From Halobacteriovorax sp. JY17 (GTDB taxonomy: Bacteria; Bdellovibrionota; Bacteriovoracia; Bacteriovoracales; Bacteriovoracaceae), in assembly GCF_002753895.1 (NCBI RefSeq), contig NZ_NJER01000001.1, forward strand, positions 186,001 to 250,000: 64,000 bases of DNA. The letters run 5' to 3'. How positions within the stretch are numbered: the stretch's first letter is position 1; every line of letters begins with the position of its first letter. Below are positions 1 through 64,000 of this stretch, one piece after another. The notes below the pieces were generated by a model. It made no database searches. It was given only the letters and a program-made list of their open reading frames with translations, and was not told where the DNA came from. Made by a program: the position numbers and the translations under genes.

Positions 1-1
1 A

Positions 2-1387
2 TATAGAACTTATCAGATCTATACGTTAATGGACCGAGCAATTCCATATTTAAAAGATGGATTAAAGCCTGGCCAGAGAAGAATTCTCTTCACTCTTTGG
101 AAGAATCAATCAAAGGGTTTGATGAAAGTTTCATCGGCAACAGGCTTAGTTCTTACGCTTCACCCTCACGGACCAGCTTCTGTTGAGTCTGCCATTGTAA
201 ATATGGCGCAGGATTATACATTTTCTAATAATTATCCATTAATCGATAAGAAGGGTTACTTCGGAGAGAGAATGGAAACTTCTCCGGCAGCTTCAAGGTA
301 TATTGAATGTAAGCTTGGAAGAATTTCTCAAATACTCTTATTCGATGATATGGACCAAGTTGAGATGATTCCTAACTACGATGAAAAAGTTATGGAGCCT
401 CTTAACCTCTTACCAAAACTTCCTCTTATGCTACTTAATGGTGCAGAAGGGATTGGAACAGGTTTCTCGTCAGTCATTCCAAGTTTTGGACATAAAGAAA
501 TTATAAGTTCAATGATTAGTTTTCTTGAATCTGGAAAGGCGAAGAAGTTAAAGCCATTTAATAATGGCTACACTCTTCCAATTGAAAGAGATCAAAGAGG
601 AAGACTTATTTTCAATATGGGCTTTGAAGAAATTGATGGGACAATCTATATCACGGAACTTCCTCGTGGTTATGATGCTCAAAAAATTTACAAGTATCTT
701 ACAAAGTTTATGGATGCAGACTTCATAAAAGACTTTGTGGACTCTTCTGTTGATAACGACGTTAAAATTGAATTGATGTTTAAAAGAGGTGCCGAAAAGA
801 CTTTGAAAGAAGTTGAAAAAGAAATGGGCACAGCTTCAACTCAAGTTCCAAACTATACTCTTATCTCTGAGAGAGGGGTTAGAATTTTTGATAAGCCAGA
901 AGAAATTATTGAAATCTTCTCTGGCCAAAGACTTGCTGTTGTTAAGAGAAGATATGAACTTCGCTGTGAAGGTTTAAGAGATAAAATTCAACAGAATAAT
1001 GAAATCATAAAATTCATTAAGAAGAAAGAGTACGAAGTTGCTACAAAGTCGAAGAATAGAAAGACATTCGTAGACTACCTTGGATCTAAGAAATATGTTT
1101 ATAACGACTACCTTGCTGATATGCCAATTTACAGAATGACGAAAGAGGAAGTCGCTAAGCGCGCGCTTATGATTAAAGAAGATACAAAACTTCTAGCGGA
1201 TTATTCAAAGATTGCTAAGTCGGATAAATTGATCAAGAAGAAGTTAATTGAAGAACTTACGGAGGTGGGTGATCAACTAACAGCTTGGTTAAAAGCAAAA
1301 GACAGAGAACGTCTTGAACTTAGAAAGAAAATAGAGAAGAAATCTGCTAAGAAAGTAACGAAGAAGAAAGCTGTAAAAAGAAAATAA
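2..1387 (+). CDS. Type IIA DNA topoisomerase subunit A, T4 gp52/eukaryote-like (5' partial)
   Basis: This is the breakage-reunion subunit of a type IIA topoisomerase, which cuts and passes duplex DNA through a tyrosine-DNA bond. The frame is open to base 2, so the true start lies upstream of the window. Counting from the internal Met at 29, the catalytic Tyr is residue 91 in SRYIE. DGLKPGQRR sits at 10-18 and HPHG at 45-48. Residues 137-145 read NGAEGIGTG, the form I recall from eukaryotic topoisomerase II, whereas GyrA/ParC have NGSSGIAVG-like sequences. The protein ends soon after the coiled-coil/gate region in a Lys-rich tail, with no GyrA-type beta-pinwheel domain or GyrA box. SNNYPLID, AASRY and the DYLADMPIYRMT segment resemble phage T4 gp52. 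The ATPase partner is presumably just upstream. Family is certain; the subfamily is from memory of motifs. Confidence 0.9.
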   Translation, partial: YRTYQIYTLMDRAIPYLKDGLKPGQRRILFTLWKNQSKGLMKVSSATGLVLTLHPHGPASVESAIVNMAQDYTFSNNYPLIDKKGYFGERMETSPAASRYIECKLGRISQILLFDDMDQVEMIPNYDEKVMEPLNLLPKLPLMLLNGAEGIGTGFSSVIPSFGHKEIISSMISFLESGKAKKLKPFNNGYTLPIERDQRGRLIFNMGFEEIDGTIYITELPRGYDAQKIYKYLTKFMDADFIKDFVDSSVDNDVKIELMFKRGAEKTLKEVEKEMGTASTQVPNYTLISERGVRIFDKPEEIIEIFSGQRLAVVKRRYELRCEGLRDKIQQNNEIIKFIKKKEYEVATKSKNRKTFVDYLGSKKYVYNDYLADMPIYRMTKEEVAKRALMIKEDTKLLADYSKIAKSDKLIKKKLIEELTEVGDQLTAWLKAKDRERLELRKKIEKKSAKKVTKKKAVKRK

Positions 1388-1398
1388 ATTTAAAATGA

Positions 1399-1427
1399 AA
1401 AAAGGAGCCTTGTGCTCCTTTTTTTTG
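1399..1427 (+). terminator. Rho-independent terminator after topoisomerase gene
   Basis: A GGAGC stem (1404-1408) pairs with GCTCC (1414-1418) across a CTTGT loop. It is extended by A/T pairs and followed by an eight-base T run. It lies directly downstream of the topoisomerase stop and separates it from ihfA. Confidence 0.85.
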
Positions 1428-1610
1428 GTCAAATAAAGGTAGTATAAGACCCTGAAATGGCAAAAAATGCCCCATCTATTTTGTCCAGAATAGCTCTACC
1501 ACTAAATAAAATAAAAAATGCGTATCTAGTTAATATTTTTATAGTAATCATTTCAGTTCTTTGTTAACCTATTAATATATATGGATTTTGAGTATTAGAC
1601 TTTAATTCAC

Positions 1611-1615
1611 GGAGG
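1611..1615 (+). promoter_or_regulatory. Strong ribosome binding site of ihfA
   Basis: GGAGG lies five bases upstream of the ATG at 1620 and fixes that start. It is one of the clearest Shine-Dalgarno sequences in the window, in keeping with an abundant nucleoid protein. Confidence 0.7.
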
Positions 1616-1619
1616 AAGT

Positions 1620-2033
1620 ATGAGTCTTACTAAAGCCGACATTGTTGAGCGTGTTTACAAAGAAGCGGGATTTTCCAAGAAGGAAGCTGCGGACCTAGTT
1701 GATCTTGTTTTCAAGGTCATTAAAGACACTCTAGCGAGAGGCGAAAAAGTTAAGATTTCTGGATTCGGAAATTTTTCAATTAGAGACAAGGCAACGAGAG
1801 TAGGTCGTAACCCTCAGACAGGAAGTGCCATGGAGATCTCTGCAAGACGTGTTCTTACTTTTAAACCTTCACAGGTTTTAAAAGAAGACGTTACAGCAAG
1901 ATTTTCACACAGACTGGATGACAAAGGGAAAGAAGATACATCTCTTCCTGCAAAGGAAGGATCTTCTAGAGCGCTTAGTTCGTTTATGAATAATACTGAG
2001 GACATCGATGGCGATGACCTTGATTTTGATTAG
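1620..2033 (+). CDS. ihfA: Integration host factor alpha-type HU/IHF protein
   Basis: Nucleoid-associated DNA-bending protein of the HU/IHF family. Residues 1-92 form the complete fold: it opens with SLTKADIVERVY, has GEKVKISGFGNF before the beta-arms, and carries GRNPQTG, the arm tip with the intercalating proline. The tail FKPSQVLKE is IHF-alpha-like. About 45 residues of Ser/Asp/Lys-rich sequence (93-137) extend beyond the usual ~100-residue length and end in an acidic stretch (DIDGDDLDFD). The MerR gene follows 44 bases downstream, an ihfA-merR arrangement familiar from delta-proteobacteria-type genomes. The acidic tail could modulate DNA binding, but that is inference. Confidence 0.93.
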   Translation: MSLTKADIVERVYKEAGFSKKEAADLVDLVFKVIKDTLARGEKVKISGFGNFSIRDKATRVGRNPQTGSAMEISARRVLTFKPSQVLKEDVTARFSHRLDDKGKEDTSLPAKEGSSRALSSFMNNTEDIDGDDLDFD

Positions 2034-2061
2034 ACTCTAGCTCACTAACGGAGCTTAGAGT
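2034..2061 (+). other. Hairpin between ihfA and the MerR gene
   Basis: ACTCTAGCTC (2034-2043) pairs with GAGCTTAGAGT (2051-2061) across a 7-base loop, with one bulged base. It starts immediately after the ihfA stop. No T run follows, so it is more likely an RNA-stabilising or attenuating stem than a full terminator. It would let ihfA be expressed above the downstream gene. Confidence 0.55.
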
Positions 2062-2077
2062 TCCTTAAGGGGATACT

Positions 2078-2512
2078 ATGAGCAACCAGATCGAGATTCC
2101 AAATAAGTCACACTTTAAATTAAATGAAGTGTGCTCTTTAACAGGCGTTAAGCCGTATGTTCTAAGATTTTGGGAAAGTGAGTTTGATCATATCTCTCCA
2201 GTGTTATCATCATCAGGTCAGAAGCTTTTTGAACACAAAGACATAGAGGCAATAGCCTTTATCAAAAAGCTTCTCTTTGAAGACAAGATGAGTATCGAAC
2301 AGGCAAGAGCTGAGTTAGACCTTAAGTTAATTTCAACTGAGACTGAAGTTCTTATTGAAACTGAAGACCATTCAGTTGAGAAAGTTTCAAGAGAGAGATT
2401 CACAAGAAACTTATCTGATTCAGATATTCAAAAGCTTGTAATGGCCAAGGCAAAATTAAGTTCGCTTATTTCATCTGTTGATTCTATTAAGCAAAGAAAT
2501 AATTGGCACTAA
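2078..2512 (+). CDS. MerR-family transcriptional regulator
   Basis: A 144-residue regulator with an N-terminal MerR winged helix (about residues 12-82): FKLNEVCSLTGVKPYVLRFW is the recognition helix region, and YVLRFWESEF is typical of the MlrA-like branch found beside ihfA. The C-terminal 60 residues are predicted helical and have no metal-binding cysteines or ligand domain, so the inducer is unknown. It sits downstream of ihfA, probably in the same transcript. Its last 42 bases overlap the end of the convergent prenyl synthase gene. Targets cannot be inferred. Confidence 0.88.
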   Translation: MSNQIEIPNKSHFKLNEVCSLTGVKPYVLRFWESEFDHISPVLSSSGQKLFEHKDIEAIAFIKKLLFEDKMSIEQARAELDLKLISTETEVLIETEDHSVEKVSRERFTRNLSDSDIQKLVMAKAKLSSLISSVDSIKQRNNWH

Positions 2513-3421
2513 ATCTACCTTAGAGTGTTTCGTAATATTACCTTCTCCTTCTGTGAGAAGGTTTTCAATCTTCTGAAAATAATTTGATAGAACTCTCTTG
2601 GTCTGAATCAATTGCTCTTTTTCAATTATCGAATCAATTTTTTCTAAATCACTTATAATTTCAAGAAGGCATTTATTTGAATTTTCAGTGAGCCATGGAT
2701 TAACAGCCAGTTCATGCTCTGTGAGTACCTCGTCGACAAGTTCAGTAAGATCATCTAAGAGTTGAAAAACAATTCCTACGCAGTGGCCTAGTCGAAAGAG
2801 TTCTTTTGAGATTCGGTAAGATTCACTTCTTGAAAGTTTATTTTCATTGGCCCAAAATCCTAGAAGGATAGATGTCTGAATGAGTCTAGCCGTCTTATAT
2901 TGATGAGTGAGAATCAATTCATCAATTCCTTTTGTCATCTCTTCACTTAAATCAAGATATTGTCCTTGGATAAGTCCTTTAGGTCCTAGGGCCCAGCTAA
3001 AGAATTTTAGCATTACGGGTAGGGCTTCTCCCTCAAACTTTGAGAGAAGGGCAAATGAAGCTGTCTGTAGGCCATCACCTGCTAGTAGCGCCTTCCATTC
3101 GTTAAATTTAATATGAGTGCTGGCCTTTCCTCTTCTTTCATCGTCGTTATCCATTGAGGGGAGGTCGTCGTGTAGGAGAGTGTAGGCGTGATGAAGCTCA
3201 ACCGCCGAAGCTAAGTAGTTAATTGAATTCTTTGGATTATCTAGAAAACTTAAATCTTCTCTATCATTTGAAAAGTCAGCGTAGAGTGCTGCCACTAACT
3301 GCGGTCTGAATGCTTTTCCTGGAGGGAGGACACCGTAGCGATAAACTTCTGCAAAAGGGTGTTTTGGAATAACTAATTCCAAATGACTTTCAATATTTCT
3401 AACGATTTGTTCAATATTCAT
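2471..3421 (-). CDS. Polyprenyl (farnesyl/geranyl) diphosphate synthase, atypical second motif
   Basis: Short-chain isoprenyl diphosphate synthase, which condenses isopentenyl diphosphate with allylic diphosphates for quinone and lipid-carrier synthesis. The first aspartate-rich motif is intact (HDDLPSMDNDDERRG, near residues 83-97), as in IspA. The second, normally DDxxD, reads DDLTE. The lysine-containing segment that usually follows (GKxxGxD...T/KxTYP) is not recognisable; the sequence after DDLTELVDE is divergent. Length (316) is near the family norm of ~300. The gene lies 54 bases behind gspN on the same strand, so it may be the last gene of the secretion operon, and it converges with the MerR gene. 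Substrate length and full activity are uncertain. Confidence 0.85.
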   Translation of the reverse strand: MNIEQIVRNIESHLELVIPKHPFAEVYRYGVLPPGKAFRPQLVAALYADFSNDREDLSFLDNPKNSINYLASAVELHHAYTLLHDDLPSMDNDDERRGKASTHIKFNEWKALLAGDGLQTASFALLSKFEGEALPVMLKFFSWALGPKGLIQGQYLDLSEEMTKGIDELILTHQYKTARLIQTSILLGFWANENKLSRSESYRISKELFRLGHCVGIVFQLLDDLTELVDEVLTEHELAVNPWLTENSNKCLLEIISDLEKIDSIIEKEQLIQTKRVLSNYFQKIENLLTEGEGNITKHSKVDLVPIISLLNRINR

Positions 3422-3441
3422 AACCCTTCCTTTGAAGGGTT
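3422..3441 (-). promoter_or_regulatory. Hairpin sequestering the ribosome binding site of the prenyl synthase
   Basis: On the minus strand AACCCTTC, AAAG and GAAGGGTT form a perfect 8-bp stem with a 4-base loop, ending directly at the ATG. The only Shine-Dalgarno candidate (AAGGAAGG) lies in the loop and 3' arm, so folding would block initiation. This could give translational control or protect the 3' end of the gspN transcript. It lacks a T run and is not a terminator. Confidence 0.5.
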
Positions 3442-3475
3442 AAATTAGCAAAATATAATGTTTTTGAAAAGTTGC

Positions 3476-4408
3476 TTAATTGAAACTTGGTATTGGAGCA
3501 GAGAATTTTCCGCCAACCTTGAACTTGAAAAAGCCCTTGCTTGTAGATTCTCTGCCACTTAGCATCATGTTGATAATGGCAAAACTCTCTAGAAACTCTG
3601 GTGTGAATTTAATCTCACCATTGAGGTCTAGTGAAGAGTTAGGGATATTGTGAGAATTGAGCTTAATCGTACCTGAGGCCTCTGCAAGAACAGGTGAGGT
3701 AGGAGCTCCAAGTTGAAAGTCTTGAATCTCTAGTAATTCTTTCGCATTTATACTTCCCTTTAATTGAACAGAGCCAATCGGAAGGTTTGGAAGGTCGAAG
3801 CCTCCGATATTTTGAGCAGGTATAGAAAGATTAGTAGAAGTTATTAAGAAATCAGATTCAGCAATTTTTCCACCATCAATTTTAATTAGAGACTCTAGTT
3901 CGATGTCTCCAGTAAAGCTTAGAGATTTAGCACCCAGAAACTCTCTTAGAGTTTTATGAGATATTGAGGACTTTTCTACTTTGATTACCTGCCCACCTAA
4001 ACCAATAGTTGGATAAATATTTATAACAGATAATTTGTGTTTAATTTTTGTATGCAGTTTTATTCCAAGTGGCCAAAAGCTTGGAGATTGAAAACTAATA
4101 GCTAGGTCTGAAAGTTTTAATGAAGAAGATGGGTTATTGTAACATCTTCCATTTACGATTGGTTTCGTTAGAATAACTTTTGGCATAAACCATTCAAACT
4201 TCATTTCGTCATAAGTTATTGGACAGGCCGGATTAGAGGTAATAGCGGCTTCTGCTTGGGCCTTAATGATTTTTCCAATAGGGAAATTCATCATGAAGGC
4301 GATAGTCATGAGAAACATTGCTGCGATTGTGACTTTGAAATAGAAAGACTTTTTTTGAAAGTATATCTCTTCAGGTAATTCATTAGGGTGAACTTTAAGT
4401 TTAACCAT
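3476..4408 (-). CDS. gspN: Type II secretion system protein GspN
   Basis: Probable inner-membrane accessory protein of the type II secretion system. It has one N-terminal membrane segment (about residues 26-48, FKVTIAAMFLMTIAFMMN) after a short cytoplasmic stretch. A ~260-residue periplasmic region follows, with alternating hydrophobic beta-strand pattern and repeated 'sxxgxixl' phrases as in AsmA/GspN-like proteins. Assignment rests on position as the last gsp gene after gspM and on size (310 aa), which fits the Bdellovibrio/Leptospira-type GspN. Its ATG overlaps the gspM stop by one base (TAATG), implying coupled translation. Confidence 0.75.
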   Translation of the reverse strand: MVKLKVHPNELPEEIYFQKKSFYFKVTIAAMFLMTIAFMMNFPIGKIIKAQAEAAITSNPACPITYDEMKFEWFMPKVILTKPIVNGRCYNNPSSSLKLSDLAISFQSPSFWPLGIKLHTKIKHKLSVINIYPTIGLGGQVIKVEKSSISHKTLREFLGAKSLSFTGDIELESLIKIDGGKIAESDFLITSTNLSIPAQNIGGFDLPNLPIGSVQLKGSINAKELLEIQDFQLGAPTSPVLAEASGTIKLNSHNIPNSSLDLNGEIKFTPEFLESFAIINMMLSGRESTSKGFFKFKVGGKFSAPIPSFN

Positions 4409-5025
4409 TACTTCGTAACCTTTGCATAATGAGTAAACTTAATACTTCCGTCTATAAGACTTAGTTTGTCGTCTCGTTTTAAACTCATTTCATAAATTTT
4501 TAATTTCTCAGAGTCTAGTAGCCTTTGTAAGAGATCGGCTAAGTTCTTTGAAGTTAATTTAGAAATATTGATAGTCGCTTCAGACTTTTCAATGGCGCCA
4601 GACTTCTCAAGAACTTCAAAGCTAACGACTTTTACTGAACTTGAGTCTATTCCTTTTTGTGAAGTAATTCTCTGAAGTCTCTTATCTAAATCCCCTGTAT
4701 TCTTGATCGAATGAGGAGAAATAATTTGTCTGCCAACGCTCTCTACTTCAGATTTCTTAGCATTAAAGTAGTTAATCTCTGAGAGAATTTCTTTTTTTAT
4801 CGAAATTTCAGACTTTAGCATTGAGTTTGAAATCATAACAATAGTGAGAACAACAAATGGAATTAGAATGAGAAGAAATGATCCAACTTGACTGAAAATC
4901 TTGTGTTGCTGCTCTGTGAGAGTGTTTAGAGCATCATTGATTTTTGACTTTACTTCACTTTCTTTGAAAACATCTAGTTGTTTAAAAATAAAGTCATCAA
5001 TATGTTTTGTTATAATTTTCTTCAT
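4408..5025 (-). CDS. gspM: Type II secretion system protein GspM
   Basis: Inner-membrane assembly-platform protein thought to pair with GspL. The N-terminal ~45 residues are cytoplasmic, one membrane helix lies at about 46-67 (VGSFLLILIPFVVLTIVMIS), and a periplasmic coiled coil plus a small alpha/beta domain follow. That is the GspM architecture, with 205 residues against a usual ~160-200. It is abutted with no gap to gspL upstream. Sequence similarity in this family is weak, so the call leans on topology and gene order. Confidence 0.75.
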   Translation of the reverse strand: MKKIITKHIDDFIFKQLDVFKESEVKSKINDALNTLTEQQHKIFSQVGSFLLILIPFVVLTIVMISNSMLKSEISIKKEILSEINYFNAKKSEVESVGRQIISPHSIKNTGDLDKRLQRITSQKGIDSSSVKVVSFEVLEKSGAIEKSEATINISKLTSKNLADLLQRLLDSEKLKIYEMSLKRDDKLSLIDGSIKFTHYAKVTK

Positions 5026-6600
5026 TTAATTATCCAAAAAACTTATAGTCATATTAGTTGCGTTTTCTTTGTAATTTACTTCAAGCTTTTCAAATGGCCC
5101 AAGCTTTAAGTGCGATTGTAAGACTTCAAGTTCTTTTGGCTCTTTTGAGCTGAAGATTACTCGAACACTACCATTCTTATTTTCGTAAAATTCCATATTC
5201 ACTAATTCATTTCTTGAAATATATTCACTTAATTGAATAAGAGCATTTGTTGCATTAACTTCTGTTGCGGACATAATCGTCTTAACTTCTTGCTTTACCA
5301 TGCGGTTCTTTTTTTGCATGATTTTTAGAATACTTTCAGGCTCTCGCTTGTATTTTCTTTGATCACGTCTTGCAATTTCTAAACTATCAACTTTCAAAAC
5401 TTTGGATATTCTACTATCTAAGTCACTATTTTGAGAGTTTAAGAAGAAGACTCTATCAATCATCATAAATGCCGAGAGAACAACAAGTATCATTACAGCT
5501 CTCGATAGAATAAATGAAACAGAGTGAAGAGAGATCGTATCAGAGAATCCACTCGTATACTTGCCAGTTAAAAAGTTAGGCATAGTGGTGGAAGACCTCT
5601 GCGCAGCTGCCATCATATAGGAGAGGAGGTATTGAGGCTTTTCTTGTTCTTTTATTCCTTCCATCTTTGGAGGGCTAAACTTTTTCACTTTAAGATTGAG
5701 TTCAGAGGTTAGAAAGTTTTCAATATTGTTGATATTAGAACTACCACCAGTGATATAGATATGATCGATTGGATTTCCAAATTTTACTCTATATCCAAGC
5801 TCCCAGCGCTTTAAGTCTAGCACAAGAGGCATAATCGCTTGATGCATAAGTTTCGCAAACTCTCGTTGCTCTTCTGTTACATCATCAAGTTGCTCTTCTG
5901 TTAAGAAGTAGCAATTTTCATGCTTATATATGACGGCTTCATCGACTGGGATTTGATAAGTTCCAGAGATAATATCATCAAGCGCTTTACCACCTAAGTG
6001 AGTTAGGTGAGAAGAGATCACTTCTTTATTATGTATGAAGTAGGCCTTAGTTGTTTCATGTCCAATATCAACAACGCAGAAAGAGCCTGAATAAGGCTTT
6101 TGATCTATAAAACTTTGAATTACTCCCATCTCTGTCGTTAAGATGGCCGGAAGTGTTCCCGTTTCTTCTAGATAGCTATAGTAATTATCAAAGTAATCTA
6201 GCTGAGTAATACTTACGAGAGCTGAGAAATTCTCTCCATTCTTTATTAGAGTAGAGGTGTAGTGAATATCTTTTAATGAATAGGGAATATTTTCTTCAAG
6301 CTGAAAAGGAATCATTTGTTCAGCTTTCTTTCTATTATTTACCGGTAGCTCTAAATATCTTGAACTCGTGAAATTATCTTGGATTTGATAAATAATTTTA
6401 CCTTCAAATTGGCTCTGTCTTAAATAACTTCTAATGATTTCATTGTGAATTTCATTAGTCGTTGTTTCTGGTGAGAACTGTGAGCGAATTTTTGAGAGAA
6501 CAACTTCTCGGTGGCCCAAGTATTTGAGTTGTTTTCTTTCGAGTCGGCATTCATAGAATTTTACCGAGTAACTACCTAAATCAATTGCGAGTATATTCAT
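5026..6600 (-). CDS. gspL: Type II secretion system protein GspL (actin-like/PilM fold)
   Basis: Links the cytoplasmic ATPase GspE to the inner-membrane platform. Residues 1-335 have an ASKHA/PilM-type actin fold: MNILAIDLGSYSVKFYE is the phosphate-1 loop, VVDIGHETTKAYF phosphate-2, and HIYITGGSSNINNIE the adenosine region. One membrane helix follows at about 366-388, then a periplasmic ferredoxin-like domain to residue 524. This is the fused GspL arrangement, unlike the split PilM/PilN of type IV pili. An 87-bp gap separates it from gspK, the only sizeable gap in the operon, and it contains a -10-like TATAAT. Confidence 0.88.
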   Translation of the reverse strand: MNILAIDLGSYSVKFYECRLERKQLKYLGHREVVLSKIRSQFSPETTTNEIHNEIIRSYLRQSQFEGKIIYQIQDNFTSSRYLELPVNNRKKAEQMIPFQLEENIPYSLKDIHYTSTLIKNGENFSALVSITQLDYFDNYYSYLEETGTLPAILTTEMGVIQSFIDQKPYSGSFCVVDIGHETTKAYFIHNKEVISSHLTHLGGKALDDIISGTYQIPVDEAVIYKHENCYFLTEEQLDDVTEEQREFAKLMHQAIMPLVLDLKRWELGYRVKFGNPIDHIYITGGSSNINNIENFLTSELNLKVKKFSPPKMEGIKEQEKPQYLLSYMMAAAQRSSTTMPNFLTGKYTSGFSDTISLHSVSFILSRAVMILVVLSAFMMIDRVFFLNSQNSDLDSRISKVLKVDSLEIARRDQRKYKREPESILKIMQKKNRMVKQEVKTIMSATEVNATNALIQLSEYISRNELVNMEFYENKNGSVRVIFSSKEPKELEVLQSHLKLGPFEKLEVNYKENATNMTISFLDN

Positions 6601-6620
6601 ACATATATATTACCAGAATC

Positions 6621-6649
6621 ATTATAAAAATGTGTCTAAAAATTGTAGG
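6621..6649 (-). promoter_or_regulatory. Possible internal promoter for gspLMN
   Basis: In the 87-bp gap between gspK and gspL, a perfect TATAAT lies on the minus strand (6626-6621), about 20 bases before the ATG of gspL. The -35 position 17 bases upstream (CCTACA, 6649-6644) is poor. AT-rich DNA makes chance matches common, so this is tentative. Confidence 0.3.
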
Positions 6650-6687
6650 AAAATACTTTCATTTTCTGAATGAATTAAAAGAGTCGG

Positions 6688-8052
6688 TTATTGTAACCTT
6701 ATTTCAATAACACGTGGAGAGAGTAGCTCTAGAGGAACTTCTTCTTTCTTCTTATCATCTTCTTTCGGATCTTCTCTTTGATCTATTGCAGGATTGTCAG
6801 GGTCTTCTTCACTAAACTCCTCGTCCTCAGCTTTCTTCTTCTGCGCTTCTTTCTTTGGATCTTTCTTTACTTCAGGTGTAGGCTTAATTGGAAGGTCTAC
6901 AAAAGCTGTAATACTGTATTCTGCTCTACCAAAGAAGCCTTTTGAAACTACTTTATAAAGTTTTCCGGCGACCGCAATCTTCAGACCGGCCTGTTCAAGT
7001 TCTTTCTTTCTCTTTTCATAAGTAGAATCATCAACTATTGCCAATTTCCCGACGACTAAGTCTTTAAATTCTTTTTCTGATTTAAATTCTTGCGCTTCAA
7101 TTTGAAGTTCTTCATCTCCATCTCTATGTTTGAAGAATTGCTCCAGTTGAAAGTCGGTTATATCTGGGAAGAGTATTTTTAATTGATCAGTGGTTAACTC
7201 GTTTACAGCAATAATGCTGACTTCGTGAACAGTGAGTTTGTCTTTTATAAGTTCAATAATTTTATCACTCCAACCTAGAAGTAAGTAGAGTTCGTCTATT
7301 GAAGTTAGTGGGGCATGTTTGGGAGTGATGTCCGCTGCTAGATAATTGGCCTCAATTTCTGCTCTCTCTGAATCATTAAAGTTCTTTAGATCGTTTACAT
7401 AGAATTTAAGCTCTTTAATAAGAAGTTCAGGGTCAACGTTTCCGTAAATAATATCGTAGTCAGGATTAGACTCTTTTTCTGAATCAAGGGCCTGCTTCAA
7501 TGTCTCAACTAGTTTTTGCTCGATGAAAACTTCTGGCTTGACCTCTTTCTCATCCGTATTTTCTTGATCGTCAAATCGATCTTCTTGACCTTCGGGCTTT
7601 GGTTTTGAAATTCGTAAGTTATTTGGATTTAAAAAACCTGAGACGGAGTTTATAGTAACTCCCATTCTTCCTTTTATAAGATTATTCTTTTCAAACTCTT
7701 CTAGTGCAGATCTTTGTTGAACATCAGATTTGGCGGGAAGAGGGATGGGGTAGATGAACTCCATTGTAACAACAGACTCTATAACGGAGGGTTGTATAAG
7801 CTCTTTTAACTGCTTATTCTTTTCTATTAAATTTCTACCTTCTTGATAGAGCTTTAATTTGGCGAGAGCAAAGTTTAATCCAGCTTCAGCATTGAGCCTT
7901 GCTTGAAGTTTATCTTGTTGGTTGTAAACTTTGATTTTATTAACCTTAGATTCAAAAGTGAAGTCGGCCAGTAGGAAGGCCATGATTGCAATGACAGACA
8001 TTACCATCATAATCGCCATTCCAGAATCGTTGTTTAGAACTTTTCTGCTCAT
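6688..8052 (-). CDS. gspK: Type II secretion minor pseudopilin GspK
   Basis: Largest minor pseudopilin, thought to cap the pseudopilus tip with GspI and GspJ. A prepilin-type signal (NDSG before MAIMMVMSVIAIMAF) gives cleavage after Gly, and the usual Glu at position +5 is absent, as is characteristic of GspK. A large globular domain with SAM-like helical repeats follows (DIIYGNVDPELLIKEL, TSIDELYLLLGW). At 454 residues it is longer than typical GspK (~320-350). Much of the excess is two charge-rich stretches: an acidic segment near 155-175 and a Lys/Glu/Asp/Pro-rich one near 385-440. The start codon overlaps the gspJ stop by 4 bases. Confidence 0.88.
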   Translation of the reverse strand: MSRKVLNNDSGMAIMMVMSVIAIMAFLLADFTFESKVNKIKVYNQQDKLQARLNAEAGLNFALAKLKLYQEGRNLIEKNKQLKELIQPSVIESVVTMEFIYPIPLPAKSDVQQRSALEEFEKNNLIKGRMGVTINSVSGFLNPNNLRISKPKPEGQEDRFDDQENTDEKEVKPEVFIEQKLVETLKQALDSEKESNPDYDIIYGNVDPELLIKELKFYVNDLKNFNDSERAEIEANYLAADITPKHAPLTSIDELYLLLGWSDKIIELIKDKLTVHEVSIIAVNELTTDQLKILFPDITDFQLEQFFKHRDGDEELQIEAQEFKSEKEFKDLVVGKLAIVDDSTYEKRKKELEQAGLKIAVAGKLYKVVSKGFFGRAEYSITAFVDLPIKPTPEVKKDPKKEAQKKKAEDEEFSEEDPDNPAIDQREDPKEDDKKKEEVPLELLSPRVIEIRLQ

Positions 8053-8963
8053 AGCTCCTCCTCTTCGTTATCAACGGGAGCTCCAGGAGTGCCAGGTTTT
8101 TGATTACCTTTTAGGGCATTCTCTTTTTCTTTTTCATCTTTTTCAGTGTCAAAGAAAGGTGATAGAGGTCTAAAAGTTCTTTCGATCTTTACTTCATTAT
8201 TATCGCTATTAATCCAAACCATGAGAATTTTAACTAATCTTGGAGTTTCTTTATCAGTTGAGAGTAAGTCCAACTTATCGACGAATTTTTCAGTCTTGGA
8301 ATTCCAAAAGAGAAATTGAAAAGACTTAATACCCCTTAGGAGAGGGTATTCTTTAACATTTTCCCAGTTAAAATCTTTCTTATAAATATTCTCAGTTTCA
8401 ATGGCCCTCGTTAATTCGTAGTCAGCGCCTTCTTTTTTTTCATAGTCATCTTTAGTCGAACTTCTTAGAGCGTACTTTACCCAAGCATATCTAGACTGCT
8501 TGGAGTCCTCTAAAATTCTTCTATTTGCTGTTGTTAGAAAGGAGAGTTCCGTCTTAGATTCATTTTCAATTTTTGGAACAATATTTCCGGAAGTACTAAT
8601 CGCAGGATATCTCTCAGAAGCTTCATAGCTTGCTAATGGGTCAATTTGCTTTTGGGAATCATTCTTTTCTATATCTCCAAATTGTTGATTTTGATCAGCG
8701 TTCTTAGGTGAGTACTTTGCACTAAAGTAGAGTGGAGAGTAGAACTGAGCAAAGTCTTGTTCCATACGATCAAGAGCTGTGACTAATTGGAGAGCATCTC
8801 TATCTTCTGCAATTATTTGGTCTTTTGATTCTGTACTATCATTTACAATCGTATACATTGTGGCCATGAGCATTGAGAGTATTGTAATAGCAACAAGGAC
8901 TTCAATGAGAGTGAAGCCTGTATCGTTTTTTAAAATAGATTCTCTATTTAAGTTACTTTTCAC
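8049..8963 (-). CDS. gspJ: Type II secretion minor pseudopilin GspJ
   Basis: Minor pseudopilin of the secretion pseudopilus tip. A short basic leader precedes the type III signal peptide NDTGFTLIEVLVAITILSML, with cleavage at Gly-Phe and Glu+5 present. The following domain contains the GspJ-like LVTALDRMEQDFAQFYSPLY and LLRGIKSFQFLFWN segments. It overlaps gspK downstream and gspI upstream by 4 bases each. A Lys/Glu/Pro-rich tail of about 30 residues (from EKDEKEKENA) is an addition to the normal fold. Confidence 0.88.
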   Translation of the reverse strand: MKSNLNRESILKNDTGFTLIEVLVAITILSMLMATMYTIVNDSTESKDQIIAEDRDALQLVTALDRMEQDFAQFYSPLYFSAKYSPKNADQNQQFGDIEKNDSQKQIDPLASYEASERYPAISTSGNIVPKIENESKTELSFLTTANRRILEDSKQSRYAWVKYALRSSTKDDYEKKEGADYELTRAIETENIYKKDFNWENVKEYPLLRGIKSFQFLFWNSKTEKFVDKLDLLSTDKETPRLVKILMVWINSDNNEVKIERTFRPLSPFFDTEKDEKEKENALKGNQKPGTPGAPVDNEEEEL

Positions 8964-9466
8964 ATTTGCTCAAACATTACTTGGGCCTGTTGATTATAGA
9001 GCCAAGTACTAACAGAGTAAGTTCTCTCACTTGTTTCATTCTTTACTGTAACTTCAACTTGCCAGATTATTTTTTCTAAATTCTTTTTTATATTTTCAAA
9101 GATCTTTGCTTCGTTAGGGTCTTGCGCCTCAGCATCGGCACCCGTTATTTTATTTAAATCAGGAACTAAGAACTTCTTATACTCAATTGAAAAAGTAAAA
9201 TTTTCATCTTCTTCAAATTTTCCAGCTTCTTTAGTTAGAGTAAGGGAGTCTTTTAATTCTGGGGGAGTGACAATTAATTCATTCACTTTCATTTCAGCAA
9301 ATCGTTTGAGATCAAGCTCTTCTCGCATCACTCTACTGTCGGTAATATTAAATCCTTGGGCAGTAAGATAAGCAGACGCAAAGACAGCAAATATTGCTAG
9401 AGAGATCATCACTTCAACAAGAGTAAATCCTTTATTGGTGAATATTTTTCTTAGTTCTTTTGCCAT
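8960..9466 (-). CDS. gspI: Type II secretion minor pseudopilin GspI
   Basis: Minor pseudopilin with a canonical prepilin signal (TNKGFTLVEVMISLAIFAVF, cleaved at Gly-Phe, Glu+5 present) and a short beta domain. Ending in an IWQVEVTVKNETS...YSVSTWLY strand pair, it matches the GspI pattern and, at 168 residues, is slightly long. It lies between gspH (16-base overlap) and gspJ (4-base overlap), so translation is coupled. Confidence 0.85.
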   Translation of the reverse strand: MAKELRKIFTNKGFTLVEVMISLAIFAVFASAYLTAQGFNITDSRVMREELDLKRFAEMKVNELIVTPPELKDSLTLTKEAGKFEEDENFTFSIEYKKFLVPDLNKITGADAEAQDPNEAKIFENIKKNLEKIIWQVEVTVKNETSERTYSVSTWLYNQQAQVMFEQM

Positions 9467-10125
9467 TCTTGATAAATTCTCTCGGCCAACGCTATTTGAG
9501 CTTCAGTAATATCTACATCATTTGAGAGGTCAACAGTGTAATATTCCCTTTCGATATCCATGGTGAAAGGAGATATTTTTAGTGAAGCGAGTTCATCATC
9601 TGATGCCACTATTATTATAGCAGAATCTTTTTCGCCAGTGGGATAAATATAGAGTGAATTATCTCCATCGAGGAGCATTGCCTGGGTTAGGGTTGTTGCA
9701 ATTCCTACAACTTTTACACCAAATGGGAATTCTCTATCGCTCTCTTGAAATTCTCTAACTTTTGAAAATTTCTTATTGAGTGTATCCTTGCTCTTCTTTT
9801 CGCTATCTTCTTCAGATCGGCTCTTAGAAACGTCTTTATTAAGAGGGGGAAGAACAAAGTTACCGTTAGGTCCAAATTCAACAGACCAAGTTTGTGGGTC
9901 TTCATCAAATTTAAACCTTACTCTGATCATGGAATTTCTAAGGGCCGCTTCATCTACGGAGAAGCGAACAGCTCTTTCAATATCATTGAGAGCTTCATCT
10001 AAATTTCTTCGAGTTGAAAAACTAGTACCGGAAACGACAGTTAGGACAATTGTCACAAGCAATAGGGCAACCAACATCTCAATGAGAGTGAAGCCTCTAT
10101 TATTACCTGTGACAATAGTTTTCAT
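9451..10125 (-). CDS. gspH: Type II secretion minor pseudopilin GspH
   Basis: Minor pseudopilin that lies below the GspIJK tip. The prepilin leader NNRGFTLIEMLVALLLVTIV has the Gly-Phe cleavage site and Glu+5. The GspH-type beta domain carries an extended Ser/Lys/Asp-rich insertion (about residues 97-120, SKSRSEEDSEKKSKD) not expected in the family. 224 residues against ~170 typical. It is nine bases downstream of gspG, and its last 16 bases overlap gspI. Confidence 0.84.
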   Translation of the reverse strand: MKTIVTGNNRGFTLIEMLVALLLVTIVLTVVSGTSFSTRRNLDEALNDIERAVRFSVDEAALRNSMIRVRFKFDEDPQTWSVEFGPNGNFVLPPLNKDVSKSRSEEDSEKKSKDTLNKKFSKVREFQESDREFPFGVKVVGIATTLTQAMLLDGDNSLYIYPTGEKDSAIIIVASDDELASLKISPFTMDIEREYYTVDLSNDVDITEAQIALAERIYQEWQKN

Positions 10126-10134
10126 CTATTTTAT

Positions 10135-10587
10135 TTACTTCTTTTTATTTAAGTAGATGTCAGCGTCTGTACCTTCTCCGCCTTCAACTCTATCTGGACC
10201 TAAACTCCAAATATTAAAGTCTCTACCATCAGATTCGTAGAAGTATTCCTCATCCCATGGATCTCTTGGAATTTCTTCTGCATCCATAAATCCTTCTGCA
10301 GGATAGCTCTTACACTCTTTTCCACCTGAAGGCTTATTAATAAGGGCATCTAGTCCTTGATCAGTAAGAGGGTAGAGTCCACATTTTCTTCTATAATCTT
10401 GAAGAATTGATTTGAAACTCTTCATTTGGATACTCGCGGCCTTAATCTGTCCCTCAGTTAGTTGAGAAAAGATTTGTCCAGCAACAAAAGTCCCCGCAAT
10501 TCCTAGTAGTGTTAGAGCGATTAAGATTTCAATTAGTGAGAAACCAGCTGATTGTCTAAGAAAACGAAACATGTTTCTTTTTTTCAT
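10135..10587 (-). CDS. gspG: Type II secretion major pseudopilin GspG
   Basis: Major subunit of the secretion pseudopilus. The prepilin cleavage site SAGFSLIEILIALTLLGIAG has Glu+5. The globular domain has the GspG hallmarks YRRKCGLYPLTDQGLDAL and DPWDEEYFYES, plus the calcium-site loop LGPDRVEGGEGTDADI near the C-terminus. Length (150) matches the family. A good GAGATATA-type ribosome site precedes the ATG. No prepilin peptidase (GspO/PilD) gene lies in the window, so processing must be supplied elsewhere. Confidence 0.95.
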   Translation of the reverse strand: MKKRNMFRFLRQSAGFSLIEILIALTLLGIAGTFVAGQIFSQLTEGQIKAASIQMKSFKSILQDYRRKCGLYPLTDQGLDALINKPSGGKECKSYPAEGFMDAEEIPRDPWDEEYFYESDGRDFNIWSLGPDRVEGGEGTDADIYLNKKK

Positions 10588-10609
10588 TATATCTCCTTAT
10601 GAGTTTTTA

Positions 10610-11824
10610 TTAATGGAGCGAATTTAATTGCATCATTGGCACTACCACTGAAAAGATGATAAATGCTACGGCGATACCCATCCCAACCAACATTATAGGC
10701 TCTAAGACGGAAGTTAGTCCATTAAGTTTTGATTCTACTTGGTCTTCGTAATTTTCGGAAATGATCTTTAGCATATCTTCTAATTCACCCGATTTTTCCC
10801 CTAGTGTCATCATATGAGTTACCATAGTAGGGAATAGTCCAGATCTTGCGAGTGGTCCGGCAAGAGATGCACCTTCAGAGACACTTATCTTCGCTTCTTC
10901 TACCGCCCCTTGCATATGAACATTGGCAATGAGGTTTTTTACAATTTTAAGTGAAGCAATAATAGGAACACCTGAATTTAGTAGAGTTGCTAGTGTTGAA
11001 CAAAATCTACTGACATTGATCATTGTGACTAGTTCTCCAACGATAGGAAGCTTGAGCAAAAGACTATCCCACTTTGATTTTCCATTCTTTGTCGCGATAT
11101 ATTTTTTAAAAGATGTGTAAGCAAAAATAGTTCCTATAATAACTGCCCACCAGTAACTCTTTAGAAATTGAGATATCCAAATACAAATTTCTGTCTGTAG
11201 TGGTAAGTCTTTTTTCATTGTTTCAAATATTCGAGTAATTTTAGGAATAACAAAAATAAAGATAATCCCCATCATCCCTGCGCCAACAAAGGCCATTATA
11301 AGAGGGTAGGTCATTGCACCTTTTATCTTATTCTTTAATTTAACTTGTGCTTCTGTAAAGTCAGCAAGTCTAAGTAGAACAACTTGTAATGTTCCCGATG
11401 TTTCTCCTGCGTCGACCATATTTACATAGACGTTATCAAAGACTTTTGGGTAGTCCGCTAAGGCATTGGCGAGGGAGGAACCTTCGTTAATTTTCTGCTT
11501 TATTTCAGCGAGTATGGACTTAAATTTCTGATTATCTGTTTGATCAACGAGAGCGTTAAAAGCTTCAACAATTTGAATTTTTGCTTTTATAAGAGTGGCG
11601 AGCTGTCTAGTCATTAAAGATAACTCTTGAATCGAAACAGTTGGACCAAAGTTAAAGCTACTTCCACCAGAAGATTTATTCTGTGCCTTTTGTTCAGAAA
11701 TTTCAATGAGCATTATTCCCATTGATCTAACTTTTGCCTTCGCAGAGTTTAAGCTGTCGGAGTCAATTGTCTTCTTAATTTCTTTTCCAGTCTTATCAAG
11801 ACCTTTGTAGCTATATATTGCCAT
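10610..11824 (-). CDS. gspF: Type II secretion inner-membrane platform protein GspF
   Basis: Polytopic core of the inner-membrane assembly platform, thought to couple GspE ATPase motion to pseudopilus extension. Two GspF/PilC repeats are present: residues ~70-195 and ~270-395, each with a cytoplasmic helical bundle (LATLIKAKIQIVEAFNALVD; LATLLNSGVPIIASLKIV) ending in membrane helices. Three membrane helices are visible (about 172-195, 222-242, 377-398). Length 404 is exactly typical. Only 11 bases separate it from gspE. Confidence 0.95.
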   Translation of the reverse strand: MAIYSYKGLDKTGKEIKKTIDSDSLNSAKAKVRSMGIMLIEISEQKAQNKSSGGSSFNFGPTVSIQELSLMTRQLATLIKAKIQIVEAFNALVDQTDNQKFKSILAEIKQKINEGSSLANALADYPKVFDNVYVNMVDAGETSGTLQVVLLRLADFTEAQVKLKNKIKGAMTYPLIMAFVGAGMMGIIFIFVIPKITRIFETMKKDLPLQTEICIWISQFLKSYWWAVIIGTIFAYTSFKKYIATKNGKSKWDSLLLKLPIVGELVTMINVSRFCSTLATLLNSGVPIIASLKIVKNLIANVHMQGAVEEAKISVSEGASLAGPLARSGLFPTMVTHMMTLGEKSGELEDMLKIISENYEDQVESKLNGLTSVLEPIMLVGMGIAVAFIIFSVVVPMMQLNSLH

Positions 11825-11835
11825 TATTTAAAACC

Positions 11836-13572
11836 TTATTCGTCTTCTTGGTGGTCTTCATCGTTAATCGCTCTAACCATTTCATCTACCGAGGTTATTC
11901 CTGAAAATACCTTTGATAGTGCGTCACCTCTAAGTGTAACCATTCCACTCTTTACAGCAGCTTTCTTGATTGAGCCTGAATCGGCCTTCTTAAGAACTAG
12001 TGGGCGAATAATATCGTCGATAACAAGTAGTTCAGACACAACTGTCATTCCACTAAAGCCGTCATAATTACATTTTGGACATCCTTTATGAGTAAAGATG
12101 GTCGCATCATTTGGAACAGAGGTAACTCTCATCATCTCCATATCAAATGGAGTGATATTGTGGGGGACTTTACAATGATTACATAATTTTCTGATTAGTC
12201 TCTGTGCTAAAACGCCAGCGAGAGAAGAGGCGATAAGAAATGGTTGAACACCCATATCAATGAGTCGCCCAGGTGCGGAGAAAGAATCATTAGTGTGAAT
12301 AGTTGAGAGAACAAAGTGACCAGTAAGAGAAGCTTGAATCGCCATCTCTGCTGTTTCCTTATCTCTCGTTTCCCCAACCATAATGACATCGGGGTTCTGT
12401 CTAAGAATTGATCTAAGCGCAATAGCGAAGGAGAGATCAATTTTACTATTCACTTGAATTTGTGAAATCCCTGGAACTTCGTATTCAACAGGATCTTCAA
12501 CAGTAATAATCATTTTATCTGGAGTGTTAATTTCATCTAGCATGGCAAAGAGAGTGGTTGTTTTTCCGTGACCAGTAGGACCTGAAACGTAGACAACACC
12601 GTGCTTTCTTGAGCCTAGCTCTTGAAGATCTTTTAATACCTTTCCGTGAAAACCTAAGTTCTCTAGTTTTAAAATAGTATTATTCTTTTCTAGAATCCTC
12701 ATAACAATTCTTTCTCCACTTTGGATTGGAACTGTTGATAGACGAATATCGATATCTTTTCCGGCCATCTTAATTGGGATACGACCATCTTGAGGAAGTC
12801 TCTTTTCTGCAATATCGAGCTTAGACATAACTTTAATACGCGAACTCACTGCGGAGTGGGTTTTAATAGGTTGTCTTAGAATTTCTTTCATTACTCGGTT
12901 AATTCTAAAGCGGTAAACCGTTTCTTTTTCATAAGGCTCAATATGAATATCGGAAGCGCCTTCTTTTACTGCTCTAAAAATTATAGAGTTCACAAAGCGG
13001 ATTACAGGAGCTTCATCGGCACCAGCATCTAAGATATCAATTGGTCCATCAAGATCTAGCGCCTCTTCGAATTCATCTTCTAATGAATCAACAATATTTC
13101 TATTCGCTTTTTCGTAGACTCTATTGATTGCTTCTGAAACTTTCATTGGATGAGCGACAATGAGCTTGATTTCTTTTTTAAAGAGCTCTCTAAGATCATT
13201 AATCGCATCAAAGTTAAATGGGTCGGTTAAAACAACAGAGACTGTATGATCAGTTTCTAGTATTGGAAGAATTTCATGAGACTTTGCATAATTTATTGGA
13301 ATATTTAAGGTGATATTAGGATCAATTTCATCGACATTTATATCAGTGATAAAAGGGATATTTACTTGGTGGCAAATCACTTTGATAATGTCATGAGGAT
13401 GAATATAATTCTTCTTTAAAAGAATTTCTCCGATGAGCATTCCTGACTCTTCTTGAATATTTAGAGCTTCACTTAATTGTTCTTCCGTTAGAGAAGTATA
13501 TTGAAGGAGGAGCTGACCGATCATCTCCTTTTGTCCTTCAACTTTTTCTAGCATGTGTTCTGAAATTTTCAA
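11836..13572 (-). CDS. gspE: Type II secretion ATPase GspE
   Basis: Hexameric cytoplasmic ATPase that powers secretion. A duplicated N-terminal MshEN/GSPII_E region (about residues 15-150) precedes the CTE domain. The Walker A motif GPTGHGKT is at 331-338 (the family usually has GSGKT; His replaces Ser). It is followed by the Asp box, Walker B (NPDVIMVGETRD) and the His box (STIHTND). A zinc-type tetracysteine module (CNHC...CPKC) lies near 450-490. Normal length (578). It lies between gspD (9-base gap) and gspF. Confidence 0.96.
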   Translation of the reverse strand: MKISEHMLEKVEGQKEMIGQLLLQYTSLTEEQLSEALNIQEESGMLIGEILLKKNYIHPHDIIKVICHQVNIPFITDINVDEIDPNITLNIPINYAKSHEILPILETDHTVSVVLTDPFNFDAINDLRELFKKEIKLIVAHPMKVSEAINRVYEKANRNIVDSLEDEFEEALDLDGPIDILDAGADEAPVIRFVNSIIFRAVKEGASDIHIEPYEKETVYRFRINRVMKEILRQPIKTHSAVSSRIKVMSKLDIAEKRLPQDGRIPIKMAGKDIDIRLSTVPIQSGERIVMRILEKNNTILKLENLGFHGKVLKDLQELGSRKHGVVYVSGPTGHGKTTTLFAMLDEINTPDKMIITVEDPVEYEVPGISQIQVNSKIDLSFAIALRSILRQNPDVIMVGETRDKETAEMAIQASLTGHFVLSTIHTNDSFSAPGRLIDMGVQPFLIASSLAGVLAQRLIRKLCNHCKVPHNITPFDMEMMRVTSVPNDATIFTHKGCPKCNYDGFSGMTVVSELLVIDDIIRPLVLKKADSGSIKKAAVKSGMVTLRGDALSKVFSGITSVDEMVRAINDEDHQEDE

Positions 13573-13581
13573 AACAACCCC

Positions 13582-15924
13582 TTATTTCTTTGTTGCCGAA
13601 GCTTTTGATTTAATTTTTTGAACAATTACATTGTAATTAGGCTCATTCGCTCCAAGAAGTGGATCTTCCATTTTCTCTTTTTCATTTCCAATTCCAGATC
13701 CTTCATTCTCTCTCTTATACTCATCAGCTTCTTCCTGATCGTAGAGAGGTCCTTGCTCTTGCTTCTTAGCTTTTTCGTAAAGACCTTTTGCTGTTGTCGC
13801 AAATGGGTCCTTTTCTCCAAGAGCATTCTTTAAGTGAGTACTTCTTCTATTTAGTTGATCTTGAACGTTCTTCGCATTTGCTGTTTTATAGACATCAATA
13901 ATCTTAGGAGTGAAAAAGAAGAGTAGGTTAAGTTTTTCAACACTCTTTCTTGTATTCTTAAATAACCAACCAAGAACAGGAATATCTCCAAGAAGAGGAA
14001 CTTTTGAAGTTACATCAGTTTCCTTATCTCTCATGAGACCACCCATGGCGATAGTATCTCTATCTCTAACAACTACAGTAGTTAAAGCACTTCTTGTCGT
14101 TGTAGCAACACCGTCACTCTGAACACCTGAAGGAAGTGATCTACTTGAGAAGTCATCAATTTTTTGATCAATTTTAAGTTTAATAAATCTAGTCACTTTA
14201 TTCACTTGAGGAGTTATCTTTAGTGTTAGAGCAACTTTCTGCTGCTTAATTGAAACTGAAGATGATCCGTTGGCAGAATTTGTTCTCTCTGGAGTAGGGA
14301 TACTTTCACCAACTTCAAATACAGCTTCTTCATTATCAAGTGCCATAATCTGTGGAGTTGCAAGTACATTTGTTCCAGCATTTGCTGCAATCGCAGTAAT
14401 TAATCCCGATACAGATTTAATTTTAACTTCTTGGCCACCAATTGTCTGAGTGACAGAGCTACCTGTTCCACCACCAACAAAGAGACCTCCAAGCGCTGTA
14501 ATATTATTAGACATTACATTAAAGAGATCTGATCCATTACCAATGAATCCAGCTTTATCAGTTGCACCAGAACCGTAAGCACCAATTAGATTAATTCCAA
14601 AACCTTTATCTTTAGTTACAGAAGTTTCCATAATCATCCCTTCTACGAAGACTTGATCTCTTGGTCTATCTAACTTCTTAATAACTTCTTTAATTGTTAA
14701 GTAGTCAGTAGGGGAAGCTGTTACAACAATTGCGTTATTTTCTTTATCTGCAGTAATTTTAACTTCAGCATTAAATAGTGAGCTAGAGTCATCTGCAGAA
14801 GCTGTTTTCGAAAATCTTGAACGAGTCGTCGTTGCTGGCTGAGCTGAAGTTACTAGTGAAGAGAGAGTCTTTGCTAGAGTTTCACTTGTTCCATGATTTA
14901 AGTAGTAGACATGAATTTGACCAGAACTTGAGTTCACAAGCTTAACATCTAGCTTTTGAATAAGGGCGTTTAACTGCTTTGCTCCATCAGCATTAGTCAT
15001 AGCGATAATTGAATTTGTTCTAGGCTCCGCAATAAGCTTAATTTCAGAAATTAAGCTTGTCGTTGTAGTTGATCTAACTTTTGAAGACTTAGTTCCTTTG
15101 AAAATTTTATCAAGAAGTTTGGCGATCTCTTGCGCTGATGAATTTTTAACAGGAATAATCTGTAGAGACTCCTCGTGACCTGGAACATCGATGAATTTAA
15201 TTAGACGTGTAAGTCTATTAATATTTGAACCAGTATCTTGAACAATAATTGTATTTGTTTGTTTAATATCAATGATACGACCATATCTAGACATGAATGG
15301 TCTAAATGATCTTGTAACTTCTGTTGAATTGATATTCTTTAAAGGAAGAATTCTCATCACGTAGTTATCTGTATTAGGAGTAAAGTTTCCAGTATAAATT
15401 TTTGTTGGCGTATATCTAATATCTCTAGCATTTACGATCTTATAGAATGAACCACTCTTAACAAGAGTATATCCATTTAAATTTAAAGCGGTGAGGTAAG
15501 CTCTCCAAGCATCTCCAACAGTGATAGCAGTTGGTGCCATAATTGAAACTTTACCTTTTAAGTCTTTATCGAGAATTAAATTAATTCCAGTAAGTTTTTG
15601 CATATGCTTTGTAAGGTCTGTAAGAGATGTATTAGGGAAGTCAAAGCTTGTTATAACTTCTGGCCCAAATGCTGTTTCTGGATTTAAGTTTACATACTTC
15701 TTATCCTTACTCGCATCAATCGCTGTATTATCAGAGCTTCTTCCAAAGAAGTCATCACTCTTGCTATTGCTTTTAATTAAGCTTGCAGCTGATTTTTCTG
15801 AAGTATTATACTTCGTCTTAGCCTTGTACTTTGAATCATTAAACTGCGCAGCCGTAGTACCAATGAGAAGAGGTGCCATGAGTGCTACGAGTGATGAGCT
15901 AATTACTAATTTTTTGTTCTTCAT
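13582..15924 (-). CDS. gspD: Type II secretion outer-membrane secretin GspD
   Basis: Forms the outer-membrane gate for folded exoproteins. It has a Sec signal peptide (residues 1-27, ending TTAAQF), then the N0 domain (~95-165), N1-N3 repeats including VMRILPLKNINSTEVTR, and the secretin domain with VPLLGDIPVLGWLFKNT near 665. The N3 region is interrupted by a Ser/Thr-rich loop. The C-terminal ~100 residues are charged and lack a clear S-domain. No lipobox is present, and no GspS pilotin was identified nearby, so outer-membrane targeting may use another route. 780 residues is within the long end of the family. Confidence 0.95.
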   Translation of the reverse strand: MKNKKLVISSSLVALMAPLLIGTTAAQFNDSKYKAKTKYNTSEKSAASLIKSNSKSDDFFGRSSDNTAIDASKDKKYVNLNPETAFGPEVITSFDFPNTSLTDLTKHMQKLTGINLILDKDLKGKVSIMAPTAITVGDAWRAYLTALNLNGYTLVKSGSFYKIVNARDIRYTPTKIYTGNFTPNTDNYVMRILPLKNINSTEVTRSFRPFMSRYGRIIDIKQTNTIIVQDTGSNINRLTRLIKFIDVPGHEESLQIIPVKNSSAQEIAKLLDKIFKGTKSSKVRSTTTTSLISEIKLIAEPRTNSIIAMTNADGAKQLNALIQKLDVKLVNSSSGQIHVYYLNHGTSETLAKTLSSLVTSAQPATTTRSRFSKTASADDSSSLFNAEVKITADKENNAIVVTASPTDYLTIKEVIKKLDRPRDQVFVEGMIMETSVTKDKGFGINLIGAYGSGATDKAGFIGNGSDLFNVMSNNITALGGLFVGGGTGSSVTQTIGGQEVKIKSVSGLITAIAANAGTNVLATPQIMALDNEEAVFEVGESIPTPERTNSANGSSSVSIKQQKVALTLKITPQVNKVTRFIKLKIDQKIDDFSSRSLPSGVQSDGVATTTRSALTTVVVRDRDTIAMGGLMRDKETDVTSKVPLLGDIPVLGWLFKNTRKSVEKLNLLFFFTPKIIDVYKTANAKNVQDQLNRRSTHLKNALGEKDPFATTAKGLYEKAKKQEQGPLYDQEEADEYKRENEGSGIGNEKEKMEDPLLGANEPNYNVIVQKIKSKASATKK

Positions 15925-15944
15925 AAATTCCGATCCCTGGAGTT

Positions 15945-17561
15945 TTATTCAAAGTTATATTCTAAGTTCTGTGTCGATCCATCTCTTTTCACTGAAAGTT
16001 CAAAACGATCTATTTCTTTAATCTTTCCAAATAAATTCATAATCTCATTTAAACTTCCAAACTTCTTTCCATTAATTGCCGTAATTGTGTCTCCCTCTTG
16101 GATATTCAATTTACTATAAATAGAACCAGGAACGATCTCAGTCATTTTAAAGGCGAGAGTTCCATCTGGATTTTTAATTTGAATTGCACGTGCTTGCGTT
16201 AGGACTTCACTAATATTTCCAAGCATTTCATCTCTAACTTTCTTTTGGATTTTAAAAGTATTCCCAACATTCTTTATTCGATCATCTTTATACTTATTTA
16301 AAAGACCTTTTCCTACTGATGGGCTAACCACGCGAATTGGATTCTTTTCTCTTGGTTCTTTACTTTGGTTTTCAACGTACTCGCAATCACCAGTTTTTAG
16401 ATTCTTAAAAACAACACGAAGGCGGTCGATTTTCCCTACCTCGGCGTCGTTATTAATTTTCTCTCCCTCTCTAAGGTCTAGAATTTGATCTTTCCCTCTT
16501 ACTTGAACAGAAGCGATTGACTTGACTGAGTCTTGCAGGACAACAGTGTTTACAAGTTTAATTCCAAGTTGAGTTTTTCTATCTGAAGTTCTACAAACCA
16601 AGTTATCATCGAGCTTAGGTTTTTCGACAATGACTTCACCTGAGGTATTTGGATCTTTCGTATTAAAGAGGTTAGACCTTTCTATTTTTGAAAGAACAAC
16701 TCTCTTCTTTGGAGAGAAAGGTAGAGCTGTAACTCTATTTTTCTTAATACTATTTTCTAGTTTTGATGAGATTCCTGTGGCCACAAGTTTTCCGCCGAAG
16801 TAGGCAGTTCCTAAAATCATAAAGGCAAGGAAACCTCTGTGAATATCGTGCCTCGAATCCGGAGAAAAAACCTTATCTACAAAAGCAGTCCACGAAAGAT
16901 TTGAGAGATTAAACTTTTCACTTAATTGACTGATTCCCTGATCATCGTTATCTAATTCTCTATTTATAGAGAGTGAACTTCTTGATGGAACTTTATCTTT
17001 AATACTTGCAAGAAAGCTTGAAAACCTCTGAGATACACTAGGCTTAGGTTCTTCATAGAAGTCTTCATCGTAGTCGTCTTCGAAGTCTTCTTCTTGCTCT
17101 TCTCTTATTGGATGAAACTCTTCTAGGGGAGTAGAGAGGTCTTCGAGTTCTTCTTTTTCTTCATCCGAGATAGAAAATTCTTGTGCAGAGAACTCTTCTT
17201 CCTCTTCGAAGTCTTCTTCGTCATCGGTTTGATCGTCACTTCTACTATTTAGAAGCTCTTCAATATCATCTTCTTCTTGTTCTTCACTAAAAGAAACTTC
17301 TTCACTATGATCTTCTTCTATAAGAGGGGGCATCGATGAGTCTTCATCTTCGTCGGCGTCGTCCACGTCGTTTACGTCTTCCTCTTCTTCCTCTATTGCT
17401 TGGCCCTCAAGCGCTTCGGGATCAACTGAGAATTCATCAGTTGATTCTTCAAACTCATCTTCAAGTTCATCTTCAAATTCATTTTCAAGTTCGTCTTCAT
17501 CAGACTTCTTAGAAAACTTATTTTTGATCTTTGAGAAAATTCCATTTTTCTTTTTAGTCAT
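15945..17561 (-). CDS. gspC: Type II secretion protein GspC with large acidic cytoplasmic extension
   Basis: Inner-membrane clamp that connects the platform to the GspD secretin. The C-terminal half is standard: one membrane helix at about 243-265, a homology-region domain (~300-400), and a PDZ domain (~445-538) with SKLNIQEGDTITAINGKKFG. The N-terminal half is not standard. GspC normally has a short cytoplasmic tail, but here ~240 residues precede the membrane helix. By my count 80 of residues 21-170 are Asp or Glu, behind a basic start (KKKNGIFSKIKNKFSKK). The region is probably disordered. First gene of the operon. Confidence 0.9.
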   Translation of the reverse strand: MTKKKNGIFSKIKNKFSKKSDEDELENEFEDELEDEFEESTDEFSVDPEALEGQAIEEEEEDVNDVDDADEDEDSSMPPLIEEDHSEEVSFSEEQEEDDIEELLNSRSDDQTDDEEDFEEEEEFSAQEFSISDEEKEELEDLSTPLEEFHPIREEQEEDFEDDYDEDFYEEPKPSVSQRFSSFLASIKDKVPSRSSLSINRELDNDDQGISQLSEKFNLSNLSWTAFVDKVFSPDSRHDIHRGFLAFMILGTAYFGGKLVATGISSKLENSIKKNRVTALPFSPKKRVVLSKIERSNLFNTKDPNTSGEVIVEKPKLDDNLVCRTSDRKTQLGIKLVNTVVLQDSVKSIASVQVRGKDQILDLREGEKINNDAEVGKIDRLRVVFKNLKTGDCEYVENQSKEPREKNPIRVVSPSVGKGLLNKYKDDRIKNVGNTFKIQKKVRDEMLGNISEVLTQARAIQIKNPDGTLAFKMTEIVPGSIYSKLNIQEGDTITAINGKKFGSLNEIMNLFGKIKEIDRFELSVKRDGSTQNLEYNFE

Positions 17562-17688
17562 TAAAGATCCAGCTTTTCTGTAAAGTATTAAAAAATACGT
17601 ATAATTAGCATTATCTATTATTTTAAGGTGTTAGACTATATGCTTCAAGTAACTTCTTAAGGTTTTTTTTGCCTATATGTTGAGCTTA

Positions 17689-17729
17689 GTTGTCAGGTAT
17701 ATTTCTTGGTTGTCACAACTACGTATAAA
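17689..17729 (+). promoter_or_regulatory. Possible promoter/operator of the acyl-CoA dehydrogenase gene
   Basis: GTTGTCA occurs at 17689-17695 and again at 17709-17715, exactly 20 bases (two helical turns) apart. The second copy is part of the palindrome GTTGT-C-ACAAC (17709-17719). A -10-like TATAAA follows at 17724-17729. The spacing suits a regulator bound beside the polymerase; the -35 region itself is poor. The regulator is unknown. Confidence 0.35.
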
Positions 17730-17778
17730 GATGTAAAATTTTACTAATTTTTTAACACGAATCAAAAAGGATTTTCGA

Positions 17779-19575
17779 ATGAGCGAAAGTAAGGACGCTA
17801 AGTACAATGTTGACCAAGAAGGACAAGAATTCGATTCTGTCGTTGGCAGCTTATTTTTTGGCGAGATTAATGAAGATGTAATTTTTCCTTTTCCACACTT
17901 TAGTAGTGAACAGGTTGAAATGGCAAAAGAGATGTGCTCTGCTGTTTCAAAGTATGGAGAGGCCGCTATAGATGGTGAGAAGTTTGATGATGATGCGAAA
18001 ATACCTGATGAAGTTATTCAGGGATTGGCCGAGTTAGGTCTTTGCGGACTTGCAGTACCAGAAGAATACGGTGGGATGCAATTAGATTACTCTTTATACT
18101 CTAGAATTTTCGCAGAAGTTGCTTCAATGGATGGATCTACGGCAACTATGCTAGGAGCTCACCAATCTATTGGATACCGTGCTCTTTTAAATGAAGGAAC
18201 ACCTGAACAAAAAGAGAAATGGCTTCCTTCACTTGCCTCAGGTGAGAAGTTAGCTTCATTTTGTTTAACTGAACCTGGTTCTGGATCAGATGCTTATTCG
18301 ATTAAAACAAAAGCAGTAAAAAATGCTGATGGTTCTTATACGATCACAGGTCAGAAGCTTTGGATCACTAACGCAGGGACTGCTGAGTTCTATACAGTAT
18401 TTTGTAAGACTGATCACGAAAAAGATGGTGAGACGGTAGAGAAAATTTCTTGTTTCATCGTTGAAAAAAGTATGGAAGGCGTAAGCTTTGGTGAAAAAGA
18501 AAATAAAATGGGAATTAGAGCTTCTGAAACAAGAGCTGTTTATCTTGATAAAGTTCAAGTTCCTGCAGAAAATATTCTAGGAGAGCTAGGTAAGGGATTT
18601 AAGATCGCAATGAATGTCTTAAACTCTGGGCGTCTTTCTCTAGGTGCTGGTTGTGTAGGGGGAATGAAAACAATTCTTAAACTTTCTACAGAGCATGCGA
18701 AGGGAAGAAAGCAATTCGGTGCTCCTATAAGTGACTTTGGATTAATTCAAGAGAAGCTAGCTTTTATGGCCGCACGTTGCTACGCCACAGAAAGTATTGT
18801 CTATATGACAACTGGAAATATGATTAAGGGAATGAATGATTACTTCCTTGAGACAGCAATTTGTAAAATCTATGGATCAGAGTCTCTTTGGACTGTAGTA
18901 GATACAGGTCTCCAGATCGCCGCGGGTAATGGTTATATGAAAGAATACCCTTATGAGAGAATCATGAGAGATTCAAGAATTAATCTAATCTTTGAAGGAA
19001 CAAATGAAATTCTTAGATGTTTCCTCGCTCTATCTGGAATGAAAGGACCATCGGACTCTTTAAAAGATTTAGGGAAAGTTTCAGACGTTTCTTCTGCTCT
19101 TAAAGATCCAATTAAGTCTCTAGGTGTACTATCGGACTTTGCTAAGAAGCGTATTTCAAAAATGATTGCTTCAAGAGCGCTTACAAAAGCACACCCTGAA
19201 TTAGAAGAGTATGCAAATTACTTCTCTTCAATGATGGCCTCTTTTGCAATTCAAGTTGAAAATACTCTCATTAAGCACGGGAAGAAAATTATTGGAAATG
19301 AATATCCTCAGGGAAGACTTTCTAATATGGCGGTAGAGCTCTATGTTATTCTTTGTGTAATTTCTAGAACAACTTCAATTCTTGAAAAGCCAGAAGTACC
19401 ACAAGATAAGAAAGACTATGTTCTAGGTTTAACGAAAATTGTCATTAAAGAGTCGAGACAAAACTTTGTAGCGAATCTCAAAGAGATGACTAATAACTAT
19501 GATAAGTTAACGGCAGAAGTATCAGCAGCAGTTTGTAACTATGATGGTTACGGATTAGATATAATAGATTATTAA
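17779..19575 (+). CDS. Acyl-CoA dehydrogenase, VLCAD/ACAD9-like
   Basis: FAD-dependent alpha,beta-dehydrogenation of acyl-CoA, the first step of fatty-acid beta-oxidation. N-terminal, middle and C-terminal ACAD domains are present in order: CLTEPGSGSDA and WITNAGTAEFYTVF (flavin/substrate contacts), and the catalytic Glu at about residue 406 in IFEGTNEILR, the VLCAD-type position. About 170 further residues form the helical extension seen in VLCAD-like enzymes, giving 598 in total. It is followed two bases later by an FG-GAP lipoprotein gene. Chain-length preference cannot be read directly. Confidence 0.92.
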   Translation: MSESKDAKYNVDQEGQEFDSVVGSLFFGEINEDVIFPFPHFSSEQVEMAKEMCSAVSKYGEAAIDGEKFDDDAKIPDEVIQGLAELGLCGLAVPEEYGGMQLDYSLYSRIFAEVASMDGSTATMLGAHQSIGYRALLNEGTPEQKEKWLPSLASGEKLASFCLTEPGSGSDAYSIKTKAVKNADGSYTITGQKLWITNAGTAEFYTVFCKTDHEKDGETVEKISCFIVEKSMEGVSFGEKENKMGIRASETRAVYLDKVQVPAENILGELGKGFKIAMNVLNSGRLSLGAGCVGGMKTILKLSTEHAKGRKQFGAPISDFGLIQEKLAFMAARCYATESIVYMTTGNMIKGMNDYFLETAICKIYGSESLWTVVDTGLQIAAGNGYMKEYPYERIMRDSRINLIFEGTNEILRCFLALSGMKGPSDSLKDLGKVSDVSSALKDPIKSLGVLSDFAKKRISKMIASRALTKAHPELEEYANYFSSMMASFAIQVENTLIKHGKKIIGNEYPQGRLSNMAVELYVILCVISRTTSILEKPEVPQDKKDYVLGLTKIVIKESRQNFVANLKEMTNNYDKLTAEVSAAVCNYDGYGLDIIDY

Positions 19576-19577
19576 GT

Positions 19578-21350
19578 ATGATGAAAGCTTTAGTTATATC
19601 AGCAACTCTTCTCTTTTCAGGTTGTTCGACTTTAAAAGAGATACCAAAGCTCTTTAAGAAGAAGAAAGAGCCGACGAAGAGAAAAGTTGTAGAAATTCCA
19701 CCAGGTCCTTCTCTCGAGGGAACTGGAACATATTTTCAAGATATAACTAAAGAAGTTGGACTCGAAGGTGAAGTCGCTACCCATGTCTACGCAGTAGACT
19801 TTGATGCCGATGGCTACACTGATATAGTTACGCTCCCTCTCTTTTACTCAAGACCTAAATTCTTTAGCTACGTTCCTGAAACAAAGAAGTACCAAGAACT
19901 TAGTTATAATCCATTTGGAAAAGTTGTTCGTGCAAGCTACCTGACTTTCTTTGATGTTGATAAGGATGGTATTCTTGATATTCTCGCAGGAACTTTAAAT
20001 CAAAAATCTGCTCTAGCTAAAGAACCTCTTAAAGTTTTCAGAGGTAAGAGAGTTGAAGGCCGTGTAGTCTATGAGCAGATGACCTCAACGAAGAAGAGAA
20101 CAGCTAGGCCTACGTCATCAGTCTCTCTCTTAGATTTTAATTTAGATGGATACATTGATCTCTTTGAAGCAAATTGGTTAGATTATTCAAAGACAACTCC
20201 TAAGTCTTCACCAGACCGTCTTTACATGGGAAAGAAGAACTTTGACTATCAAGAGGTAAGTTACTTACTCGAAGATGAATCAAGATTTTCAAAAGCGAAT
20301 AATGCCTATGTAAATGCAATGCCTTCATTTTCATCGAGTACATGCGACTTAGATCAAAATGGTTTTCCTGATATCCTTACAAGCTCTTCTGGAGGACATC
20401 CAAATAAGATGTGGATGAATCTCTACGATTCAAAACATAAGGATAGGACTTTTAAAAACTTTGCTGATGAATCAGGTTATGATCATGACTCTTTTGGGAG
20501 CCTAGACCCAAGGGGAGGGGGAAACTCTCTCTATAGTCTTTGTACGGATTATAATAATGATGGAGTCATGGATATTCTCATTGGAGAGGTTTCTCACTCC
20601 TTTGATTCTGAAAATAGAGACCGCTCATCTTTTTTAACTGGAAGCAAGAGAGACTTTCCTCCTAAGTTTCTTCGTTCTGAATATGTTCAGGATAATGGAA
20701 GAAGAGTTTGGTCGCATAGTGACAAGAGGTCTGTTTTCTCTGATTTTAATAATGATGGTCTTATTGATATCTTAGTTGAAAATACAGGTTATCCTCCGTA
20801 CACCCGCTTGATTTACTTTGTTCAAGAGCCTGATCATGGCTTTAGTGATGTGGCCAAGGATGGAAAGATAGATATTTTAAATCCTGCAGGGATCGTTACT
20901 TTAGATATTGATAGAGATGGAAGAATGGATTTTATTACGGGACAGAGTAACGTGAGAAAAGCAGATCTTCCAAGAAGAATCTATGTTTATAAGAATATCA
21001 TTCCAAGAGAGGGAAGAAAGTCTATTCGTATATACCTCGATGGAATTAAGTCAAATATTCACGGTTGGGGCGCTTTAGTTGAGCTTCAAACAGAACATTT
21101 CACACAGAAACGCTGGGCCGAATATATTAGTGGCCCTCAACCATCGCAGAGTGAGTACGGAATGCACTTTGGACTCGACCTAAAGAATGGACTTAAAACT
21201 GTTACGGTTACATGGCCTATTTTAGAGAAGAGGCAGATCCCACTTAGAGTCGAATATGATATTGCTTCAATAATTTTTGGGGATCACTTGGAGATCACAC
21301 TCTGTGAAGATGGGCGTATAATTCAAGGGAAGGGAAGCTGTCGCAAGTAA
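19578..21350 (+). CDS. Lipoprotein with FG-GAP/VCBS repeats and ASPIC/UnbV domain
   Basis: Predicted exported lipoprotein: the signal peptide ends at the lipobox FSGC, with Cys16 as acylation site. The body is a beta-propeller-like array with seven Ca-binding-type motifs of DxDxDGxxD form (DFDADGYTD, DVDKDGILD, DFNLDGYID, DLDQNGFPD, DYNNDGVMD, DFNNDGLID, DIDRDGRMD). The last ~90 residues (GWGALVELQT...YGMHFGLD...VTVTWP) match the ASPIC/UnbV domain found in CRTAC1-like proteins. The function of this family is poorly defined, with adhesion or glycan binding as possibilities. It is translationally linked to the acyl-CoA dehydrogenase gene, which is hard to explain metabolically. Confidence 0.85.
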   Translation: MMKALVISATLLFSGCSTLKEIPKLFKKKKEPTKRKVVEIPPGPSLEGTGTYFQDITKEVGLEGEVATHVYAVDFDADGYTDIVTLPLFYSRPKFFSYVPETKKYQELSYNPFGKVVRASYLTFFDVDKDGILDILAGTLNQKSALAKEPLKVFRGKRVEGRVVYEQMTSTKKRTARPTSSVSLLDFNLDGYIDLFEANWLDYSKTTPKSSPDRLYMGKKNFDYQEVSYLLEDESRFSKANNAYVNAMPSFSSSTCDLDQNGFPDILTSSSGGHPNKMWMNLYDSKHKDRTFKNFADESGYDHDSFGSLDPRGGGNSLYSLCTDYNNDGVMDILIGEVSHSFDSENRDRSSFLTGSKRDFPPKFLRSEYVQDNGRRVWSHSDKRSVFSDFNNDGLIDILVENTGYPPYTRLIYFVQEPDHGFSDVAKDGKIDILNPAGIVTLDIDRDGRMDFITGQSNVRKADLPRRIYVYKNIIPREGRKSIRIYLDGIKSNIHGWGALVELQTEHFTQKRWAEYISGPQPSQSEYGMHFGLDLKNGLKTVTVTWPILEKRQIPLRVEYDIASIIFGDHLEITLCEDGRIIQGKGSCRK

Positions 21351-21468
21351 CCCTTTGAAATTTCATCTAAATATATCTCGTTGGAGCTATTTTGCTCTAA
21401 TTTCAGTATCAAATTGACCAGAAAAGACTTTATGACACTTCGCAAAGAGCAGGTTTAGTCCATAAATC

Positions 21469-21484
21469 TTGGCACGCTTATTGG
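21469..21484 (+). promoter_or_regulatory. Candidate sigma54-type promoter upstream of the DksA-like gene
   Basis: TTGGCACG, four bases, TTGG matches the -24 element (YTGGCACG) perfectly and the -12 element (TTGC) in three of four bases. It lies 114 bases before the start at 21598. The C-to-G change at the highly conserved -12 GC weakens the case. No good sigma70 pair at normal spacing was seen here. Confidence 0.35.
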
Positions 21485-21597
21485 ATAATAGGGAGTAACT
21501 GGAAACCACTAGGATGGAGGATTTCAGTAAAAGAGATCAGGATGACCTCTTAGAGTAACACCCAGGACGGAAAATTTAAGGAAAATAGGAGCATATT

Positions 21598-22104
21598 ATG
21601 GAAAGTAAAACTCTAGAAAACTTTAAAGCACTCTTTAACGAAATCAAGAGAAACAGCGCTCTTGAAAGCTTAGGAAGAGACCAAGATCAAAACCTGTCAG
21701 CTAAGTCAGGTGATGAGATAGATCAAACAACTCGTGAGCGAGATGAGCAGCTCATACTAAAGCTGCAAGGAAGACAGAGATTCTATCTCAAGAAAGTCGA
21801 TGCCGCTCTAGCAAGAATAGAAGATGGCACATTCGGTGAATGTAATGAATGTGGAGATGAGATCTCTGAAACAAGATTACTTGCTAGACCTACTGCAGAC
21901 CTTTGTATCTGCTGTAAGGAAGAACAAGAAAGAGGTGAGGAACACGTTCTCTATGAGAAAAAGAGTCACACTCTTGGAAAACAAATCTTAAACGGAAGTA
22001 TTAATCCTAGTTTGGTAAATATCAATCCAGGTGATGATAATGTAGTGAAGTTTCACTCAAATTCTAATAATGAAAATTTCAACACACAGACTTTTGCTAG
22101 GTAA
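21598..22104 (+). CDS. DksA/TraR-family RNA-polymerase-binding zinc-finger protein
   Basis: Probable secondary-channel regulator of RNA polymerase, acting with ppGpp in related proteins. A coiled coil spans about 1-75. The tip-like segment D39-E-I-D42-Q-T44 resembles the DksA DxxDxA signature with Thr for Ala. The C4 zinc finger uses Cys82, Cys85, Cys103 and Cys106 and contains the typical ARPTADLC. About 60 residues follow the finger, longer than in DksA, and are mostly polar. A GGAGC ribosome site precedes the ATG and a strong terminator follows. Monocistronic. Confidence 0.9.
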   Translation: MESKTLENFKALFNEIKRNSALESLGRDQDQNLSAKSGDEIDQTTRERDEQLILKLQGRQRFYLKKVDAALARIEDGTFGECNECGDEISETRLLARPTADLCICCKEEQERGEEHVLYEKKSHTLGKQILNGSINPSLVNINPGDDNVVKFHSNSNNENFNTQTFAR

Positions 22105-22153
22105 TAGCAGAATAAAGTAAAGATAAAATATCTCCCCCTATTTTCTCTAGAAG

Positions 22154-22178
22154 GTCCCAAGTTTACTTGGGACTTTTT
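22154..22178 (+). terminator. Rho-independent terminator of the DksA-like gene
   Basis: GTCCCAAGT (22154-22162) pairs with ACTTGGGAC (22165-22173), followed by TTTTTATTTCTT. It lies 50 bases after the stop and just before the convergent lipoprotein gene's end. Confidence 0.85.
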
Positions 22179-22183
22179 ATTTC

Positions 22184-23059
22184 TTATTTATAGTAGTAAG
22201 TGCTGCCGTTCTTAGTTCTAGGGCAGTAAGGCAGTGATAGGTGAAGGTGATGTTGATGATCTTTATCTTCATGTCCAATGGAGCCTTTGTTACTGCTTCC
22301 TGGACAATTATCTTTATAAGCTACAATTTGCTCCCCCCAGCACTTTCTAAATTGTTCAAAGAACTCTTTAGAAGGGGATTTCTTTTGGTCTGAAACTTTT
22401 AAATTTATAGTTTTACCATCTTGGGTAAATGAAATCGTTCTAATATCCATTGCTCTATTTACTGAGTGATAACTTCTATTAGAGTGTCTAGGGTCTCCAG
22501 CAATACCTGCGTGAGAGAATTGTATTTTTTCAACATCTCCTTCTCCGCCAGCTTTAAAACCTTTCGCTGCAACTTGAACACACTTAGCAAAATTATCATC
22601 AAAGAAATTTATATATTCTTTTGAAACTTTTCTCTTCTTACAAGTCGCACTCTGCTCGCCGTCATCGTAATTAGATCTGATTCCTTTACATTCGTCCCAG
22701 ATTACTTGCGGTTCACCTTTTATTGATCCTGAAGTTTTATCGGAAATACTTAGAGGAAAGCCATTCATTTGTTCTGTGGAACTATCGACTTCACTATCTT
22801 CATAGTGGGTAAGCCCACAGGTTGAACTTGGGCTATTGCTATCAGATAGAAAGAAGCTAGATGTTGGTCCTTCCATGAAGGTATTTAAGTCTTGAGAGAA
22901 GCCATCACCAGTGATGCTATCTCCAGTGTAAATAGAATTTGTCAGCTTTTCATGAGGAGTTCTAGGTTCGTAGTCTTTCGGAAAAGGTTTATATGGGCTA
23001 TTTGTATAGTCCTTACAACCCGCAATCATTAAAATAACTAAAATCCCTACCTTTCTCAT
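22184..23059 (-). CDS. Lipoprotein with LAS/M15-like zinc peptidase motifs
   Basis: Exported lipoprotein: signal peptide ending MIAGC, Cys15. The C-terminal part carries a pattern like that of LAS-type peptidoglycan peptidases: H198-SVNRAM-D205-I, then H271-L-H273 in HHLHLSLPYC. In M15/MepA relatives these His, Asp and His residues hold zinc. The N-terminal ~110 residues are Ser/Asp/Gly-rich and probably flexible. Several Cys residues (81, 124, 140, 160, 240, 252, 279) could form disulfides. A role in cutting or modifying peptidoglycan is inferred from the motif only; no family was recognised over the full length. Confidence 0.6.
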   Translation of the reverse strand: MRKVGILVILMIAGCKDYTNSPYKPFPKDYEPRTPHEKLTNSIYTGDSITGDGFSQDLNTFMEGPTSSFFLSDSNSPSSTCGLTHYEDSEVDSSTEQMNGFPLSISDKTSGSIKGEPQVIWDECKGIRSNYDDGEQSATCKKRKVSKEYINFFDDNFAKCVQVAAKGFKAGGEGDVEKIQFSHAGIAGDPRHSNRSYHSVNRAMDIRTISFTQDGKTINLKVSDQKKSPSKEFFEQFRKCWGEQIVAYKDNCPGSSNKGSIGHEDKDHQHHLHLSLPYCPRTKNGSTYYYK

Positions 23060-23378
23060 TAAATCCCTTATCGTAATATTTGAATATTTTATTAAGCTAT
23101 TTATTCCATTGTAGGAGTAGGGGCTCTTTTTCTAAAAGAAAACTTTTATTATCAGGAATTTTTAGATCAGTTAGTGACTCCTTTTAGTAAAATCATTTAA
23201 TAAGTTTAGGAGCTTAGCAGTATTTTAATTTTCCTGTGGTCTTATACTTTTCACCTTGTTGAGTGAAACAAAAAGTGGGCACTTTTTAAAAATTCCTCTT
23301 ATGTATCTATAAAGGTGTTATTATAGGATTGGGTCTAAGTTAGGCTCATTTATTGGAATTCAATTCTTGTGAGGATTT
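23060..23378. other. 319-bp intergenic region between divergent genes
   Basis: AT-rich spacer between the LAS-like lipoprotein (minus) and a small secreted protein (plus). The region before the plus gene has a GAGGA ribosome site (23371-23375). No convincing open frame, tRNA or strong hairpin was seen. It probably carries both promoters, but none is clear enough to annotate. Confidence 0.5.
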
Positions 23379-23717
23379 ATGAGGAATATATTTTTAATAA
23401 CTCTATTTATTTTTTCTGTAAATATATCAGCTGGTGAAGAGATGAATATAGATATTTCTGTCACAAATAAGAACCTTTCAATTATAAAAGACTATGTAGG
23501 TGAGCCCGTAAGTAAGGGGAGAAGGTTAACAGTTACTCAAAACTGCAGTGGTAAGAAGACAGAAATATTTAATGAAAAGTACTGTGACTTTTCTAATTTC
23601 AAACTCACGGATAAGAATCTATCTTTTACGGCCAAGTATTATAATCCTGATACAGGAGAGTGTACTAGTCCAAAGACTAAAGACTTTAATTTAAAAGTAG
23701 ATGGTGATTGTAAGTAA
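23379..23717 (+). CDS. Small secreted protein of unknown function
   Basis: 112 residues with a clear Sec signal peptide (about residues 1-18, FLITLFIFSVNISAG), giving a mature protein of ~94 residues with four cysteines (two disulfides possible). The mature part alternates polar and hydrophobic residues, suggesting a small beta domain. Not recognised. It is expressed alone: its own ribosome site upstream and a strong bidirectional terminator downstream. Confidence 0.6.
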   Translation: MRNIFLITLFIFSVNISAGEEMNIDISVTNKNLSIIKDYVGEPVSKGRRLTVTQNCSGKKTEIFNEKYCDFSNFKLTDKNLSFTAKYYNPDTGECTSPKTKDFNLKVDGDCK

Positions 23718-23746
23718 GAATAATAAAATATTAGAAAAATAAAGAA

Positions 23747-23776
23747 AGGCCCAAGTTAATACACTTGGGCCTTTTT
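23747..23776. terminator. Bidirectional terminator between small secreted protein and htpG
   Basis: AGGCCCAAGT (23747-23756) pairs with ACTTGGGCC (23763-23771), followed on the plus strand by CTTTTT. On the minus strand the same hairpin is followed by TTTCTTTATTTT. It serves both convergent genes. Confidence 0.85.
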
Positions 23777-23786
23777 CATTTAGAAT

Positions 23787-25724
23787 TTAGAGAGCAAGAG
23801 TTGTGAGTTCTTGCATTAAGTCCTGAGTTCTTGTGATGAAGAGTTCTTTCTCATCGGCCTTTAGACCTTCACTAGAAATTAGTGCTAGATCTTCAACATG
23901 ATGACAGAGCTTTTCAACAAGTGCTTCATTTCCGCCTTTTTCATGAATCTTTAAAGCATTCTGAATAAGTGGACTCGATGGATTTACTACAAGAGTCTTC
24001 TTCGTTGGAAACATTCCACCTTGTTGACCCATACTTTGGGCCATCTTAGCAAAACGCTTCATCTGCTCATCAACTTTGAAGTAAGCAGGAGTCGTCGAAC
24101 CAGATAGTTTTGAAATCTCTACATCATTTCCAAGAGGAGAAGCTTCTTCTCCTTCTTTCTTAGGTGAGAGAATATTGCTAAAGAGATCTTTAATCTTGAT
24201 ATCTTCTTCAGTTGTATTTTCACTTTCAAGAAGATTTCCAATTTCAGAATCTACTGAAACAAATTGTAGAGTTTCATCTCCAATTTTCTTTGTTTCTGTA
24301 TGTTGGAAGAAGTGTGGGTCAATGTGATCGTCACACTCAATCGCAAGAATTTCTTCTGCTAGAAGTTGATTCTTAAGTGAAGCATCTGACTTGTCTTTTT
24401 CGAAGTAGATGACTTTCCCTTTCATTTTTTCTTTGTACTTCTCTGGAGTGGCTTCAATATATTCTCCAAGAGTAAGATACTTTCCATTAGAGGCCTTGTA
24501 GACAACTCTCTCTCTCATTAACTCATCAAATTTAGGATCGCTTACACAACCATACTTAATGAAGAGGTGAATATCTTCCCAAATTGTTTCAAATTTAGGT
24601 CTATCTTTTTTGAAAAGAACTTTAAGTGCTTCAGCAACTTTCTTAACAACGTAGTTAGAAATCTTCTGAACATTTGGATCACCTTGTAGGGAAGATCTTG
24701 AAACGTTTAGAGGAATATCTACAGAATCAATACTTCCTTTTAGAAGTGATAAGAAGTCTGGGATAACATTCTTTACGTTATCAGAAACAAATACTTGCTT
24801 ACAGTAAAGTCTAATATTGTGCTCATTCTGAGGCTTCGCTGGATTAAATTTTGGAAAGAAGAGAACACCTTCAAGAGTGAATGGATGATCTACTTTTAAG
24901 TGAATCCAAAATAATGGATCACCGTCCATAGGGAATTGCTTTCTATAGAATTCTTTGTAGTCTTCGTCTGTAAGCTCTTTTGGATCTCTCTTCCAAATTG
25001 GCTTTGTTTCATTGATGATTGTCGGAGTCACAGCAATCGCTGGGGCGGCATCATCAACAGTACCATCTTCTTTAAGTGGTTTTTGTGGTGGTTTCATTTC
25101 ATCTAGAACACCAATGGCGTATGGCATGTAATCACAGTGATTTCTTAGAGTCTGAGTAAGTTTCCACTCATTTAGAAATTCAGCACTTTCCTCATTAATG
25201 TGAAGATAGATTGTCGTTCCAATTGTGTCTTTAGTAGATTCAGAGAATGTATATTCAGTGTCTCCTTCACAAGTCCACTTCGTAGCTGTCGCACCTTCTG
25301 TCATTGCAAGAGATTCGATTTCAACTTTGTCAGCAACCATGAACGCAGAATAGAATCCAAGTCCAAATTTACCAATGATATCTTGTCCGTCTTCAGCGCC
25401 TTCATCTTTTAATTTCTTAACAAATTCTTCTGCGCCAGAAAATGCAAGTTGAGCGATATATTTTTCAATATCACTTTCAGTCATACCAATTCCGTTATCA
25501 GAAATAGTGATGAGCTTATTATCTTTATTAACAGAGATATTAATACTTCCTTCAGGGATTTCAGTATTCAAATTTCTTGAAAGAGTATGTCTCTTTGTGA
25601 TGGCATCTGTTCCATTGGCCACAAGTTCACGAATGAAAATATCGTGCTCTGAATAAAGCCACTTCTTAATAATTGGGAAGATGTCGGATGTGTTAACGGA
25701 GATATTTCCTTTTCTCTCAGTCAT
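23787..25724 (-). CDS. htpG: Chaperone HtpG (Hsp90)
   Basis: ATP-dependent cytosolic chaperone. The GHKL ATPase domain is at the N-terminus: IFIRELVANGTDA (usual ELISNASDA; the first Asn is replaced by Ala-Asn-Gly phrasing but the second is kept), ISDNGIGMT, and IGKFGLGFYSAFMVAD. The middle domain has the catalytic-loop region NVSRSSLQGD, and the C-terminal dimerisation domain ends at 645. Slightly longer than E. coli HtpG (624). An insert rich in Pro, Asp and Ala lies near 210-232. A heat-shock-type promoter precedes it. Confidence 0.96.
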   Translation of the reverse strand: MTERKGNISVNTSDIFPIIKKWLYSEHDIFIRELVANGTDAITKRHTLSRNLNTEIPEGSINISVNKDNKLITISDNGIGMTESDIEKYIAQLAFSGAEEFVKKLKDEGAEDGQDIIGKFGLGFYSAFMVADKVEIESLAMTEGATATKWTCEGDTEYTFSESTKDTIGTTIYLHINEESAEFLNEWKLTQTLRNHCDYMPYAIGVLDEMKPPQKPLKEDGTVDDAAPAIAVTPTIINETKPIWKRDPKELTDEDYKEFYRKQFPMDGDPLFWIHLKVDHPFTLEGVLFFPKFNPAKPQNEHNIRLYCKQVFVSDNVKNVIPDFLSLLKGSIDSVDIPLNVSRSSLQGDPNVQKISNYVVKKVAEALKVLFKKDRPKFETIWEDIHLFIKYGCVSDPKFDELMRERVVYKASNGKYLTLGEYIEATPEKYKEKMKGKVIYFEKDKSDASLKNQLLAEEILAIECDDHIDPHFFQHTETKKIGDETLQFVSVDSEIGNLLESENTTEEDIKIKDLFSNILSPKKEGEEASPLGNDVEISKLSGSTTPAYFKVDEQMKRFAKMAQSMGQQGGMFPTKKTLVVNPSSPLIQNALKIHEKGGNEALVEKLCHHVEDLALISSEGLKADEKELFITRTQDLMQELTTLAL

Positions 25725-25770
25725 GTCTGCTCCTTGTATGAGTTATAAAAATTGATATTTATTTACCCCT

Positions 25771-25803
25771 TAAATATGGTTGTAAATTCTCCAGCGTCAA
25801 GGG
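25771..25803 (-). promoter_or_regulatory. Sigma32-type heat-shock promoter of htpG
   Basis: On the minus strand CCCTTGACG (25803-25795) is followed after 15 bases by CCATATTTA (25779-25771). This matches the E. coli sigma32 pattern (CCCTTGAA, then CCCCATtTA), with the functional spacing of about 13 bases between CTTGA-- and the CCCCAT frame. It lies 46 bases upstream of the htpG ATG, which fits a heat-shock gene. Confidence 0.6.
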
Positions 25804-25902
25804 CACTTTCTTTACAAAGGTGTACTTTTTGAGGGATATATAGGGATAATTAAATTATTAGTGAAATGGTGCTTTAAGTATCTGAAATGTTAGAGAGTTT
25901 CT

Positions 25903-26451
25903 ATGACTGCAGACTTTGAAAATGATGTTCTAAATATTGCGCAAGATGTAATTGTTCTTACGACCGGTGGCACAATTGAAAAGTCCTACGACGAGTATGA
26001 CGGGTCTCTTGAAAATAAAGACAGCATTATTAAACATATCATTCTGCAAAAATTACGCATGCCTTATACAAAGCTTCATGTGCACTCGATCCTTTCAAAA
26101 GATTCATTAAATATGACTGACTTTGATCGCGCTATGGTTGCAAAGTCTCTTCGTGTTCAGCTAGAGAAAGGGTGGCCAATTATTGTTCTTCACGGAACGG
26201 ATACAATGGCCAAAACTGCAGAGTACTGCTTTCAAGAAATTAAAAATGTCTCTAGTCCAATTGTTTTTACGGGAGCGATGAAGCCGATGGGTTTTGATGA
26301 TAGTGATGCCAGACAAAATGTGACAGAGGCCCTACTTGCTTCTAAACTTTTAAAACCTGGAATTTATATTTCTTTTCACAATAGAGTTTTCGCTGTTCCT
26401 GGCGTTCGAAAGAATAGGGATAAGAAAACATTTGAGGCCTTTAAATGTTAG
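25903..26451 (+). CDS. Short asparaginase (N-terminal catalytic domain only)
   Basis: Matches the N-terminal domain of L-asparaginases: the first catalytic Thr in TTGGTIEK (~residues 20-27), the second Thr-Asp pair in LHGTDTMAKTA (~96-106), and the catalytic Lys in FTGAMKPMGFDDSDA. The protein ends at 182 residues where normal enzymes (~320-350) continue with a C-terminal domain that completes the substrate site of the neighbour. Downstream sequence is a different gene, so this is not a frameshift remnant that I can detect. Motifs are intact, so it may be a functional one-domain variant. It overlaps the next gene by 7 bases. Confidence 0.82.
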   Translation: MTADFENDVLNIAQDVIVLTTGGTIEKSYDEYDGSLENKDSIIKHIILQKLRMPYTKLHVHSILSKDSLNMTDFDRAMVAKSLRVQLEKGWPIIVLHGTDTMAKTAEYCFQEIKNVSSPIVFTGAMKPMGFDDSDARQNVTEALLASKLLKPGIYISFHNRVFAVPGVRKNRDKKTFEAFKC

Positions 26452-27068
26452 TTGATTCTCTAAAGTATTCTGCGCTTAACTTAAAGAAAACAATTCTAGA
26501 CAATCTTGTCACAGTTTTCTTCTTTCTCTTCTTTACTGTCCTTATGGATCTTATTAGAGAGCAAATATCGTCAACTGCGCAAGGGGCCCAAGTTATTCTA
26601 GGAATTGTTGATATCCTAGGTTCTAGTTTATTCTATGCTCTCTTTCTAAATTCCATTCTAGAAATAACAAAATTTAGCACTTTAAATTTCTTCACCTATC
26701 TAAGAGTGAATATTCTCTATTCAATATTCTTCTTTGTAGGAACGGTACTTCTAGTATTGCCTGGTTTATATATTCTCACGATCTTCTTCTTTGCTCCTGT
26801 AATGGCCCTCGAAGGAAAAGTACATTCAGATTACTTCAAGCAGAGTAGGCTCTTAGCAAAGAAATCTCCTTGGAGTATTTTTGGGTTATCAGTAATTGCT
26901 CTACTTCTTATGGCCTTTGACTTTTGGTTTATGGGCCTTCTACAGGCAGAGGTGATGAGCGAATCTTTACGTTATAGTCTACTGCTCGCCTCAAATATTT
27001 TAGTGGTTATTGTAAATATCTACTTATTTATTGCGACAGTCTTCTTGTATAGAAAATTTCAAGAATAG
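26445..27068 (+). CDS. Polytopic membrane protein, YciC/UPF0259-like
   Basis: 207 residues with about five or six membrane helices (near 22-42, 50-72, 88-122, 143-163, 176-200). The phrase LPGLYILTIFFFAPVMALEGK followed by a SRLLAKKSPWSIFG segment resembles the YciC-type family of inner-membrane proteins of unknown function. Its start lies inside the asparaginase gene (7-base overlap), so the two are probably co-translated. No catalytic motif. Confidence 0.6.
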   Translation: MLVDSLKYSALNLKKTILDNLVTVFFFLFFTVLMDLIREQISSTAQGAQVILGIVDILGSSLFYALFLNSILEITKFSTLNFFTYLRVNILYSIFFFVGTVLLVLPGLYILTIFFFAPVMALEGKVHSDYFKQSRLLAKKSPWSIFGLSVIALLLMAFDFWFMGLLQAEVMSESLRYSLLLASNILVVIVNIYLFIATVFLYRKFQE

Positions 27069-27171
27069 GGACGAGTGGTGAAAAATTCTATTTCGCCTAC
27101 AGAATTAGTCGATTAATTATTCCTAATTAATGAAAACTATTTATGCCTTATCTATATAACCCCCCGAAAAT

Positions 27172-27194
27172 ACCTCTAATTCACTCTTAGAGGT
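27172..27194 (+). other. Inverted repeat upstream of the Cys-rich lipoprotein
   Basis: ACCTCTAA (27172-27179) and TTAGAGGT (27187-27194) form a perfect 8-bp stem across 7 bases. It lies 122 bases before the start of the lipoprotein gene, and no T run follows. It may be an operator or a leader RNA stem. Confidence 0.4.
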
Positions 27195-27279
27195 AAAACT
27201 TTGCCCCTCAGAGTCCATAAGACCTTAAAATAAGAGAAAGATTTAAGTGATAAGTACTTGAAGTCGATAAGTCAGTGAG

Positions 27280-27296
27280 AACTCAAGATTTGAGTT
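27280..27296 (+). promoter_or_regulatory. Leader hairpin next to the ribosome site of the Cys-rich lipoprotein
   Basis: AACTCAA (27280-27286) and TTGAGTT (27290-27296) pair perfectly around a 3-base loop. The stem ends 20 bases before the ATG at 27316, just upstream of the AAGGG ribosome site. It could shield the 5' end or influence ribosome loading. Confidence 0.4.
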
Positions 27297-27315
27297 GAAA
27301 TTTAAGGGCAGTTTC

Positions 27316-29223
27316 ATGGCAGAGACAAAGAGATTACTAACATTGATCACATTAAGTGCACTCCTTTTTACATCATGTGTAGGAGAGGGTGGATCTGGTC
27401 GTAAAACTCGTTTCTCAAATAATAGCACTACAGACTTAAATGGTGGAACTGGTGGAGATACCGGTGGAAACTCTGGAGCAACTCCTGGAAGTGGCGATAC
27501 TATCGGTGAAGATGGTGGTGTATCCATAGGTTCACAGGTTGAACTCATGCACTTAGTAGATCCATTTGATGGAACTTATAAAAAGAAATTAACACTTCCA
27601 AAGAACTTTACAGGTTTACTTTATCTCTCGGGATTAAATATTTCTTCTCTCTCTGACAGACTTGTTTACGCGAGATTTGTTTTTGGGAAAGAGTATGAGC
27701 CAGTAACGGTTGCTGCGACAATTGGTCGTGCTCCAGGAATTACTCCACAAACTGACGTGGAAGTTGTGATTCTTGATATGGCCAATCATCCATTTGAAAA
27801 TATGCGTCTCTCTTATAATTTATTTGATTACAACGAGTATGCCGATGAAGGTCGTGCAAATGGTCTTGCCGATGTTGTTAGTGATCCAAGAGATCCAGGT
27901 CTTTATTGTAGAGGGTTACACGCAAAAGATGATAAGACTTTTGAAAGTGGAGTTGGAAATAGTTCTTGTGACACTGCTGGTGAAGTTTGTAAGTATACTT
28001 ACGCTAGAGTTGAAGATATCGGTCTCTACTATGATACTGATACGGCGTCTCTTCCGTTTGCTCCAACTGAGCCACACGTCGCTCTTGCTAGTAATGACTA
28101 TGAGGCAGAGCCATTTTCAAATTCAATTAAGAGATGTCTTCCGGATACAATTGATAAAGCAATTAATGAAAAAGTCTTAGGAGTCACTTTTACAGGTGGC
28201 TTTGGTTATGGAGTTAAAGTCGATACAAACGGTGGTGTGTGTGGCGATGATCCAGGGGAAGATTGCTATACTTACTATGGTCCTTATAGAGACATTGATA
28301 GAAGTAGTTGGCAAATTTCGGGAGCTGCAATTTACTCTGATACAAGTGCCGCAACTGCGCCAACAGGAATTTATAAGAAATCATTTGGTGTCAATGGATA
28401 CGAATCTTTTCTCTTTCCAAGAGCTGGGAAGATGGAGCTTCAATCTGGTGTTGAATATATTGGAAGTGCGACTCCGTTTGTGGGAACTTCTTTTGATACA
28501 ACTTTTCTAACAGCAAGTGGAGAGTCTGATTATCTCTTTGGTTGTAGTATGAGAGCAACGAATTATGATTCAAATACACAAGAGGGAATTGGTTCTTGTA
28601 ATGTTACTGCTAGAGTAGAACTCTTTACAAAAGATGCGACAGGGCAAGAGACAATAATCACTCAATCAAATAATATTGTTCTTCAACTAATTAGACCAAG
28701 TCTTACAGACTATAGAGGTCAGGAAGTTCTTTATACTTCTATGAAGTCGTGTTCATCAAGTCAGACTTGTGGTGGAAGTGAGTGTTGTTTTAATAATAGA
28801 TGCTGGTCTAAAGAACTTGTAAGTCAGTGTCTTGAAGATGTTCCTGTTGTTGGAAATAAAGGCGTTGGAGAAAGTTGTCAAACAGACTATGAGTGTTCAA
28901 GTATTTGTTGTAATCAAACAACTGGTAGTTGTGCGGTCCATTTAAATACTGAAGATGAACAAGTTTTTTGTTCGAAGTCGCCTGGTCAGTCTTGTGTGGC
29001 AAAAGAGTGGTGTAGACAAGAAAACGTTCCAAATTGTTTCATCGTTAAAACGGGGGCCAATAACGTTGGTCAACCAACTTGTGCTCTTAGATGCTACAAT
29101 GTTCCAACTTTTGGAGATTGTACTAATGGAACATGTACTCCTCCTGAGATTCCGCCTGTCCCAGCATTTGATCCGAGTAATCCGGACTGTTCTGAGGCGA
29201 TTAATCCTCCAACATTCAATTAG
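27316..29223 (+). CDS. Large lipoprotein with cysteine-rich C-terminal repeats
   Basis: Exported lipoprotein of ~635 residues. I chose the ATG at 27316 rather than the upstream TTG because it follows AAGGG and gives a proper signal peptide (MAETKRLL...LLFTSC; Cys21 acylated). After a Gly/Thr-rich linker comes a ~430-residue unknown region. The last ~165 residues hold 20 cysteines, including two tandem modules of pattern C-x5-C-x3/4-CC-x4/6-C (CSSSQTCGGSECCFNNRC and CQTDYECSSICCNQTTGSC), suggesting knottin- or Dickkopf-like disulfide domains. Not recognised as a named family. Surface adhesion is possible but not shown. Confidence 0.75.
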   Translation: MAETKRLLTLITLSALLFTSCVGEGGSGRKTRFSNNSTTDLNGGTGGDTGGNSGATPGSGDTIGEDGGVSIGSQVELMHLVDPFDGTYKKKLTLPKNFTGLLYLSGLNISSLSDRLVYARFVFGKEYEPVTVAATIGRAPGITPQTDVEVVILDMANHPFENMRLSYNLFDYNEYADEGRANGLADVVSDPRDPGLYCRGLHAKDDKTFESGVGNSSCDTAGEVCKYTYARVEDIGLYYDTDTASLPFAPTEPHVALASNDYEAEPFSNSIKRCLPDTIDKAINEKVLGVTFTGGFGYGVKVDTNGGVCGDDPGEDCYTYYGPYRDIDRSSWQISGAAIYSDTSAATAPTGIYKKSFGVNGYESFLFPRAGKMELQSGVEYIGSATPFVGTSFDTTFLTASGESDYLFGCSMRATNYDSNTQEGIGSCNVTARVELFTKDATGQETIITQSNNIVLQLIRPSLTDYRGQEVLYTSMKSCSSSQTCGGSECCFNNRCWSKELVSQCLEDVPVVGNKGVGESCQTDYECSSICCNQTTGSCAVHLNTEDEQVFCSKSPGQSCVAKEWCRQENVPNCFIVKTGANNVGQPTCALRCYNVPTFGDCTNGTCTPPEIPPVPAFDPSNPDCSEAINPPTFN

Positions 29224-29246
29224 AAAATCTGTGTAATATCCTATAG

Positions 29247-29278
29247 AATGTCACAATGATAAGTACCATTGTGACATT
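29247..29278 (+). promoter_or_regulatory. Perfect 12-bp inverted repeat covering a start codon
   Basis: AATGTCACAATG (29247-29258) and CATTGTGACATT (29267-29278) pair perfectly across ATAAGTAC. The ATG of the 106-residue gene (29256-29258) is the last three bases of the left arm. No T run follows. It may be a translation-control hairpin, a partial terminator of the lipoprotein gene, or a dyad bound by a protein. Confidence 0.6.
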
Positions 29279-29576
29279 GACCGCTATAAGTTTAGCGACA
29301 ACACCACTCTTTAGTCCAAAAGAGCTAAAGAAGCTTGAGTACTTAAAGTCTCCAGAGTACTTGGTAAAAGTGAGAAAGAAAGACTTACAAGACTACTCAG
29401 CGACTCAATTATCTTCAATTTTAAAATTGATTAGAGCGAGTGAGCAAAAAGTCTTAGATCAAAAAGTTGGTCCAAAGTTTTGGAAGACGTTTGATCAATA
29501 CACAGACAACCAACTTAGAATAAAAATTATGATGGATTTGATATTAAAAGATCTCTACGAACAAGAGGGTGAGTAA
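29256..29576 (+). CDS. Small possibly exported protein of unknown function
   Basis: 106 residues. The first ~19 (MISTIVTLTAISLATTPLF) are hydrophobic and could be a signal peptide, though without the usual basic N-terminus. The rest is helical and Lys/Leu-rich (KKLEYLKS, QLSSILKLIRASEQKVLDQK). The start codon sits inside a 12-bp hairpin and has no good ribosome site, so the true start may differ. Its stop lies one base before the ATG of the epimerase gene, so it is probably co-transcribed. Unrecognised. Confidence 0.55.
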   Translation: MISTIVTLTAISLATTPLFSPKELKKLEYLKSPEYLVKVRKKDLQDYSATQLSSILKLIRASEQKVLDQKVGPKFWKTFDQYTDNQLRIKIMMDLILKDLYEQEGE

Positions 29577-29577
29577 A

Positions 29578-29994
29578 ATGATAGGAAAAGATTGTGTACT
29601 AGATCATGTGGCCATTGCTGTAAAAGATTTAGATAAGTCCCAAAAGATTTGGGAAGATATGGGACTAAAATTCTCGGATGAAAGAGAAGTTGTAGAATCT
29701 CAAGGTGTTACTACTGCATTCGCACAAATGGATACTAACGCCCATTTAGAATTGCTTTGTCCTTTTGGAGAAAGTGGCCCGATTCACAAATTTTTAGAAA
29801 AAAAAGGAGAGGGAATACATCACCTCTGTTTCAAAGTTAGCGATGTTAGGGCAAAATGTAATGAGTTAAAAGAGAAGGGCTACACGCTACTTAATGAATC
29901 TCCAATTGATGGTGCTAATAATTGTCTAGTGAACTTTATTCATCCAAAGTCTACTGGCGGTGTCCTAATTGAGGTTTCTGAAAAAAAGGCATAG
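29578..29994 (+). CDS. mce: Methylmalonyl-CoA epimerase (VOC family)
   Basis: Interconverts (R)- and (S)-methylmalonyl-CoA in propionyl-CoA use. The glyoxalase/VOC fold has two beta-alpha-beta3 halves with metal ligands in LDHVAIAV, HLELLCP, GIHHLCFKV and GVLIEVSE, the typical epimerase pattern. Length (~138) is normal. The ATG at 29578 is preferred over a GTG nine bases earlier because GAGG lies nine bases upstream of it. Mutase genes are not in the window. Followed after two bases by the rhomboid-like gene. Confidence 0.88.
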   Translation: MIGKDCVLDHVAIAVKDLDKSQKIWEDMGLKFSDEREVVESQGVTTAFAQMDTNAHLELLCPFGESGPIHKFLEKKGEGIHHLCFKVSDVRAKCNELKEKGYTLLNESPIDGANNCLVNFIHPKSTGGVLIEVSEKKA

Positions 29995-29996
29995 GT

Positions 29997-30728
29997 ATGA
30001 ATCAATCACAAATTCAAATTCCAACTTTATCAAAAGTTAATAAATATATTCTAGTTACTATGGGAGTACTCTTCTTACTTTCAAGTATAATGAAAGCTTC
30101 TGGTGGGATAGGGCTAGTCACTTATCTTGGACTTTCGCCTGCGATGTTTTTCTCGGGTCATCTTTATGAAATTCTAACTTACCCATTAATTGGAAGTGGG
30201 ATTTTCGATATACTTTTTAATGGGCTTTTACTATGGTTTATTGGAAGTGAGCTTGAATCTCAGTGGGGAGCTGTTCGTTACATTTCTTTTCTCATTACTT
30301 CGACAATTGGGGCAGGACTTGTCTACTTATTAGTGGCAACAGTCTTCTTGTCGGACTCTGGGCTCTTTGGTTATCCACTTTATGGTATGCACGGAGCAGG
30401 TTCAGCACTTTGTCTTGCTTATGCTGTTCTCTATCCAGATAGAATCTTTACTTTCATGCTTATTTTTCCAATGAGAGCAAGATACTTCTGCATGATTTTG
30501 GTTGGAATGCTTCTCTTTAATGGTTTCTTTACTCCGGGAAAAGTTCTCGCTTGGGGGCACTTAGGAGCGATGGCATTTGGCTATGGCTGGATGCACTTGA
30601 TTTCTTCCCCAAAATGGAAGAAATTCGCTGCTAAGCATGAAAAATCGAGGGAAATGAGGTCAAAGAGTAAAGCGAACCTTAGAATCGTCAAAGATGATGA
30701 TGAAAAGCCACCAAAATACTGGCAATAA
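29997..30728 (+). CDS. Rhomboid-family membrane protein lacking the catalytic serine
   Basis: Six membrane helices in rhomboid order. The conserved helix carrying GxSG in active serine proteases reads G-M-H-G (in YGMHGAGSALCLAYAVLYP), so Ser is replaced by His. The second catalytic residue is retained (WGHLGAMAFGYG, His in the last helix). FPMRARYF between helices is the usual rhomboid loop. This suggests a pseudoprotease that binds membrane proteins without cutting them. A charged ~45-residue cytoplasmic tail follows. Co-transcribed with mce. Confidence 0.8.
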   Translation: MNQSQIQIPTLSKVNKYILVTMGVLFLLSSIMKASGGIGLVTYLGLSPAMFFSGHLYEILTYPLIGSGIFDILFNGLLLWFIGSELESQWGAVRYISFLITSTIGAGLVYLLVATVFLSDSGLFGYPLYGMHGAGSALCLAYAVLYPDRIFTFMLIFPMRARYFCMILVGMLLFNGFFTPGKVLAWGHLGAMAFGYGWMHLISSPKWKKFAAKHEKSREMRSKSKANLRIVKDDDEKPPKYWQ

Positions 30729-30800
30729 TCTTTACGAATTGAGTTAAAAAGTGTTAGATTGCTCTTTAATTCGCATCAATAACTAATTTTAGAGGTAAAA

Positions 30801-30983
30801 ATGAGACTAAGTAAGGCCTTAGAAGATAAAATGTTAGATAAGAGATTAAGAGATAAGCTAGTTGCTGAAGGTAAGCTGACGGCTGCAGAAGTTGAGAAGT
30901 TTCTTACGAGTCTACCAGACGACGGTGCTAATTTAACGACTACTGAAGAAGCAGACGGACGTAATTCTGTTACTGTAGAATAA
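30801..30983 (+). CDS. Small acidic/basic protein of unknown function (60 aa)
   Basis: A 60-residue protein. The first ~40 residues are an amphipathic helical pair (LSKALEDKMLDKRLRDKLVAEGKL), then TAAEVEKFLTSLPDD and a polar tail. AGAGGT 13 bases upstream is a good ribosome site and a strong terminator follows immediately, supporting a real gene. The sequence resembles short conserved proteins of predatory bacteria, but I do not recognise it. Confidence 0.6.
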   Translation: MRLSKALEDKMLDKRLRDKLVAEGKLTAAEVEKFLTSLPDDGANLTTTEEADGRNSVTVE

Positions 30984-30991
30984 ATAATCTT

Positions 30992-31018
30992 GGCCTTCGA
31001 TCTGAAGGCCTTTTTTTT
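30992..31018 (+). terminator. Rho-independent terminator after the 60-aa gene
   Basis: GGCCTTC (30992-30998) and GAAGGCC (31004-31010) with a 5-base loop, then eight T. It is located 9 bases after the stop codon. Confidence 0.9.
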
Positions 31019-31023
31019 ACAAA

Positions 31024-31494
31024 TTATTGAATAACAAATTTAGTGAAGAGTACACCCTTGACGAGTTGTCCTCTAACAATTGAATTTACAGATTTTTTAA
31101 TCCTCTCTTCCAAGAGAATTTTCCCTGAAATACTATTAAGTTCTTCTGCTGTCATATGACCTGCAATATTTATAATGGCATCATTGATCATTGACCTATG
31201 GGTTTCAAAACGATCATCTGAGTCGTGATTAAAGGGAACGAGTTGGGCCTCTACACTAAGAAATCTAAGTCTAGTCTTTCGAGAGTTTAAATTAATAATA
31301 AGTGGGTCTAATTTAAAAGGTGCTGGAAAGGCCATTTTCTTATTGTCTGAAATTAATTTTCCAAGCTCGGCCTGCCCATCGGGAAGAGGCTTTTGGTAAA
31401 CTACCTCTGTATAAACAAATACGCCGACACAGGCGGCAGTCGCAAGAAAAGAGAGAATGAGTATAATATTATCTACGAGCTTATTTCCCGTCAT
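31024..31494 (-). CDS. FliL-like flagellar basal-body-associated protein (orphan)
   Basis: One membrane helix near residues 10-30 (IILILSFLATAACVGVFVY), then a ~120-residue periplasmic domain with KLDPLIINLN, LRFLSVEAQL and a C-terminal GQLVKGVLFTKFVIQ. These are the usual FliL landmarks. FliL supports stator function around the flagellar motor. It is not beside other flagellar genes here, so it may be a second FliL. Length 156 is typical. Confidence 0.82.
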   Translation of the reverse strand: MTGNKLVDNIILILSFLATAACVGVFVYTEVVYQKPLPDGQAELGKLISDNKKMAFPAPFKLDPLIINLNSRKTRLRFLSVEAQLVPFNHDSDDRFETHRSMINDAIINIAGHMTAEELNSISGKILLEERIKKSVNSIVRGQLVKGVLFTKFVIQ

Positions 31495-31621
31495 GTTTGT
31501 ACTCCTTAGCTCCTTAATTCTATCAGTTACTGAGAAATCTATAAAGCCTTGAAAACTCTTCCACTGTAAATAGGTAAGTGCTTGAAAATGTGATTTGTAA
31601 GTTATTGAAAGAAATGACTTT

Positions 31622-31650
31622 TTGAAACATTGCGTTTGATGCGATACATA
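31622..31650 (+). promoter_or_regulatory. Sigma70-type promoter of the serine protease gene
   Basis: TTGAAA (31622-31627), a 17-base spacer and TACATA (31645-31650), with GAGGTG ribosome site at 31662-31667 before the ATG at 31672. The transcript leader would be very short (about 15 bases). Confidence 0.5.
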
Positions 31651-31671
31651 TTCCGGCTCAAGAGGTGAAAA

Positions 31672-32586
31672 ATGTTGAAGTTGTTAAGTGTTGTGGTTCT
31701 CGCTCTATCTATTTCTAGTTCATGGGCAAACGAAAAAGTATTCTACGGAAGAGATGGCCGTGTAGAGGTCTTCTCTGCTTCAAAGCTCTGGCAAGACAAG
31801 GCGAAGTCTACGGCTGCGCTTATTTCTCTAGATAATCTAATTTTTGATAAAGAATCTAACACCTATAAAGTTTCTCCAACTGGAGAAACATCCATGGGGG
31901 AAAAGCTAGGACTTTGTAGTGATGTCCGCTTTAAAGAGCAAATTAATATCTCAACCTGTTCTGGGTTTCTTGTAAGAGGTGATGTGTTATTAACTGCTGG
32001 TCACTGTGCTAGTGGTGAAATGAAAGATATTTGTTCTTCTGGAAAGTACGCATGGGTCTTTGGTTATCAAGCAAAGAGTTTTGAGAATACGAAGAATATT
32101 GAATTCAATAAGGAAGACGTAGTTCTGTGTGAAGATGTGCTAGAAGTTGCAATGAATAGAACTGTTGATTTTGCGGCCATAAAGTTGAGCCGAAAACTTA
32201 AAAGAACTCCACTTGCTTTTAATAAAGCTCAAGAAGTCTCTAATAGTGAAAAGCTTGTTGTTATTGGTACTCCATGGGGGCTTCCAACAAAAGTGGCGAT
32301 GGGAGGAAGAGTTCTACACAATAATGAGAAGTACTTCTTTACTGCGGCCCTAGATACGTTTCAGGGGAATTCTGGCTCAGCTGTTTTTAATGAGAAGACA
32401 GGTTTAGTGGAAGGGATTCTTGTTCGTGGGAAAACTGATGCAGTAAAAGATGAAGATAATTACTGCCGAAGAGTAAATACGTGTGATGAGCAAGGAAATA
32501 ACTGCAGCTATATTGGAGGATTCCAAGTTGGCGAGGATGTTATGAGAATGCCATTTGTCTATAAGAGAATATCTAGTCATTTATAG
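31672..32586 (+). CDS. Secreted trypsin-like serine protease
   Basis: Signal peptide of about 19 residues (VVVLALSISSSWA). The chymotrypsin-fold triad is visible: His111 in LTAGHC, Asp166 in TVDFAAIKL, and Ser234 in QGNSGSAVF. GTPWGLP and VLHNN match V8/S1B-like or glutamyl-type proteases better than animal trypsins. No propeptide cleavage site is obvious. It is secreted to the periplasm or beyond. Its 3' end overlaps a convergent lipoprotein gene by 14 bases. Confidence 0.9.
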   Translation: MLKLLSVVVLALSISSSWANEKVFYGRDGRVEVFSASKLWQDKAKSTAALISLDNLIFDKESNTYKVSPTGETSMGEKLGLCSDVRFKEQINISTCSGFLVRGDVLLTAGHCASGEMKDICSSGKYAWVFGYQAKSFENTKNIEFNKEDVVLCEDVLEVAMNRTVDFAAIKLSRKLKRTPLAFNKAQEVSNSEKLVVIGTPWGLPTKVAMGGRVLHNNEKYFFTAALDTFQGNSGSAVFNEKTGLVEGILVRGKTDAVKDEDNYCRRVNTCDEQGNNCSYIGGFQVGEDVMRMPFVYKRISSHL

Positions 32587-33622
32587 AATAGACTTCTTTC
32601 TTTAAAATACTTTCAATGACTTTCTTCTTCTGTTGGCATCTTACTTGTTGCCAACAGGAACCAAAACTTCCAGTAAGCTCGCCATTATTAAAGAAATCAA
32701 TGGAGAAGGGGTGTTCTAGTTTCTCAACGTAGATATAGTTTGCGAAACTTTCAATGAAGTCTTTTGAACTTCCCATCAAAGAGAAGAGATTAATGAAATT
32801 AGTAGACTCTAGTTCTTGATAGAATTTTGGTTGATCTTTATTTGAAAAGAGAGGTTCTCCTTTTGAATAATATCTTAGATAGTGTAGATCTTCATTAAGA
32901 TCGTCTCTCTTAGGTGTAACGATTCCGTTCGTAAGTTTCCACGATTGATTTAAGAATTGGTATTTCTCAGGAGCTAAGAAGTAATTCTCTTTTGATGTTG
33001 GAAAATAGTTTGGGTTCCAGTTTAAAATAATAGCTACAAGATATGAGAGGGCCATCTGAGACGTATCGACAACAGTATTTTCATGAGAGAGGTAAGGGCT
33101 AAAGGTGTAAGATGAATCGGCCTTAAAAGCCGTTGACTCTCTCCACTTATACCAGTCATTAATTTTTTGGTTTAGGACATCAATATCTAAGAAGCTTATA
33201 AATTGTCCTGAATTTACTTTCTCTGACTGATGCAATTGAATTGTTAAGGTGGAGACTCCCAGACCTTTAACAAGGAAAATTCTCTTTAAGTGTTTATTTA
33301 AAAATATTTTCAACTCTTTTGGAAGAGAGAGGAGAGAGTAGCGAAAAACGTGTTGAAAATTTTGAGAAGCTATCTCAGACTTTATTAGATTATGTGGAGA
33401 ATAGAGACTATGGGCGCCTTTTAAAATCTCAAGGAGCTCTTCTTCTTGCCCAGTTAGTTGTGAAGTTACCTTGGTCTCTATATTTCTATTATTGCTCCAC
33501 TGCCAAGCTGAGAGTTTGGAGAGAGGGTGTTTCTCTAACTTATTTTGGTAGATAATTCGTTCGGGTGTATGTGAACAGGAGAAGAGTAATATTAAATTTA
33601 TGAGTAAAATGTATTTGAGCAT
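32573..33622 (-). CDS. Lipoprotein of unknown function downstream of phospholipase D gene
   Basis: 349 residues with a signal peptide ending LLFSCS (lipobox Cys16). The rest is mixed alpha/beta, rich in aromatic residues (Tyr, Phe, Trp), with two cysteines near the C-terminus (GSCWQQVRCQQ). Not recognised. Its ATG overlaps the stop of the phospholipase gene, so the two are probably an operon and may act together. Confidence 0.6.
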   Translation of the reverse strand: MLKYILLINLILLFSCSHTPERIIYQNKLEKHPLSKLSAWQWSNNRNIETKVTSQLTGQEEELLEILKGAHSLYSPHNLIKSEIASQNFQHVFRYSLLSLPKELKIFLNKHLKRIFLVKGLGVSTLTIQLHQSEKVNSGQFISFLDIDVLNQKINDWYKWRESTAFKADSSYTFSPYLSHENTVVDTSQMALSYLVAIILNWNPNYFPTSKENYFLAPEKYQFLNQSWKLTNGIVTPKRDDLNEDLHYLRYYSKGEPLFSNKDQPKFYQELESTNFINLFSLMGSSKDFIESFANYIYVEKLEHPFSIDFFNNGELTGSFGSCWQQVRCQQKKKVIESILKKEVYSIND

Positions 33623-35424
33623 TAAATATTTCTCTCTAAATTAAAAGCGGAAACAATCATGTGAATGAGTCTTGTCATACTCTTCTTCCAACGAAGACTA
33701 GGGTTGCTTTGAATTTCTTCCCACTCCGCTGACTTATATCTATGGCTTAATTCTTGTAGATAGTCGACTCTATCCGTTAACTCTTTCGCTGTCTTTGACT
33801 CTTTGCCAATTCCTGTTATTTGAACTCCAATTTCTGAATTGAGGGATCTAGACCTTGGGTCTAGATTTGATGTCATAACCATGCTCTTATGTTGATCGAC
33901 AATAACAAATTTCGCATGAAGTTTTCCGTATTCTTTGTCTCCACCAAGGAGAACGTCATCACTCTTTCCATAGAGAAAGACTTGAATTTGATCACTATCA
34001 ATTCCTAAATCGCCAGTCTTCATTAACTTAGGAAGAAGGTCCCCATCAATTAAGGCCTGAGATGCTAAAGTGTCGTTACTAACGATAGAGCTTGTTACAA
34101 TTCTAAGTGTTCTTGATTTATCTTCCGCCAACCACTTATGTAGCTCTCTCACTTCTTTGTCAGTTAAATGGAGATAGGGAGTCACTATATCAACAGAGTT
34201 TTCTGCAGAACTAATCATTTCATTTACTTCTTTAGAAAGAGAGTTTGGATTGATTTCATTTAAGGACGAATATTTCACTCTTCCCCAAGGAGAGTGAATA
34301 TTTTGAATTTCATTTACAACTTTGACAAGTCCAGTATCAAAACCTTCATCAAAGAAGTCTCCCTCGATCATATCTTCAACTCGAAGTTTAAAGTCTGGGT
34401 TTTTATTAAATGTTTTTCTACTAACTCTACTCATTCTTTGAATTTCTTTTCGATAAATACTTCTTCTAAGTCTAACTAGAGCATTGGTTAAATGATTATT
34501 TCCTGCATGGTAATAGATTTTATCAAAATAGGATTGAATCTTCATATTGAGAGATTCTTTTTCTAAGCGCTGAGATATATCTTTTGTATCTTTGATTAAA
34601 ACATCCATATCTTCAAATTCAAAACTCTCTCCTTTGAAAGACTCTAGAGTATGATAGTGATTTGCAATATTTCTTCCACCAATTATGGCCATAGAAGACT
34701 TAGGGTTCTCTGCATCGATGAGAATAATTTTATCATGTAGTCTTCGATTGACAGTTGATTGGCTAATGGGAATCTTATATCCGTCTGGACGAAAGAGATT
34801 TTTCACACGGTTAATAAATCTTTCAACTGACTTCCTTGGATTGAAGAAGTTATTAAAGATTACGACTTCTGCATTTCCAAAGGATTTATTATGTTGGGAG
34901 AGCTTCTTTAGGGACATAATCGCTTTATACTGATCTGAAAATAAATTGAAGCTCATGGCCGTTGTTGAATCTACTAGGAAGCGTACATTGACTCCACGCT
35001 TGATAGCTTTTCTTACTTCGTTGAGCATTATATTTCCAACTTCATCGTTTTCAAAAATATAGTAGGAAATATCTAAGGTTTCTTTTGCTTTTCTAATAAG
35101 ACCAATTTTTGCTGCAAGAGAAGTTTCTCCATCGACTAAGAGTTTCACTTCGGCCTTAATTGCTTGATCTTTTATTTTTTTGAAATCATCAATGGAACTT
35201 TTAAATTGAGAATAATACTCTCTAAGCTCTGCTCTTTCTTCAATGAGCTTATCGACGCTTCTACTTCTCCAAACCTTATTCATGATAATATTATTGGCGT
35301 GATCGTGACAGGACTCACCTAAGATGGAGGCCACTTCTCTATGCTTATTACCTTTAAAGCGCTGATAATCACTTTGGATTAAAAGAGCTGTGAATAAAAA
35401 GAATAGAACGGTTATAAACTTCAT
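33622..35424 (-). CDS. Secreted phospholipase D/cardiolipin-synthase-like protein
   Basis: Phosphatidyltransferase or phosphodiesterase with two HKD motifs. HKD1 is H230-D-K232-IILI-D237 followed by GGRNIANHY. HKD2 is LHAKFVIVD followed by SNLDPRSRSLNSE, the classical pair for PLD catalysis. An N-terminal signal sequence (MKFITVLFFLFTALLIQS) indicates export, with a helical linker of ~75 residues before the first domain. 600 residues. It could cleave host or own phospholipids. Operon with the downstream lipoprotein. Confidence 0.85.
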   Translation of the reverse strand: MKFITVLFFLFTALLIQSDYQRFKGNKHREVASILGESCHDHANNIIMNKVWRSRSVDKLIEERAELREYYSQFKSSIDDFKKIKDQAIKAEVKLLVDGETSLAAKIGLIRKAKETLDISYYIFENDEVGNIMLNEVRKAIKRGVNVRFLVDSTTAMSFNLFSDQYKAIMSLKKLSQHNKSFGNAEVVIFNNFFNPRKSVERFINRVKNLFRPDGYKIPISQSTVNRRLHDKIILIDAENPKSSMAIIGGRNIANHYHTLESFKGESFEFEDMDVLIKDTKDISQRLEKESLNMKIQSYFDKIYYHAGNNHLTNALVRLRRSIYRKEIQRMSRVSRKTFNKNPDFKLRVEDMIEGDFFDEGFDTGLVKVVNEIQNIHSPWGRVKYSSLNEINPNSLSKEVNEMISSAENSVDIVTPYLHLTDKEVRELHKWLAEDKSRTLRIVTSSIVSNDTLASQALIDGDLLPKLMKTGDLGIDSDQIQVFLYGKSDDVLLGGDKEYGKLHAKFVIVDQHKSMVMTSNLDPRSRSLNSEIGVQITGIGKESKTAKELTDRVDYLQELSHRYKSAEWEEIQSNPSLRWKKSMTRLIHMIVSAFNLERNI

Positions 35425-35547
35425 GGGAACTTATCGTCATATTGCCTAAGATATTTAGTTAACACGCTGTTTTTATTCTTATTTATTGCTTTGATAAACC
35501 TGTGCTTTTCGCTTTAGTAATTCTAAGTATTTGCCGATAAATTAGTT

Positions 35548-38118
35548 ATGAAAATATTCTTTCTCGCATTTATCTACTTCTTTTGCGTCCATACCATGGC
35601 CGATCCAGGATTTGTTTCTGTGACAAAAGATAATAGTGTTCAAGTCATTCAAGATGGAAGAGAAGTCTTCTTGAAAACGGGTGATCTAATCCAGGTAAAG
35701 GAAAATTCAGGTTGGAAGAGAAATATAAAAATTATTTCTTCCATTGCTGATGGTGTTGTTTCGGGAGAGGCCTATATGGGTGAGAAAACCTATAAAGAGC
35801 ATCTCTCTGATAATAGTCTCGCTATTGTTAATAGTAGTTATAAGAATAACTTCCTCACAAAGACAATTGAAGTTGAACTCTCTACGGGTGAAAAAGTCAC
35901 TTTATCTCCAGGAGATGAAATAAAAATTCTAGATGTTGATGGATGGAAGAGGAAAATTGAAATTATTAAATCACAGTCTGGAGTGAAAGGCGGAGCAATT
36001 CTTGGAAATAATTCTTACCTTGATTATAAGAAAAATGGCGTTCTTACAGAAGCTGTCTTTGTTAAAACAACTGATAGGCCTCCAACTAGTGGCTATGAGT
36101 ACGATAGTTTAGACTCTCTCGTTCAAAAGCTAATGAATCAAGATGTTGAAGAGAATATTGGCGATGATGAACTATCAGACGGTGTAGAGGTTTCTAATGA
36201 TTATAATGGGTGTCCTGACGATGGAAAGACATTTAAAATAGGGCGATATATAAACGTAACAAACTCTGAAAAGAAAACTCTAGGAGTTCCAAAAGGTTCT
36301 ACTGTAAGGGTGAAGACCGGTGGAGTTACCTGTTCTATCGAAATTTTAGAACTGCCAAAAGAGTCAAATTTAAATGCAAAAATTTATGGAAATCAAGTTA
36401 TTACCTTCCCATCTAATTTACATCCAGATTTCTTAACTGAGGTCGCAGCTCCAAGTGAAACTGTTTCATTAACAGATGGTGTGAAGTTTAAGCTGGGAGA
36501 CGATGCTTCAGTTCATGCATATGGAAGAAGAACGGGGAAGAGATATAAGTTTGATGCAAAGGATTCTGTAACAGTTGTCGGAAAGCATTCTAATGGTGAC
36601 TACATTGTTAAGAGAAATAATGAAAAATGGGAATATCGCATTCCCTATGAAGACTTAGACGAATTAAATGATAACTCTCAGCTTTCAATTAATCTTCTAG
36701 ATACTGTCACTGGAATAGTTGAAGATGAAAGAATCAATGAAGTGGTTTCTGAAGTTGAGCCCGATTATGAATGTCATGATGAAGTCCGTGAGGATGATGT
36801 TAATACTCCAGAGATTGGTGATATAGAGTGGCAGGTGTGTAGAGCAAAAAGCACTAAGAATAATAGAGGGAAAACTCTTGCGGCGAATGACTATATGGAT
36901 AGAGAAATTCCTTTAAGTAATAATCAAACAAATAAAATCTTAGAAGATTCACAGAAGAGACAATTTTCAAAATGTATTTCTCTTAGTCTAAGACATGGAA
37001 CAAATCGAAGTTCAAACCCGAGCTGTTCTAAAGATGGTAATGGAAATATTATCCCTAGAAGAATTAGGCAGGCCACTTATAGAACAAGTAGTGGAAAGAG
37101 AAAGTTCGCTGGTTGGCAATTATTGAATAAGGCCCCTAAGGCCTGTGCCTCTAAGAAGTTATCTACTCACTTAGCTGATCGCTATGTTGATATGACGAAG
37201 TGCTTAGGAATTGATGCAAAGGAATTATTTCCTGTAATTAATCATGAGTCTCACTTTCAACCAAAAACAATTAGTCCCACTTTTGCTCTTGGTGTTGGAC
37301 AGATTGTCTCAGTGAACTACTTAGACTTTTATAATAAAATGAATCAGGCTAAAGATATGATTCAATCTAATTCTAGTATTCTTGAATACGCAAAACCACT
37401 CTCGACGAGAGAAGGTTATAAGAACTATGAAGACAGTCCATCTCGCTCAAAGAAAGTGAGTCGCCTCACGGCATATTTCCTGTCAGATCTAAAAGATAAG
37501 ATGACTGGCAATATGAAGGAGTGTAGTGGATTAAAGCAGCTCTATGATAATCCAGTAAAGCTACCTTCATCGGCAAAGAGTAGTACTTCTAGCGCCAATG
37601 ATTATTTAAGAGATAGAGAAAATATAAGGCTATGCGCGCCTAAGAATCCTGATGAAGGGTTCTATATGGCCGCAATTTACTATATGTATAATAAGAAATA
37701 TTTTAGATATATGCTTGAAAAAGAAAATAGAGAGCAGGGTCTTAATATGACGACAAAGCAGGTTAATGACTTCTCTATTATTCTTGCAAGATGGTCATAT
37801 AATGGTGGTGTTGCTGGAGTGAGTGGGCCATTTGAGAGACTTGTTGAGAAAATAAAAATGGGATCAATCGAAGTTCTAAATAGTAATAATGATCCGGACG
37901 GAAATAAGAAAAAGAAAGTCTCAGGTTTTTCTAATTTTTCCAATGATGATTTTAAGAACTACATGAGCTACGTCATAAAACACCGCTATAATGGTGGTAA
38001 TGCGAGAAGAAATGAAGTTGCAAGATATATTACTGGGTCTAATGGAGTCGGTGGAGTTGATGGCGATCTAAAACAAATAGAGAAAGGGGAGAAGAATTCA
38101 TGCGGTACTACTTACTAA
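35548..38118 (+). CDS. Secreted SLT-type lytic transglycosylase with SH3-like repeats
   Basis: Peptidoglycan lytic transglycosylase. Signal peptide 1-18 (FFCVHTMADP). Two ~77-residue repeats at about 25-100 and 103-178 share GWKRNIKII (55-63) and GWKRKIEII (132-140). Two more SH3-like units follow at ~235-300 and ~315-385. After a cysteine-containing linker comes the lysozyme-like domain with the catalytic Glu near residue 567 in INHESHF, then FALGVGQI. A long C-terminal region has ARWSYNGG and RYNGG phrases typical of SLT. 856 residues. It overlaps the next gene by 19 bases. Confidence 0.85.
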   Translation: MKIFFLAFIYFFCVHTMADPGFVSVTKDNSVQVIQDGREVFLKTGDLIQVKENSGWKRNIKIISSIADGVVSGEAYMGEKTYKEHLSDNSLAIVNSSYKNNFLTKTIEVELSTGEKVTLSPGDEIKILDVDGWKRKIEIIKSQSGVKGGAILGNNSYLDYKKNGVLTEAVFVKTTDRPPTSGYEYDSLDSLVQKLMNQDVEENIGDDELSDGVEVSNDYNGCPDDGKTFKIGRYINVTNSEKKTLGVPKGSTVRVKTGGVTCSIEILELPKESNLNAKIYGNQVITFPSNLHPDFLTEVAAPSETVSLTDGVKFKLGDDASVHAYGRRTGKRYKFDAKDSVTVVGKHSNGDYIVKRNNEKWEYRIPYEDLDELNDNSQLSINLLDTVTGIVEDERINEVVSEVEPDYECHDEVREDDVNTPEIGDIEWQVCRAKSTKNNRGKTLAANDYMDREIPLSNNQTNKILEDSQKRQFSKCISLSLRHGTNRSSNPSCSKDGNGNIIPRRIRQATYRTSSGKRKFAGWQLLNKAPKACASKKLSTHLADRYVDMTKCLGIDAKELFPVINHESHFQPKTISPTFALGVGQIVSVNYLDFYNKMNQAKDMIQSNSSILEYAKPLSTREGYKNYEDSPSRSKKVSRLTAYFLSDLKDKMTGNMKECSGLKQLYDNPVKLPSSAKSSTSSANDYLRDRENIRLCAPKNPDEGFYMAAIYYMYNKKYFRYMLEKENREQGLNMTTKQVNDFSIILARWSYNGGVAGVSGPFERLVEKIKMGSIEVLNSNNDPDGNKKKKVSGFSNFSNDDFKNYMSYVIKHRYNGGNARRNEVARYITGSNGVGGVDGDLKQIEKGEKNSCGTTY

Positions 38119-38492
38119 TATTTCTACTCTCTTTAAATGCTTTCTCACAGGACTATGGCCATATTCTTGATGGTAAAATTAAAGTCATTGCACAAAATAA
38201 GACGTTTAAAGAACAGAAAGAAAGTGTTCAATTATTACAAAGTGAAATAACAAAAATAAAAACTCACTCAAAACTCTCTGATAGAGATTTCTATATTTTG
38301 ACAGACTTTTCAAAGACCTTAGATTCAATTTCTCTTATAAAAGATAGGAGCGCTGATAGCTGCTTTAATACTAAGGTTGAAATCATGTCTAATTTTGGTA
38401 ATCGCTCTACAAGTATGAGCGAAAAGGATCTGCCAGATGGAGTAAAGAAAGGGCTCTTACTCTTAAAACTTCTTTGTTCTAAGAAGAAATAA
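38100..38492 (+). CDS. Small secreted helical protein downstream of transglycosylase
   Basis: 130 residues with signal peptide MRYYLLIFLLSLNAFSQ. The mature part is helical and Lys/Ser-rich, with two Cys residues. The start lies 19 bases inside the transglycosylase gene, indicating translational coupling; it may be a partner or inhibitor of that enzyme. Not recognised. A GC-rich hairpin follows the stop. Confidence 0.6.
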   Translation: MRYYLLIFLLSLNAFSQDYGHILDGKIKVIAQNKTFKEQKESVQLLQSEITKIKTHSKLSDRDFYILTDFSKTLDSISLIKDRSADSCFNTKVEIMSNFGNRSTSMSEKDLPDGVKKGLLLLKLLCSKKK

Positions 38493-38510
38493 GGCCCCTC
38501 GTAAGGGGCC
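38493..38510. terminator. Hairpin between convergent genes
   Basis: GGCCCCT (38493-38499) and AGGGGCC (38504-38510) form a strong stem with a CGTA loop. The plus strand has no T run. The minus strand continues TTATTTCTTCTT, so it would act best for the alanine dehydrogenase transcript. Confidence 0.6.
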
Positions 38511-38519
38511 CCATATTCA

Positions 38520-39626
38520 TTATAATTTTAATTCAGTGTAAGGTAGGTCAAGGTCAAGTGCTACTTGTTGATAGACAAGGTCACCTTTGTAAACATTGAT
38601 CCCTTTTCTAAAGGCAGAGTCCATTCTTGCAGCTTCTTCAACACCCATTGAGGCAATCATTCTAGCGTACTTAAGTGTTACGTTAGTAAGTGCAAAAGTA
38701 GATGTTCTAGCTACAGCTCCAGGCATATTCGCTACACAGTAGTGAACAACTCCATCAATTTCAAAAGTAGGATCTTGGTGAGTCGTTGGCTTACAAGTTT
38801 CAATACAACCACCTTGATCAACAGCGATATCTACTACTACTGATCCTTTTTCCATTTTAGAAATCATTGCTTTCGTTACTAGCTTTGGTGCTTTCGCTCC
38901 AGGAATTAGAACCGCACCAATTACTAGGTCAGATGTGATAACGCTATTTTCAATATTTTCGATATTTGAAAATAATGTCGTAATTCTATTATCAAATAAG
39001 TCATCAAGCTCAGCTAGTCTCTTAGTTGAAAGGTCGATTGCTGTAACATCAGCTCCCATTCCCATTGCCATCTTAATTGCATTTGTTCCAGCGATACCAC
39101 AACCTATAACAGTTACTTTTGCTCTTCTTGTTCCAGGAACACCACCTAGAAGAATACCTTTTCCTCCGTGATCTTTTTGAAGATAAGCAGCACCAACTTG
39201 AGTGGCCATTCTTCCTGCAACTTCAGACATAGGAGTTAGAAGTGGAAGTGATCCATCATCAGGTTGAATTGTTTCATAGGCAATTGAAGTAGAACCTGAT
39301 TCCATTAAACCTTTTGTTTGATCTGGGTCAGCAGCAAGGTGTAAATATGTATAAAGAATATGATGAGGCTTTAAACAAGCAATCTCTCTCGCTTGTGGCT
39401 CTTTTACTTTGATAATCATTGTTGATTCAGCAAAGACGTCTTCTAATGTAGGAAGAATTTTTGCACCAGCTTTAATGTATTCCTCGTTTTCGATTCCTAC
39501 TCCAACACCAGCATTATTTTCGACGAAAACTTCGTGACCATCGTGAATTAATTGTCTTACTCCACCAGGTACAAGTCCAACTCTGTTTTCATTATTTTTA
39601 ATTTCTCTTGGAACACCAATTTTCAT
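38520..39626 (-). CDS. ald: Alanine dehydrogenase
   Basis: NAD-dependent interconversion of L-alanine and pyruvate plus ammonia. Family signatures: MKIGVPREIKNNENRVGL at the N-terminus, YLHLAADPDQ, the Rossmann fingerprint VIGCGIAGTNA (GxGxxG), and DIAVDQGGCIET...YCVANMPGAVARTST. Length 369 is normal. The ATG at 39626 follows AGGAGAG; a TTG one codon earlier is less likely. A growing predator on amino acids would use it to make pyruvate. Confidence 0.95.
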   Translation of the reverse strand: MKIGVPREIKNNENRVGLVPGGVRQLIHDGHEVFVENNAGVGVGIENEEYIKAGAKILPTLEDVFAESTMIIKVKEPQAREIACLKPHHILYTYLHLAADPDQTKGLMESGSTSIAYETIQPDDGSLPLLTPMSEVAGRMATQVGAAYLQKDHGGKGILLGGVPGTRRAKVTVIGCGIAGTNAIKMAMGMGADVTAIDLSTKRLAELDDLFDNRITTLFSNIENIENSVITSDLVIGAVLIPGAKAPKLVTKAMISKMEKGSVVVDIAVDQGGCIETCKPTTHQDPTFEIDGVVHYCVANMPGAVARTSTFALTNVTLKYARMIASMGVEEAARMDSAFRKGINVYKGDLVYQQVALDLDLPYTELKL

Positions 39627-39720
39627 CAACTCTCTCCTAAATTAAATAGAGTGGTAAAATATATTTTTTCCAAAATATAATCATTTGGAAACGTTATTGA
39701 AACCAAAAAATAGGGGTATG

Positions 39721-40536
39721 TTAATAATATAAGACTTGGGAATCGAAGGTCGGATAGACCGGAAAAGAGAAGGTATTTTGCGCGTCTAGTTTGAGCTTTT
39801 CGTGCTCTAAAGCGTGATTCATGTGAATGAGTCCGCACTCTTTAGGAGCAATCTGTGAAATATAGTCGAAGCTGCGCTCTTGCCATAAGTGTGTTCTATG
39901 CTCATGGTTCGTCACACAATCTAAAATAAGTAGGTCGAGATTCCTGTCTTTTAGGAGTTGAATTTGCTCCGAGGAAAGCTCGTGGCAGTCAATGATATAG
40001 GCCATCTTTCCATGAATGATTCCAAGCGTTTGGGTGTAGCCGTGGTTGAGCATAAGAAATTCAAATTCCTCCCCCTGAATGGACATAACACCCTTCTCTG
40101 GGACTTCCTCTAAGCTTAATCTTGGGATTCCCCCTCCTATATTAGGCCTACTTTCATGGGCCTTGAAGATGTAGGGGTACTTCGCAGTTAGTTGTGCGGC
40201 GCAGTCTTTATAGGTATAGATAGGAATTGAGCTTCCATTTGGGGGGAATGTCAGAGGTCTAAGATCGTCTATTCCGTGCGTGTGGTCGGCGTGATCGTGG
40301 GTAATAAAGGCGAAATCAATTTTATTTATTTTGTTATGGAGGAGCTGAAATCTCAAATCTGTAGTGGTATCGATAAGTATAGAGCGACCTTTGGCCGTTT
40401 CTAGATAAACACTTGTGCGCAGTCTCTTATTCTCTTTTAGAGGCGACAAGCACACAGGGCATTGGCAACCAACCATAGGAATTCCTGTGCTTGTTCCCGA
40501 ACCTAAAATTGTGAGCTTATTCTTTTTCTGTGTCAT
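39721..40536 (-). CDS. Metallo-beta-lactamase-fold hydrolase, PhnP-like
   Basis: MBL-fold enzyme with the zinc motif THDHADHTHGIDD (HxHxDH), an early GSGTSTGIPMVGCQCPVC segment that adds a Cys-rich site as in PhnP, and later HELS, HMNHALEHEKL and distal Asp/His ligands. The PhnP family includes cyclic phosphodiesterases. No phn genes lie nearby, so the substrate is unknown. Length (271) matches. Start chosen at 40536 with TGTGTCATCG upstream. Confidence 0.85.
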   Translation of the reverse strand: MTQKKNKLTILGSGTSTGIPMVGCQCPVCLSPLKENKRLRTSVYLETAKGRSILIDTTTDLRFQLLHNKINKIDFAFITHDHADHTHGIDDLRPLTFPPNGSSIPIYTYKDCAAQLTAKYPYIFKAHESRPNIGGGIPRLSLEEVPEKGVMSIQGEEFEFLMLNHGYTQTLGIIHGKMAYIIDCHELSSEQIQLLKDRNLDLLILDCVTNHEHRTHLWQERSFDYISQIAPKECGLIHMNHALEHEKLKLDAQNTFSFPVYPTFDSQVLYY

Positions 40537-40630
40537 CGTTCTCTAGTTGTCATAGCAGTTTCAAGTGTTTAAGCTATATTCCTGTATTAACTATACCAAT
40601 TCTTTTGAAAATGGATAGGGAGAAATCTCA

Positions 40631-42013
40631 ATGTATAAAACAATTATTCTCTTACTACTTCTGGCCCTTATGAGTTGTTCTCACTCAGGAGTTCAAAAAA
40701 CAGGGAGCTTAGGTGATTCAAGTAATCTAAAGCTTAATGTGAAGAAGTTCACTTTGGACAATGGATTAAGACTACTCGTCGTTGAAAATCCACAGTTACC
40801 AATTTATTCCTATTACACTTTCTTTGATGTTGGTGGAAGGTATGAGTCTGCGGGAACTACTGGTGCGACACATTTTCTTGAACATATGATGTTTAAAGGA
40901 GCGAAGAAGTATGGGCCACATAAATTTGATACGTTCATTGAAAGCAACGGTGGATCGACCAATGCTTATACAACATTTGACTCAACTGTTTACTACGAGA
41001 ATCTTCCAAGTCACACAATTGAGACGATGATTGATATGGAAGCAGATAGACTTCAGTACGTTCTCCTAGAGCCAAAGGCCTTTGAAAAAGAAAGGGCCGT
41101 TGTTTTAGAAGAGAGAAAGTACCGTTATGAAAATAGTCCTAAGGGGCAATTATTCTTAGCTATGATGCAGTCTGTATTTAAGGGAACCCCTTATGGTGGT
41201 TCTGTGATTGGAAACGAGTTAGATGTAAAGAATTTAAAAATTGATGAGATGAGAAAATTCTTTGATAAATTCTATACTCCAGATAATGCAATTGTCGTAA
41301 TCGTCGGTGATGTTGATGCGGATAAAGTCTACGACATGGTTAAAGAGAAGTACGGGCATATTAAGCCATCAAAGGACTTGAAAGAGTTTAAGAAGAAAAT
41401 GGATTCAGACGAGAGATATTCTCATAGAGCAAGGTATAAGAAGGAAATTAAAATTTACGGACAAAGTCCATCTCCAATGTTTACTGTTGCCTATAAGGGG
41501 ATGAGAATTGGAAAGGAAGAGTCCTTCGTTCTCGATATTTTAAGCTCTATCTTAGGTGATGGGTCTAGTTCTTACTTTAATCAAAAGTATGTAAAGAATA
41601 AGAAGCCACTTCTTTCAAGAATTTCAGTCGCAAATTATACTCTAAAAAATAATGGGGTTTTCTTCTTCTCTGGGGAGCTCTTGAAGAGAACAAACCTAGA
41701 CAAATTTAAAGGACAGATTTTAAGAGATATTAGAAAGTCTTGTGATGAAGCCATCACAGAGAGAACTGTTCAAAAAACAAAGAATCAATATCTTGTTCAA
41801 TACTATGGAGAACTTCAGTCTAATAGTGGCGTTGCGAGTTTTATTGGGCTTCGTGAAAACTTTTACAATGACTACTCATTCTACAATAAGGAACTTGAAA
41901 TTTATCAATCTGTAACGACTGAGCAAGTGAAGAAAGCTTGCCACGATATTTTTGATAAGAATGAATATATCTTCCTCTCTGTGTGGGACAAGAATCCAAA
42001 AGGAAATAAATAA
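40631..42013 (+). CDS. M16-family zinc metallopeptidase lipoprotein (catalytic subunit)
   Basis: Processing-peptidase/insulinase-like protease. Lipoprotein signal with Cys16 in ALMSCS. The inverted zinc motif is complete: H81-F-L-E84-H85, with the distal Glu in ERAVVLEER about 75 residues later. The N-terminal catalytic domain and the C-terminal inactive half are both present, length 460. Its stop overlaps the ATG of the next gene by one base, so the two are made together and probably form a heterodimer. Confidence 0.92.
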   Translation: MYKTIILLLLLALMSCSHSGVQKTGSLGDSSNLKLNVKKFTLDNGLRLLVVENPQLPIYSYYTFFDVGGRYESAGTTGATHFLEHMMFKGAKKYGPHKFDTFIESNGGSTNAYTTFDSTVYYENLPSHTIETMIDMEADRLQYVLLEPKAFEKERAVVLEERKYRYENSPKGQLFLAMMQSVFKGTPYGGSVIGNELDVKNLKIDEMRKFFDKFYTPDNAIVVIVGDVDADKVYDMVKEKYGHIKPSKDLKEFKKKMDSDERYSHRARYKKEIKIYGQSPSPMFTVAYKGMRIGKEESFVLDILSSILGDGSSSYFNQKYVKNKKPLLSRISVANYTLKNNGVFFFSGELLKRTNLDKFKGQILRDIRKSCDEAITERTVQKTKNQYLVQYYGELQSNSGVASFIGLRENFYNDYSFYNKELEIYQSVTTEQVKKACHDIFDKNEYIFLSVWDKNPKGNK

Positions 42014-43392
42014 TGAAAGTAAGAACTTTAAAATTACTTCTCCTCATTTGTAGCTTTTCACTACCTGGTTACTCATTTGGTTTTGGAAAAGATAGAATTA
42101 AGAAGTTGAATTGGAATGGAATAGAAGTTACTTGGTTAGAGGACAATAGGTTTCCTACTTATCAAGCAATGATTCACTTTGCTGATGGTTCACTCTCTGA
42201 TCACCCAAAGAGACTTGGTGAAACTTCTATGATGTTTGACCTTATTGACAGTGGGACTAGAAGATACTCTCAAAAAGATATTTCTGATAACCTAGAGTAT
42301 TTTGGCGCCAGCTGGGGGGCTTTTGTTACTCATGAGTCTACGGTATTTGAAGTTTCAGGCTTAGCAAAAGATATGAGCCCAACTATGAAGAAAATTTGTC
42401 ATCTCTTTAGAGATGCTAGCTTCACAGGTAAGGAAATGGATAAGTATAAGAGAGCTCTTAGAAATGCAGCTAGAAGTGTTGTAAATAATCACTCTCTAGT
42501 AGCTTCAAACTCATTTAGAGAGTTATCTCTTGCGGGAACTCCTTATAGTTATCCTGTTGGAGGGAAAATAAAAGATCTCAATGGCATTCATACAAACGAC
42601 TTAAAAAGAAAGCTTTCTTATTTTAATACAAAAGTTAAAAAGAAAGTTTATATTACAGGTCCAGAGTCTATTCTTGGGCTTGAGAGTATTATCGAAAAAG
42701 ATTGTGGTTGGAAGGGTGCTGTTGAAAATTATGAGAGAGTTCTCTCTTATGAGCCTAAGAAGCCAAGTAAATCTCCTGAGATCTACTTAGTCACTGTGCC
42801 TAAGGCCAACCAAGCACAGGTGAGGTTAGGGAGGTTTTTAAATGAAGGTGAATTTGAAAATCAAGAATTGAACTCTCTAAGTTCTGAGTTTTTAGGAGGT
42901 GGATTTACTTCGAAACTCATGAGAGAGATTAGAGTGAAGAGAGGTCTCTCTTATACTGCAAGTGCTTTTGCTGGTGGACAGAGGCAGTATGGACGTTCTG
43001 TAATTTCTACTTTTACCAAAGTTAAAACAGTTAAAGAACTCTTAGAAGTTGTGAGAAATGTTTTAAATGATATTAAAAATAATGGTATTGATGAAGCAGA
43101 ACTTAATAAGGCGAAAGGGGCCCTCGCTGGAAGCTTCCCATTTCGTTTTGAGAGGAGTTCAGCTTATTTACAGCAGTTAATGCATCTTGATGATATTCAT
43201 AAGAGTTATGAATCCCTATATCACTTTCCTAATGTTGTAAGAGCATTTAAAGAAGAGGACGTAAGAAAAAATCTAAGCTCTCTCTTTAGTTGGGAAAATC
43301 AAACGATTGTAATTGTTGGACCAAAGAGTTTGGCAAAAGAATTGAAAGAATTTGGGAAAGTTAAAGTTGTAGACTATAAGACATTCTTTTAA
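42013..43392 (+). CDS. M16-family peptidase homologue, non-catalytic partner
   Basis: 459 residues, M16 fold with the C-terminal region LGGGFTSKLMREIRVKRGLSY, the peptide-contact segment. At the position of the zinc motif the sequence is LGETSMMFDLID, with no HxxEH, so this subunit should not bind zinc. A signal peptide (LLLLICSFSLPGYSFG) indicates export. As in other bacterial M16 pairs, the inactive subunit would contribute the R/Y substrate-binding pair. It is translationally coupled to the active subunit. Confidence 0.9.
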   Translation: MKVRTLKLLLLICSFSLPGYSFGFGKDRIKKLNWNGIEVTWLEDNRFPTYQAMIHFADGSLSDHPKRLGETSMMFDLIDSGTRRYSQKDISDNLEYFGASWGAFVTHESTVFEVSGLAKDMSPTMKKICHLFRDASFTGKEMDKYKRALRNAARSVVNNHSLVASNSFRELSLAGTPYSYPVGGKIKDLNGIHTNDLKRKLSYFNTKVKKKVYITGPESILGLESIIEKDCGWKGAVENYERVLSYEPKKPSKSPEIYLVTVPKANQAQVRLGRFLNEGEFENQELNSLSSEFLGGGFTSKLMREIRVKRGLSYTASAFAGGQRQYGRSVISTFTKVKTVKELLEVVRNVLNDIKNNGIDEAELNKAKGALAGSFPFRFERSSAYLQQLMHLDDIHKSYESLYHFPNVVRAFKEEDVRKNLSSLFSWENQTIVIVGPKSLAKELKEFGKVKVVDYKTFF

Positions 43393-43400
43393 ATATCTTA

Positions 43401-43426
43401 GCTAGTCACACTCATCTGTGACTAGC
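43401..43426. other. Hairpin at the junction of convergent genes
   Basis: GCTAGTCACA (43401-43410) and TGTGACTAGC (43417-43426) form a perfect 10-bp stem around CTCATC. The right arm includes the bactofilin stop region. No T run follows on either strand, so it may be a 3'-end stabiliser or a rho-linked end rather than an intrinsic terminator. Confidence 0.6.
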
Positions 43427-43772
43427 TTCCTGTTGTATGACCATCAATATTTACCATTGCTCCAGGGTGAATCACTAAGTTTTGTGACTTAATAAGTCCT
43501 GATAATTTTCCAGAAGGAAAGATTTCTACTTTTCCAGAGGAGATTATTTCACCTTTGATTTTTCCAAAGACTTTAAGGTCTTTACAGTGAATCTTGCCTT
43601 CAATAGTTGAGGTTTCTTCAATGGTGAGAAGTGATTTATCTCGGATGTGGATATCACCCTCAATATCTCCTGCAATGTGAGTAAGACCGCTGAAGTTAAA
43701 AACGCCATTTAGTCTTGTCTTCTTTCCTATTAGAGTAAATTCCTGCTCTTCAATTGATATTATATTGTCCAT
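43422..43772 (-). CDS. Bactofilin (polymer-forming cytoskeletal protein)
   Basis: 116 residues. After ~20 flexible residues comes the bactofilin right-handed beta-helix with repeated six-residue turns: GVFNFSGLTHIAGDIEGDI, LTIEETSTIEGKIHCKDLKVFGKIKGE, and SSGKVEIFPSGKLSGLIKSQNLVIHPGAMVNIDG. Bactofilins form membrane-associated filaments that localise cell-wall enzymes. It lies at the end of an operon with a membrane protein and an L,D-transpeptidase, supporting a cell-wall scaffolding role. Confidence 0.92.
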   Translation of the reverse strand: MDNIISIEEQEFTLIGKKTRLNGVFNFSGLTHIAGDIEGDIHIRDKSLLTIEETSTIEGKIHCKDLKVFGKIKGEIISSGKVEIFPSGKLSGLIKSQNLVIHPGAMVNIDGHTTGS

Positions 43773-43774
43773 AA

Positions 43775-44500
43775 TTACTTCAAGTCTTTGGCGACGAGTT
43801 TCTTATAAAGTAAGTCACCAGTTCGAGAGAATATTAGAATTTTAAAGAGAACTTTATGTTCATCAAAACCTGTTAAGTCAAAATTTGCTGTAACATGGCG
43901 CAATCTTGAAAAAGCAAAAGACTCACCTTGATTATAAGAAATAAGCATATCTTCAGAAGCGATTTCTTTTATAGGGTAGAGAAGTATCTTACTTGTTGAG
44001 CTCATCAGAATGTGAATATAGCCCGAGAGCTTTACGCTATTCTTAGTTTGATTGATAATATTGAACTTAATACTGAGGCTATTTTCCTTTCTATCAAACT
44101 CTGTATCATCAACAGTAAGTGCTGGTGTTGTACTCAAGTCTTCTTGACCAGCAACAGGTTTAAACATTGCTAGAGAAGTAAATTTCACTCCTTCTGTTGG
44201 ACCGCTTGATAACTTCTTTTCAAAATCTTTATTAAGAATGAGAAGTTGCTCAACTTGTTCATGGAGATCACTATTTGCAAGTTTTAAATCTCGAATAACT
44301 GCCGGTTCCTTTCTTCTTGCCATTTCTCTAATTTGCTTGAAGTAGACGCTTCCTCCAATAATTACAAGAATTGAAATAATCGTAATAATAGGAAGGACGT
44401 AGAGAGTGAATTTGAGGGCAAATCTATTTGTATTTAAAAAGACTGGTCCTTTCTTATCGTCATAGATTAGAAAGGACATTTTTGCAGGTTTATTGGACAT
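43775..44500 (-). CDS. Single-pass membrane protein between bactofilin and L,D-transpeptidase
   Basis: 241 residues: ~26 cytoplasmic residues, a membrane helix near 27-50 (FTLYVLPIITIISILVIIGGSVYF), a coiled coil (~65-90, LKLANSDLHEQVEQLLILNK) and a ~130-residue beta-rich periplasmic domain. The layout resembles the N-terminal half of the M23 peptidases that accompany bactofilins elsewhere, but no HxxxD or HxH motif is present. It is likely a linker that connects cytoplasmic bactofilin to a periplasmic enzyme. Tightly packed (2-base gaps) on both sides. Confidence 0.7.
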   Translation of the reverse strand: MSNKPAKMSFLIYDDKKGPVFLNTNRFALKFTLYVLPIITIISILVIIGGSVYFKQIREMARRKEPAVIRDLKLANSDLHEQVEQLLILNKDFEKKLSSGPTEGVKFTSLAMFKPVAGQEDLSTTPALTVDDTEFDRKENSLSIKFNIINQTKNSVKLSGYIHILMSSTSKILLYPIKEIASEDMLISYNQGESFAFSRLRHVTANFDLTGFDEHKVLFKILIFSRTGDLLYKKLVAKDLK

Positions 44501-44502
44501 AA

Positions 44503-45543
44503 TTAATTACTTTCTCTTTTTACAAAGTCTGCTCCAAGAATTGTTGCAGGGTCATTATTCTTAAAGAATCTCATAGAAGGTTGGAAAGCAACTTTCTCTT
44601 CATCTTCTTTCTTTATACCGCTCTTTGTCCAAGTTTCATTTACAATCTTCCAGTTATAGAATTCATCTTGCTTAAGGTAGAGTGATTTACGACCAATATC
44701 ACTAATTGTATTTGAGTTATAAATTTGTTTAAAGCTTATAACAGCATAATCTTTCGCTTTAAAAATAGAGACATGTTCAATTTGAATATCAGGCTTTCCT
44801 GGATTATTAAAGACTGCCGTCTTATAGGTTTTGAAGTCTTTATAACCACCTCTGAATTTATCAAAGAATTCTGTAGGGTGATAGCTATTGAAGTAGAGTT
44901 TCTTATCTTCTGTTTGCCATCCAGTTAACCATTGCTCGAGAGCATCATTAAGTGAAGTTCTTTGATTGAGCCATGCAGCCTTTTCTAAGTAATTTAAATT
45001 TTGAACAACTATCATCGGAGTTCTATTTAATTCAATAAACTTAGATAGCTCAATAAGATTTGAGTTTGTTGCAACAACGCAACCTCTTGAGTCTAGGCCC
45101 TTATCAATTCTTGTTTCATCATTTGTGGAGTGAAGCCAAATTCCTCCACCTGTTTTTCCATTTCTCTTATCAATAGGGTTTGGGTAGTTCATAACAAATG
45201 CACCGACCCCATAAATTTGACCTTGTTTTCCATGTCTATCTAGTAGGTCTTGGTGAGTTAGAAAGTCAGTGAACGAGTAAACTCCTTCAGGTGTTCTATG
45301 GTCACCTTGAAAGAGTTTGTCTCCGGCCTTCTTTCCAGTGGCCATAGGGTATTTATTGACGAGTGTAGGTTTTCCATTTTGACTTTTAAATAAATAAAGA
45401 GAGTGCGTTGATTTCTCTGCAATAATTACATGATGAGCAAAGTCATCATCGAGCATTAAAAGTTGAGCAGGATAGTATGAATTCTCCGCAAAACTTGTAA
45501 AACCGAAAAGTAAGAGAATAGCACTCAAGTTTATTTTAATCAT
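44503..45543 (-). CDS. L,D-transpeptidase (YkuD) with C-terminal NTF2-like domain
   Basis: Periplasmic peptidoglycan cross-linking or lipoprotein-attaching enzyme. Signal peptide 1-19 (LLLFGFTSFAEN). The YkuD domain (~35-185) has the catalytic motif H138...DSRGC155. After ~40 linker residues comes an NTF2/SnoaL-like domain (~200-340, RYGGYKDF... WKIVNETW), as seen in Cds6-type L,D-transpeptidases. First gene of the bactofilin operon, and divergent to the polarity gene at 45721. Confidence 0.88.
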   Translation of the reverse strand: MIKINLSAILLLFGFTSFAENSYYPAQLLMLDDDFAHHVIIAEKSTHSLYLFKSQNGKPTLVNKYPMATGKKAGDKLFQGDHRTPEGVYSFTDFLTHQDLLDRHGKQGQIYGVGAFVMNYPNPIDKRNGKTGGGIWLHSTNDETRIDKGLDSRGCVVATNSNLIELSKFIELNRTPMIVVQNLNYLEKAAWLNQRTSLNDALEQWLTGWQTEDKKLYFNSYHPTEFFDKFRGGYKDFKTYKTAVFNNPGKPDIQIEHVSIFKAKDYAVISFKQIYNSNTISDIGRKSLYLKQDEFYNWKIVNETWTKSGIKKEDEEKVAFQPSMRFFKNNDPATILGADFVKRESN

Positions 45544-45650
45544 AAATCACCTAGTAAGCCGTTGGTTTTTCTTATTTTTAGTAAGTTATACTATTTTAAT
45601 CTAATTTTACCCTATTTTACAACAAAACAGGGACACGATTTCCTTTAGTT

Positions 45651-45681
45651 GGAGATTTTTTCTCCGATAAGTTATTATAAT
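45651..45681 (+). promoter_or_regulatory. Dyad plus -10 element upstream of the receiver/coiled-coil gene
   Basis: GGAGA-TTTTT-TCTCC (45651-45665) is a perfect 5-bp dyad. A TATAAT (45676-45681) lies 10 bases further on, 39 bases before the ATG at 45721. The dyad occupies the -35 region, where a regulator could help or hinder polymerase. A good -35 is not apparent. Confidence 0.4.
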
Positions 45682-45720
45682 TATGAAAACAATGTTAATT
45701 GAAAGGATTTAACACTAGGC

Positions 45721-48243
45721 ATGAAAATAATTTTTTATTCCACAGATAAGTCAGTAGAAAAGTTCTTCTCGTCCATAGAGGTCGATGACTCTTTCCTATG
45801 TGCTAGCCTCGATGAGCTAGAGACCCATTTATCTGATGAAAAGCAAAGTGTTATTTTTCTAGATTTTGATTGTGATGAATTAGAATGCTCTTCTCTAAGT
45901 AATGAGTTAGCGAGTATTGAAACAATCAATACCGTTTTAATTAGTAAAAAGATGAGTTTAAAAGAAATTTTAGAATTTCAAAATTCAGAAGATGCATGTG
46001 ATGCGTATCTTGCTAAGCCTCTTGCTGTAGAGGTTTTAAATGGTGTTATTAATGATTTTGAAATTGCTCTGAGCTCTGCTAATGATAGTGGGGAGAGTGT
46101 TGATAGTGGCTCTTCTAATGTTGATCTAACTTTTGTTGGAGTAAAGAAAGACCTCTTAGAGCAACTTGATAATATAGAAGTTGAGGAAGAGGATTCAGAA
46201 GAAGACGAAGAAGAAATTGATTTTAAAGCAAGTACATTACAGGTGGCCTCAGAAGTTCGCGATGTTATTGATTCACATAAGTCTAATGGAACAAATTTTG
46301 ATAATGTAGTGAATGATGAAATTCAAAGAAAGTTTGATGCTGTTTTTGAAAGAGTTAATCATTCTGATCTAGAGAGTGTAAAAGAAGAATTTAATATTAC
46401 TCCTCAGGGATTTGATTCTGAGGAAGTAGAGACAATAAATGATGATGGAATAAGTTTTGATCTTGGGTCGGAAGACTCTACACAAGACGATGCCGCGAGA
46501 GAAGAACATAGTGAAGTGGCAGAGAGTGCCAAAGATCCTTTGGTAGAGGTTAAAATGTCGGATGATAAAGAAGAAGATGTAGGACTTGAGTTTAATATTC
46601 CTGATAGTGAAAGTCCAAGTGATGACTCTGTCAATTTAGCTGAAGATCAAAGTGACGATTTAAGTTTTTCGCAAGAGGAAGATGAGATAGAAGGTGGTCT
46701 TGAATTTAATCTTGGTAGTGATGAGGAAACGGCTACCGATATTACTGAGGGAGAAAACTCTGACGATCTTGATTTCTCTGAAGAGACAAGTGGTGGTCTT
46801 GATCTCAGCGTAAATGAAGAAGATTTTAGTGCAGCAGATAATTCGGTAGAAGAAGATACAGGTCTTAGTTTCGACGATGAAGACTCTAGTGACGATCTCT
46901 TAATAGGAGAGGGGGAAGACTCTTCTCGTAGCTCTAATATAGATGAAGAAGATGGACTCTCATTTGACGACGACGAAGATGAAGGACTTAATCTTAATGA
47001 GTCCTATGAAACAGAATCTGAAAATATAGAAGTATCAAGCAATGATGATTTAGACTTCAGCGCAAATGAAGAAGATTCTGGCGTAGATTTTAGTGATGTT
47101 GAAGCTACCGATCCGTCCTATGAAACAGGAATGGGGTCTGATACCTCAAGTGATATTGAATCAACAATAAGCTCCATTGTTGCCCCTTCTACTTCTGATG
47201 AGAATTCAACAGGTGAGTTTGATTTATCAAATATTGCTAACGATGTGATAGACGATGAAGAAGAGGAGATGCAGGAGTTTGATTATAAAACTTCTGGTTT
47301 CTCTACGAGTGCTTTAATTGAAGATGATGATTTTGGTGACATAGATGATAGCCTAGGCGATGATACCAATCCAACAATTGTTGCGAGTACTTCAACTCTC
47401 ACTACTAGTGATTTCATGGCACAAAGTGGAGAAGACTTAAGCGATGATAGTTTTGATGAGGCAGAAGAGCTCTCATTTAGTGATGAAACTGGAACAAATG
47501 AGATTGAATCAAATTTAAGTCCTGATAATACTGGAGAAACTGTCGTTGCGGACATGTTAAAAAATGAAGTTGAAGAAGTTTCCTACGCAGAGACGAATAC
47601 TCCAAAAGTAGAAAATATAGCAAGAAGTTACGACGAAGATGAAATGCTTCGACTTCAAGGGACGATTAGACAATTGAGAGAGGAGAGAGAGTCTCTAATG
47701 AATAGTATTAATTCTTTAACTAGTGAGAAGCAATTGCTCTCTCAGGATAATTTGGGATTAAAGGCCGAATTAGACGAAGTTAAAATTGAACTTGAGATTG
47801 TTAAAAAGAGAAGTCACGATGAAGTAAGTGAGATGAAATATCAAATGAATCTAAGTCATGAAAAGAAAGATGTTTATGAAATGAAGTATAAGAGTCTTTA
47901 CAAGGAATTTGACCGCTTGAATCAGAAAGTGAGAATTGACTTTAATCAAGTTAAGCAAAGAGAGAAAGAGCTAGAAAGTAAGCTCGAACTAGTCGTTATG
48001 GATTCAGACTCTCAAGTCCAGACAAGAGATATGAAAATTCTTGAATTAAAGAGAAAGATTGATTCATTAGAGTTTAATATGGAGAATTCTTCAATTAGAG
48101 AGCAAAAACATAGAGAAGACAAATCAAAACTAGAGGAACGATTGGCCAAGATTATGAAGACCTTAAGAGGGTCTATACAGCTGATTGAAGATGACCTCGA
48201 AGTTTTAGAAACCGACAATACAACTGACTTGGATAAGAATTGA
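45721..48243 (+). CDS. Receiver-like, acidic, coiled-coil protein (AglZ/FrzS-like architecture)
   Basis: 840 residues in three parts. Residues 1-115 fold like a response-regulator receiver: phospho-acceptor Asp48 (VIFLDFDCDE) and Lys99 (YLAKPL) are present, but the usual paired acidic residues after strand 1 are reduced to one (FYSTDK). Residues ~120-630 are extremely acidic and Ser-rich, with recurring LSFDDE and GLDFS phrases. Residues ~637-830 are a long coiled coil (LRLQGTIRQLREERESLMN and onward). The receiver-plus-coiled-coil plan recalls Myxococcus AglZ/FrzS, but no homology over the rest is claimed. Its TGA overlaps the TTG start of the next gene. Confidence 0.7.
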   Translation: MKIIFYSTDKSVEKFFSSIEVDDSFLCASLDELETHLSDEKQSVIFLDFDCDELECSSLSNELASIETINTVLISKKMSLKEILEFQNSEDACDAYLAKPLAVEVLNGVINDFEIALSSANDSGESVDSGSSNVDLTFVGVKKDLLEQLDNIEVEEEDSEEDEEEIDFKASTLQVASEVRDVIDSHKSNGTNFDNVVNDEIQRKFDAVFERVNHSDLESVKEEFNITPQGFDSEEVETINDDGISFDLGSEDSTQDDAAREEHSEVAESAKDPLVEVKMSDDKEEDVGLEFNIPDSESPSDDSVNLAEDQSDDLSFSQEEDEIEGGLEFNLGSDEETATDITEGENSDDLDFSEETSGGLDLSVNEEDFSAADNSVEEDTGLSFDDEDSSDDLLIGEGEDSSRSSNIDEEDGLSFDDDEDEGLNLNESYETESENIEVSSNDDLDFSANEEDSGVDFSDVEATDPSYETGMGSDTSSDIESTISSIVAPSTSDENSTGEFDLSNIANDVIDDEEEEMQEFDYKTSGFSTSALIEDDDFGDIDDSLGDDTNPTIVASTSTLTTSDFMAQSGEDLSDDSFDEAEELSFSDETGTNEIESNLSPDNTGETVVADMLKNEVEEVSYAETNTPKVENIARSYDEDEMLRLQGTIRQLREERESLMNSINSLTSEKQLLSQDNLGLKAELDEVKIELEIVKKRSHDEVSEMKYQMNLSHEKKDVYEMKYKSLYKEFDRLNQKVRIDFNQVKQREKELESKLELVVMDSDSQVQTRDMKILELKRKIDSLEFNMENSSIREQKHREDKSKLEERLAKIMKTLRGSIQLIEDDLEVLETDNTTDLDKN

Positions 48244-49256
48244 GCGAAGAAAATTTAAGTAAATATTATAAGAATTTGCTAGATTTCATCTTTGAATGTG
48301 ATCAGCTTGATTCAATAAAACAAGTCTATGAATTATTAAATAGCTTTTGGATCGATGAATTTAATTCATCCTCTTTAAATGTCTTTAGTGTTTTTAAAAA
48401 GAATCCAAATGAAAGATCATGTCGTCAGATATGGAGACCTAAGAAGCTTGTAGACGCGTTAACTGAATCAGAGTTAAGACTCTTTAAAGAAACTATACGA
48501 AGCGAAGAAGGCATTCAAGGGACCTGGAAGAATATCTCGAAAGTATCAGAGAAGAACTTCTATATCATTTCTTGTGGAGAGTCTTATGAGCAAGAGTTCT
48601 TTGCAGGGTTTAAGTCGAAAGATGAGATACCTGATAAAGTCTTAGACTATCTCGTTACTTACCTCATTAACTCTTCTAATAAGTTTAAGAAATTTAGTGA
48701 AGCAGACAAACTTAAGTCTCTTGTACATGTAGATGATGTAACAGGACTATATAACCAAAGAAAATTCTTAAAAGACATAGATGATAGTATTGATAAATAT
48801 AATGAGACAGGAGAAGTTTTCTCTGTGATTTTTATAGATATTGACCACTTTAAGAGTGTGAACGATGGACATGGGCACCTTGTTGGAACTCAGCTTCTTT
48901 CTGATATCGCAGGAGTTTTAAACAAAGTGGTGAGAGAAAGTGATCTTTCTTATCGCTATGGAGGTGATGAATTCGTCATCATCGTTCCAACGTGTGATGC
49001 TAAGAATGCAAAAGAAGTAGGAATAAGAATTTTAAATGGTATCTCTAAAGAAGAATTCTATGTCACAGAAGAGAAGGGAATGAATGGCGCTCATACCTTT
49101 AAACTTTCAGTCTCCGTTGGTGTTGCTACTTATCCTGAGGATGCAAAGACTAGAGTGGAGATCATTAGTTTCGCAGATAAAATGATGTACAAAGCAAAAC
49201 AATCCGGAAGAGGCAAGGTTTGTTGTGCTGGAGAAATGTTTACTGAGGAAGAGTAA
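48240..49256 (+). CDS. Diguanylate cyclase (GGDEF)
   Basis: Makes cyclic di-GMP from two GTP. The GGDEF domain (~165-335) begins with DDVTGLYNQRKF and has the intact active motif GGDEF at residues 241-245. An RxxD inhibitory site (RESD) lies exactly five residues before it, so product inhibition is expected. The N-terminal ~160 residues form an unrecognised GAF-like alpha/beta region. Translation starts at TTG 48240, overlapping the previous stop (TTGA), and its stop is directly before the phosphoesterase ATG. This tight coupling suggests the three proteins act together. Confidence 0.93.
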   Translation: MSEENLSKYYKNLLDFIFECDQLDSIKQVYELLNSFWIDEFNSSSLNVFSVFKKNPNERSCRQIWRPKKLVDALTESELRLFKETIRSEEGIQGTWKNISKVSEKNFYIISCGESYEQEFFAGFKSKDEIPDKVLDYLVTYLINSSNKFKKFSEADKLKSLVHVDDVTGLYNQRKFLKDIDDSIDKYNETGEVFSVIFIDIDHFKSVNDGHGHLVGTQLLSDIAGVLNKVVRESDLSYRYGGDEFVIIVPTCDAKNAKEVGIRILNGISKEEFYVTEEKGMNGAHTFKLSVSVGVATYPEDAKTRVEIISFADKMMYKAKQSGRGKVCCAGEMFTEEE

Positions 49257-50336
49257 ATGTTAATTTTATCTTTAAGCGATCTACATCTTGGTAAGGGCAA
49301 ATTTCTAAAAAATGGTCAACTAAATATCTTAGAAGATTTCTTTGAAGATCAGAGATTCTATGAATTTTGTGAATTCTATTCATCTGATCAATTCTATTCA
49401 AAAGAAGTTCATCTAGTACTTAATGGAGATATTTTAAATCTTATTCAAATTGATTTTGAAGGGGTCTTCACGCATATTATTGATGAAAAAAGAGCGGACC
49501 TAGCTTTAAAAAAAATTATTAAGGGACATCCAATATTCTTTGATGCTCTGAAATTATTTCTTTCAACTCCTAACAAGAAAGTAAGTTATGTGATTGGTAA
49601 CCACGATGCTTCAATGGATTTTGAACTACCTCAAATGCGTTTAAATATGCGTGTCGATGGTAATGTCCACTTCTGCCATGTACTTGAAGATCATGGAGTT
49701 CATATTGAGCATGGACACCGCTTTGAAGCAATAAACTCAGTTCCCCAGGATAGATATTACTCAACGGGTCCTAATGGGAAGAGAATCATTAATTTACCTT
49801 GGGGAAGTTTATTTTGTATTTCGGTACTGCCTCAGTTAAAGAAAGATAGACCTTACCTAGATAAAGTTAGACCGATGGGGGCCTATATCAAGTGGTGCTT
49901 GTTTCATGATCTAGGTTTTTTCTTAAAAATGTCTGTTATTGTTATTAAATACTTAATTGAAAGTAACTTTGATACTTATATTAAAGACAATAGAAACTTC
50001 AAAACCTCTCTTAAAATCTTAAAACAAATAACTATCTATCCACGCTATGAAAAGAAGGCGAAGAGTATTTTAAAGAGAAATATTACTTTGCATACAGTTG
50101 TCATGGGGCACACCCATTTACAGGAGTGGAGAAGGTTTCCGGAAGGAAAGTATTACTTTAACACAGGAACATGGAATCCAATTCCTTCAATAGATGCAGG
50201 ACTCCACCAAGATTCAACATGTCTTTCTTATTGTATGTTAGATATACACAAAGAAACTTCAACTTTGCGAGAAGGGTCTCTGTGTATTTGGCAAGGGAAG
50301 TGGAGACCATTTACCTCTGAAATCTCCACAAATTGA
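49257..50336 (+). CDS. Calcineurin-like metallophosphoesterase
   Basis: Dinuclear-metal phosphoesterase with all family motifs: SDLHLGKG (DxH), VLNGDILNL (GD), IGNHDASMDF (GNHD), EHGHRFE and MGHTHLQEW (GHxH). The long insert between residues ~150 and 270 and the 359-residue length exceed simple phosphoesterases. UDP-2,3-diacylglucosamine hydrolases are the nearest analogy, but LpxH is shorter. The substrate could also be a nucleotide. It abuts the diguanylate cyclase gene, so a link to c-di-GMP signalling is possible but unproven. Confidence 0.85.
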   Translation: MLILSLSDLHLGKGKFLKNGQLNILEDFFEDQRFYEFCEFYSSDQFYSKEVHLVLNGDILNLIQIDFEGVFTHIIDEKRADLALKKIIKGHPIFFDALKLFLSTPNKKVSYVIGNHDASMDFELPQMRLNMRVDGNVHFCHVLEDHGVHIEHGHRFEAINSVPQDRYYSTGPNGKRIINLPWGSLFCISVLPQLKKDRPYLDKVRPMGAYIKWCLFHDLGFFLKMSVIVIKYLIESNFDTYIKDNRNFKTSLKILKQITIYPRYEKKAKSILKRNITLHTVVMGHTHLQEWRRFPEGKYYFNTGTWNPIPSIDAGLHQDSTCLSYCMLDIHKETSTLREGSLCIWQGKWRPFTSEISTN

Positions 50337-50338
50337 TT

Positions 50339-52510
50339 CTACTTACCCTCGTGAATGATTTGTGAACTCTGGACTGAGATTACTGAACAAGACGCTCCTG
50401 CAATAAGCCTATCATCATCTGTTCCGAAGAGGTCTTTTAGCCAAGAGTGATTGGAAGCTCCAAAAACAAAGAGATCGTACTCTGCTGTTAGTTGGATAAT
50501 ATCTTCAACCGCTTCATTAGAAGTTATAATACTCGATTTTGATTGCACTTTAGTACTCTGGCTTAGAAGGGATAATCTTTCTTCTGCAGATTTTAGTTCT
50601 TGAGGGGAAGTATCTTTTGGAAATACTTTCACTAGGTGTAGTGCCGCTTTATTCATTGCCGCAAAGTGATCAGCTGTATCAACGACTAATTCGTAATCAC
50701 AATTATTATTAACAATCACTAAAACCTTTCGAATGTAGCGAACACCTGTATCTCTAAAGATTGCAAGATTACATTGCAAGTGATTTCGAAGCCAACCTAC
50801 AGGATTGTGTACCGTAAAGTTTCCACGTTTCTTTCCTCCCCATTCTTTGAAGAGCCATTGGCAATGAAGCCTTTGACTAATTTCAAAAACACTTCTAGAA
50901 ATGTCGTGGCTAGCAATAGGGTCAAAAGTAATAGGGATATTCTGCTCCACAGACATGGCGATAATTCTTCTTCTAAGTGACCTTAGATAAACTGTCTCTG
51001 TATTAAGGTCTTTTAGCTCAGTTTGCTCTGGAACTTCTGTAAAGTGAGCAACTTCGAGGTTCTCTCCTTCACTCATGGCGGCGGCCATTTCAATGAGAGT
51101 TTCAGGACTTCTTTCATTGCCAAAAAGGGAGACAACAACCTTTGCATCTTTTGTAAGATCTATACTTTCATAGAAGTTAGTTAGACTTGAACTATCTTCA
51201 ACAAGGTCTGTTCTCTTTCCTCGAATTCCTACAACTCCACGTCTAGTTGTTCTCTTTCTTGAATAAGCGAGAAAGAGGACTACTCCAGGAATAGAAATGA
51301 CTAGAACTGCGGTAACGATGATGAAGCCCATTCCAAAGAGAAGTCCTACACCACTAAGAATCCCTAGAATTTGAAGGAATGGATACATTGGGCTTTTAAA
51401 TTGTGGCTTGTACCATTGAACTCTTGTTTCTCTAAGAACAATGACTGCTATATTTTCAAAAACATAAATGAGTAGCATAAAGCCAGAGGCGAGTTTGGCA
51501 ATTTTTGTGACATCCATAAAGAGAATCGCCATGGCCACAATAATTGCAGATAGAAGTATACTCCAAACAGGAGTTAGGTATTTTTTGTGAAGCTGTCCAA
51601 TGGCTCCTGGAAGTAGTCTGTCTCTTCCCATCGCAAAAGGAAATCTGGAAGAAGCGAGTATTCCAGCATTGGCCATTGAGATCATCGTGAGAATACCTAT
51701 TACTGAGATAAAGATAGCAAAACCATTGCCACCAACGGTGAGTGCCATAGTGTAAAGAGGCTTATAATTTCCTATAAGTTCAGAGGCTGGCACACTCCCA
51801 ACAAGCGTAAATGTTGTAACACAGTAAATGACTGTTACAAGAGCTAGGGAGAGTAATATTCCTCTTGGAAGGTTTTTCTCTGGTGATTTGATTTCCTCCG
51901 CAATGGCAGCAACCTTAGTGACTCCTGCATAGGAGACAAAGACGAGGGCGGTCGATGACATGAGTCCAGAAGCTCCACCAGTCATAAATGGAGTCATCAT
52001 ATTCATATTGAAAATAGGAATACTCACACCACTTAGCGCAATTAAAGATGTGATAGCGATAGCAACTACAACCATTAATGCACTACTGACTTTTCCAACT
52101 CCGAATATATTTAAAATAGTGATAAAGAGAAGTGAAATAATCGCTGTCGGAATTAGAGGAACATCTGCGAGAATAGTTAAGTAAGCTCCAAAACCCACAA
52201 GAGCAAAAGCCGCTTTTAAAAGTAGAGAAAGCCATAGACCTAGACCAGCAACTGTTCCAGCGAGTGGACCAAATGTTCTCTCGAGGTAGACATAGGTTCC
52301 TCCGGAAGTAGGCATGGCCGTGGCTAGTTCAGATTTAGACATGGAGGCTGGAAGTACGCAAAGTGAAGCAAGTAAGTAAGCAAGCCAAACTGATGGACCC
52401 GTCTGAGCGATGGCCAAGCTGGGTAAAACAAATATTCCACTTCCAAGCATCGCGCTAATACTTATCGCGACGACTGAAACTAGTCCTAACTTTCTTTCAA
52501 GTGCTTTCAC
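50339..52510 (-). CDS. APC-family amino-acid permease with C-terminal UspA-like domain
   Basis: 723 residues. Residues 1-420 are a twelve-helix APC transporter: the start SAMLGSGIFVLPSLAIAQTGPS is the typical helix-1 substrate loop, followed by KSELATAMPTSGGTYVYLERTFGP (helix 2/3). The C-terminal ~270 residues are cytoplasmic and resemble two universal-stress-type domains (VVSLFGNERSPETLIEMA; KVLVIVNNNCDYEL...FVFGASNHSWLKDLFGTDDDRLI). Such fusions are known. Substrate unknown, amino acid likely. A two-base gap separates its stop from that of the convergent phosphoesterase gene. Confidence 0.9.
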   Translation of the reverse strand: MKALERKLGLVSVVAISISAMLGSGIFVLPSLAIAQTGPSVWLAYLLASLCVLPASMSKSELATAMPTSGGTYVYLERTFGPLAGTVAGLGLWLSLLLKAAFALVGFGAYLTILADVPLIPTAIISLLFITILNIFGVGKVSSALMVVVAIAITSLIALSGVSIPIFNMNMMTPFMTGGASGLMSSTALVFVSYAGVTKVAAIAEEIKSPEKNLPRGILLSLALVTVIYCVTTFTLVGSVPASELIGNYKPLYTMALTVGGNGFAIFISVIGILTMISMANAGILASSRFPFAMGRDRLLPGAIGQLHKKYLTPVWSILLSAIIVAMAILFMDVTKIAKLASGFMLLIYVFENIAVIVLRETRVQWYKPQFKSPMYPFLQILGILSGVGLLFGMGFIIVTAVLVISIPGVVLFLAYSRKRTTRRGVVGIRGKRTDLVEDSSSLTNFYESIDLTKDAKVVVSLFGNERSPETLIEMAAAMSEGENLEVAHFTEVPEQTELKDLNTETVYLRSLRRRIIAMSVEQNIPITFDPIASHDISRSVFEISQRLHCQWLFKEWGGKKRGNFTVHNPVGWLRNHLQCNLAIFRDTGVRYIRKVLVIVNNNCDYELVVDTADHFAAMNKAALHLVKVFPKDTSPQELKSAEERLSLLSQSTKVQSKSSIITSNEAVEDIIQLTAEYDLFVFGASNHSWLKDLFGTDDDRLIAGASCSVISVQSSQIIHEGK

Positions 52511-52535
52511 AATACCTCTCTGATTTAGTCTAATA

Positions 52536-52565
52536 TTCTGACATAAAAGAGTTTATAAGTCAGAA
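52536..52565. promoter_or_regulatory. Imperfect dyad between divergent APC and receiver-ankyrin genes
   Basis: TTCTGACATAAA and TTTATAAGTCAGAA pair over 12 bases with a two-base insertion in the right arm. It is centred between the two divergent starts (52510 and 52668) and could be a shared operator. No regulator is suggested by the sequence. Confidence 0.35.
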
Positions 52566-52667
52566 AATCATTTTGCGCGTCGCGGAGAAGTTGTGAGTGA
52601 ATCTTTAGAAAAACTGAATTTTCAAAGAATCACTTACTAAATAAATAAAAATGCCGAAAATAGAGTT

Positions 52668-53804
52668 ATGAAACATATTCTCATTGTTGATGATGATTTA
52701 GACATTCATGCTCTCTTTAAGATTCACTTTAAAGATTTAAATCTTAAGCTTCACTTTGCAACAAATGTTGAAGAAGCTCTTATTCATTTAGAACACGACG
52801 ATATCGCTTTTATTTTTCTAGATATAATTATTGGAGATAATGAAACAAGTTATCGGATACTGAAAAATAGTGGAGATAGACCCGTTTTTCTCATGAGTTC
52901 TCATATTACTGATGTCTTTTGCCAAAGAATTGTAGAGAAGAATATTAATATTCTGGACTGCTTGGCAAAACCTTTTACGAAGAAAGAAATTGTAAATCTC
53001 TTATCGAGTTATAAAGGTTTTGAATATGGAGCGACAAAGTTTAATCCAAATGAAGAAATTCACCTGGTAAAAGGCCAAGGTGAGGATATAGGTGAGGAGT
53101 CCTTTCATATAGATGGATTTCTAGAAGAAGATAGTGGAAGTGAATTAGTTAGAGGGACGAAGGAAGATCTTACTGAGGCGGTTAATATTGTTTCTGGAGA
53201 AAACTCAGAAAGTAGTGATGAGCATATAACGATTATTTCTGGCGAGAATTCTCATATAAATAATAGAGAAATTTTAAAAATAAAACACTTAAACGAATTA
53301 GAAGAGTTAAAGTCACAAGGACCTCTAGCGAGAACCGATGAGGGATATACAAGACTAATGATTGCTGTCTTCTTGGAAGATTTAGAAGAAATCAAAGAAG
53401 CTCTTCGTGATGGAGAGAAGATTGATAATATGTGCCGAGGAGGTTACACGGCCCTTCACTTTGCAGTTATAAAAGATCAGCTTGAAATCGTAGAATACCT
53501 TCTAAGTAAAGGTGCTAAACTCACAGTGAAAGATAATGATGGCAGAGAGCCTTTATATTTTGCCATTTTTAGAGGCAATTTAGAAATGGCAAAAACTCTA
53601 ATCGAGGCAGGAGCTCCGTTAAATCGAAGAGTTAACGGGAAAACTTATTTAATGATTGCAGTGTTTAAAAGGAATGAAGTATTATTTAAGTATCTGCTTT
53701 CAAAGGGAATACCTCTACTTATAAGAGATAGTAATGGTTTTAATGTTAACTACTATCTCAAGAAGTATAAGCTTGAGCACTACTTACTCCCAGAAAGTGC
53801 ATAA
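52668..53804 (+). CDS. Response-regulator receiver fused to ankyrin repeats
   Basis: 378 residues. The receiver at 1-115 has acidic pair Asp8/Asp9, phospho-acceptor Asp52 (FIFLDI), Ser77/Ser78 and Lys101 (LAKPFT), so it should be phosphorylatable. A ~100-residue linker (120-222) carries four short recurring phrases: LVKGQGED, LVRGTKED, IVSGENSE and IISGENSH. Residues ~225-365 form four ankyrin repeats (TRLMIAVFLEDLEEIKEAL, GYTALHFAVIKDQLEIVEYL, REPLYFAIFRGNLEMAKTL, TYLMIAVFKRNEVLFKYLL). The output is protein-protein binding, not DNA binding. Heads the signalling island. Confidence 0.9.
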   Translation: MKHILIVDDDLDIHALFKIHFKDLNLKLHFATNVEEALIHLEHDDIAFIFLDIIIGDNETSYRILKNSGDRPVFLMSSHITDVFCQRIVEKNINILDCLAKPFTKKEIVNLLSSYKGFEYGATKFNPNEEIHLVKGQGEDIGEESFHIDGFLEEDSGSELVRGTKEDLTEAVNIVSGENSESSDEHITIISGENSHINNREILKIKHLNELEELKSQGPLARTDEGYTRLMIAVFLEDLEEIKEALRDGEKIDNMCRGGYTALHFAVIKDQLEIVEYLLSKGAKLTVKDNDGREPLYFAIFRGNLEMAKTLIEAGAPLNRRVNGKTYLMIAVFKRNEVLFKYLLSKGIPLLIRDSNGFNVNYYLKKYKLEHYLLPESA

Positions 53805-53817
53805 CTAGGAATTGCTA

Positions 53818-54189
53818 ATGGAACTTAAATTTATCGTCATTGATGACTCTTCGGAAATGGTTGCTCTACTTAATAAGTATATAGAGAATTGTAACTTAGG
53901 ACATGGTCATTCATTTGAGAATGAATTTGAGGCCATGGAATATGTTTCTGAAAATAAAGCAGATATTTTAATTATTGATGTGAATCTAAAGCATATTAAT
54001 GGATTTAAGTTAGGAGATATGCTTCGAGTGATCTTAAAAATTGAAATTCCAATTATCTATATTTCTGCTAATAATCAATATGTAAAAGAGTTCTATGAAG
54101 CAGATCAAAGAAATACTTACTTTATGAATAAACCCTTTGATAAAGAAACATTTCAATCAGTCATTAAGAAGATGACTCATACTACTTAG
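53818..54189 (+). CDS. Stand-alone response-regulator receiver protein
   Basis: 123 residues, one receiver domain: acidic pair Asp9/Asp10 (IVIDDS), phospho-acceptor Asp54 (ILIIDVNL), switch Ser in YISANN, Lys in MNKPFD. No output domain. The ATG at 53818 is preferred to an earlier TTG because AGGA lies seven bases upstream. 13 bases after the receiver-ankyrin gene, so probably co-transcribed. It may pass phosphate to the HPt protein like CheY or Spo0F types. Confidence 0.85.
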   Translation: MELKFIVIDDSSEMVALLNKYIENCNLGHGHSFENEFEAMEYVSENKADILIIDVNLKHINGFKLGDMLRVILKIEIPIIYISANNQYVKEFYEADQRNTYFMNKPFDKETFQSVIKKMTHTT

Positions 54190-54887
54190 ATCTTATCTAT
54201 TCCAAGAAGAACACGTCTAACATTTGCCATAAGTTCTAAGTCATCAAAATCAAATTTAACAGTAATAAGATAACTAATAGAATCTTCTTCTCTCACTGAG
54301 GACTCTATTGTTCCATAGACGAATTTCTCTGATGAAATACTTTGGAAGAGTTTTCCCGTCATTTTAATTTTATTTCCTTTAGAAATGAAATTAAATGATT
54401 TAAAAGTAACACCTTCTTCGTCTAGTGAGACAAGATTGAGGTCTAGTTCAATATATGAATCTCTAGATGTTGAAGGAACTGCGAAATAGGGAAGAGAAGA
54501 CGATTCTTTATACATATCACCTAGAACAGCATTTATTTTACATTGTACTGTCGTTTTATCGAGAGGTTTTGTGATGTAATCGTCTGCTCCTAGGTCGAGA
54601 CCTTTTTGGATGTCCACTTCTGCAAATCTTCTGGAGACAATAACGATTTTTATTTGATTTCCAAACTTCTTTCTAATTGCTCGTAGAATCTCATAGCCAG
54701 CGCCCTTTGATGTTTCTAGATTTAAGTCTACGATACAGAGATCGGGCGTGAATTTATTAAATTCTTCAAAGAACTCGGAAGCAGTCAGAGCTGTTCTCAC
54801 AAAGTATTCCTCTGCCGATAAAATATCTTTTAGAAAGACATTTATATCTTTATCGTCATCAATGGTGAGAATCTTCTTTTTATCCAA
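54186..54887 (-). CDS. Response regulator with PilZ-like C-terminal domain
   Basis: 233 residues. The receiver is at 1-122, with Asp10-Asp12 (TIDDDKD), Asp54 (LCIVDLNLE), Ser85 and Lys107 (DYITKPLD). The C-terminal ~100 residues have a beta-barrel pattern (KIKMTGKLF, EKFVYGTIESSV, YLITVKFDFDD) reminiscent of PilZ domains but without a clear RxxxR c-di-GMP motif. Convergent with the previous gene (4-base overlap), and one base after the next receiver gene on the same strand. Could bind c-di-GMP or a partner protein. Confidence 0.75.
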   Translation of the reverse strand: MDKKKILTIDDDKDINVFLKDILSAEEYFVRTALTASEFFEEFNKFTPDLCIVDLNLETSKGAGYEILRAIRKKFGNQIKIVIVSRRFAEVDIQKGLDLGADDYITKPLDKTTVQCKINAVLGDMYKESSSLPYFAVPSTSRDSYIELDLNLVSLDEEGVTFKSFNFISKGNKIKMTGKLFQSISSEKFVYGTIESSVREEDSISYLITVKFDFDDLELMANVRRVLLGIDKI

Positions 54888-54888
54888 A

Positions 54889-55569
54889 TTAAACCCTTCT
54901 CTTTTGGCGCTTTCTTATTAATTGAAGTATTGACTCTGGGAGACCAATCATCTGCATGACGGTATCATAAATTCCAGGATTAATATCTCTCGATTTCTGA
55001 TAGATTTTTATATGTCCTTTTTTTACATTCATTTCATTGAAGAAATTACTTTCAATTTCAATTTTCTCCTTAGTCATAAATTTTACTTTAGATCTTATGA
55101 CAAAGGAGATTTCATTAAATTTAATTATTTCTCCTGGAACAAATACTTTTGCCTCTTTGTATTCATCCATCGCTGTAAGTTCTGGGAGGGCCTTTTCTTT
55201 AGAATACTTTCGTACTGTATTTATTAAGGTATTATTACTCAGTGGTTTTATTAAGTATCCCTGAACACCATATTTCTTTGAAAGAAGAATAGACTCTTTT
55301 GATTTTTCACTAGAGATCATATAAACCTTTAAGTGCTTAAGTATTTCTCTTTCTTTTAAAGCATCTAATAAGGCAAAGCCCGCTTCATTTTCTAGATTAA
55401 TATCTAGAAAAACCATATGTGGTGCATACTCTAATACTTTAGAGAGAGCATCTTCGGTATTAGTGGCCTTAAGAACGACGGCTCCAATATTTGAAAGAAT
55501 TTTCTCACAGAAAACTAGAATATCTAGATCATCATCGACTATGAGAATATACTTCTTGGTCTCTTTCAA
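54889..55569 (-). CDS. Response regulator with unassigned C-terminal beta domain
   Basis: 226 residues. Receiver at 1-125: Asp12/Asp13 (IVDDDLD), Asp56 (MVFLDINLE), Ser86/Ser87, Lys108 (GYLIKPLS). The C-terminal domain (140-226) begins VFVPGEIIKFNEISFVIRSK, has alternating strands like its neighbour at 54186, and ends in a basic helix (QLIRKRQKRRV). The two proteins look like diverged duplicates in receiver length and layout. Stop and start are spaced by one base, so they are co-translated behind the HPt gene. Confidence 0.75.
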   Translation of the reverse strand: MKETKKYILIVDDDLDILVFCEKILSNIGAVVLKATNTEDALSKVLEYAPHMVFLDINLENEAGFALLDALKEREILKHLKVYMISSEKSKESILLSKKYGVQGYLIKPLSNNTLINTVRKYSKEKALPELTAMDEYKEAKVFVPGEIIKFNEISFVIRSKVKFMTKEKIEIESNFFNEMNVKKGHIKIYQKSRDINPGIYDTVMQMIGLPESILQLIRKRQKRRV

Positions 55570-55878
55570 TTAATCCACCTTTATAAACTTTACCTCTACG
55601 TTATCGACGTAATCTATAAAATCAGTAATAAGTTTTCTTACCTTTTCCTCATTCTCTTCTCCGGCGCTAAGCTCAATTTCCTTGGCTATCTTTCCCAATT
55701 GATGGAAGCCATAGCCTCCTGAGCTACCACTGACTTTATGTCCAATTCGCTCAATCTCTTTGAACTCACGTTTCTCATAGAAGTTCTGTAGTTCTAAAAC
55801 ATCATTCTTTCTATTTTCGAGAAAGCCTGGAACTATATCTTCTAGGTCATCATCTATCTCTACTGTAAATGGCTCCAC
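55570..55878 (-). CDS. Histidine phosphotransfer (HPt) protein
   Basis: ~102 residues, a four-helix HPt with phospho-accepting His in ERIGHKVSGSSGGYGF, matching the consensus HxxxGxxxxxG around His47. The GTG at 55878 is chosen because AGGAGG lies five bases upstream; a GTG at 55884 would overlap the ribosome site. First gene of a minus-strand trio with two receiver proteins. It would shuttle phosphate between the hybrid kinase and the receivers. Confidence 0.85.
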   Translation of the reverse strand: MEPFTVEIDDDLEDIVPGFLENRKNDVLELQNFYEKREFKEIERIGHKVSGSSGGYGFHQLGKIAKEIELSAGEENEEKVRKLITDFIDYVDNVEVKFIKVD

Positions 55879-56062
55879 GAGCACCTCCTACGTCTTAAAT
55901 TCTAATTATCTGAATTTAGATAAGCACCACTCTATTTTGCCATGACTTAGTGTTTCGAATAACAATTTTTCCTAAAGATTCCTTAACTAGTAAGTATTTT
56001 CAGCCTCTTATGTGGTAAAATTAATTTAGTTTAATCTAGGTTTACCGATAGAATAGGGTGCA

Positions 56063-57529
56063 ATGAATATACTAATAATAAACCACAGAAATTTTTCAAC
56101 GGAGCGTATCCAGGAGACCTTTTCCAGTAAAGGCTATAGTGTCTATACTTGCGCTGATCGTAAGGGTGTGGAAAACTTTGTCGAGACAAAGTGTCCGAGT
56201 TTGTTTCTTCTTCCTACTTGTGAAGAAGGTTTCAACATTGCAAGGTTTATTCGAAGCTCTAGAGTGATTGATTACAATTTATCGGCAACGCCAATTCTCT
56301 TTCTTGGTGAGAGTGATAGTATTTCTCAGCGAGTAGAATCTATTTCAAATGGTGGAAGTGATTTTGTTGAGAGAACTAATATTGCAAAAATTATTAAAAT
56401 TTCTAGAAATCTCTTAGAGCCAGATCTTCTTTGGAAGGGGGCAAGAGTAGTAGTCGTCGAAGATGACAAGACCTCTGCGCGCATTGTCTCTTCCTATGTT
56501 GAAAATATGGGATCCTCTGTAAAATGGTTTGATTCAGGAGAGAAGTGTTTTGAGTTTTTAAAGAAAGATACTGCTGATTTGCTACTTGTTGATTATCTCA
56601 TGCCCAAGATGAATGGTGCTGAACTCACTCAAAAAATTAGAAATGAATTAGGGCTAAAAGAATTGCCCATTATTTTCACCTCTTCAACACTTGAAAAGGA
56701 AGAGATCTTAGAGTTTTATAGAAGTGGAGGAAATGATTATATTTCTAAGCCATTTCTAAAAGAAGAACTCTATTCAAAGATGAAGCTGCAGCTAGAAAGC
56801 TCTCAGAATACAAAGTCACAAAATATTTACATAGAAGAATTGAAGAACCTAAGTAATCTAAAAGATCAATTCCTTGCAGTCTGTTCACACGATTTAAAGA
56901 CCCCTCTTAATTCTATTATTGGATACTCAGACGTCTTAAAGTCTGATGTTGCTCTAAGTGAAGATGGGACTGAAATGGTTGAGATTATAAATAATGCCTC
57001 GAGAGACTTACTCACTTTAGTGAATGACTTACTCACTTGTAGTGAGGTTCATTTAAGCGGTGAAGTTGAGTCAGTAGAAATAGAGATTGTAAGAATCATA
57101 GAATATATACTAAAGCAGATAAAAGGGATCTCAAAGAAAGATCTTGAATATAAACTCACACTTGATGTGAAGAAGCCAATCATTCTTGGCAATGAGGCCA
57201 TGCTCCGCCGGGTCTTTTCAAATATTTACTCTAATGCTCATAAGTTTACTCCAATTGGTGGTAAAGTTGAGACCAGAATATGGGAAGAAGGGGACTCCAT
57301 AAAGTGTAGTATCTCAGATTCCGGAATAGGTATTGCTCCTGAGCATTTAGAGAAACTCTTCTCCAGGATGTCGGGAGTTGGAAGAATAGGATTAGAAGGA
57401 CAAAAAAGTACAGGACTAGGATTAAGTATTGTGAAAGATATAGTTGAAAAACATGGTGGAAAAGTAGAAGTAGAAAGTCAGGAAAATAAGGGAACGACAT
57501 TTACTTTAACATTTAATAAGGGAAGGTAG
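56063..57529 (+). CDS. Hybrid histidine kinase (degenerate receiver - receiver - HisKA - HATPase)
   Basis: 488 residues, soluble. Residues 1-118 resemble a receiver without phospho-acceptor: the DD pair is INHRN and the acceptor Asp region reads LLPTCEE. A canonical receiver follows at 126-245 (Glu133-Asp134-Asp135, Asp177, Lys229). HisKA carries H276 in CSHDLKTPLN, then the ATPase with the N-box NIYSNAHKF, G1 DSGIGIA (419-425) and G2 TGLGLS. There is no transmembrane segment, so the signal is cytoplasmic. Four bases before the next receiver gene, so part of one operon. Confidence 0.9.
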   Translation: MNILIINHRNFSTERIQETFSSKGYSVYTCADRKGVENFVETKCPSLFLLPTCEEGFNIARFIRSSRVIDYNLSATPILFLGESDSISQRVESISNGGSDFVERTNIAKIIKISRNLLEPDLLWKGARVVVVEDDKTSARIVSSYVENMGSSVKWFDSGEKCFEFLKKDTADLLLVDYLMPKMNGAELTQKIRNELGLKELPIIFTSSTLEKEEILEFYRSGGNDYISKPFLKEELYSKMKLQLESSQNTKSQNIYIEELKNLSNLKDQFLAVCSHDLKTPLNSIIGYSDVLKSDVALSEDGTEMVEIINNASRDLLTLVNDLLTCSEVHLSGEVESVEIEIVRIIEYILKQIKGISKKDLEYKLTLDVKKPIILGNEAMLRRVFSNIYSNAHKFTPIGGKVETRIWEEGDSIKCSISDSGIGIAPEHLEKLFSRMSGVGRIGLEGQKSTGLGLSIVKDIVEKHGGKVEVESQENKGTTFTLTFNKGR

Positions 57530-57532
57530 ATT

Positions 57533-57904
57533 ATGCGCATTTTACTCTTAGATGATAGTGTGGATAATTTAAATTTACTAAAACTCTATGCGAAAAAGTC
57601 CTCCGATGAATTCGTCATGGTGTCGGACTCTAGTGTCGCGCTAGATTATATAAGTAAAGAAAACTTTGATCTCTTCTTTCTCGATATTCAAATGCCTCAG
57701 AAAGACGGCTTTGAAGTGCTAGGCGAGGTTAGAGATTCAAATAATGGTAAGGAACTCTTTATATGTGCATTGACGGCACACACCTCTAAAGATGAGGTTG
57801 AAAAGATTAATAAATCCACTTTCAATGATTATCTTGAAAAGCCTATCCTCCGAGATGATTTCTTAAAGTATATCGAAGATTATTCGATTAAGGCCGCGGG
57901 CTAA
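57533..57904 (+). CDS. Stand-alone response-regulator receiver protein
   Basis: 123 residues, complete receiver: Asp7/Asp8 (LLLDDS), Asp51 (LFFLDIQMPQKDGF, very canonical), Thr81 (ALTAH) and Lys103 (YLEKPI). No output. It follows the hybrid kinase by three bases, so it is a likely direct phosphate acceptor. A strong hairpin ends the operon. Confidence 0.88.
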   Translation: MRILLLDDSVDNLNLLKLYAKKSSDEFVMVSDSSVALDYISKENFDLFFLDIQMPQKDGFEVLGEVRDSNNGKELFICALTAHTSKDEVEKINKSTFNDYLEKPILRDDFLKYIEDYSIKAAG

Positions 57905-57931
57905 AAAAAAGGAGAGGTAATAAACCTCTCC
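57903..57931. terminator. Bidirectional terminator
   Basis: GGAGAGG (57911-57917) and CCTCTCC (57925-57931) form a 7-bp stem with a TAATAAA loop. The minus strand continues with eight T, a good terminator for the basic protein gene. The plus strand has only TTCTT. Confidence 0.8.
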
Positions 57932-57956
57932 TTCTTATATCTAAACTAAATTTAAA

Positions 57957-58475
57957 TTACTTTTTCTTAGCGGGTGCTTTACTAGACTGAGTCTTCTTTG
58001 CAACAGGCTTCTTCTTAGGTGCAGCTTTCTTTGTTGTTTTCTTCGCTACGGCCTTCTTCTTTACTGAAGTCGTCTTCTTAGCAGTTTTCTTCTTTGCAGC
58101 AGCTTTCTTCTTAGCAGGTGCTTTCTTCTTCTTTGTTGTCGTAGCTCCAGTTTTTGAAGACACAAACTTTTCAACTTGCTTTTGAAGTTTGGTAAGCTCT
58201 TTCATTTGTTCGTCTACGAAAGATTTCGCCTTTTTAACTTCTGATTGAACAGTTTTATCGACGACTTTTTCAATTCTCTTCTTTTCTTTTTCAAACTTAG
58301 AAAGAAGTAAGTTTACATCTTTTTCGACAAGGTTCTTTACGTCTTTTTCAGCTTTCTTTACAAAACTCTTAACTTGTTTTTGTACGTCTTTTAGCTCGTT
58401 GTTTTTTACAATTTCTTCAATATCCTTTCCGATATTCTTTAATTGCTTCATAAAATCTTGAACTTTAAAATCCAT
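57957..58475 (-). CDS. Histone H1-like / phasin-like Lys-Ala-rich protein
   Basis: 172 residues. The first ~110 form an amphipathic helical region rich in Lys and Glu (FMKQLKNIGKDIEEIVKNN; VNLLLSKFEKEKKRIEKVV). The last ~60 are almost entirely Lys, Ala, Thr and Pro, with repeated KKxA/AKK units (KKKAPAKKKAAAKKK), like eukaryotic H1 tails or the PhaF phasin tail. It probably binds DNA by charge, and could coat polymer granules if phasin-like. AGGAG precedes the start. It follows nadE by 15 bases on the same strand. Confidence 0.75.
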   Translation of the reverse strand: MDFKVQDFMKQLKNIGKDIEEIVKNNELKDVQKQVKSFVKKAEKDVKNLVEKDVNLLLSKFEKEKKRIEKVVDKTVQSEVKKAKSFVDEQMKELTKLQKQVEKFVSSKTGATTTKKKKAPAKKKAAAKKKTAKKTTSVKKKAVAKKTTKKAAPKKKPVAKKTQSSKAPAKKK

Positions 58476-58490
58476 TTGTTACTCCTAAGG

Positions 58491-60227
58491 TTAATTCTTT
58501 TTACAAATTGGAATTCGGTATCCTGTTCCAAAGCTTTTAGCTTTTATTTTTATAATTGGACAGAATTGTTTTCTCTTATATTCACTTCGAGAATAAAGGT
58601 TGAAAACTTTACTTACTTCTTCGGAATCTAATCCCATTTCGATGAGATCTTTCGTTCCTAAGCGGTAGGAAAGTAGCCCCTCTAGAATTGTATCTAGCAC
58701 ATCATATTCCGGAAGTGAGTGAGAGTCTTCCTGATCTTCTCGCAGCTCAGCAGATGGAGGTCTGGAAATAATTCCTTCTGGGATAATATTGCCATATTTC
58801 TTATTAATATACTTAGATAATGCAAAGACTTCGGTTTTATATAAGTCTCCGAGTGGGCTAATTGCTCCTACGCTATCTCCGTAAAGAGTGGAGTACCCAA
58901 CACTCAGCTCAGACTTATTAGAGGTGTTGAGCACCATGGAGTTTCTCTGATTTGATCTTGCGTAGAGAATTGCTCCACGAAGGCGACTTTGAATATTCTC
59001 ATCACAAAGGCCTTCCATTGGATCTTTGAAGACGTCGTTATATTGGTTTCTAAGTGAGCTATGGGCAAATTTAATTGGGAAAGTTGAGAGCTTCACTCCA
59101 ATCTTCTTACACATTTCAAATGAAAGGTCGTAGCTCATTGTTGCGGAGAAGAAGCCTGGCATAAAAATAGCTTCGAGGTTTTGATCTTCAAGAAGGGAGA
59201 GTTTCATGATGGCAAGGACGAGAGCGGAGTCTATTCCACCAGAAAGGGCCACATCAAATTTATTAAACCCGGACTTCTTAGCGTATTCTTGAATTCCAAA
59301 GCGAATAGATTGGAGAACTTCTTCACAGTCTTCATCTGATAATTCTGGAAGCCTGTAGTCTCCATTGTCATTCCTTATAATATTGGCCTTAAAGAGAGAT
59401 TCCCAAGAGTTGACTTTGTCATTAAGGGCCTTTTCTAAGTCTCTTTCTCCATCAAAGTCCTCAAGAATATAGTTCAAGATATCTTGCTGATAGAACTTAG
59501 CTCTATGAGTGACCTTCGCTCCATTTACTACGAAACTTGATCCATCAAATAAGATTTCATCTTCCCCACCTACGCGGTTTGTGTAGATAAAAGGGCAGCC
59601 AAAGAGTTTAGAGATTTCCGAAGAGCGTATGAGTCTAGTCTTATCCTTTCCTAAGTAGAATGGAGAGGCCGAGAGGTTGATAACTCCATCAAGTTTGATT
59701 TTTGAATTTTCAACTTCTTCAAATAATTCTTTCACTGGATCGGTAGAGTGCATACTGCTCATCCACATATCTTCACAGATTAAGAGTCCAAACGATTTGT
59801 CTTCAAATTGATAAATACAATTCTCAGAACCAGCGCTGAAATACTTCTGTTCATCAAAAATATCGTAATTAGGAAGAAGCTTCTTTGTATAAATTGGCCT
59901 AAGCCCTTTTGGGCCAAACTCAAAAATGACATTCTTTATTTTAAAGGGAATTCCATCTTCATCCATTTCATAGTCTAGCCCTCCGATGAGAAGAGTTGGT
60001 GAAGAGCTGTCCTGCAGTGCGTTTACTTTCTTGAGTAGATCTTCATATCTCTCAATAAATGACCTTTGTAGACAGAGGTCTTGAAGTGGATAGCCAGTTA
60101 GGAAGAGCTCAGGAAAGACGTGAAGTTCAGAGGAATTCTTATTATTCTCAGTAATATTTTTTAGATATGTAAAAATGGCATCAAAATCACCAATTGTGTG
60201 GTGTGTTTGGTGGATGTTTATTTGCAT
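58491..60227 (-). CDS. nadE: Glutamine-dependent NAD(+) synthetase
   Basis: Final step of NAD synthesis: amidation of nicotinic-acid adenine dinucleotide using glutamine. N-terminal nitrilase domain (~1-280) with Glu in VFPELFLTGYP, Lys in KLLPNYD, and Cys in LLICEDMW. C-terminal ATP pyrophosphatase domain with LSGGIDSAL (PP-loop) and NTSNKSELSVGYSTLYGD. Length 578 is slightly above typical. It is divergent from trmFO with 72 bases between starts, and followed by the H1-like gene. Confidence 0.96.
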   Translation of the reverse strand: MQINIHQTHHTIGDFDAIFTYLKNITENNKNSSELHVFPELFLTGYPLQDLCLQRSFIERYEDLLKKVNALQDSSSPTLLIGGLDYEMDEDGIPFKIKNVIFEFGPKGLRPIYTKKLLPNYDIFDEQKYFSAGSENCIYQFEDKSFGLLICEDMWMSSMHSTDPVKELFEEVENSKIKLDGVINLSASPFYLGKDKTRLIRSSEISKLFGCPFIYTNRVGGEDEILFDGSSFVVNGAKVTHRAKFYQQDILNYILEDFDGERDLEKALNDKVNSWESLFKANIIRNDNGDYRLPELSDEDCEEVLQSIRFGIQEYAKKSGFNKFDVALSGGIDSALVLAIMKLSLLEDQNLEAIFMPGFFSATMSYDLSFEMCKKIGVKLSTFPIKFAHSSLRNQYNDVFKDPMEGLCDENIQSRLRGAILYARSNQRNSMVLNTSNKSELSVGYSTLYGDSVGAISPLGDLYKTEVFALSKYINKKYGNIIPEGIISRPPSAELREDQEDSHSLPEYDVLDTILEGLLSYRLGTKDLIEMGLDSEEVSKVFNLYSRSEYKRKQFCPIIKIKAKSFGTGYRIPICKKN

Positions 60228-60299
60228 GTACGTGTCCTAAAAGGTAAATTCTCGCTTTGTATTTATCCTATTTTAGACGAAAAAACAGCAGAGTGGAAA

Positions 60300-61667
60300 A
60301 TGAAATTTGAAGGTAAGAAAGTTCTGGTAATTGGTGCAGGTCTGGCGGGAACAGATGCGGCGACTTTTCTGGCTAATAACGGTGTGAAAGTTGTCCTTGC
60401 TGAGTGTAAGACATTGGCCCTTAACCCTGCGCAAAAAATGAAGACTTTTGCAGAACTGGTATGTACTAATTCTCTTAAGAGCATGAACCCTGATTCAGGT
60501 CACGGACTTTTAAAGTATGAAATGAATGCAATGGGTTCTTATATATTGTCTAAGGGAATGGAATATGCGGTTCCAGCTGGTGACGCTCTAGCTGTGAATA
60601 GAGAAGATTTTTCAAAAGCAATAACTGAGGGACTCAAGTCTCACGAAAATATTGAAGTCATTGAAGTAGAGGCCGAGAATCCGCTTGAACTTCAAGAGAA
60701 GCTTGAATGTTCTTATACAATTGTTGCCACTGGGCCTCTTACAACAGAGAAACTTGAAAAGTGGTTAACAAGTGACTTAACGGAAGATGATTTCTACTTC
60801 TACGATGCAATTGCACCAGTCGTTGATGCGGATTCACTAGATTATTCAAAACTCTATTATAAAGATCGTCATAAAGAACTTAGCGAAGAAGAGGGGGAGT
60901 CTGCAGATTATTTGAACGCTCCTATGACTAAAGAAGAGTATGAAGACTTTATTGCAGAACTTGTTGAGGCCGAGAAAGTGCCGGCCCAGAAGTTTGAAGA
61001 TTATAAATTCTTTGAGAGCTGCTTACCTGTAGATATTATGGCCGAGCGTGGTGTAGATACAGCGAGATTTTCTTGTATGAAACCAATTGGTCTTGAAAAA
61101 GAAGATGGAACACTCCCATACGCATGTGTTCAACTTAGAAAAGAGAACTTACTTGGAAGTGCTTTCAATCTTGTTGGTTTTCAGACGAGGCTTACTTATA
61201 AAGAACAGATTCGTGTTTTTAGAAAAATTCCAGGTTTCGCTGAAGCGAGTTTCATTCACTTAGGTTCTGTTCATAGAAATAGTTTCCTAAATTCAAAGAA
61301 GCTTTTAAATTTTGACTTAAGTTCAAAGAAGTACGAGTCAATTCACTTTGCTGGACAAATTACTGGAGTTGAAGGCTATACAGAAAGCGCTTCGATGGGT
61401 CTCTATGTTGCCTGGCAAGTTCTAAGAAAGCTTGAAGGTAAGCCAGCCGTTGCATGGCCTGTTGATACAGGGATTGGGGCCCTCGTTAATTATATTATGA
61501 CTGTTCATAAGCCAAGTCCTTCAAATATTAACTTTGGACTTCTTCCAACAGTCGCTCTTAATAAAGAAGAGAGAAAGAATAGAAAGCTTAGAAAGAAAAT
61601 AAAGAAAGCAAAAGCTTCCGCTCGCGCTAGAGAGTCTTTTGATCAATTTATGGATGAGAATAAGTAG
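60300..61667 (+). CDS. trmFO: tRNA (uracil-54-C5)-methyltransferase, folate/FAD-dependent
   Basis: Methylates U54 of tRNA using methylenetetrahydrofolate and FADH2. Dinucleotide fingerprint VIGAGLAGTDAA at the N-terminus, ELVCTNSLKSMNP, KPIGLEKEDGT, LVGFQTRLTYKEQ and FAGQITGVEGYTESA are family signatures. The open frame runs upstream to 60198, but that would overlap nadE; ATG 60300 gives the normal N-terminus (MKFEGKKVLVIGAG) and 455 residues. A basic ~25-residue tail is added. Next gene starts one base after its stop codon. Confidence 0.93.
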   Translation: MKFEGKKVLVIGAGLAGTDAATFLANNGVKVVLAECKTLALNPAQKMKTFAELVCTNSLKSMNPDSGHGLLKYEMNAMGSYILSKGMEYAVPAGDALAVNREDFSKAITEGLKSHENIEVIEVEAENPLELQEKLECSYTIVATGPLTTEKLEKWLTSDLTEDDFYFYDAIAPVVDADSLDYSKLYYKDRHKELSEEEGESADYLNAPMTKEEYEDFIAELVEAEKVPAQKFEDYKFFESCLPVDIMAERGVDTARFSCMKPIGLEKEDGTLPYACVQLRKENLLGSAFNLVGFQTRLTYKEQIRVFRKIPGFAEASFIHLGSVHRNSFLNSKKLLNFDLSSKKYESIHFAGQITGVEGYTESASMGLYVAWQVLRKLEGKPAVAWPVDTGIGALVNYIMTVHKPSPSNINFGLLPTVALNKEERKNRKLRKKIKKAKASARARESFDQFMDENK

Positions 61668-62567
61668 ATGCAGGGTATTTTCTATATATTAATTGCTTGT
61701 ACGCTATGGGCGATAGACACGCTGATTCGTTACCCTCTCTTGGGAGAGGGAGTCTCAGCCAGTAGAATTGTTTTCACAGAACATCTTATTCTCACTCTTT
61801 TCTTCATTCCTCTCTTTGTAAAAAAGATAAAAGTATTTTGGCAAGCGCGTGTTGCCTATGTGTTCTATTTTCTTATTATTGGTGGTCTAGGCTCAGCTAT
61901 TGGAACTCTTGCATTTACGAGAGCGTTCTCACTAATTAATCCTTCACTCGTTATTCTCTTGCAAAAATTTCAACCAATTATTGCCATTACTTTGGCCTCT
62001 ATTGTTCTTAAAGAGAAGATGAGAAAGGATTTTATTCTCTGGGCAATTGTTTGCCTCATTGGTGGAGGACTTATTTCATACAACGATATTGCTTGGGGTT
62101 TAAAAGAAGTTAATTTTGATAGAAGTCTTCTCGATCAAAAATTTCTCATTGGTTACGGACTGACATTCTTAGCGGTTTTTAGTTGGGGCTGCTCGACTGT
62201 ATTTGGAAAGAAGCTCTCGAGCTGTGGATTCAAAGAGCAAGAAATTATGGCCGGAAGATTCTTCATGGGACTTATTTGTCTAATTCCCATTCTCCTTACA
62301 GGAGAGATTCATATGGATTCAAATCCTCTTACTTGGGGTAAGATCCTTGCAATGGTCGTGATTTCAGGACTTCTTGGAATGTATTTCTACTATAAAGGTC
62401 TAAAACTTGTTTCCGCAAGAGTGGGAGCGCTGGCAGAGATGTTCTTCCCATTTTGTGCAGTGATAGTTAATTGGATTTTCTTAAATCAGGCACTCACTTT
62501 TCAACAGATTCTAGGTGGGGTATTATTACTTATCGGGTCAACTGTGATACAGTTACGCCATTATTGA
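61668..62567 (+). CDS. DMT-superfamily (EamA) transporter
   Basis: 299 residues with ten predicted membrane helices in two EamA halves. Opening IFYILIACTLWAIDTLIRYP and LAFTRAFSLINPSLVILLQKFQPIIAI are the first-repeat signatures; MYFYYKGLKLVSARVGALAEMFFPFCAVIVNW is the second. Drug/metabolite exporter family; substrate unknown. Immediately follows trmFO (no gap), so co-transcribed. Confidence 0.9.
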   Translation: MQGIFYILIACTLWAIDTLIRYPLLGEGVSASRIVFTEHLILTLFFIPLFVKKIKVFWQARVAYVFYFLIIGGLGSAIGTLAFTRAFSLINPSLVILLQKFQPIIAITLASIVLKEKMRKDFILWAIVCLIGGGLISYNDIAWGLKEVNFDRSLLDQKFLIGYGLTFLAVFSWGCSTVFGKKLSSCGFKEQEIMAGRFFMGLICLIPILLTGEIHMDSNPLTWGKILAMVVISGLLGMYFYYKGLKLVSARVGALAEMFFPFCAVIVNWIFLNQALTFQQILGGVLLLIGSTVIQLRHY

Positions 62568-62586
62568 ATAAATTCGGAGATATAGA

Positions 62587-63558
62587 ATGAGTACAAAGGT
62601 ACAACTACCAACAACTCTTAAAGGAAAAACAATTCTTGTTGCAGGCGCTGCGGGATTTGTTCCATCAACTCTTTGCGAGTTCTACCTAAACCTTGATGCC
62701 AAAGTGATAGGGCTTGATAATTTCATTACGGGTAGTAAATCAAATATTGAAATCTTAGAGAAATATGAAAACTTCACATTTCATGAATGTAATATTTATG
62801 AATCTCTTCCTGACTTCTCGGGAATAGATATTGATTACGTCTTCTCACTAGCTTCTCCCGCGTCTCCAATTGACTTTGGATTAATTCCAATGGAAATCAT
62901 GAGAGTCAATAGTGAAGGAACACTAGCTCTGCTAGAACTTTCCCTTGAGAAGAAAGCTAGATTTCTAGAGGCCTCTACAAGTGAAGTTTACGGTGATCCA
63001 GAAATTCACCCACAAACTGAAGACTATGTAGGTCACGTTAACACCCTTGGACCTAGAGGTTGCTATGATGAATCTAAGAGATTCGCTGAGGCAATGACTA
63101 TGAGCTTTCACAGAAAGTACGGGCTAGATACTCGTATCATACGTATCTTTAATACGTATGGACCAAGAATGAGAGCAAATGATGGAAGGGTAATTCCAAA
63201 TTTTATCAATCAGGCCATGAAGAACGAAGATATTACTGTCTACGGTGATGGTAGCCAGACAAGATCATTTTGCTTTGTTACTGACCTAGTCGATGCCATT
63301 CATAATGTTATGTTCTCAGATGATCCTACACCATTTAATTGTGGAAATCCTGATGAGTACACTATCTTAGAGACTGCAAAATTTATAATAGAGGCCCTTG
63401 GAAGTAAGTCTAAAATTGTTTTCTTAGATCTTCCAAAAGATGATCCTAAGAGAAGACGTCCAGATTTAACAAAACTTCAAAGCGTAAGTGACTATAGTCC
63501 AAAAATTAGCTTTGAAGAGGGAATTAGAAGAACGACAGAATTCTTCAAAACATTATAG
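62587..63558 (+). CDS. NAD-dependent epimerase/dehydratase, UDP-glucuronate decarboxylase-like
   Basis: Extended SDR nucleotide-sugar enzyme. Downstream signatures are those of UDP-xylose synthase: STSEVYGDPEIHPQ, GPRGCYDESKRFAEA with the YxxxK pair, RIIRIFNTYGPRM, and DGSQTRSFCFVTDL. The nucleotide-binding motif is altered: GAAGFVPSTLC replaces GGAGFIGSHLC, with Pro for the third Gly and Thr for His. Family length is ~315; here 323. It is followed by a glycosyltransferase gene, consistent with polysaccharide synthesis. Confidence 0.88.
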   Translation: MSTKVQLPTTLKGKTILVAGAAGFVPSTLCEFYLNLDAKVIGLDNFITGSKSNIEILEKYENFTFHECNIYESLPDFSGIDIDYVFSLASPASPIDFGLIPMEIMRVNSEGTLALLELSLEKKARFLEASTSEVYGDPEIHPQTEDYVGHVNTLGPRGCYDESKRFAEAMTMSFHRKYGLDTRIIRIFNTYGPRMRANDGRVIPNFINQAMKNEDITVYGDGSQTRSFCFVTDLVDAIHNVMFSDDPTPFNCGNPDEYTILETAKFIIEALGSKSKIVFLDLPKDDPKRRRPDLTKLQSVSDYSPKISFEEGIRRTTEFFKTL

Positions 63559-63565
63559 GTGTGAT

Positions 63566-64000
63566 TTGAAGATAGCCCTTAGTTGTGACGATTTACTAGT
63601 TAGAGATCATTATACTGAAATTGTAGAAACTCTTGGACTCGTCTACGAAGACTCTGAAATCTACACACTCGTGCATAAAGAAAAAGCAATGCTTGGAACA
63701 GTTGAGCTTAGAAAGATTCGCTCAACCTATCTCTCTCATAAAATTAAAGACCGAGAACATCTCGCTCGAAATTCATATCTTATTCCAAATGCAGCAAGTA
63801 ACCTCTTTATTCCTTGTTCAGTAGATCTCATCATCAATATTTCAAATGGTATGTCTCAAGGAATTAGAAAGTGTGAAAACACAAAGCTTATAACTTACTT
63901 CTATGATCACTATTATCTAAATAGAAAGAAGAAAGTTCTTAGAGAGAAACTCTTTAAATCGTATATAGCAAAGTGGTCTAAAGCGGCACTTTGTATGAGC
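63566..64000 (+). CDS. Glycosyltransferase family 4-like (3' end beyond window)
   Basis: An open frame from TTG 63566 (AGGTG eight bases upstream) runs to the window edge, 145 codons with no stop. The start LKIALSCDDLLVRDHYTEIVE and the later NISNGMSQGIR and YFYDHYYLNR resemble the N-terminal domain of the WbaZ-like family 4 glycosyltransferases that start with KIALVHDWL. It follows the sugar-nucleotide enzyme by 7 bases. Partial, so the donor domain is not seen. Confidence 0.75.
   Translation, partial: MKIALSCDDLLVRDHYTEIVETLGLVYEDSEIYTLVHKEKAMLGTVELRKIRSTYLSHKIKDREHLARNSYLIPNAASNLFIPCSVDLIINISNGMSQGIRKCENTKLITYFYDHYYLNRKKKVLREKLFKSYIAKWSKAALCMS

Follow-up and report, generated by a model that had tools for sequence, protein, structure and literature searches.

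A candidate five-protein phosphorelay with PilZ-like output tails, split into separate genes, in Halobacteriovorax

A signalling island of seven genes

The window analysed here is a stretch of 64,000 nucleotides from Halobacteriovorax sp. JY17 (contig NZ_NJER01000001.1, positions 186,001 to 250,000 of the forward strand), and seven signalling genes, g1 to g7, lie between its positions 52668 and 57904. All seven open reading frames are confirmed as real, and frames and Pfam domains agree with the assignments that an earlier note had made from the sequence alone. The features are as follows.

52668-53804, + strand: g1, receiver (D52), linker and ankyrin repeats, 378 aa (ORF, Pfam)
53812-54189, + strand: g2, stand-alone receiver (D56), 125 aa (ORF, Pfam)
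54186-54887, - strand: g3, receiver (D54) with a putatively PilZ-like tail, 233 aa, TTG start (ORF, Pfam)
54889-55569, - strand: g4, receiver (D56) with a tail homologous to that of g3, 226 aa, TTG start (ORF, Pfam)
55570-55884, - strand: g5, stand-alone HPt of 104 aa with H49 as phospho-acceptor, which opens the g5-g4-g3 operon (ORF, Pfam)
55885-56062, no strand: divergent intergenic region of 178 bp that separates the HPt operon from g6-g7, with the presumed promoters of both
56063-57529, + strand: g6, soluble kinase with pseudo-receiver (P51), receiver (D177), HisKA (H276) and HATPase, 488 aa
57533-57904, + strand: g7, stand-alone receiver of hybrid-kinase type (D51), starting 3 bp past g6, presumed intermediate receiver
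57909-57933, + strand: terminator-like hairpin of 10 pairs that closes g6-g7 (consensus match only)

Gaps of 0–7 bp within each of g5-g4-g3, g1-g2 and g6-g7, together with the hairpin past g7, agree with the three transcription units first proposed for the island; the terminator scan as a whole gave three hairpins against a mean of 2.7 in shuffles, that is, no excess.

The kinase g6 has the Pfam domain order REC-REC-HisKA-HATPase (HisKA E 1.5e-15, HATPase E 9.9e-27), with H276 and the N-box found. Its first receiver is classed as a pseudo-receiver because P51 stands where the acceptor Asp is expected; the second has its acceptor, D177. Of the description of g6 as a soluble hybrid kinase, the first half stands by hydropathy (the highest 19-residue Kyte-Doolittle mean is 0.83) but the second does not: both receivers are N-terminal, the protein stops at the ATPase domain and has no receiver at its C-terminus, as a hybrid kinase would, and the receiver of C-terminal type is the separate gene g7. 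Of two receiver profiles, one for receivers fused to the C-terminus of kinases and one for those of output regulators, g7 favours the first (the fused-receiver profile) by 21 bits, and 11 orthologues in relatives favour it by 11–35 bits. One further receiver, L078_16, which lies away from the kinase and has g7 as its best match in the window, shows the same preference, by 73 bits, but was left out of the g7 orthologues. The best NCBIfam match of g7 is the BarA receiver (76 bits), and g7 looks like the predicted intermediate receiver of a relay. Likewise, g5 matches Hpt in Pfam (30.5 bits against a cut-off of 24.6, E 4.3e-7) and, in NCBIfam, the HPt part of LetS/TorS/ArcB, and its H49 is invariant in 38 aligned rows. 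With H276, H49, D51, D54 and D56 all found, the earlier claim that every part of a His-Asp-His-Asp relay is present is borne out. The genome as a whole has seven HPt matches, so cross-talk is possible.

The two remaining genes appear to have a different history. At this locus g1 is limited to the genus (five genomes), g2 is shared by the genus and two genomes (L072 and L074) of a sister genus, and neither gene clearly matches the kinase-fused or the output-regulator receiver profile. They are probably later additions, with putative membership in a relay at most. Hence the original proposal of one relay of seven genes narrows to g6, g7, g5, g4 and g3, and it is tail regulator, HPt and kinase, not g1, that are found together across the phylum.

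Recurrence of the relay genes across the phylum

In a sample of 368 genomes of the phylum, the profile of the g3 tail finds matches in 130 and that of the g4 tail in 174. Outside the family of the window, 33 tail loci in 33 genomes were chosen from 77 by tail score and taxonomic spread, blind to what lies beside them. In 29 of them an HPt is no more than 4 kb away (30 with L243, found by Pfam only), where chance would give about 0.5 HPt-bearing loci; a kinase is as close in 29 as well, and a single frame carries both kinase and HPt in 15. At one such locus (L231, genome G132) a PAS-HisKA-HATPase-REC-HPt protein adjoins one tail regulator; at another (L242) tail regulator, REC, HK and HPt are four genes on one strand. 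A His-Asp-His-Asp relay is supported because tail regulator, HPt and kinase co-occur in this way phylum-wide, HPt and kinase even as one protein, and it looks as if the relay recurs, fused or split into genes, across the phylum of Bdellovibrio-like predators.

Within the family of the window, 40 loci were picked on g4 or HPt hits, 34 with tails and 6 without a tail; the HPt adjacency seen in all 34 tail-bearing loci is selection-biased and is not used as evidence. Seven further family loci picked on tail hits (L248-L254) have an HPt within 4 kb in two cases. Three of the seven are second g4-g3 pairs, and one is at a contig end.

The link between kinase and core is not universal, since 14 of the 34 family core loci have no kinase within 4 kb, and in G001, G053 and G030 no g6 orthologue accompanies the core. 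These cases, and the position of g6 divergent to the HPt operon instead of inside it, would suit two pathways: HPt, g4 and g3 would be fed by a hybrid kinase elsewhere, and g6-g7 (with g1 and g2) would form a separate soluble two-component pathway that is a divergent neighbour by chance. We consider this unlikely. In three genera, all 12 core-bearing genomes have a g6 orthologue, with g7, at the core, and G047 lacks both the core and g6 (one co-absence only); outside the family the same tail regulators come with kinase-REC-HPt fusions and four-gene operons, and g7 itself resembles an intermediate receiver.

The output tails and the question of c-di-GMP

Alignment by hhalign shows that g3 and g4 have homologous tails (probability 96, P 5e-9). 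In a tree that left out L248-L254, regulators outside 200–300 aa and regulators without a receiver match, g3 and g4 form clades with SH-aLRT values of 97 and 96, and all ten g3/g4 pairs from other families divide between the two. By this phylogeny g3 and g4 are to be regarded as an ancient pair, each with its own clade across several families. Both tails are predicted to be beta-rich, in keeping with the beta-structured tails first described, and AlphaFold2 gives the g3 tail (residues about 134-233) the order strand-strand-strand-helix-strand-strand-helix, with pLDDT about 87–93 over most of its length. In fold searches with the predicted full-length g3 and g4, all listed matches fell on the receiver, so that these searches do not bear on the tails; tail profiles reached a best E of 0.16 against solved structures. 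Pfam left the tails of g3 and g4 in the window without any domain match and found no output family in the 33 g3 and 34 g4 rows, so that the tail is, as far as these scans show, a domain unnamed in Pfam.

It is probably a far-diverged PilZ domain. PilZ (PF07238) is not matched by g3 or g4 at E≤1, and its best match among the 33 g3 orthologues has E 0.17, in one row of the 33. Single Pfam scans of 15 tail regulators from outside the family listed PilZ for three: L255, above the Pfam cut-off of 22.5 bits (25.1 bits, E 2.3e-5, over positions 26-100 of 102), L242 (E 0.003) and L264 (E 0.069). Against a local PilZ profile, single-type tails score 21.9, above a null maximum of 19.0 over 57 windows but with a probability of 13.8%; the g4-type profile does not rise above the null background; and g3-type tails score 21.8. 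Because the null of g3-type tails against kinase windows reaches 30.1, hhalign scores near 20 are no evidence alone.

The c-di-GMP motifs of PilZ domains are RxxxR and [DN]xSxxG. The first of these is also named, as RXXXR, in PMC8316039. At the tail start RxxxR is found in 0/33 g3 rows and 1/34 g4 rows, and [DN]xSxxG in 0/33 and 2/34. With both motifs missing, direct binding of c-di-GMP by the tails is unlikely, which speaks against the c-di-GMP-like output once suggested for the island and makes phosphorylation, not c-di-GMP, the likelier switch of the tails. The connection to c-di-GMP survives solely through the HD-domain protein that lies within 5 kb of 18 of the 34 family core loci; it is not at this locus, has no more than distant homologues in this genome, and has no counterpart as a neighbour at any of the 33 loci outside the family. 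The gene of about 460 aa that follows the HPt in single-type operons was considered as this HD protein and rejected: the two such products inspected resemble FAD-linked oxidases, by eye and with no profile run, and HD profiles give no match to them.

A cyclic dinucleotide might still bind the tails at a non-canonical site, so that the relay and c-di-GMP would meet in g3/g4, with the HD neighbours and a diguanylate cyclase 3.4 kb upstream in the same circuit. The probable PilZ ancestry, the HD neighbours in the family and the retention in the genus of that upstream GGDEF gene (48240-49256) are all compatible with such a circuit; the near-absence of both motifs and the patchy occurrence of the HD protein make it improbable.

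No DNA-binding domain was found by Pfam among the seven proteins at E≤1, and the earlier statement that the island has no transcriptional output is upheld within the window. It does not carry over to every relative: in some relatives, L089 among them, the core is divergent to a REC-Trans_reg_C protein, a regulator of PhoB type. Neighbours of 228-237 aa occupy the same place in L079-L082, L086-L088, L091 and L092; they are similar in size to the regulator of L089 and were not each scanned. A reading in which g3 and g4 serve as phosphate sinks or shuttles and only shape the relay, with such a PhoB-type neighbour, for example, as the true output, is very doubtful in spite of the regulator in L089 and its similar-sized counterparts, as the tails are conserved and maintained as a distinct pair across families and the island of this window has no PhoB-type regulator.

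A proposed relay and its relatives

We therefore favour, with a probability of about 0.65, a five-protein His-Asp-His-Asp phosphorelay in which a hybrid kinase has been split into genes and the PilZ-like tails bind partner proteins. The five-gene relay of g6, g7, g5, g4 and g3 appears well supported by what is observed: its parts and their active-site residues are present, linkage and fusion are conserved, and g3 and g4, with homologous tails, form an ancient pair. From these observations we infer each phosphotransfer step, along with the PilZ origin of the tail and a protein-protein output. The kinase g6 would autophosphorylate on H276, tuned by its own N-terminal receivers, and pass phosphate to D51 of the detached intermediate receiver g7 (or to its own D177), from which it would move to H49 of the HPt g5. 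The HPt would then serve g4 (D56) and g3 (D54), the predicted terminal response regulators encoded in its own operon, and phosphorylation of their receivers would switch the C-terminal tails, most likely far-diverged PilZ domains that lack a pocket for c-di-GMP and would exert their effect by binding partner proteins. In this five-protein relay g1 and g2 may be optional side branches, or they may belong to separate pathways.

It is informative to consider what such a relay could mean for the biology of these bacteria. Which internal relay carries the decision that prey has been met, or that the cell should change state, is a largely open question for the predators of this phylum. The proposed relay, which a large part of the phylum retains, Bdellovibrio among them, and whose output neither binds DNA nor can be recognised as an enzyme, offers a candidate for that decision, and one that is open to deletion in a laboratory predator. 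A search of the open literature, its scope leaving outside most subscription papers and all bioRxiv preprints, found no publication on this relay. Predation or motility as its target is a guess, and we offer only tentatively the wider view of a phylum-wide core relay, fused or split, in which an ancient PilZ-type output pair has given up its second messenger for a switch by phosphorylation, which reaches it from a branch point at the HPt, and issues a non-transcriptional command for a shared predatory or surface step. The tail is in addition a response-regulator output family without a Pfam name, and the fused and split forms provide a natural series for the study of relay rewiring.

Known systems share several of these features. 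The chain of modules is the same as in the tripartite hybrid kinases BarA, TorS, ArcB and LetS (HK-REC-HPt), but in the BarA/TorS type these form one polypeptide, whereas here they are three genes, the kinase is soluble and carries its receivers at the N-terminus, and none of the outputs is of DNA-binding type. The fused form is present in Bdellovibrio-type relatives. As here, the CckA-ChpT-CtrA/CpdR relay of Caulobacter uses a single phosphotransferase for two terminal receivers; ChpT, however, is a DHp-type phosphotransferase with one DNA-binding and one receiver-only output, whereas here the phosphotransferase is a true HPt and the predicted outputs are two sister tail regulators. According to PMC9981736, intermediate and terminal receivers differ in kind in the Caulobacter relay, as they do here. 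RomR, a response regulator linked in PMC6428892 to the control of movement and examined in the predator Bdellovibrio, is like g3 and g4 by description only, and we claim no relation. PixA of Myxococcus xanthus is, like g3 and g4, a response regulator of PilZ or PilZ-like type without a DNA-binding output; it acts in motility, a role for which, in the account that PMC8316039 gives of it, binding of c-di-GMP is dispensable. In PixA, PilZ precedes the receiver, the c-di-GMP motifs are complete and no kinase gene adjoins, whereas in g3 and g4 the receiver comes first, the motifs are absent, and an HPt and a kinase of their own lie alongside.

Gene content and layout of the island

The seven open reading frames listed in the earlier note, and the domains assigned to them, were borne out by ORF calling and Pfam domain searches in the window, whose host genome is 3.47 Mb:

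g1: receiver-ankyrin protein
g2: stand-alone receiver
g3 and g4, minus strand: tail regulators, each a receiver with a C-terminal output domain (the tail)
g5, minus strand: HPt
g6, plus strand: kinase
g7, plus strand: stand-alone receiver, with a terminator-like hairpin 3′ of it

The g5-g4-g3 genes are tightly packed, and g6-g7 starts 178 bp away from them. The acceptor Asp is kept in every receiver of the island, with the sole exception of the first receiver of g6 (Pro51). This part of g6 (residues 1-122, window 56063-56430) is a pseudo-receiver with Pro at the acceptor position, and in distant g6 orthologues the match begins only past residue 23-76. The length of g1 ranges from 378 to 643 aa across loci, varying between its receiver and ankyrin parts (L071:5607-7535, L069:10637-12157). 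Upstream of g1, at a distance of 3.4 kb, is a GGDEF diguanylate cyclase gene (window 48240-49256) whose position is kept across the genus; the interval holds genes for a phosphatase-like protein and an APC-type transporter.

The proposed relay unit in the family and across the phylum

In a map of 40 loci from the window's family, Bacteriovoracaceae, selected by match to g4 or the HPt, the HPt, g4 and g3 (the core) adjoin in most loci and the flanks vary. In three genera, all 12 genomes that have this core also have g6 and g7 beside it, and the only genome of these genera without the HPt and both tails (G047) lacks g6 too. In other genera of the family the core is paired with different kinases, for example a CHASE-HK-REC protein (L097) or a GAF/PAS kinase (L083), and no kinase was found within 4 kb at 14 of 34 family core loci. 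At the core locus, the receiver-ankyrin gene g1 is confined to the genus (five genomes); g2 is found there in the genus and also at L072 and L074. Given that g6 and g7 accompany the core whereas g1 and g2 are narrowly distributed, the seven-gene island proposed earlier is better read as a five-gene relay (g3-g7), with g1 and g2 set apart as later neighbours. In one sister-genus genome, a 390-aa HPt-REC-REC protein (L078:3958-5127) adjoins g7, and receiver proteins of comparable size occupy its position at L073-L077.

The linkage extends well beyond the family. The g3-tail profile has matches in 130 of 368 phylum genomes and the g4-tail profile in 174; the window's genus has one copy of each tail per genome, setting aside two weak g3-profile matches to g4 tails, and G046 alone has an additional, weaker pair. 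Outside the family we sampled 33 loci from 33 genomes, out of 77 with a g3-tail match by our own tally, picked by tail score and spread and blind to neighbours. An HPt lies within 4 kb of the tail at 29 of the 33 by profile (L243 is a thirtieth, by Pfam only), against about 0.5 loci expected by chance, given how many HPts those genomes encode. Likewise, a kinase lies within 4 kb at 29 of 33, and kinase and HPt share one open frame at 15. An 838-aa PAS-HisKA-HATPase-REC-HPt kinase adjoins a single 229-aa tail regulator at L231, and L242 has four same-strand genes for tail regulator, receiver, kinase and HPt, an arrangement that six further loci (L244, L245, L255, L257, L262, L263) resemble by profile. 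Domains that are fused in one lineage and encoded by adjacent separate genes in another are the classic mark of cooperating proteins. In operons with one tail regulator (single-type), a gene of about 460 aa resembling an FAD-linked oxidase lies 3′ of the HPt (L242:2614-3987, L255:8720-10102), and several others have similar-sized genes at this position.

Within the relay, receiver roles were compared using one profile of 38 receivers C-terminal to kinases in the fetched loci and another of tail-regulator receivers. The kinase-fused profile is favoured by g7 (21 bits) and by its 11 orthologues in relatives (11 to 35 bits). The tail-regulator profile is favoured by g3 (77 bits) and g4 (59 bits), as expected of a profile that includes their orthologues; g1 (-6), g2 (+6) and the second receiver of g6 (+5) have no clear preference. 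Since g7 also has the BarA receiver region as its best NCBIfam match, it fits an intermediate receiver. Intermediate and terminal receiver classes are described in general terms in PMC9981736, although the profiles used here are our own.

The paired outputs and their tails

The g3 and g4 tails are homologous to each other, and single-type tails match both. A quick-method tree of 109 regulators, rooted at the midpoint only, puts g3 and ten g3-like pair members of other families on one side of a branch (SH-aLRT 97), groups g4 with the ten partners of those pairs (SH-aLRT 96), and places 20 of 22 single regulators, those of Bdellovibrio included, in a third group beside g4 (SH-aLRT 99). This partition indicates that the pair predates the split of these families; with such a root, the single form may be either primitive or the product of a loss. 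Three family genomes carry an extra g4-g3 pair with no HPt or kinase nearby (L248, L249, L250); these second pairs are diverged, and in two of three the profile detects no receiver in the first member.

The tails of g3 and g4 in the window matched no Pfam family. In the predicted models (mean pLDDT 87.0 for g3, 83.5 for g4), the g3 tail runs strand-strand-strand-helix-strand-strand-helix, an order that fits the PilZ barrel. The L255 tail regulator exceeds the Pfam PilZ cut-off (positions 26-100 of 102) and two further relatives match PilZ weakly; all three matches miss at least the first 22 model positions, where the RxxxR segment lies. That motif is at the tail start in none of the g3 rows and 1 of 34 g4 rows; [DN]xSxxG is nowhere in the g3 rows and in 2 of 34 g4 rows. 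Profile comparison with local PilZ domains was suggestive only for single-type tails. Taken together, the matches, motif counts and profile comparison suggest that the tail is PilZ-like and probably descended from PilZ, and that c-di-GMP binding of the canonical kind is unlikely; we do not class it as a PilZ member.

Other possible outputs occur near the core in relatives. A REC-Trans_reg_C protein is divergent to the HPt in some (L089). Within 5 kb of the core, 18 of 34 family loci encode an HD-domain protein, in many cases with an N-terminus resembling a receiver, versus 0 of 33 loci outside the family. The two groups of HD proteins are homologous (P 1.8e-22), and Pfam finds HD or HD_5 in those of L071 and L105. 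The window's locus has no HD gene, and the best relative elsewhere in the genome is 25% identical. In cousins the core may therefore have transcriptional and c-di-GMP connections nearby, but neither kind belongs to the conserved system. At 7 of 12 loci of the three genera, the gene immediately upstream of the HPt, and co-oriented with it, encodes a receiver-HD protein (HD-GYP-like, GYP altered); it lies between HPt and kinase at L070, L071, L072, L073, L074, L075 and L078.

Comparison with known systems

Both multi-step relays and split hybrid kinases have precedents, so the relay type itself is not new. In Myxococcus, the polarity of motility depends in part on PixA, a regulator that joins PilZ and receiver domains; according to PMC8316039, motility did not require c-di-GMP binding by PixA, and the kinase of PixA is unknown. 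PMC3271064 credits B. bacteriovorus with up to 15 PilZ proteins, regarded as putative receptors for c-di-GMP. Two-component genes of strain HD100 are covered in PMC4603909, the available text of which makes no mention of this relay unit. What is new here is the phylum-wide relay unit, together with its ancient pair of unnamed outputs.
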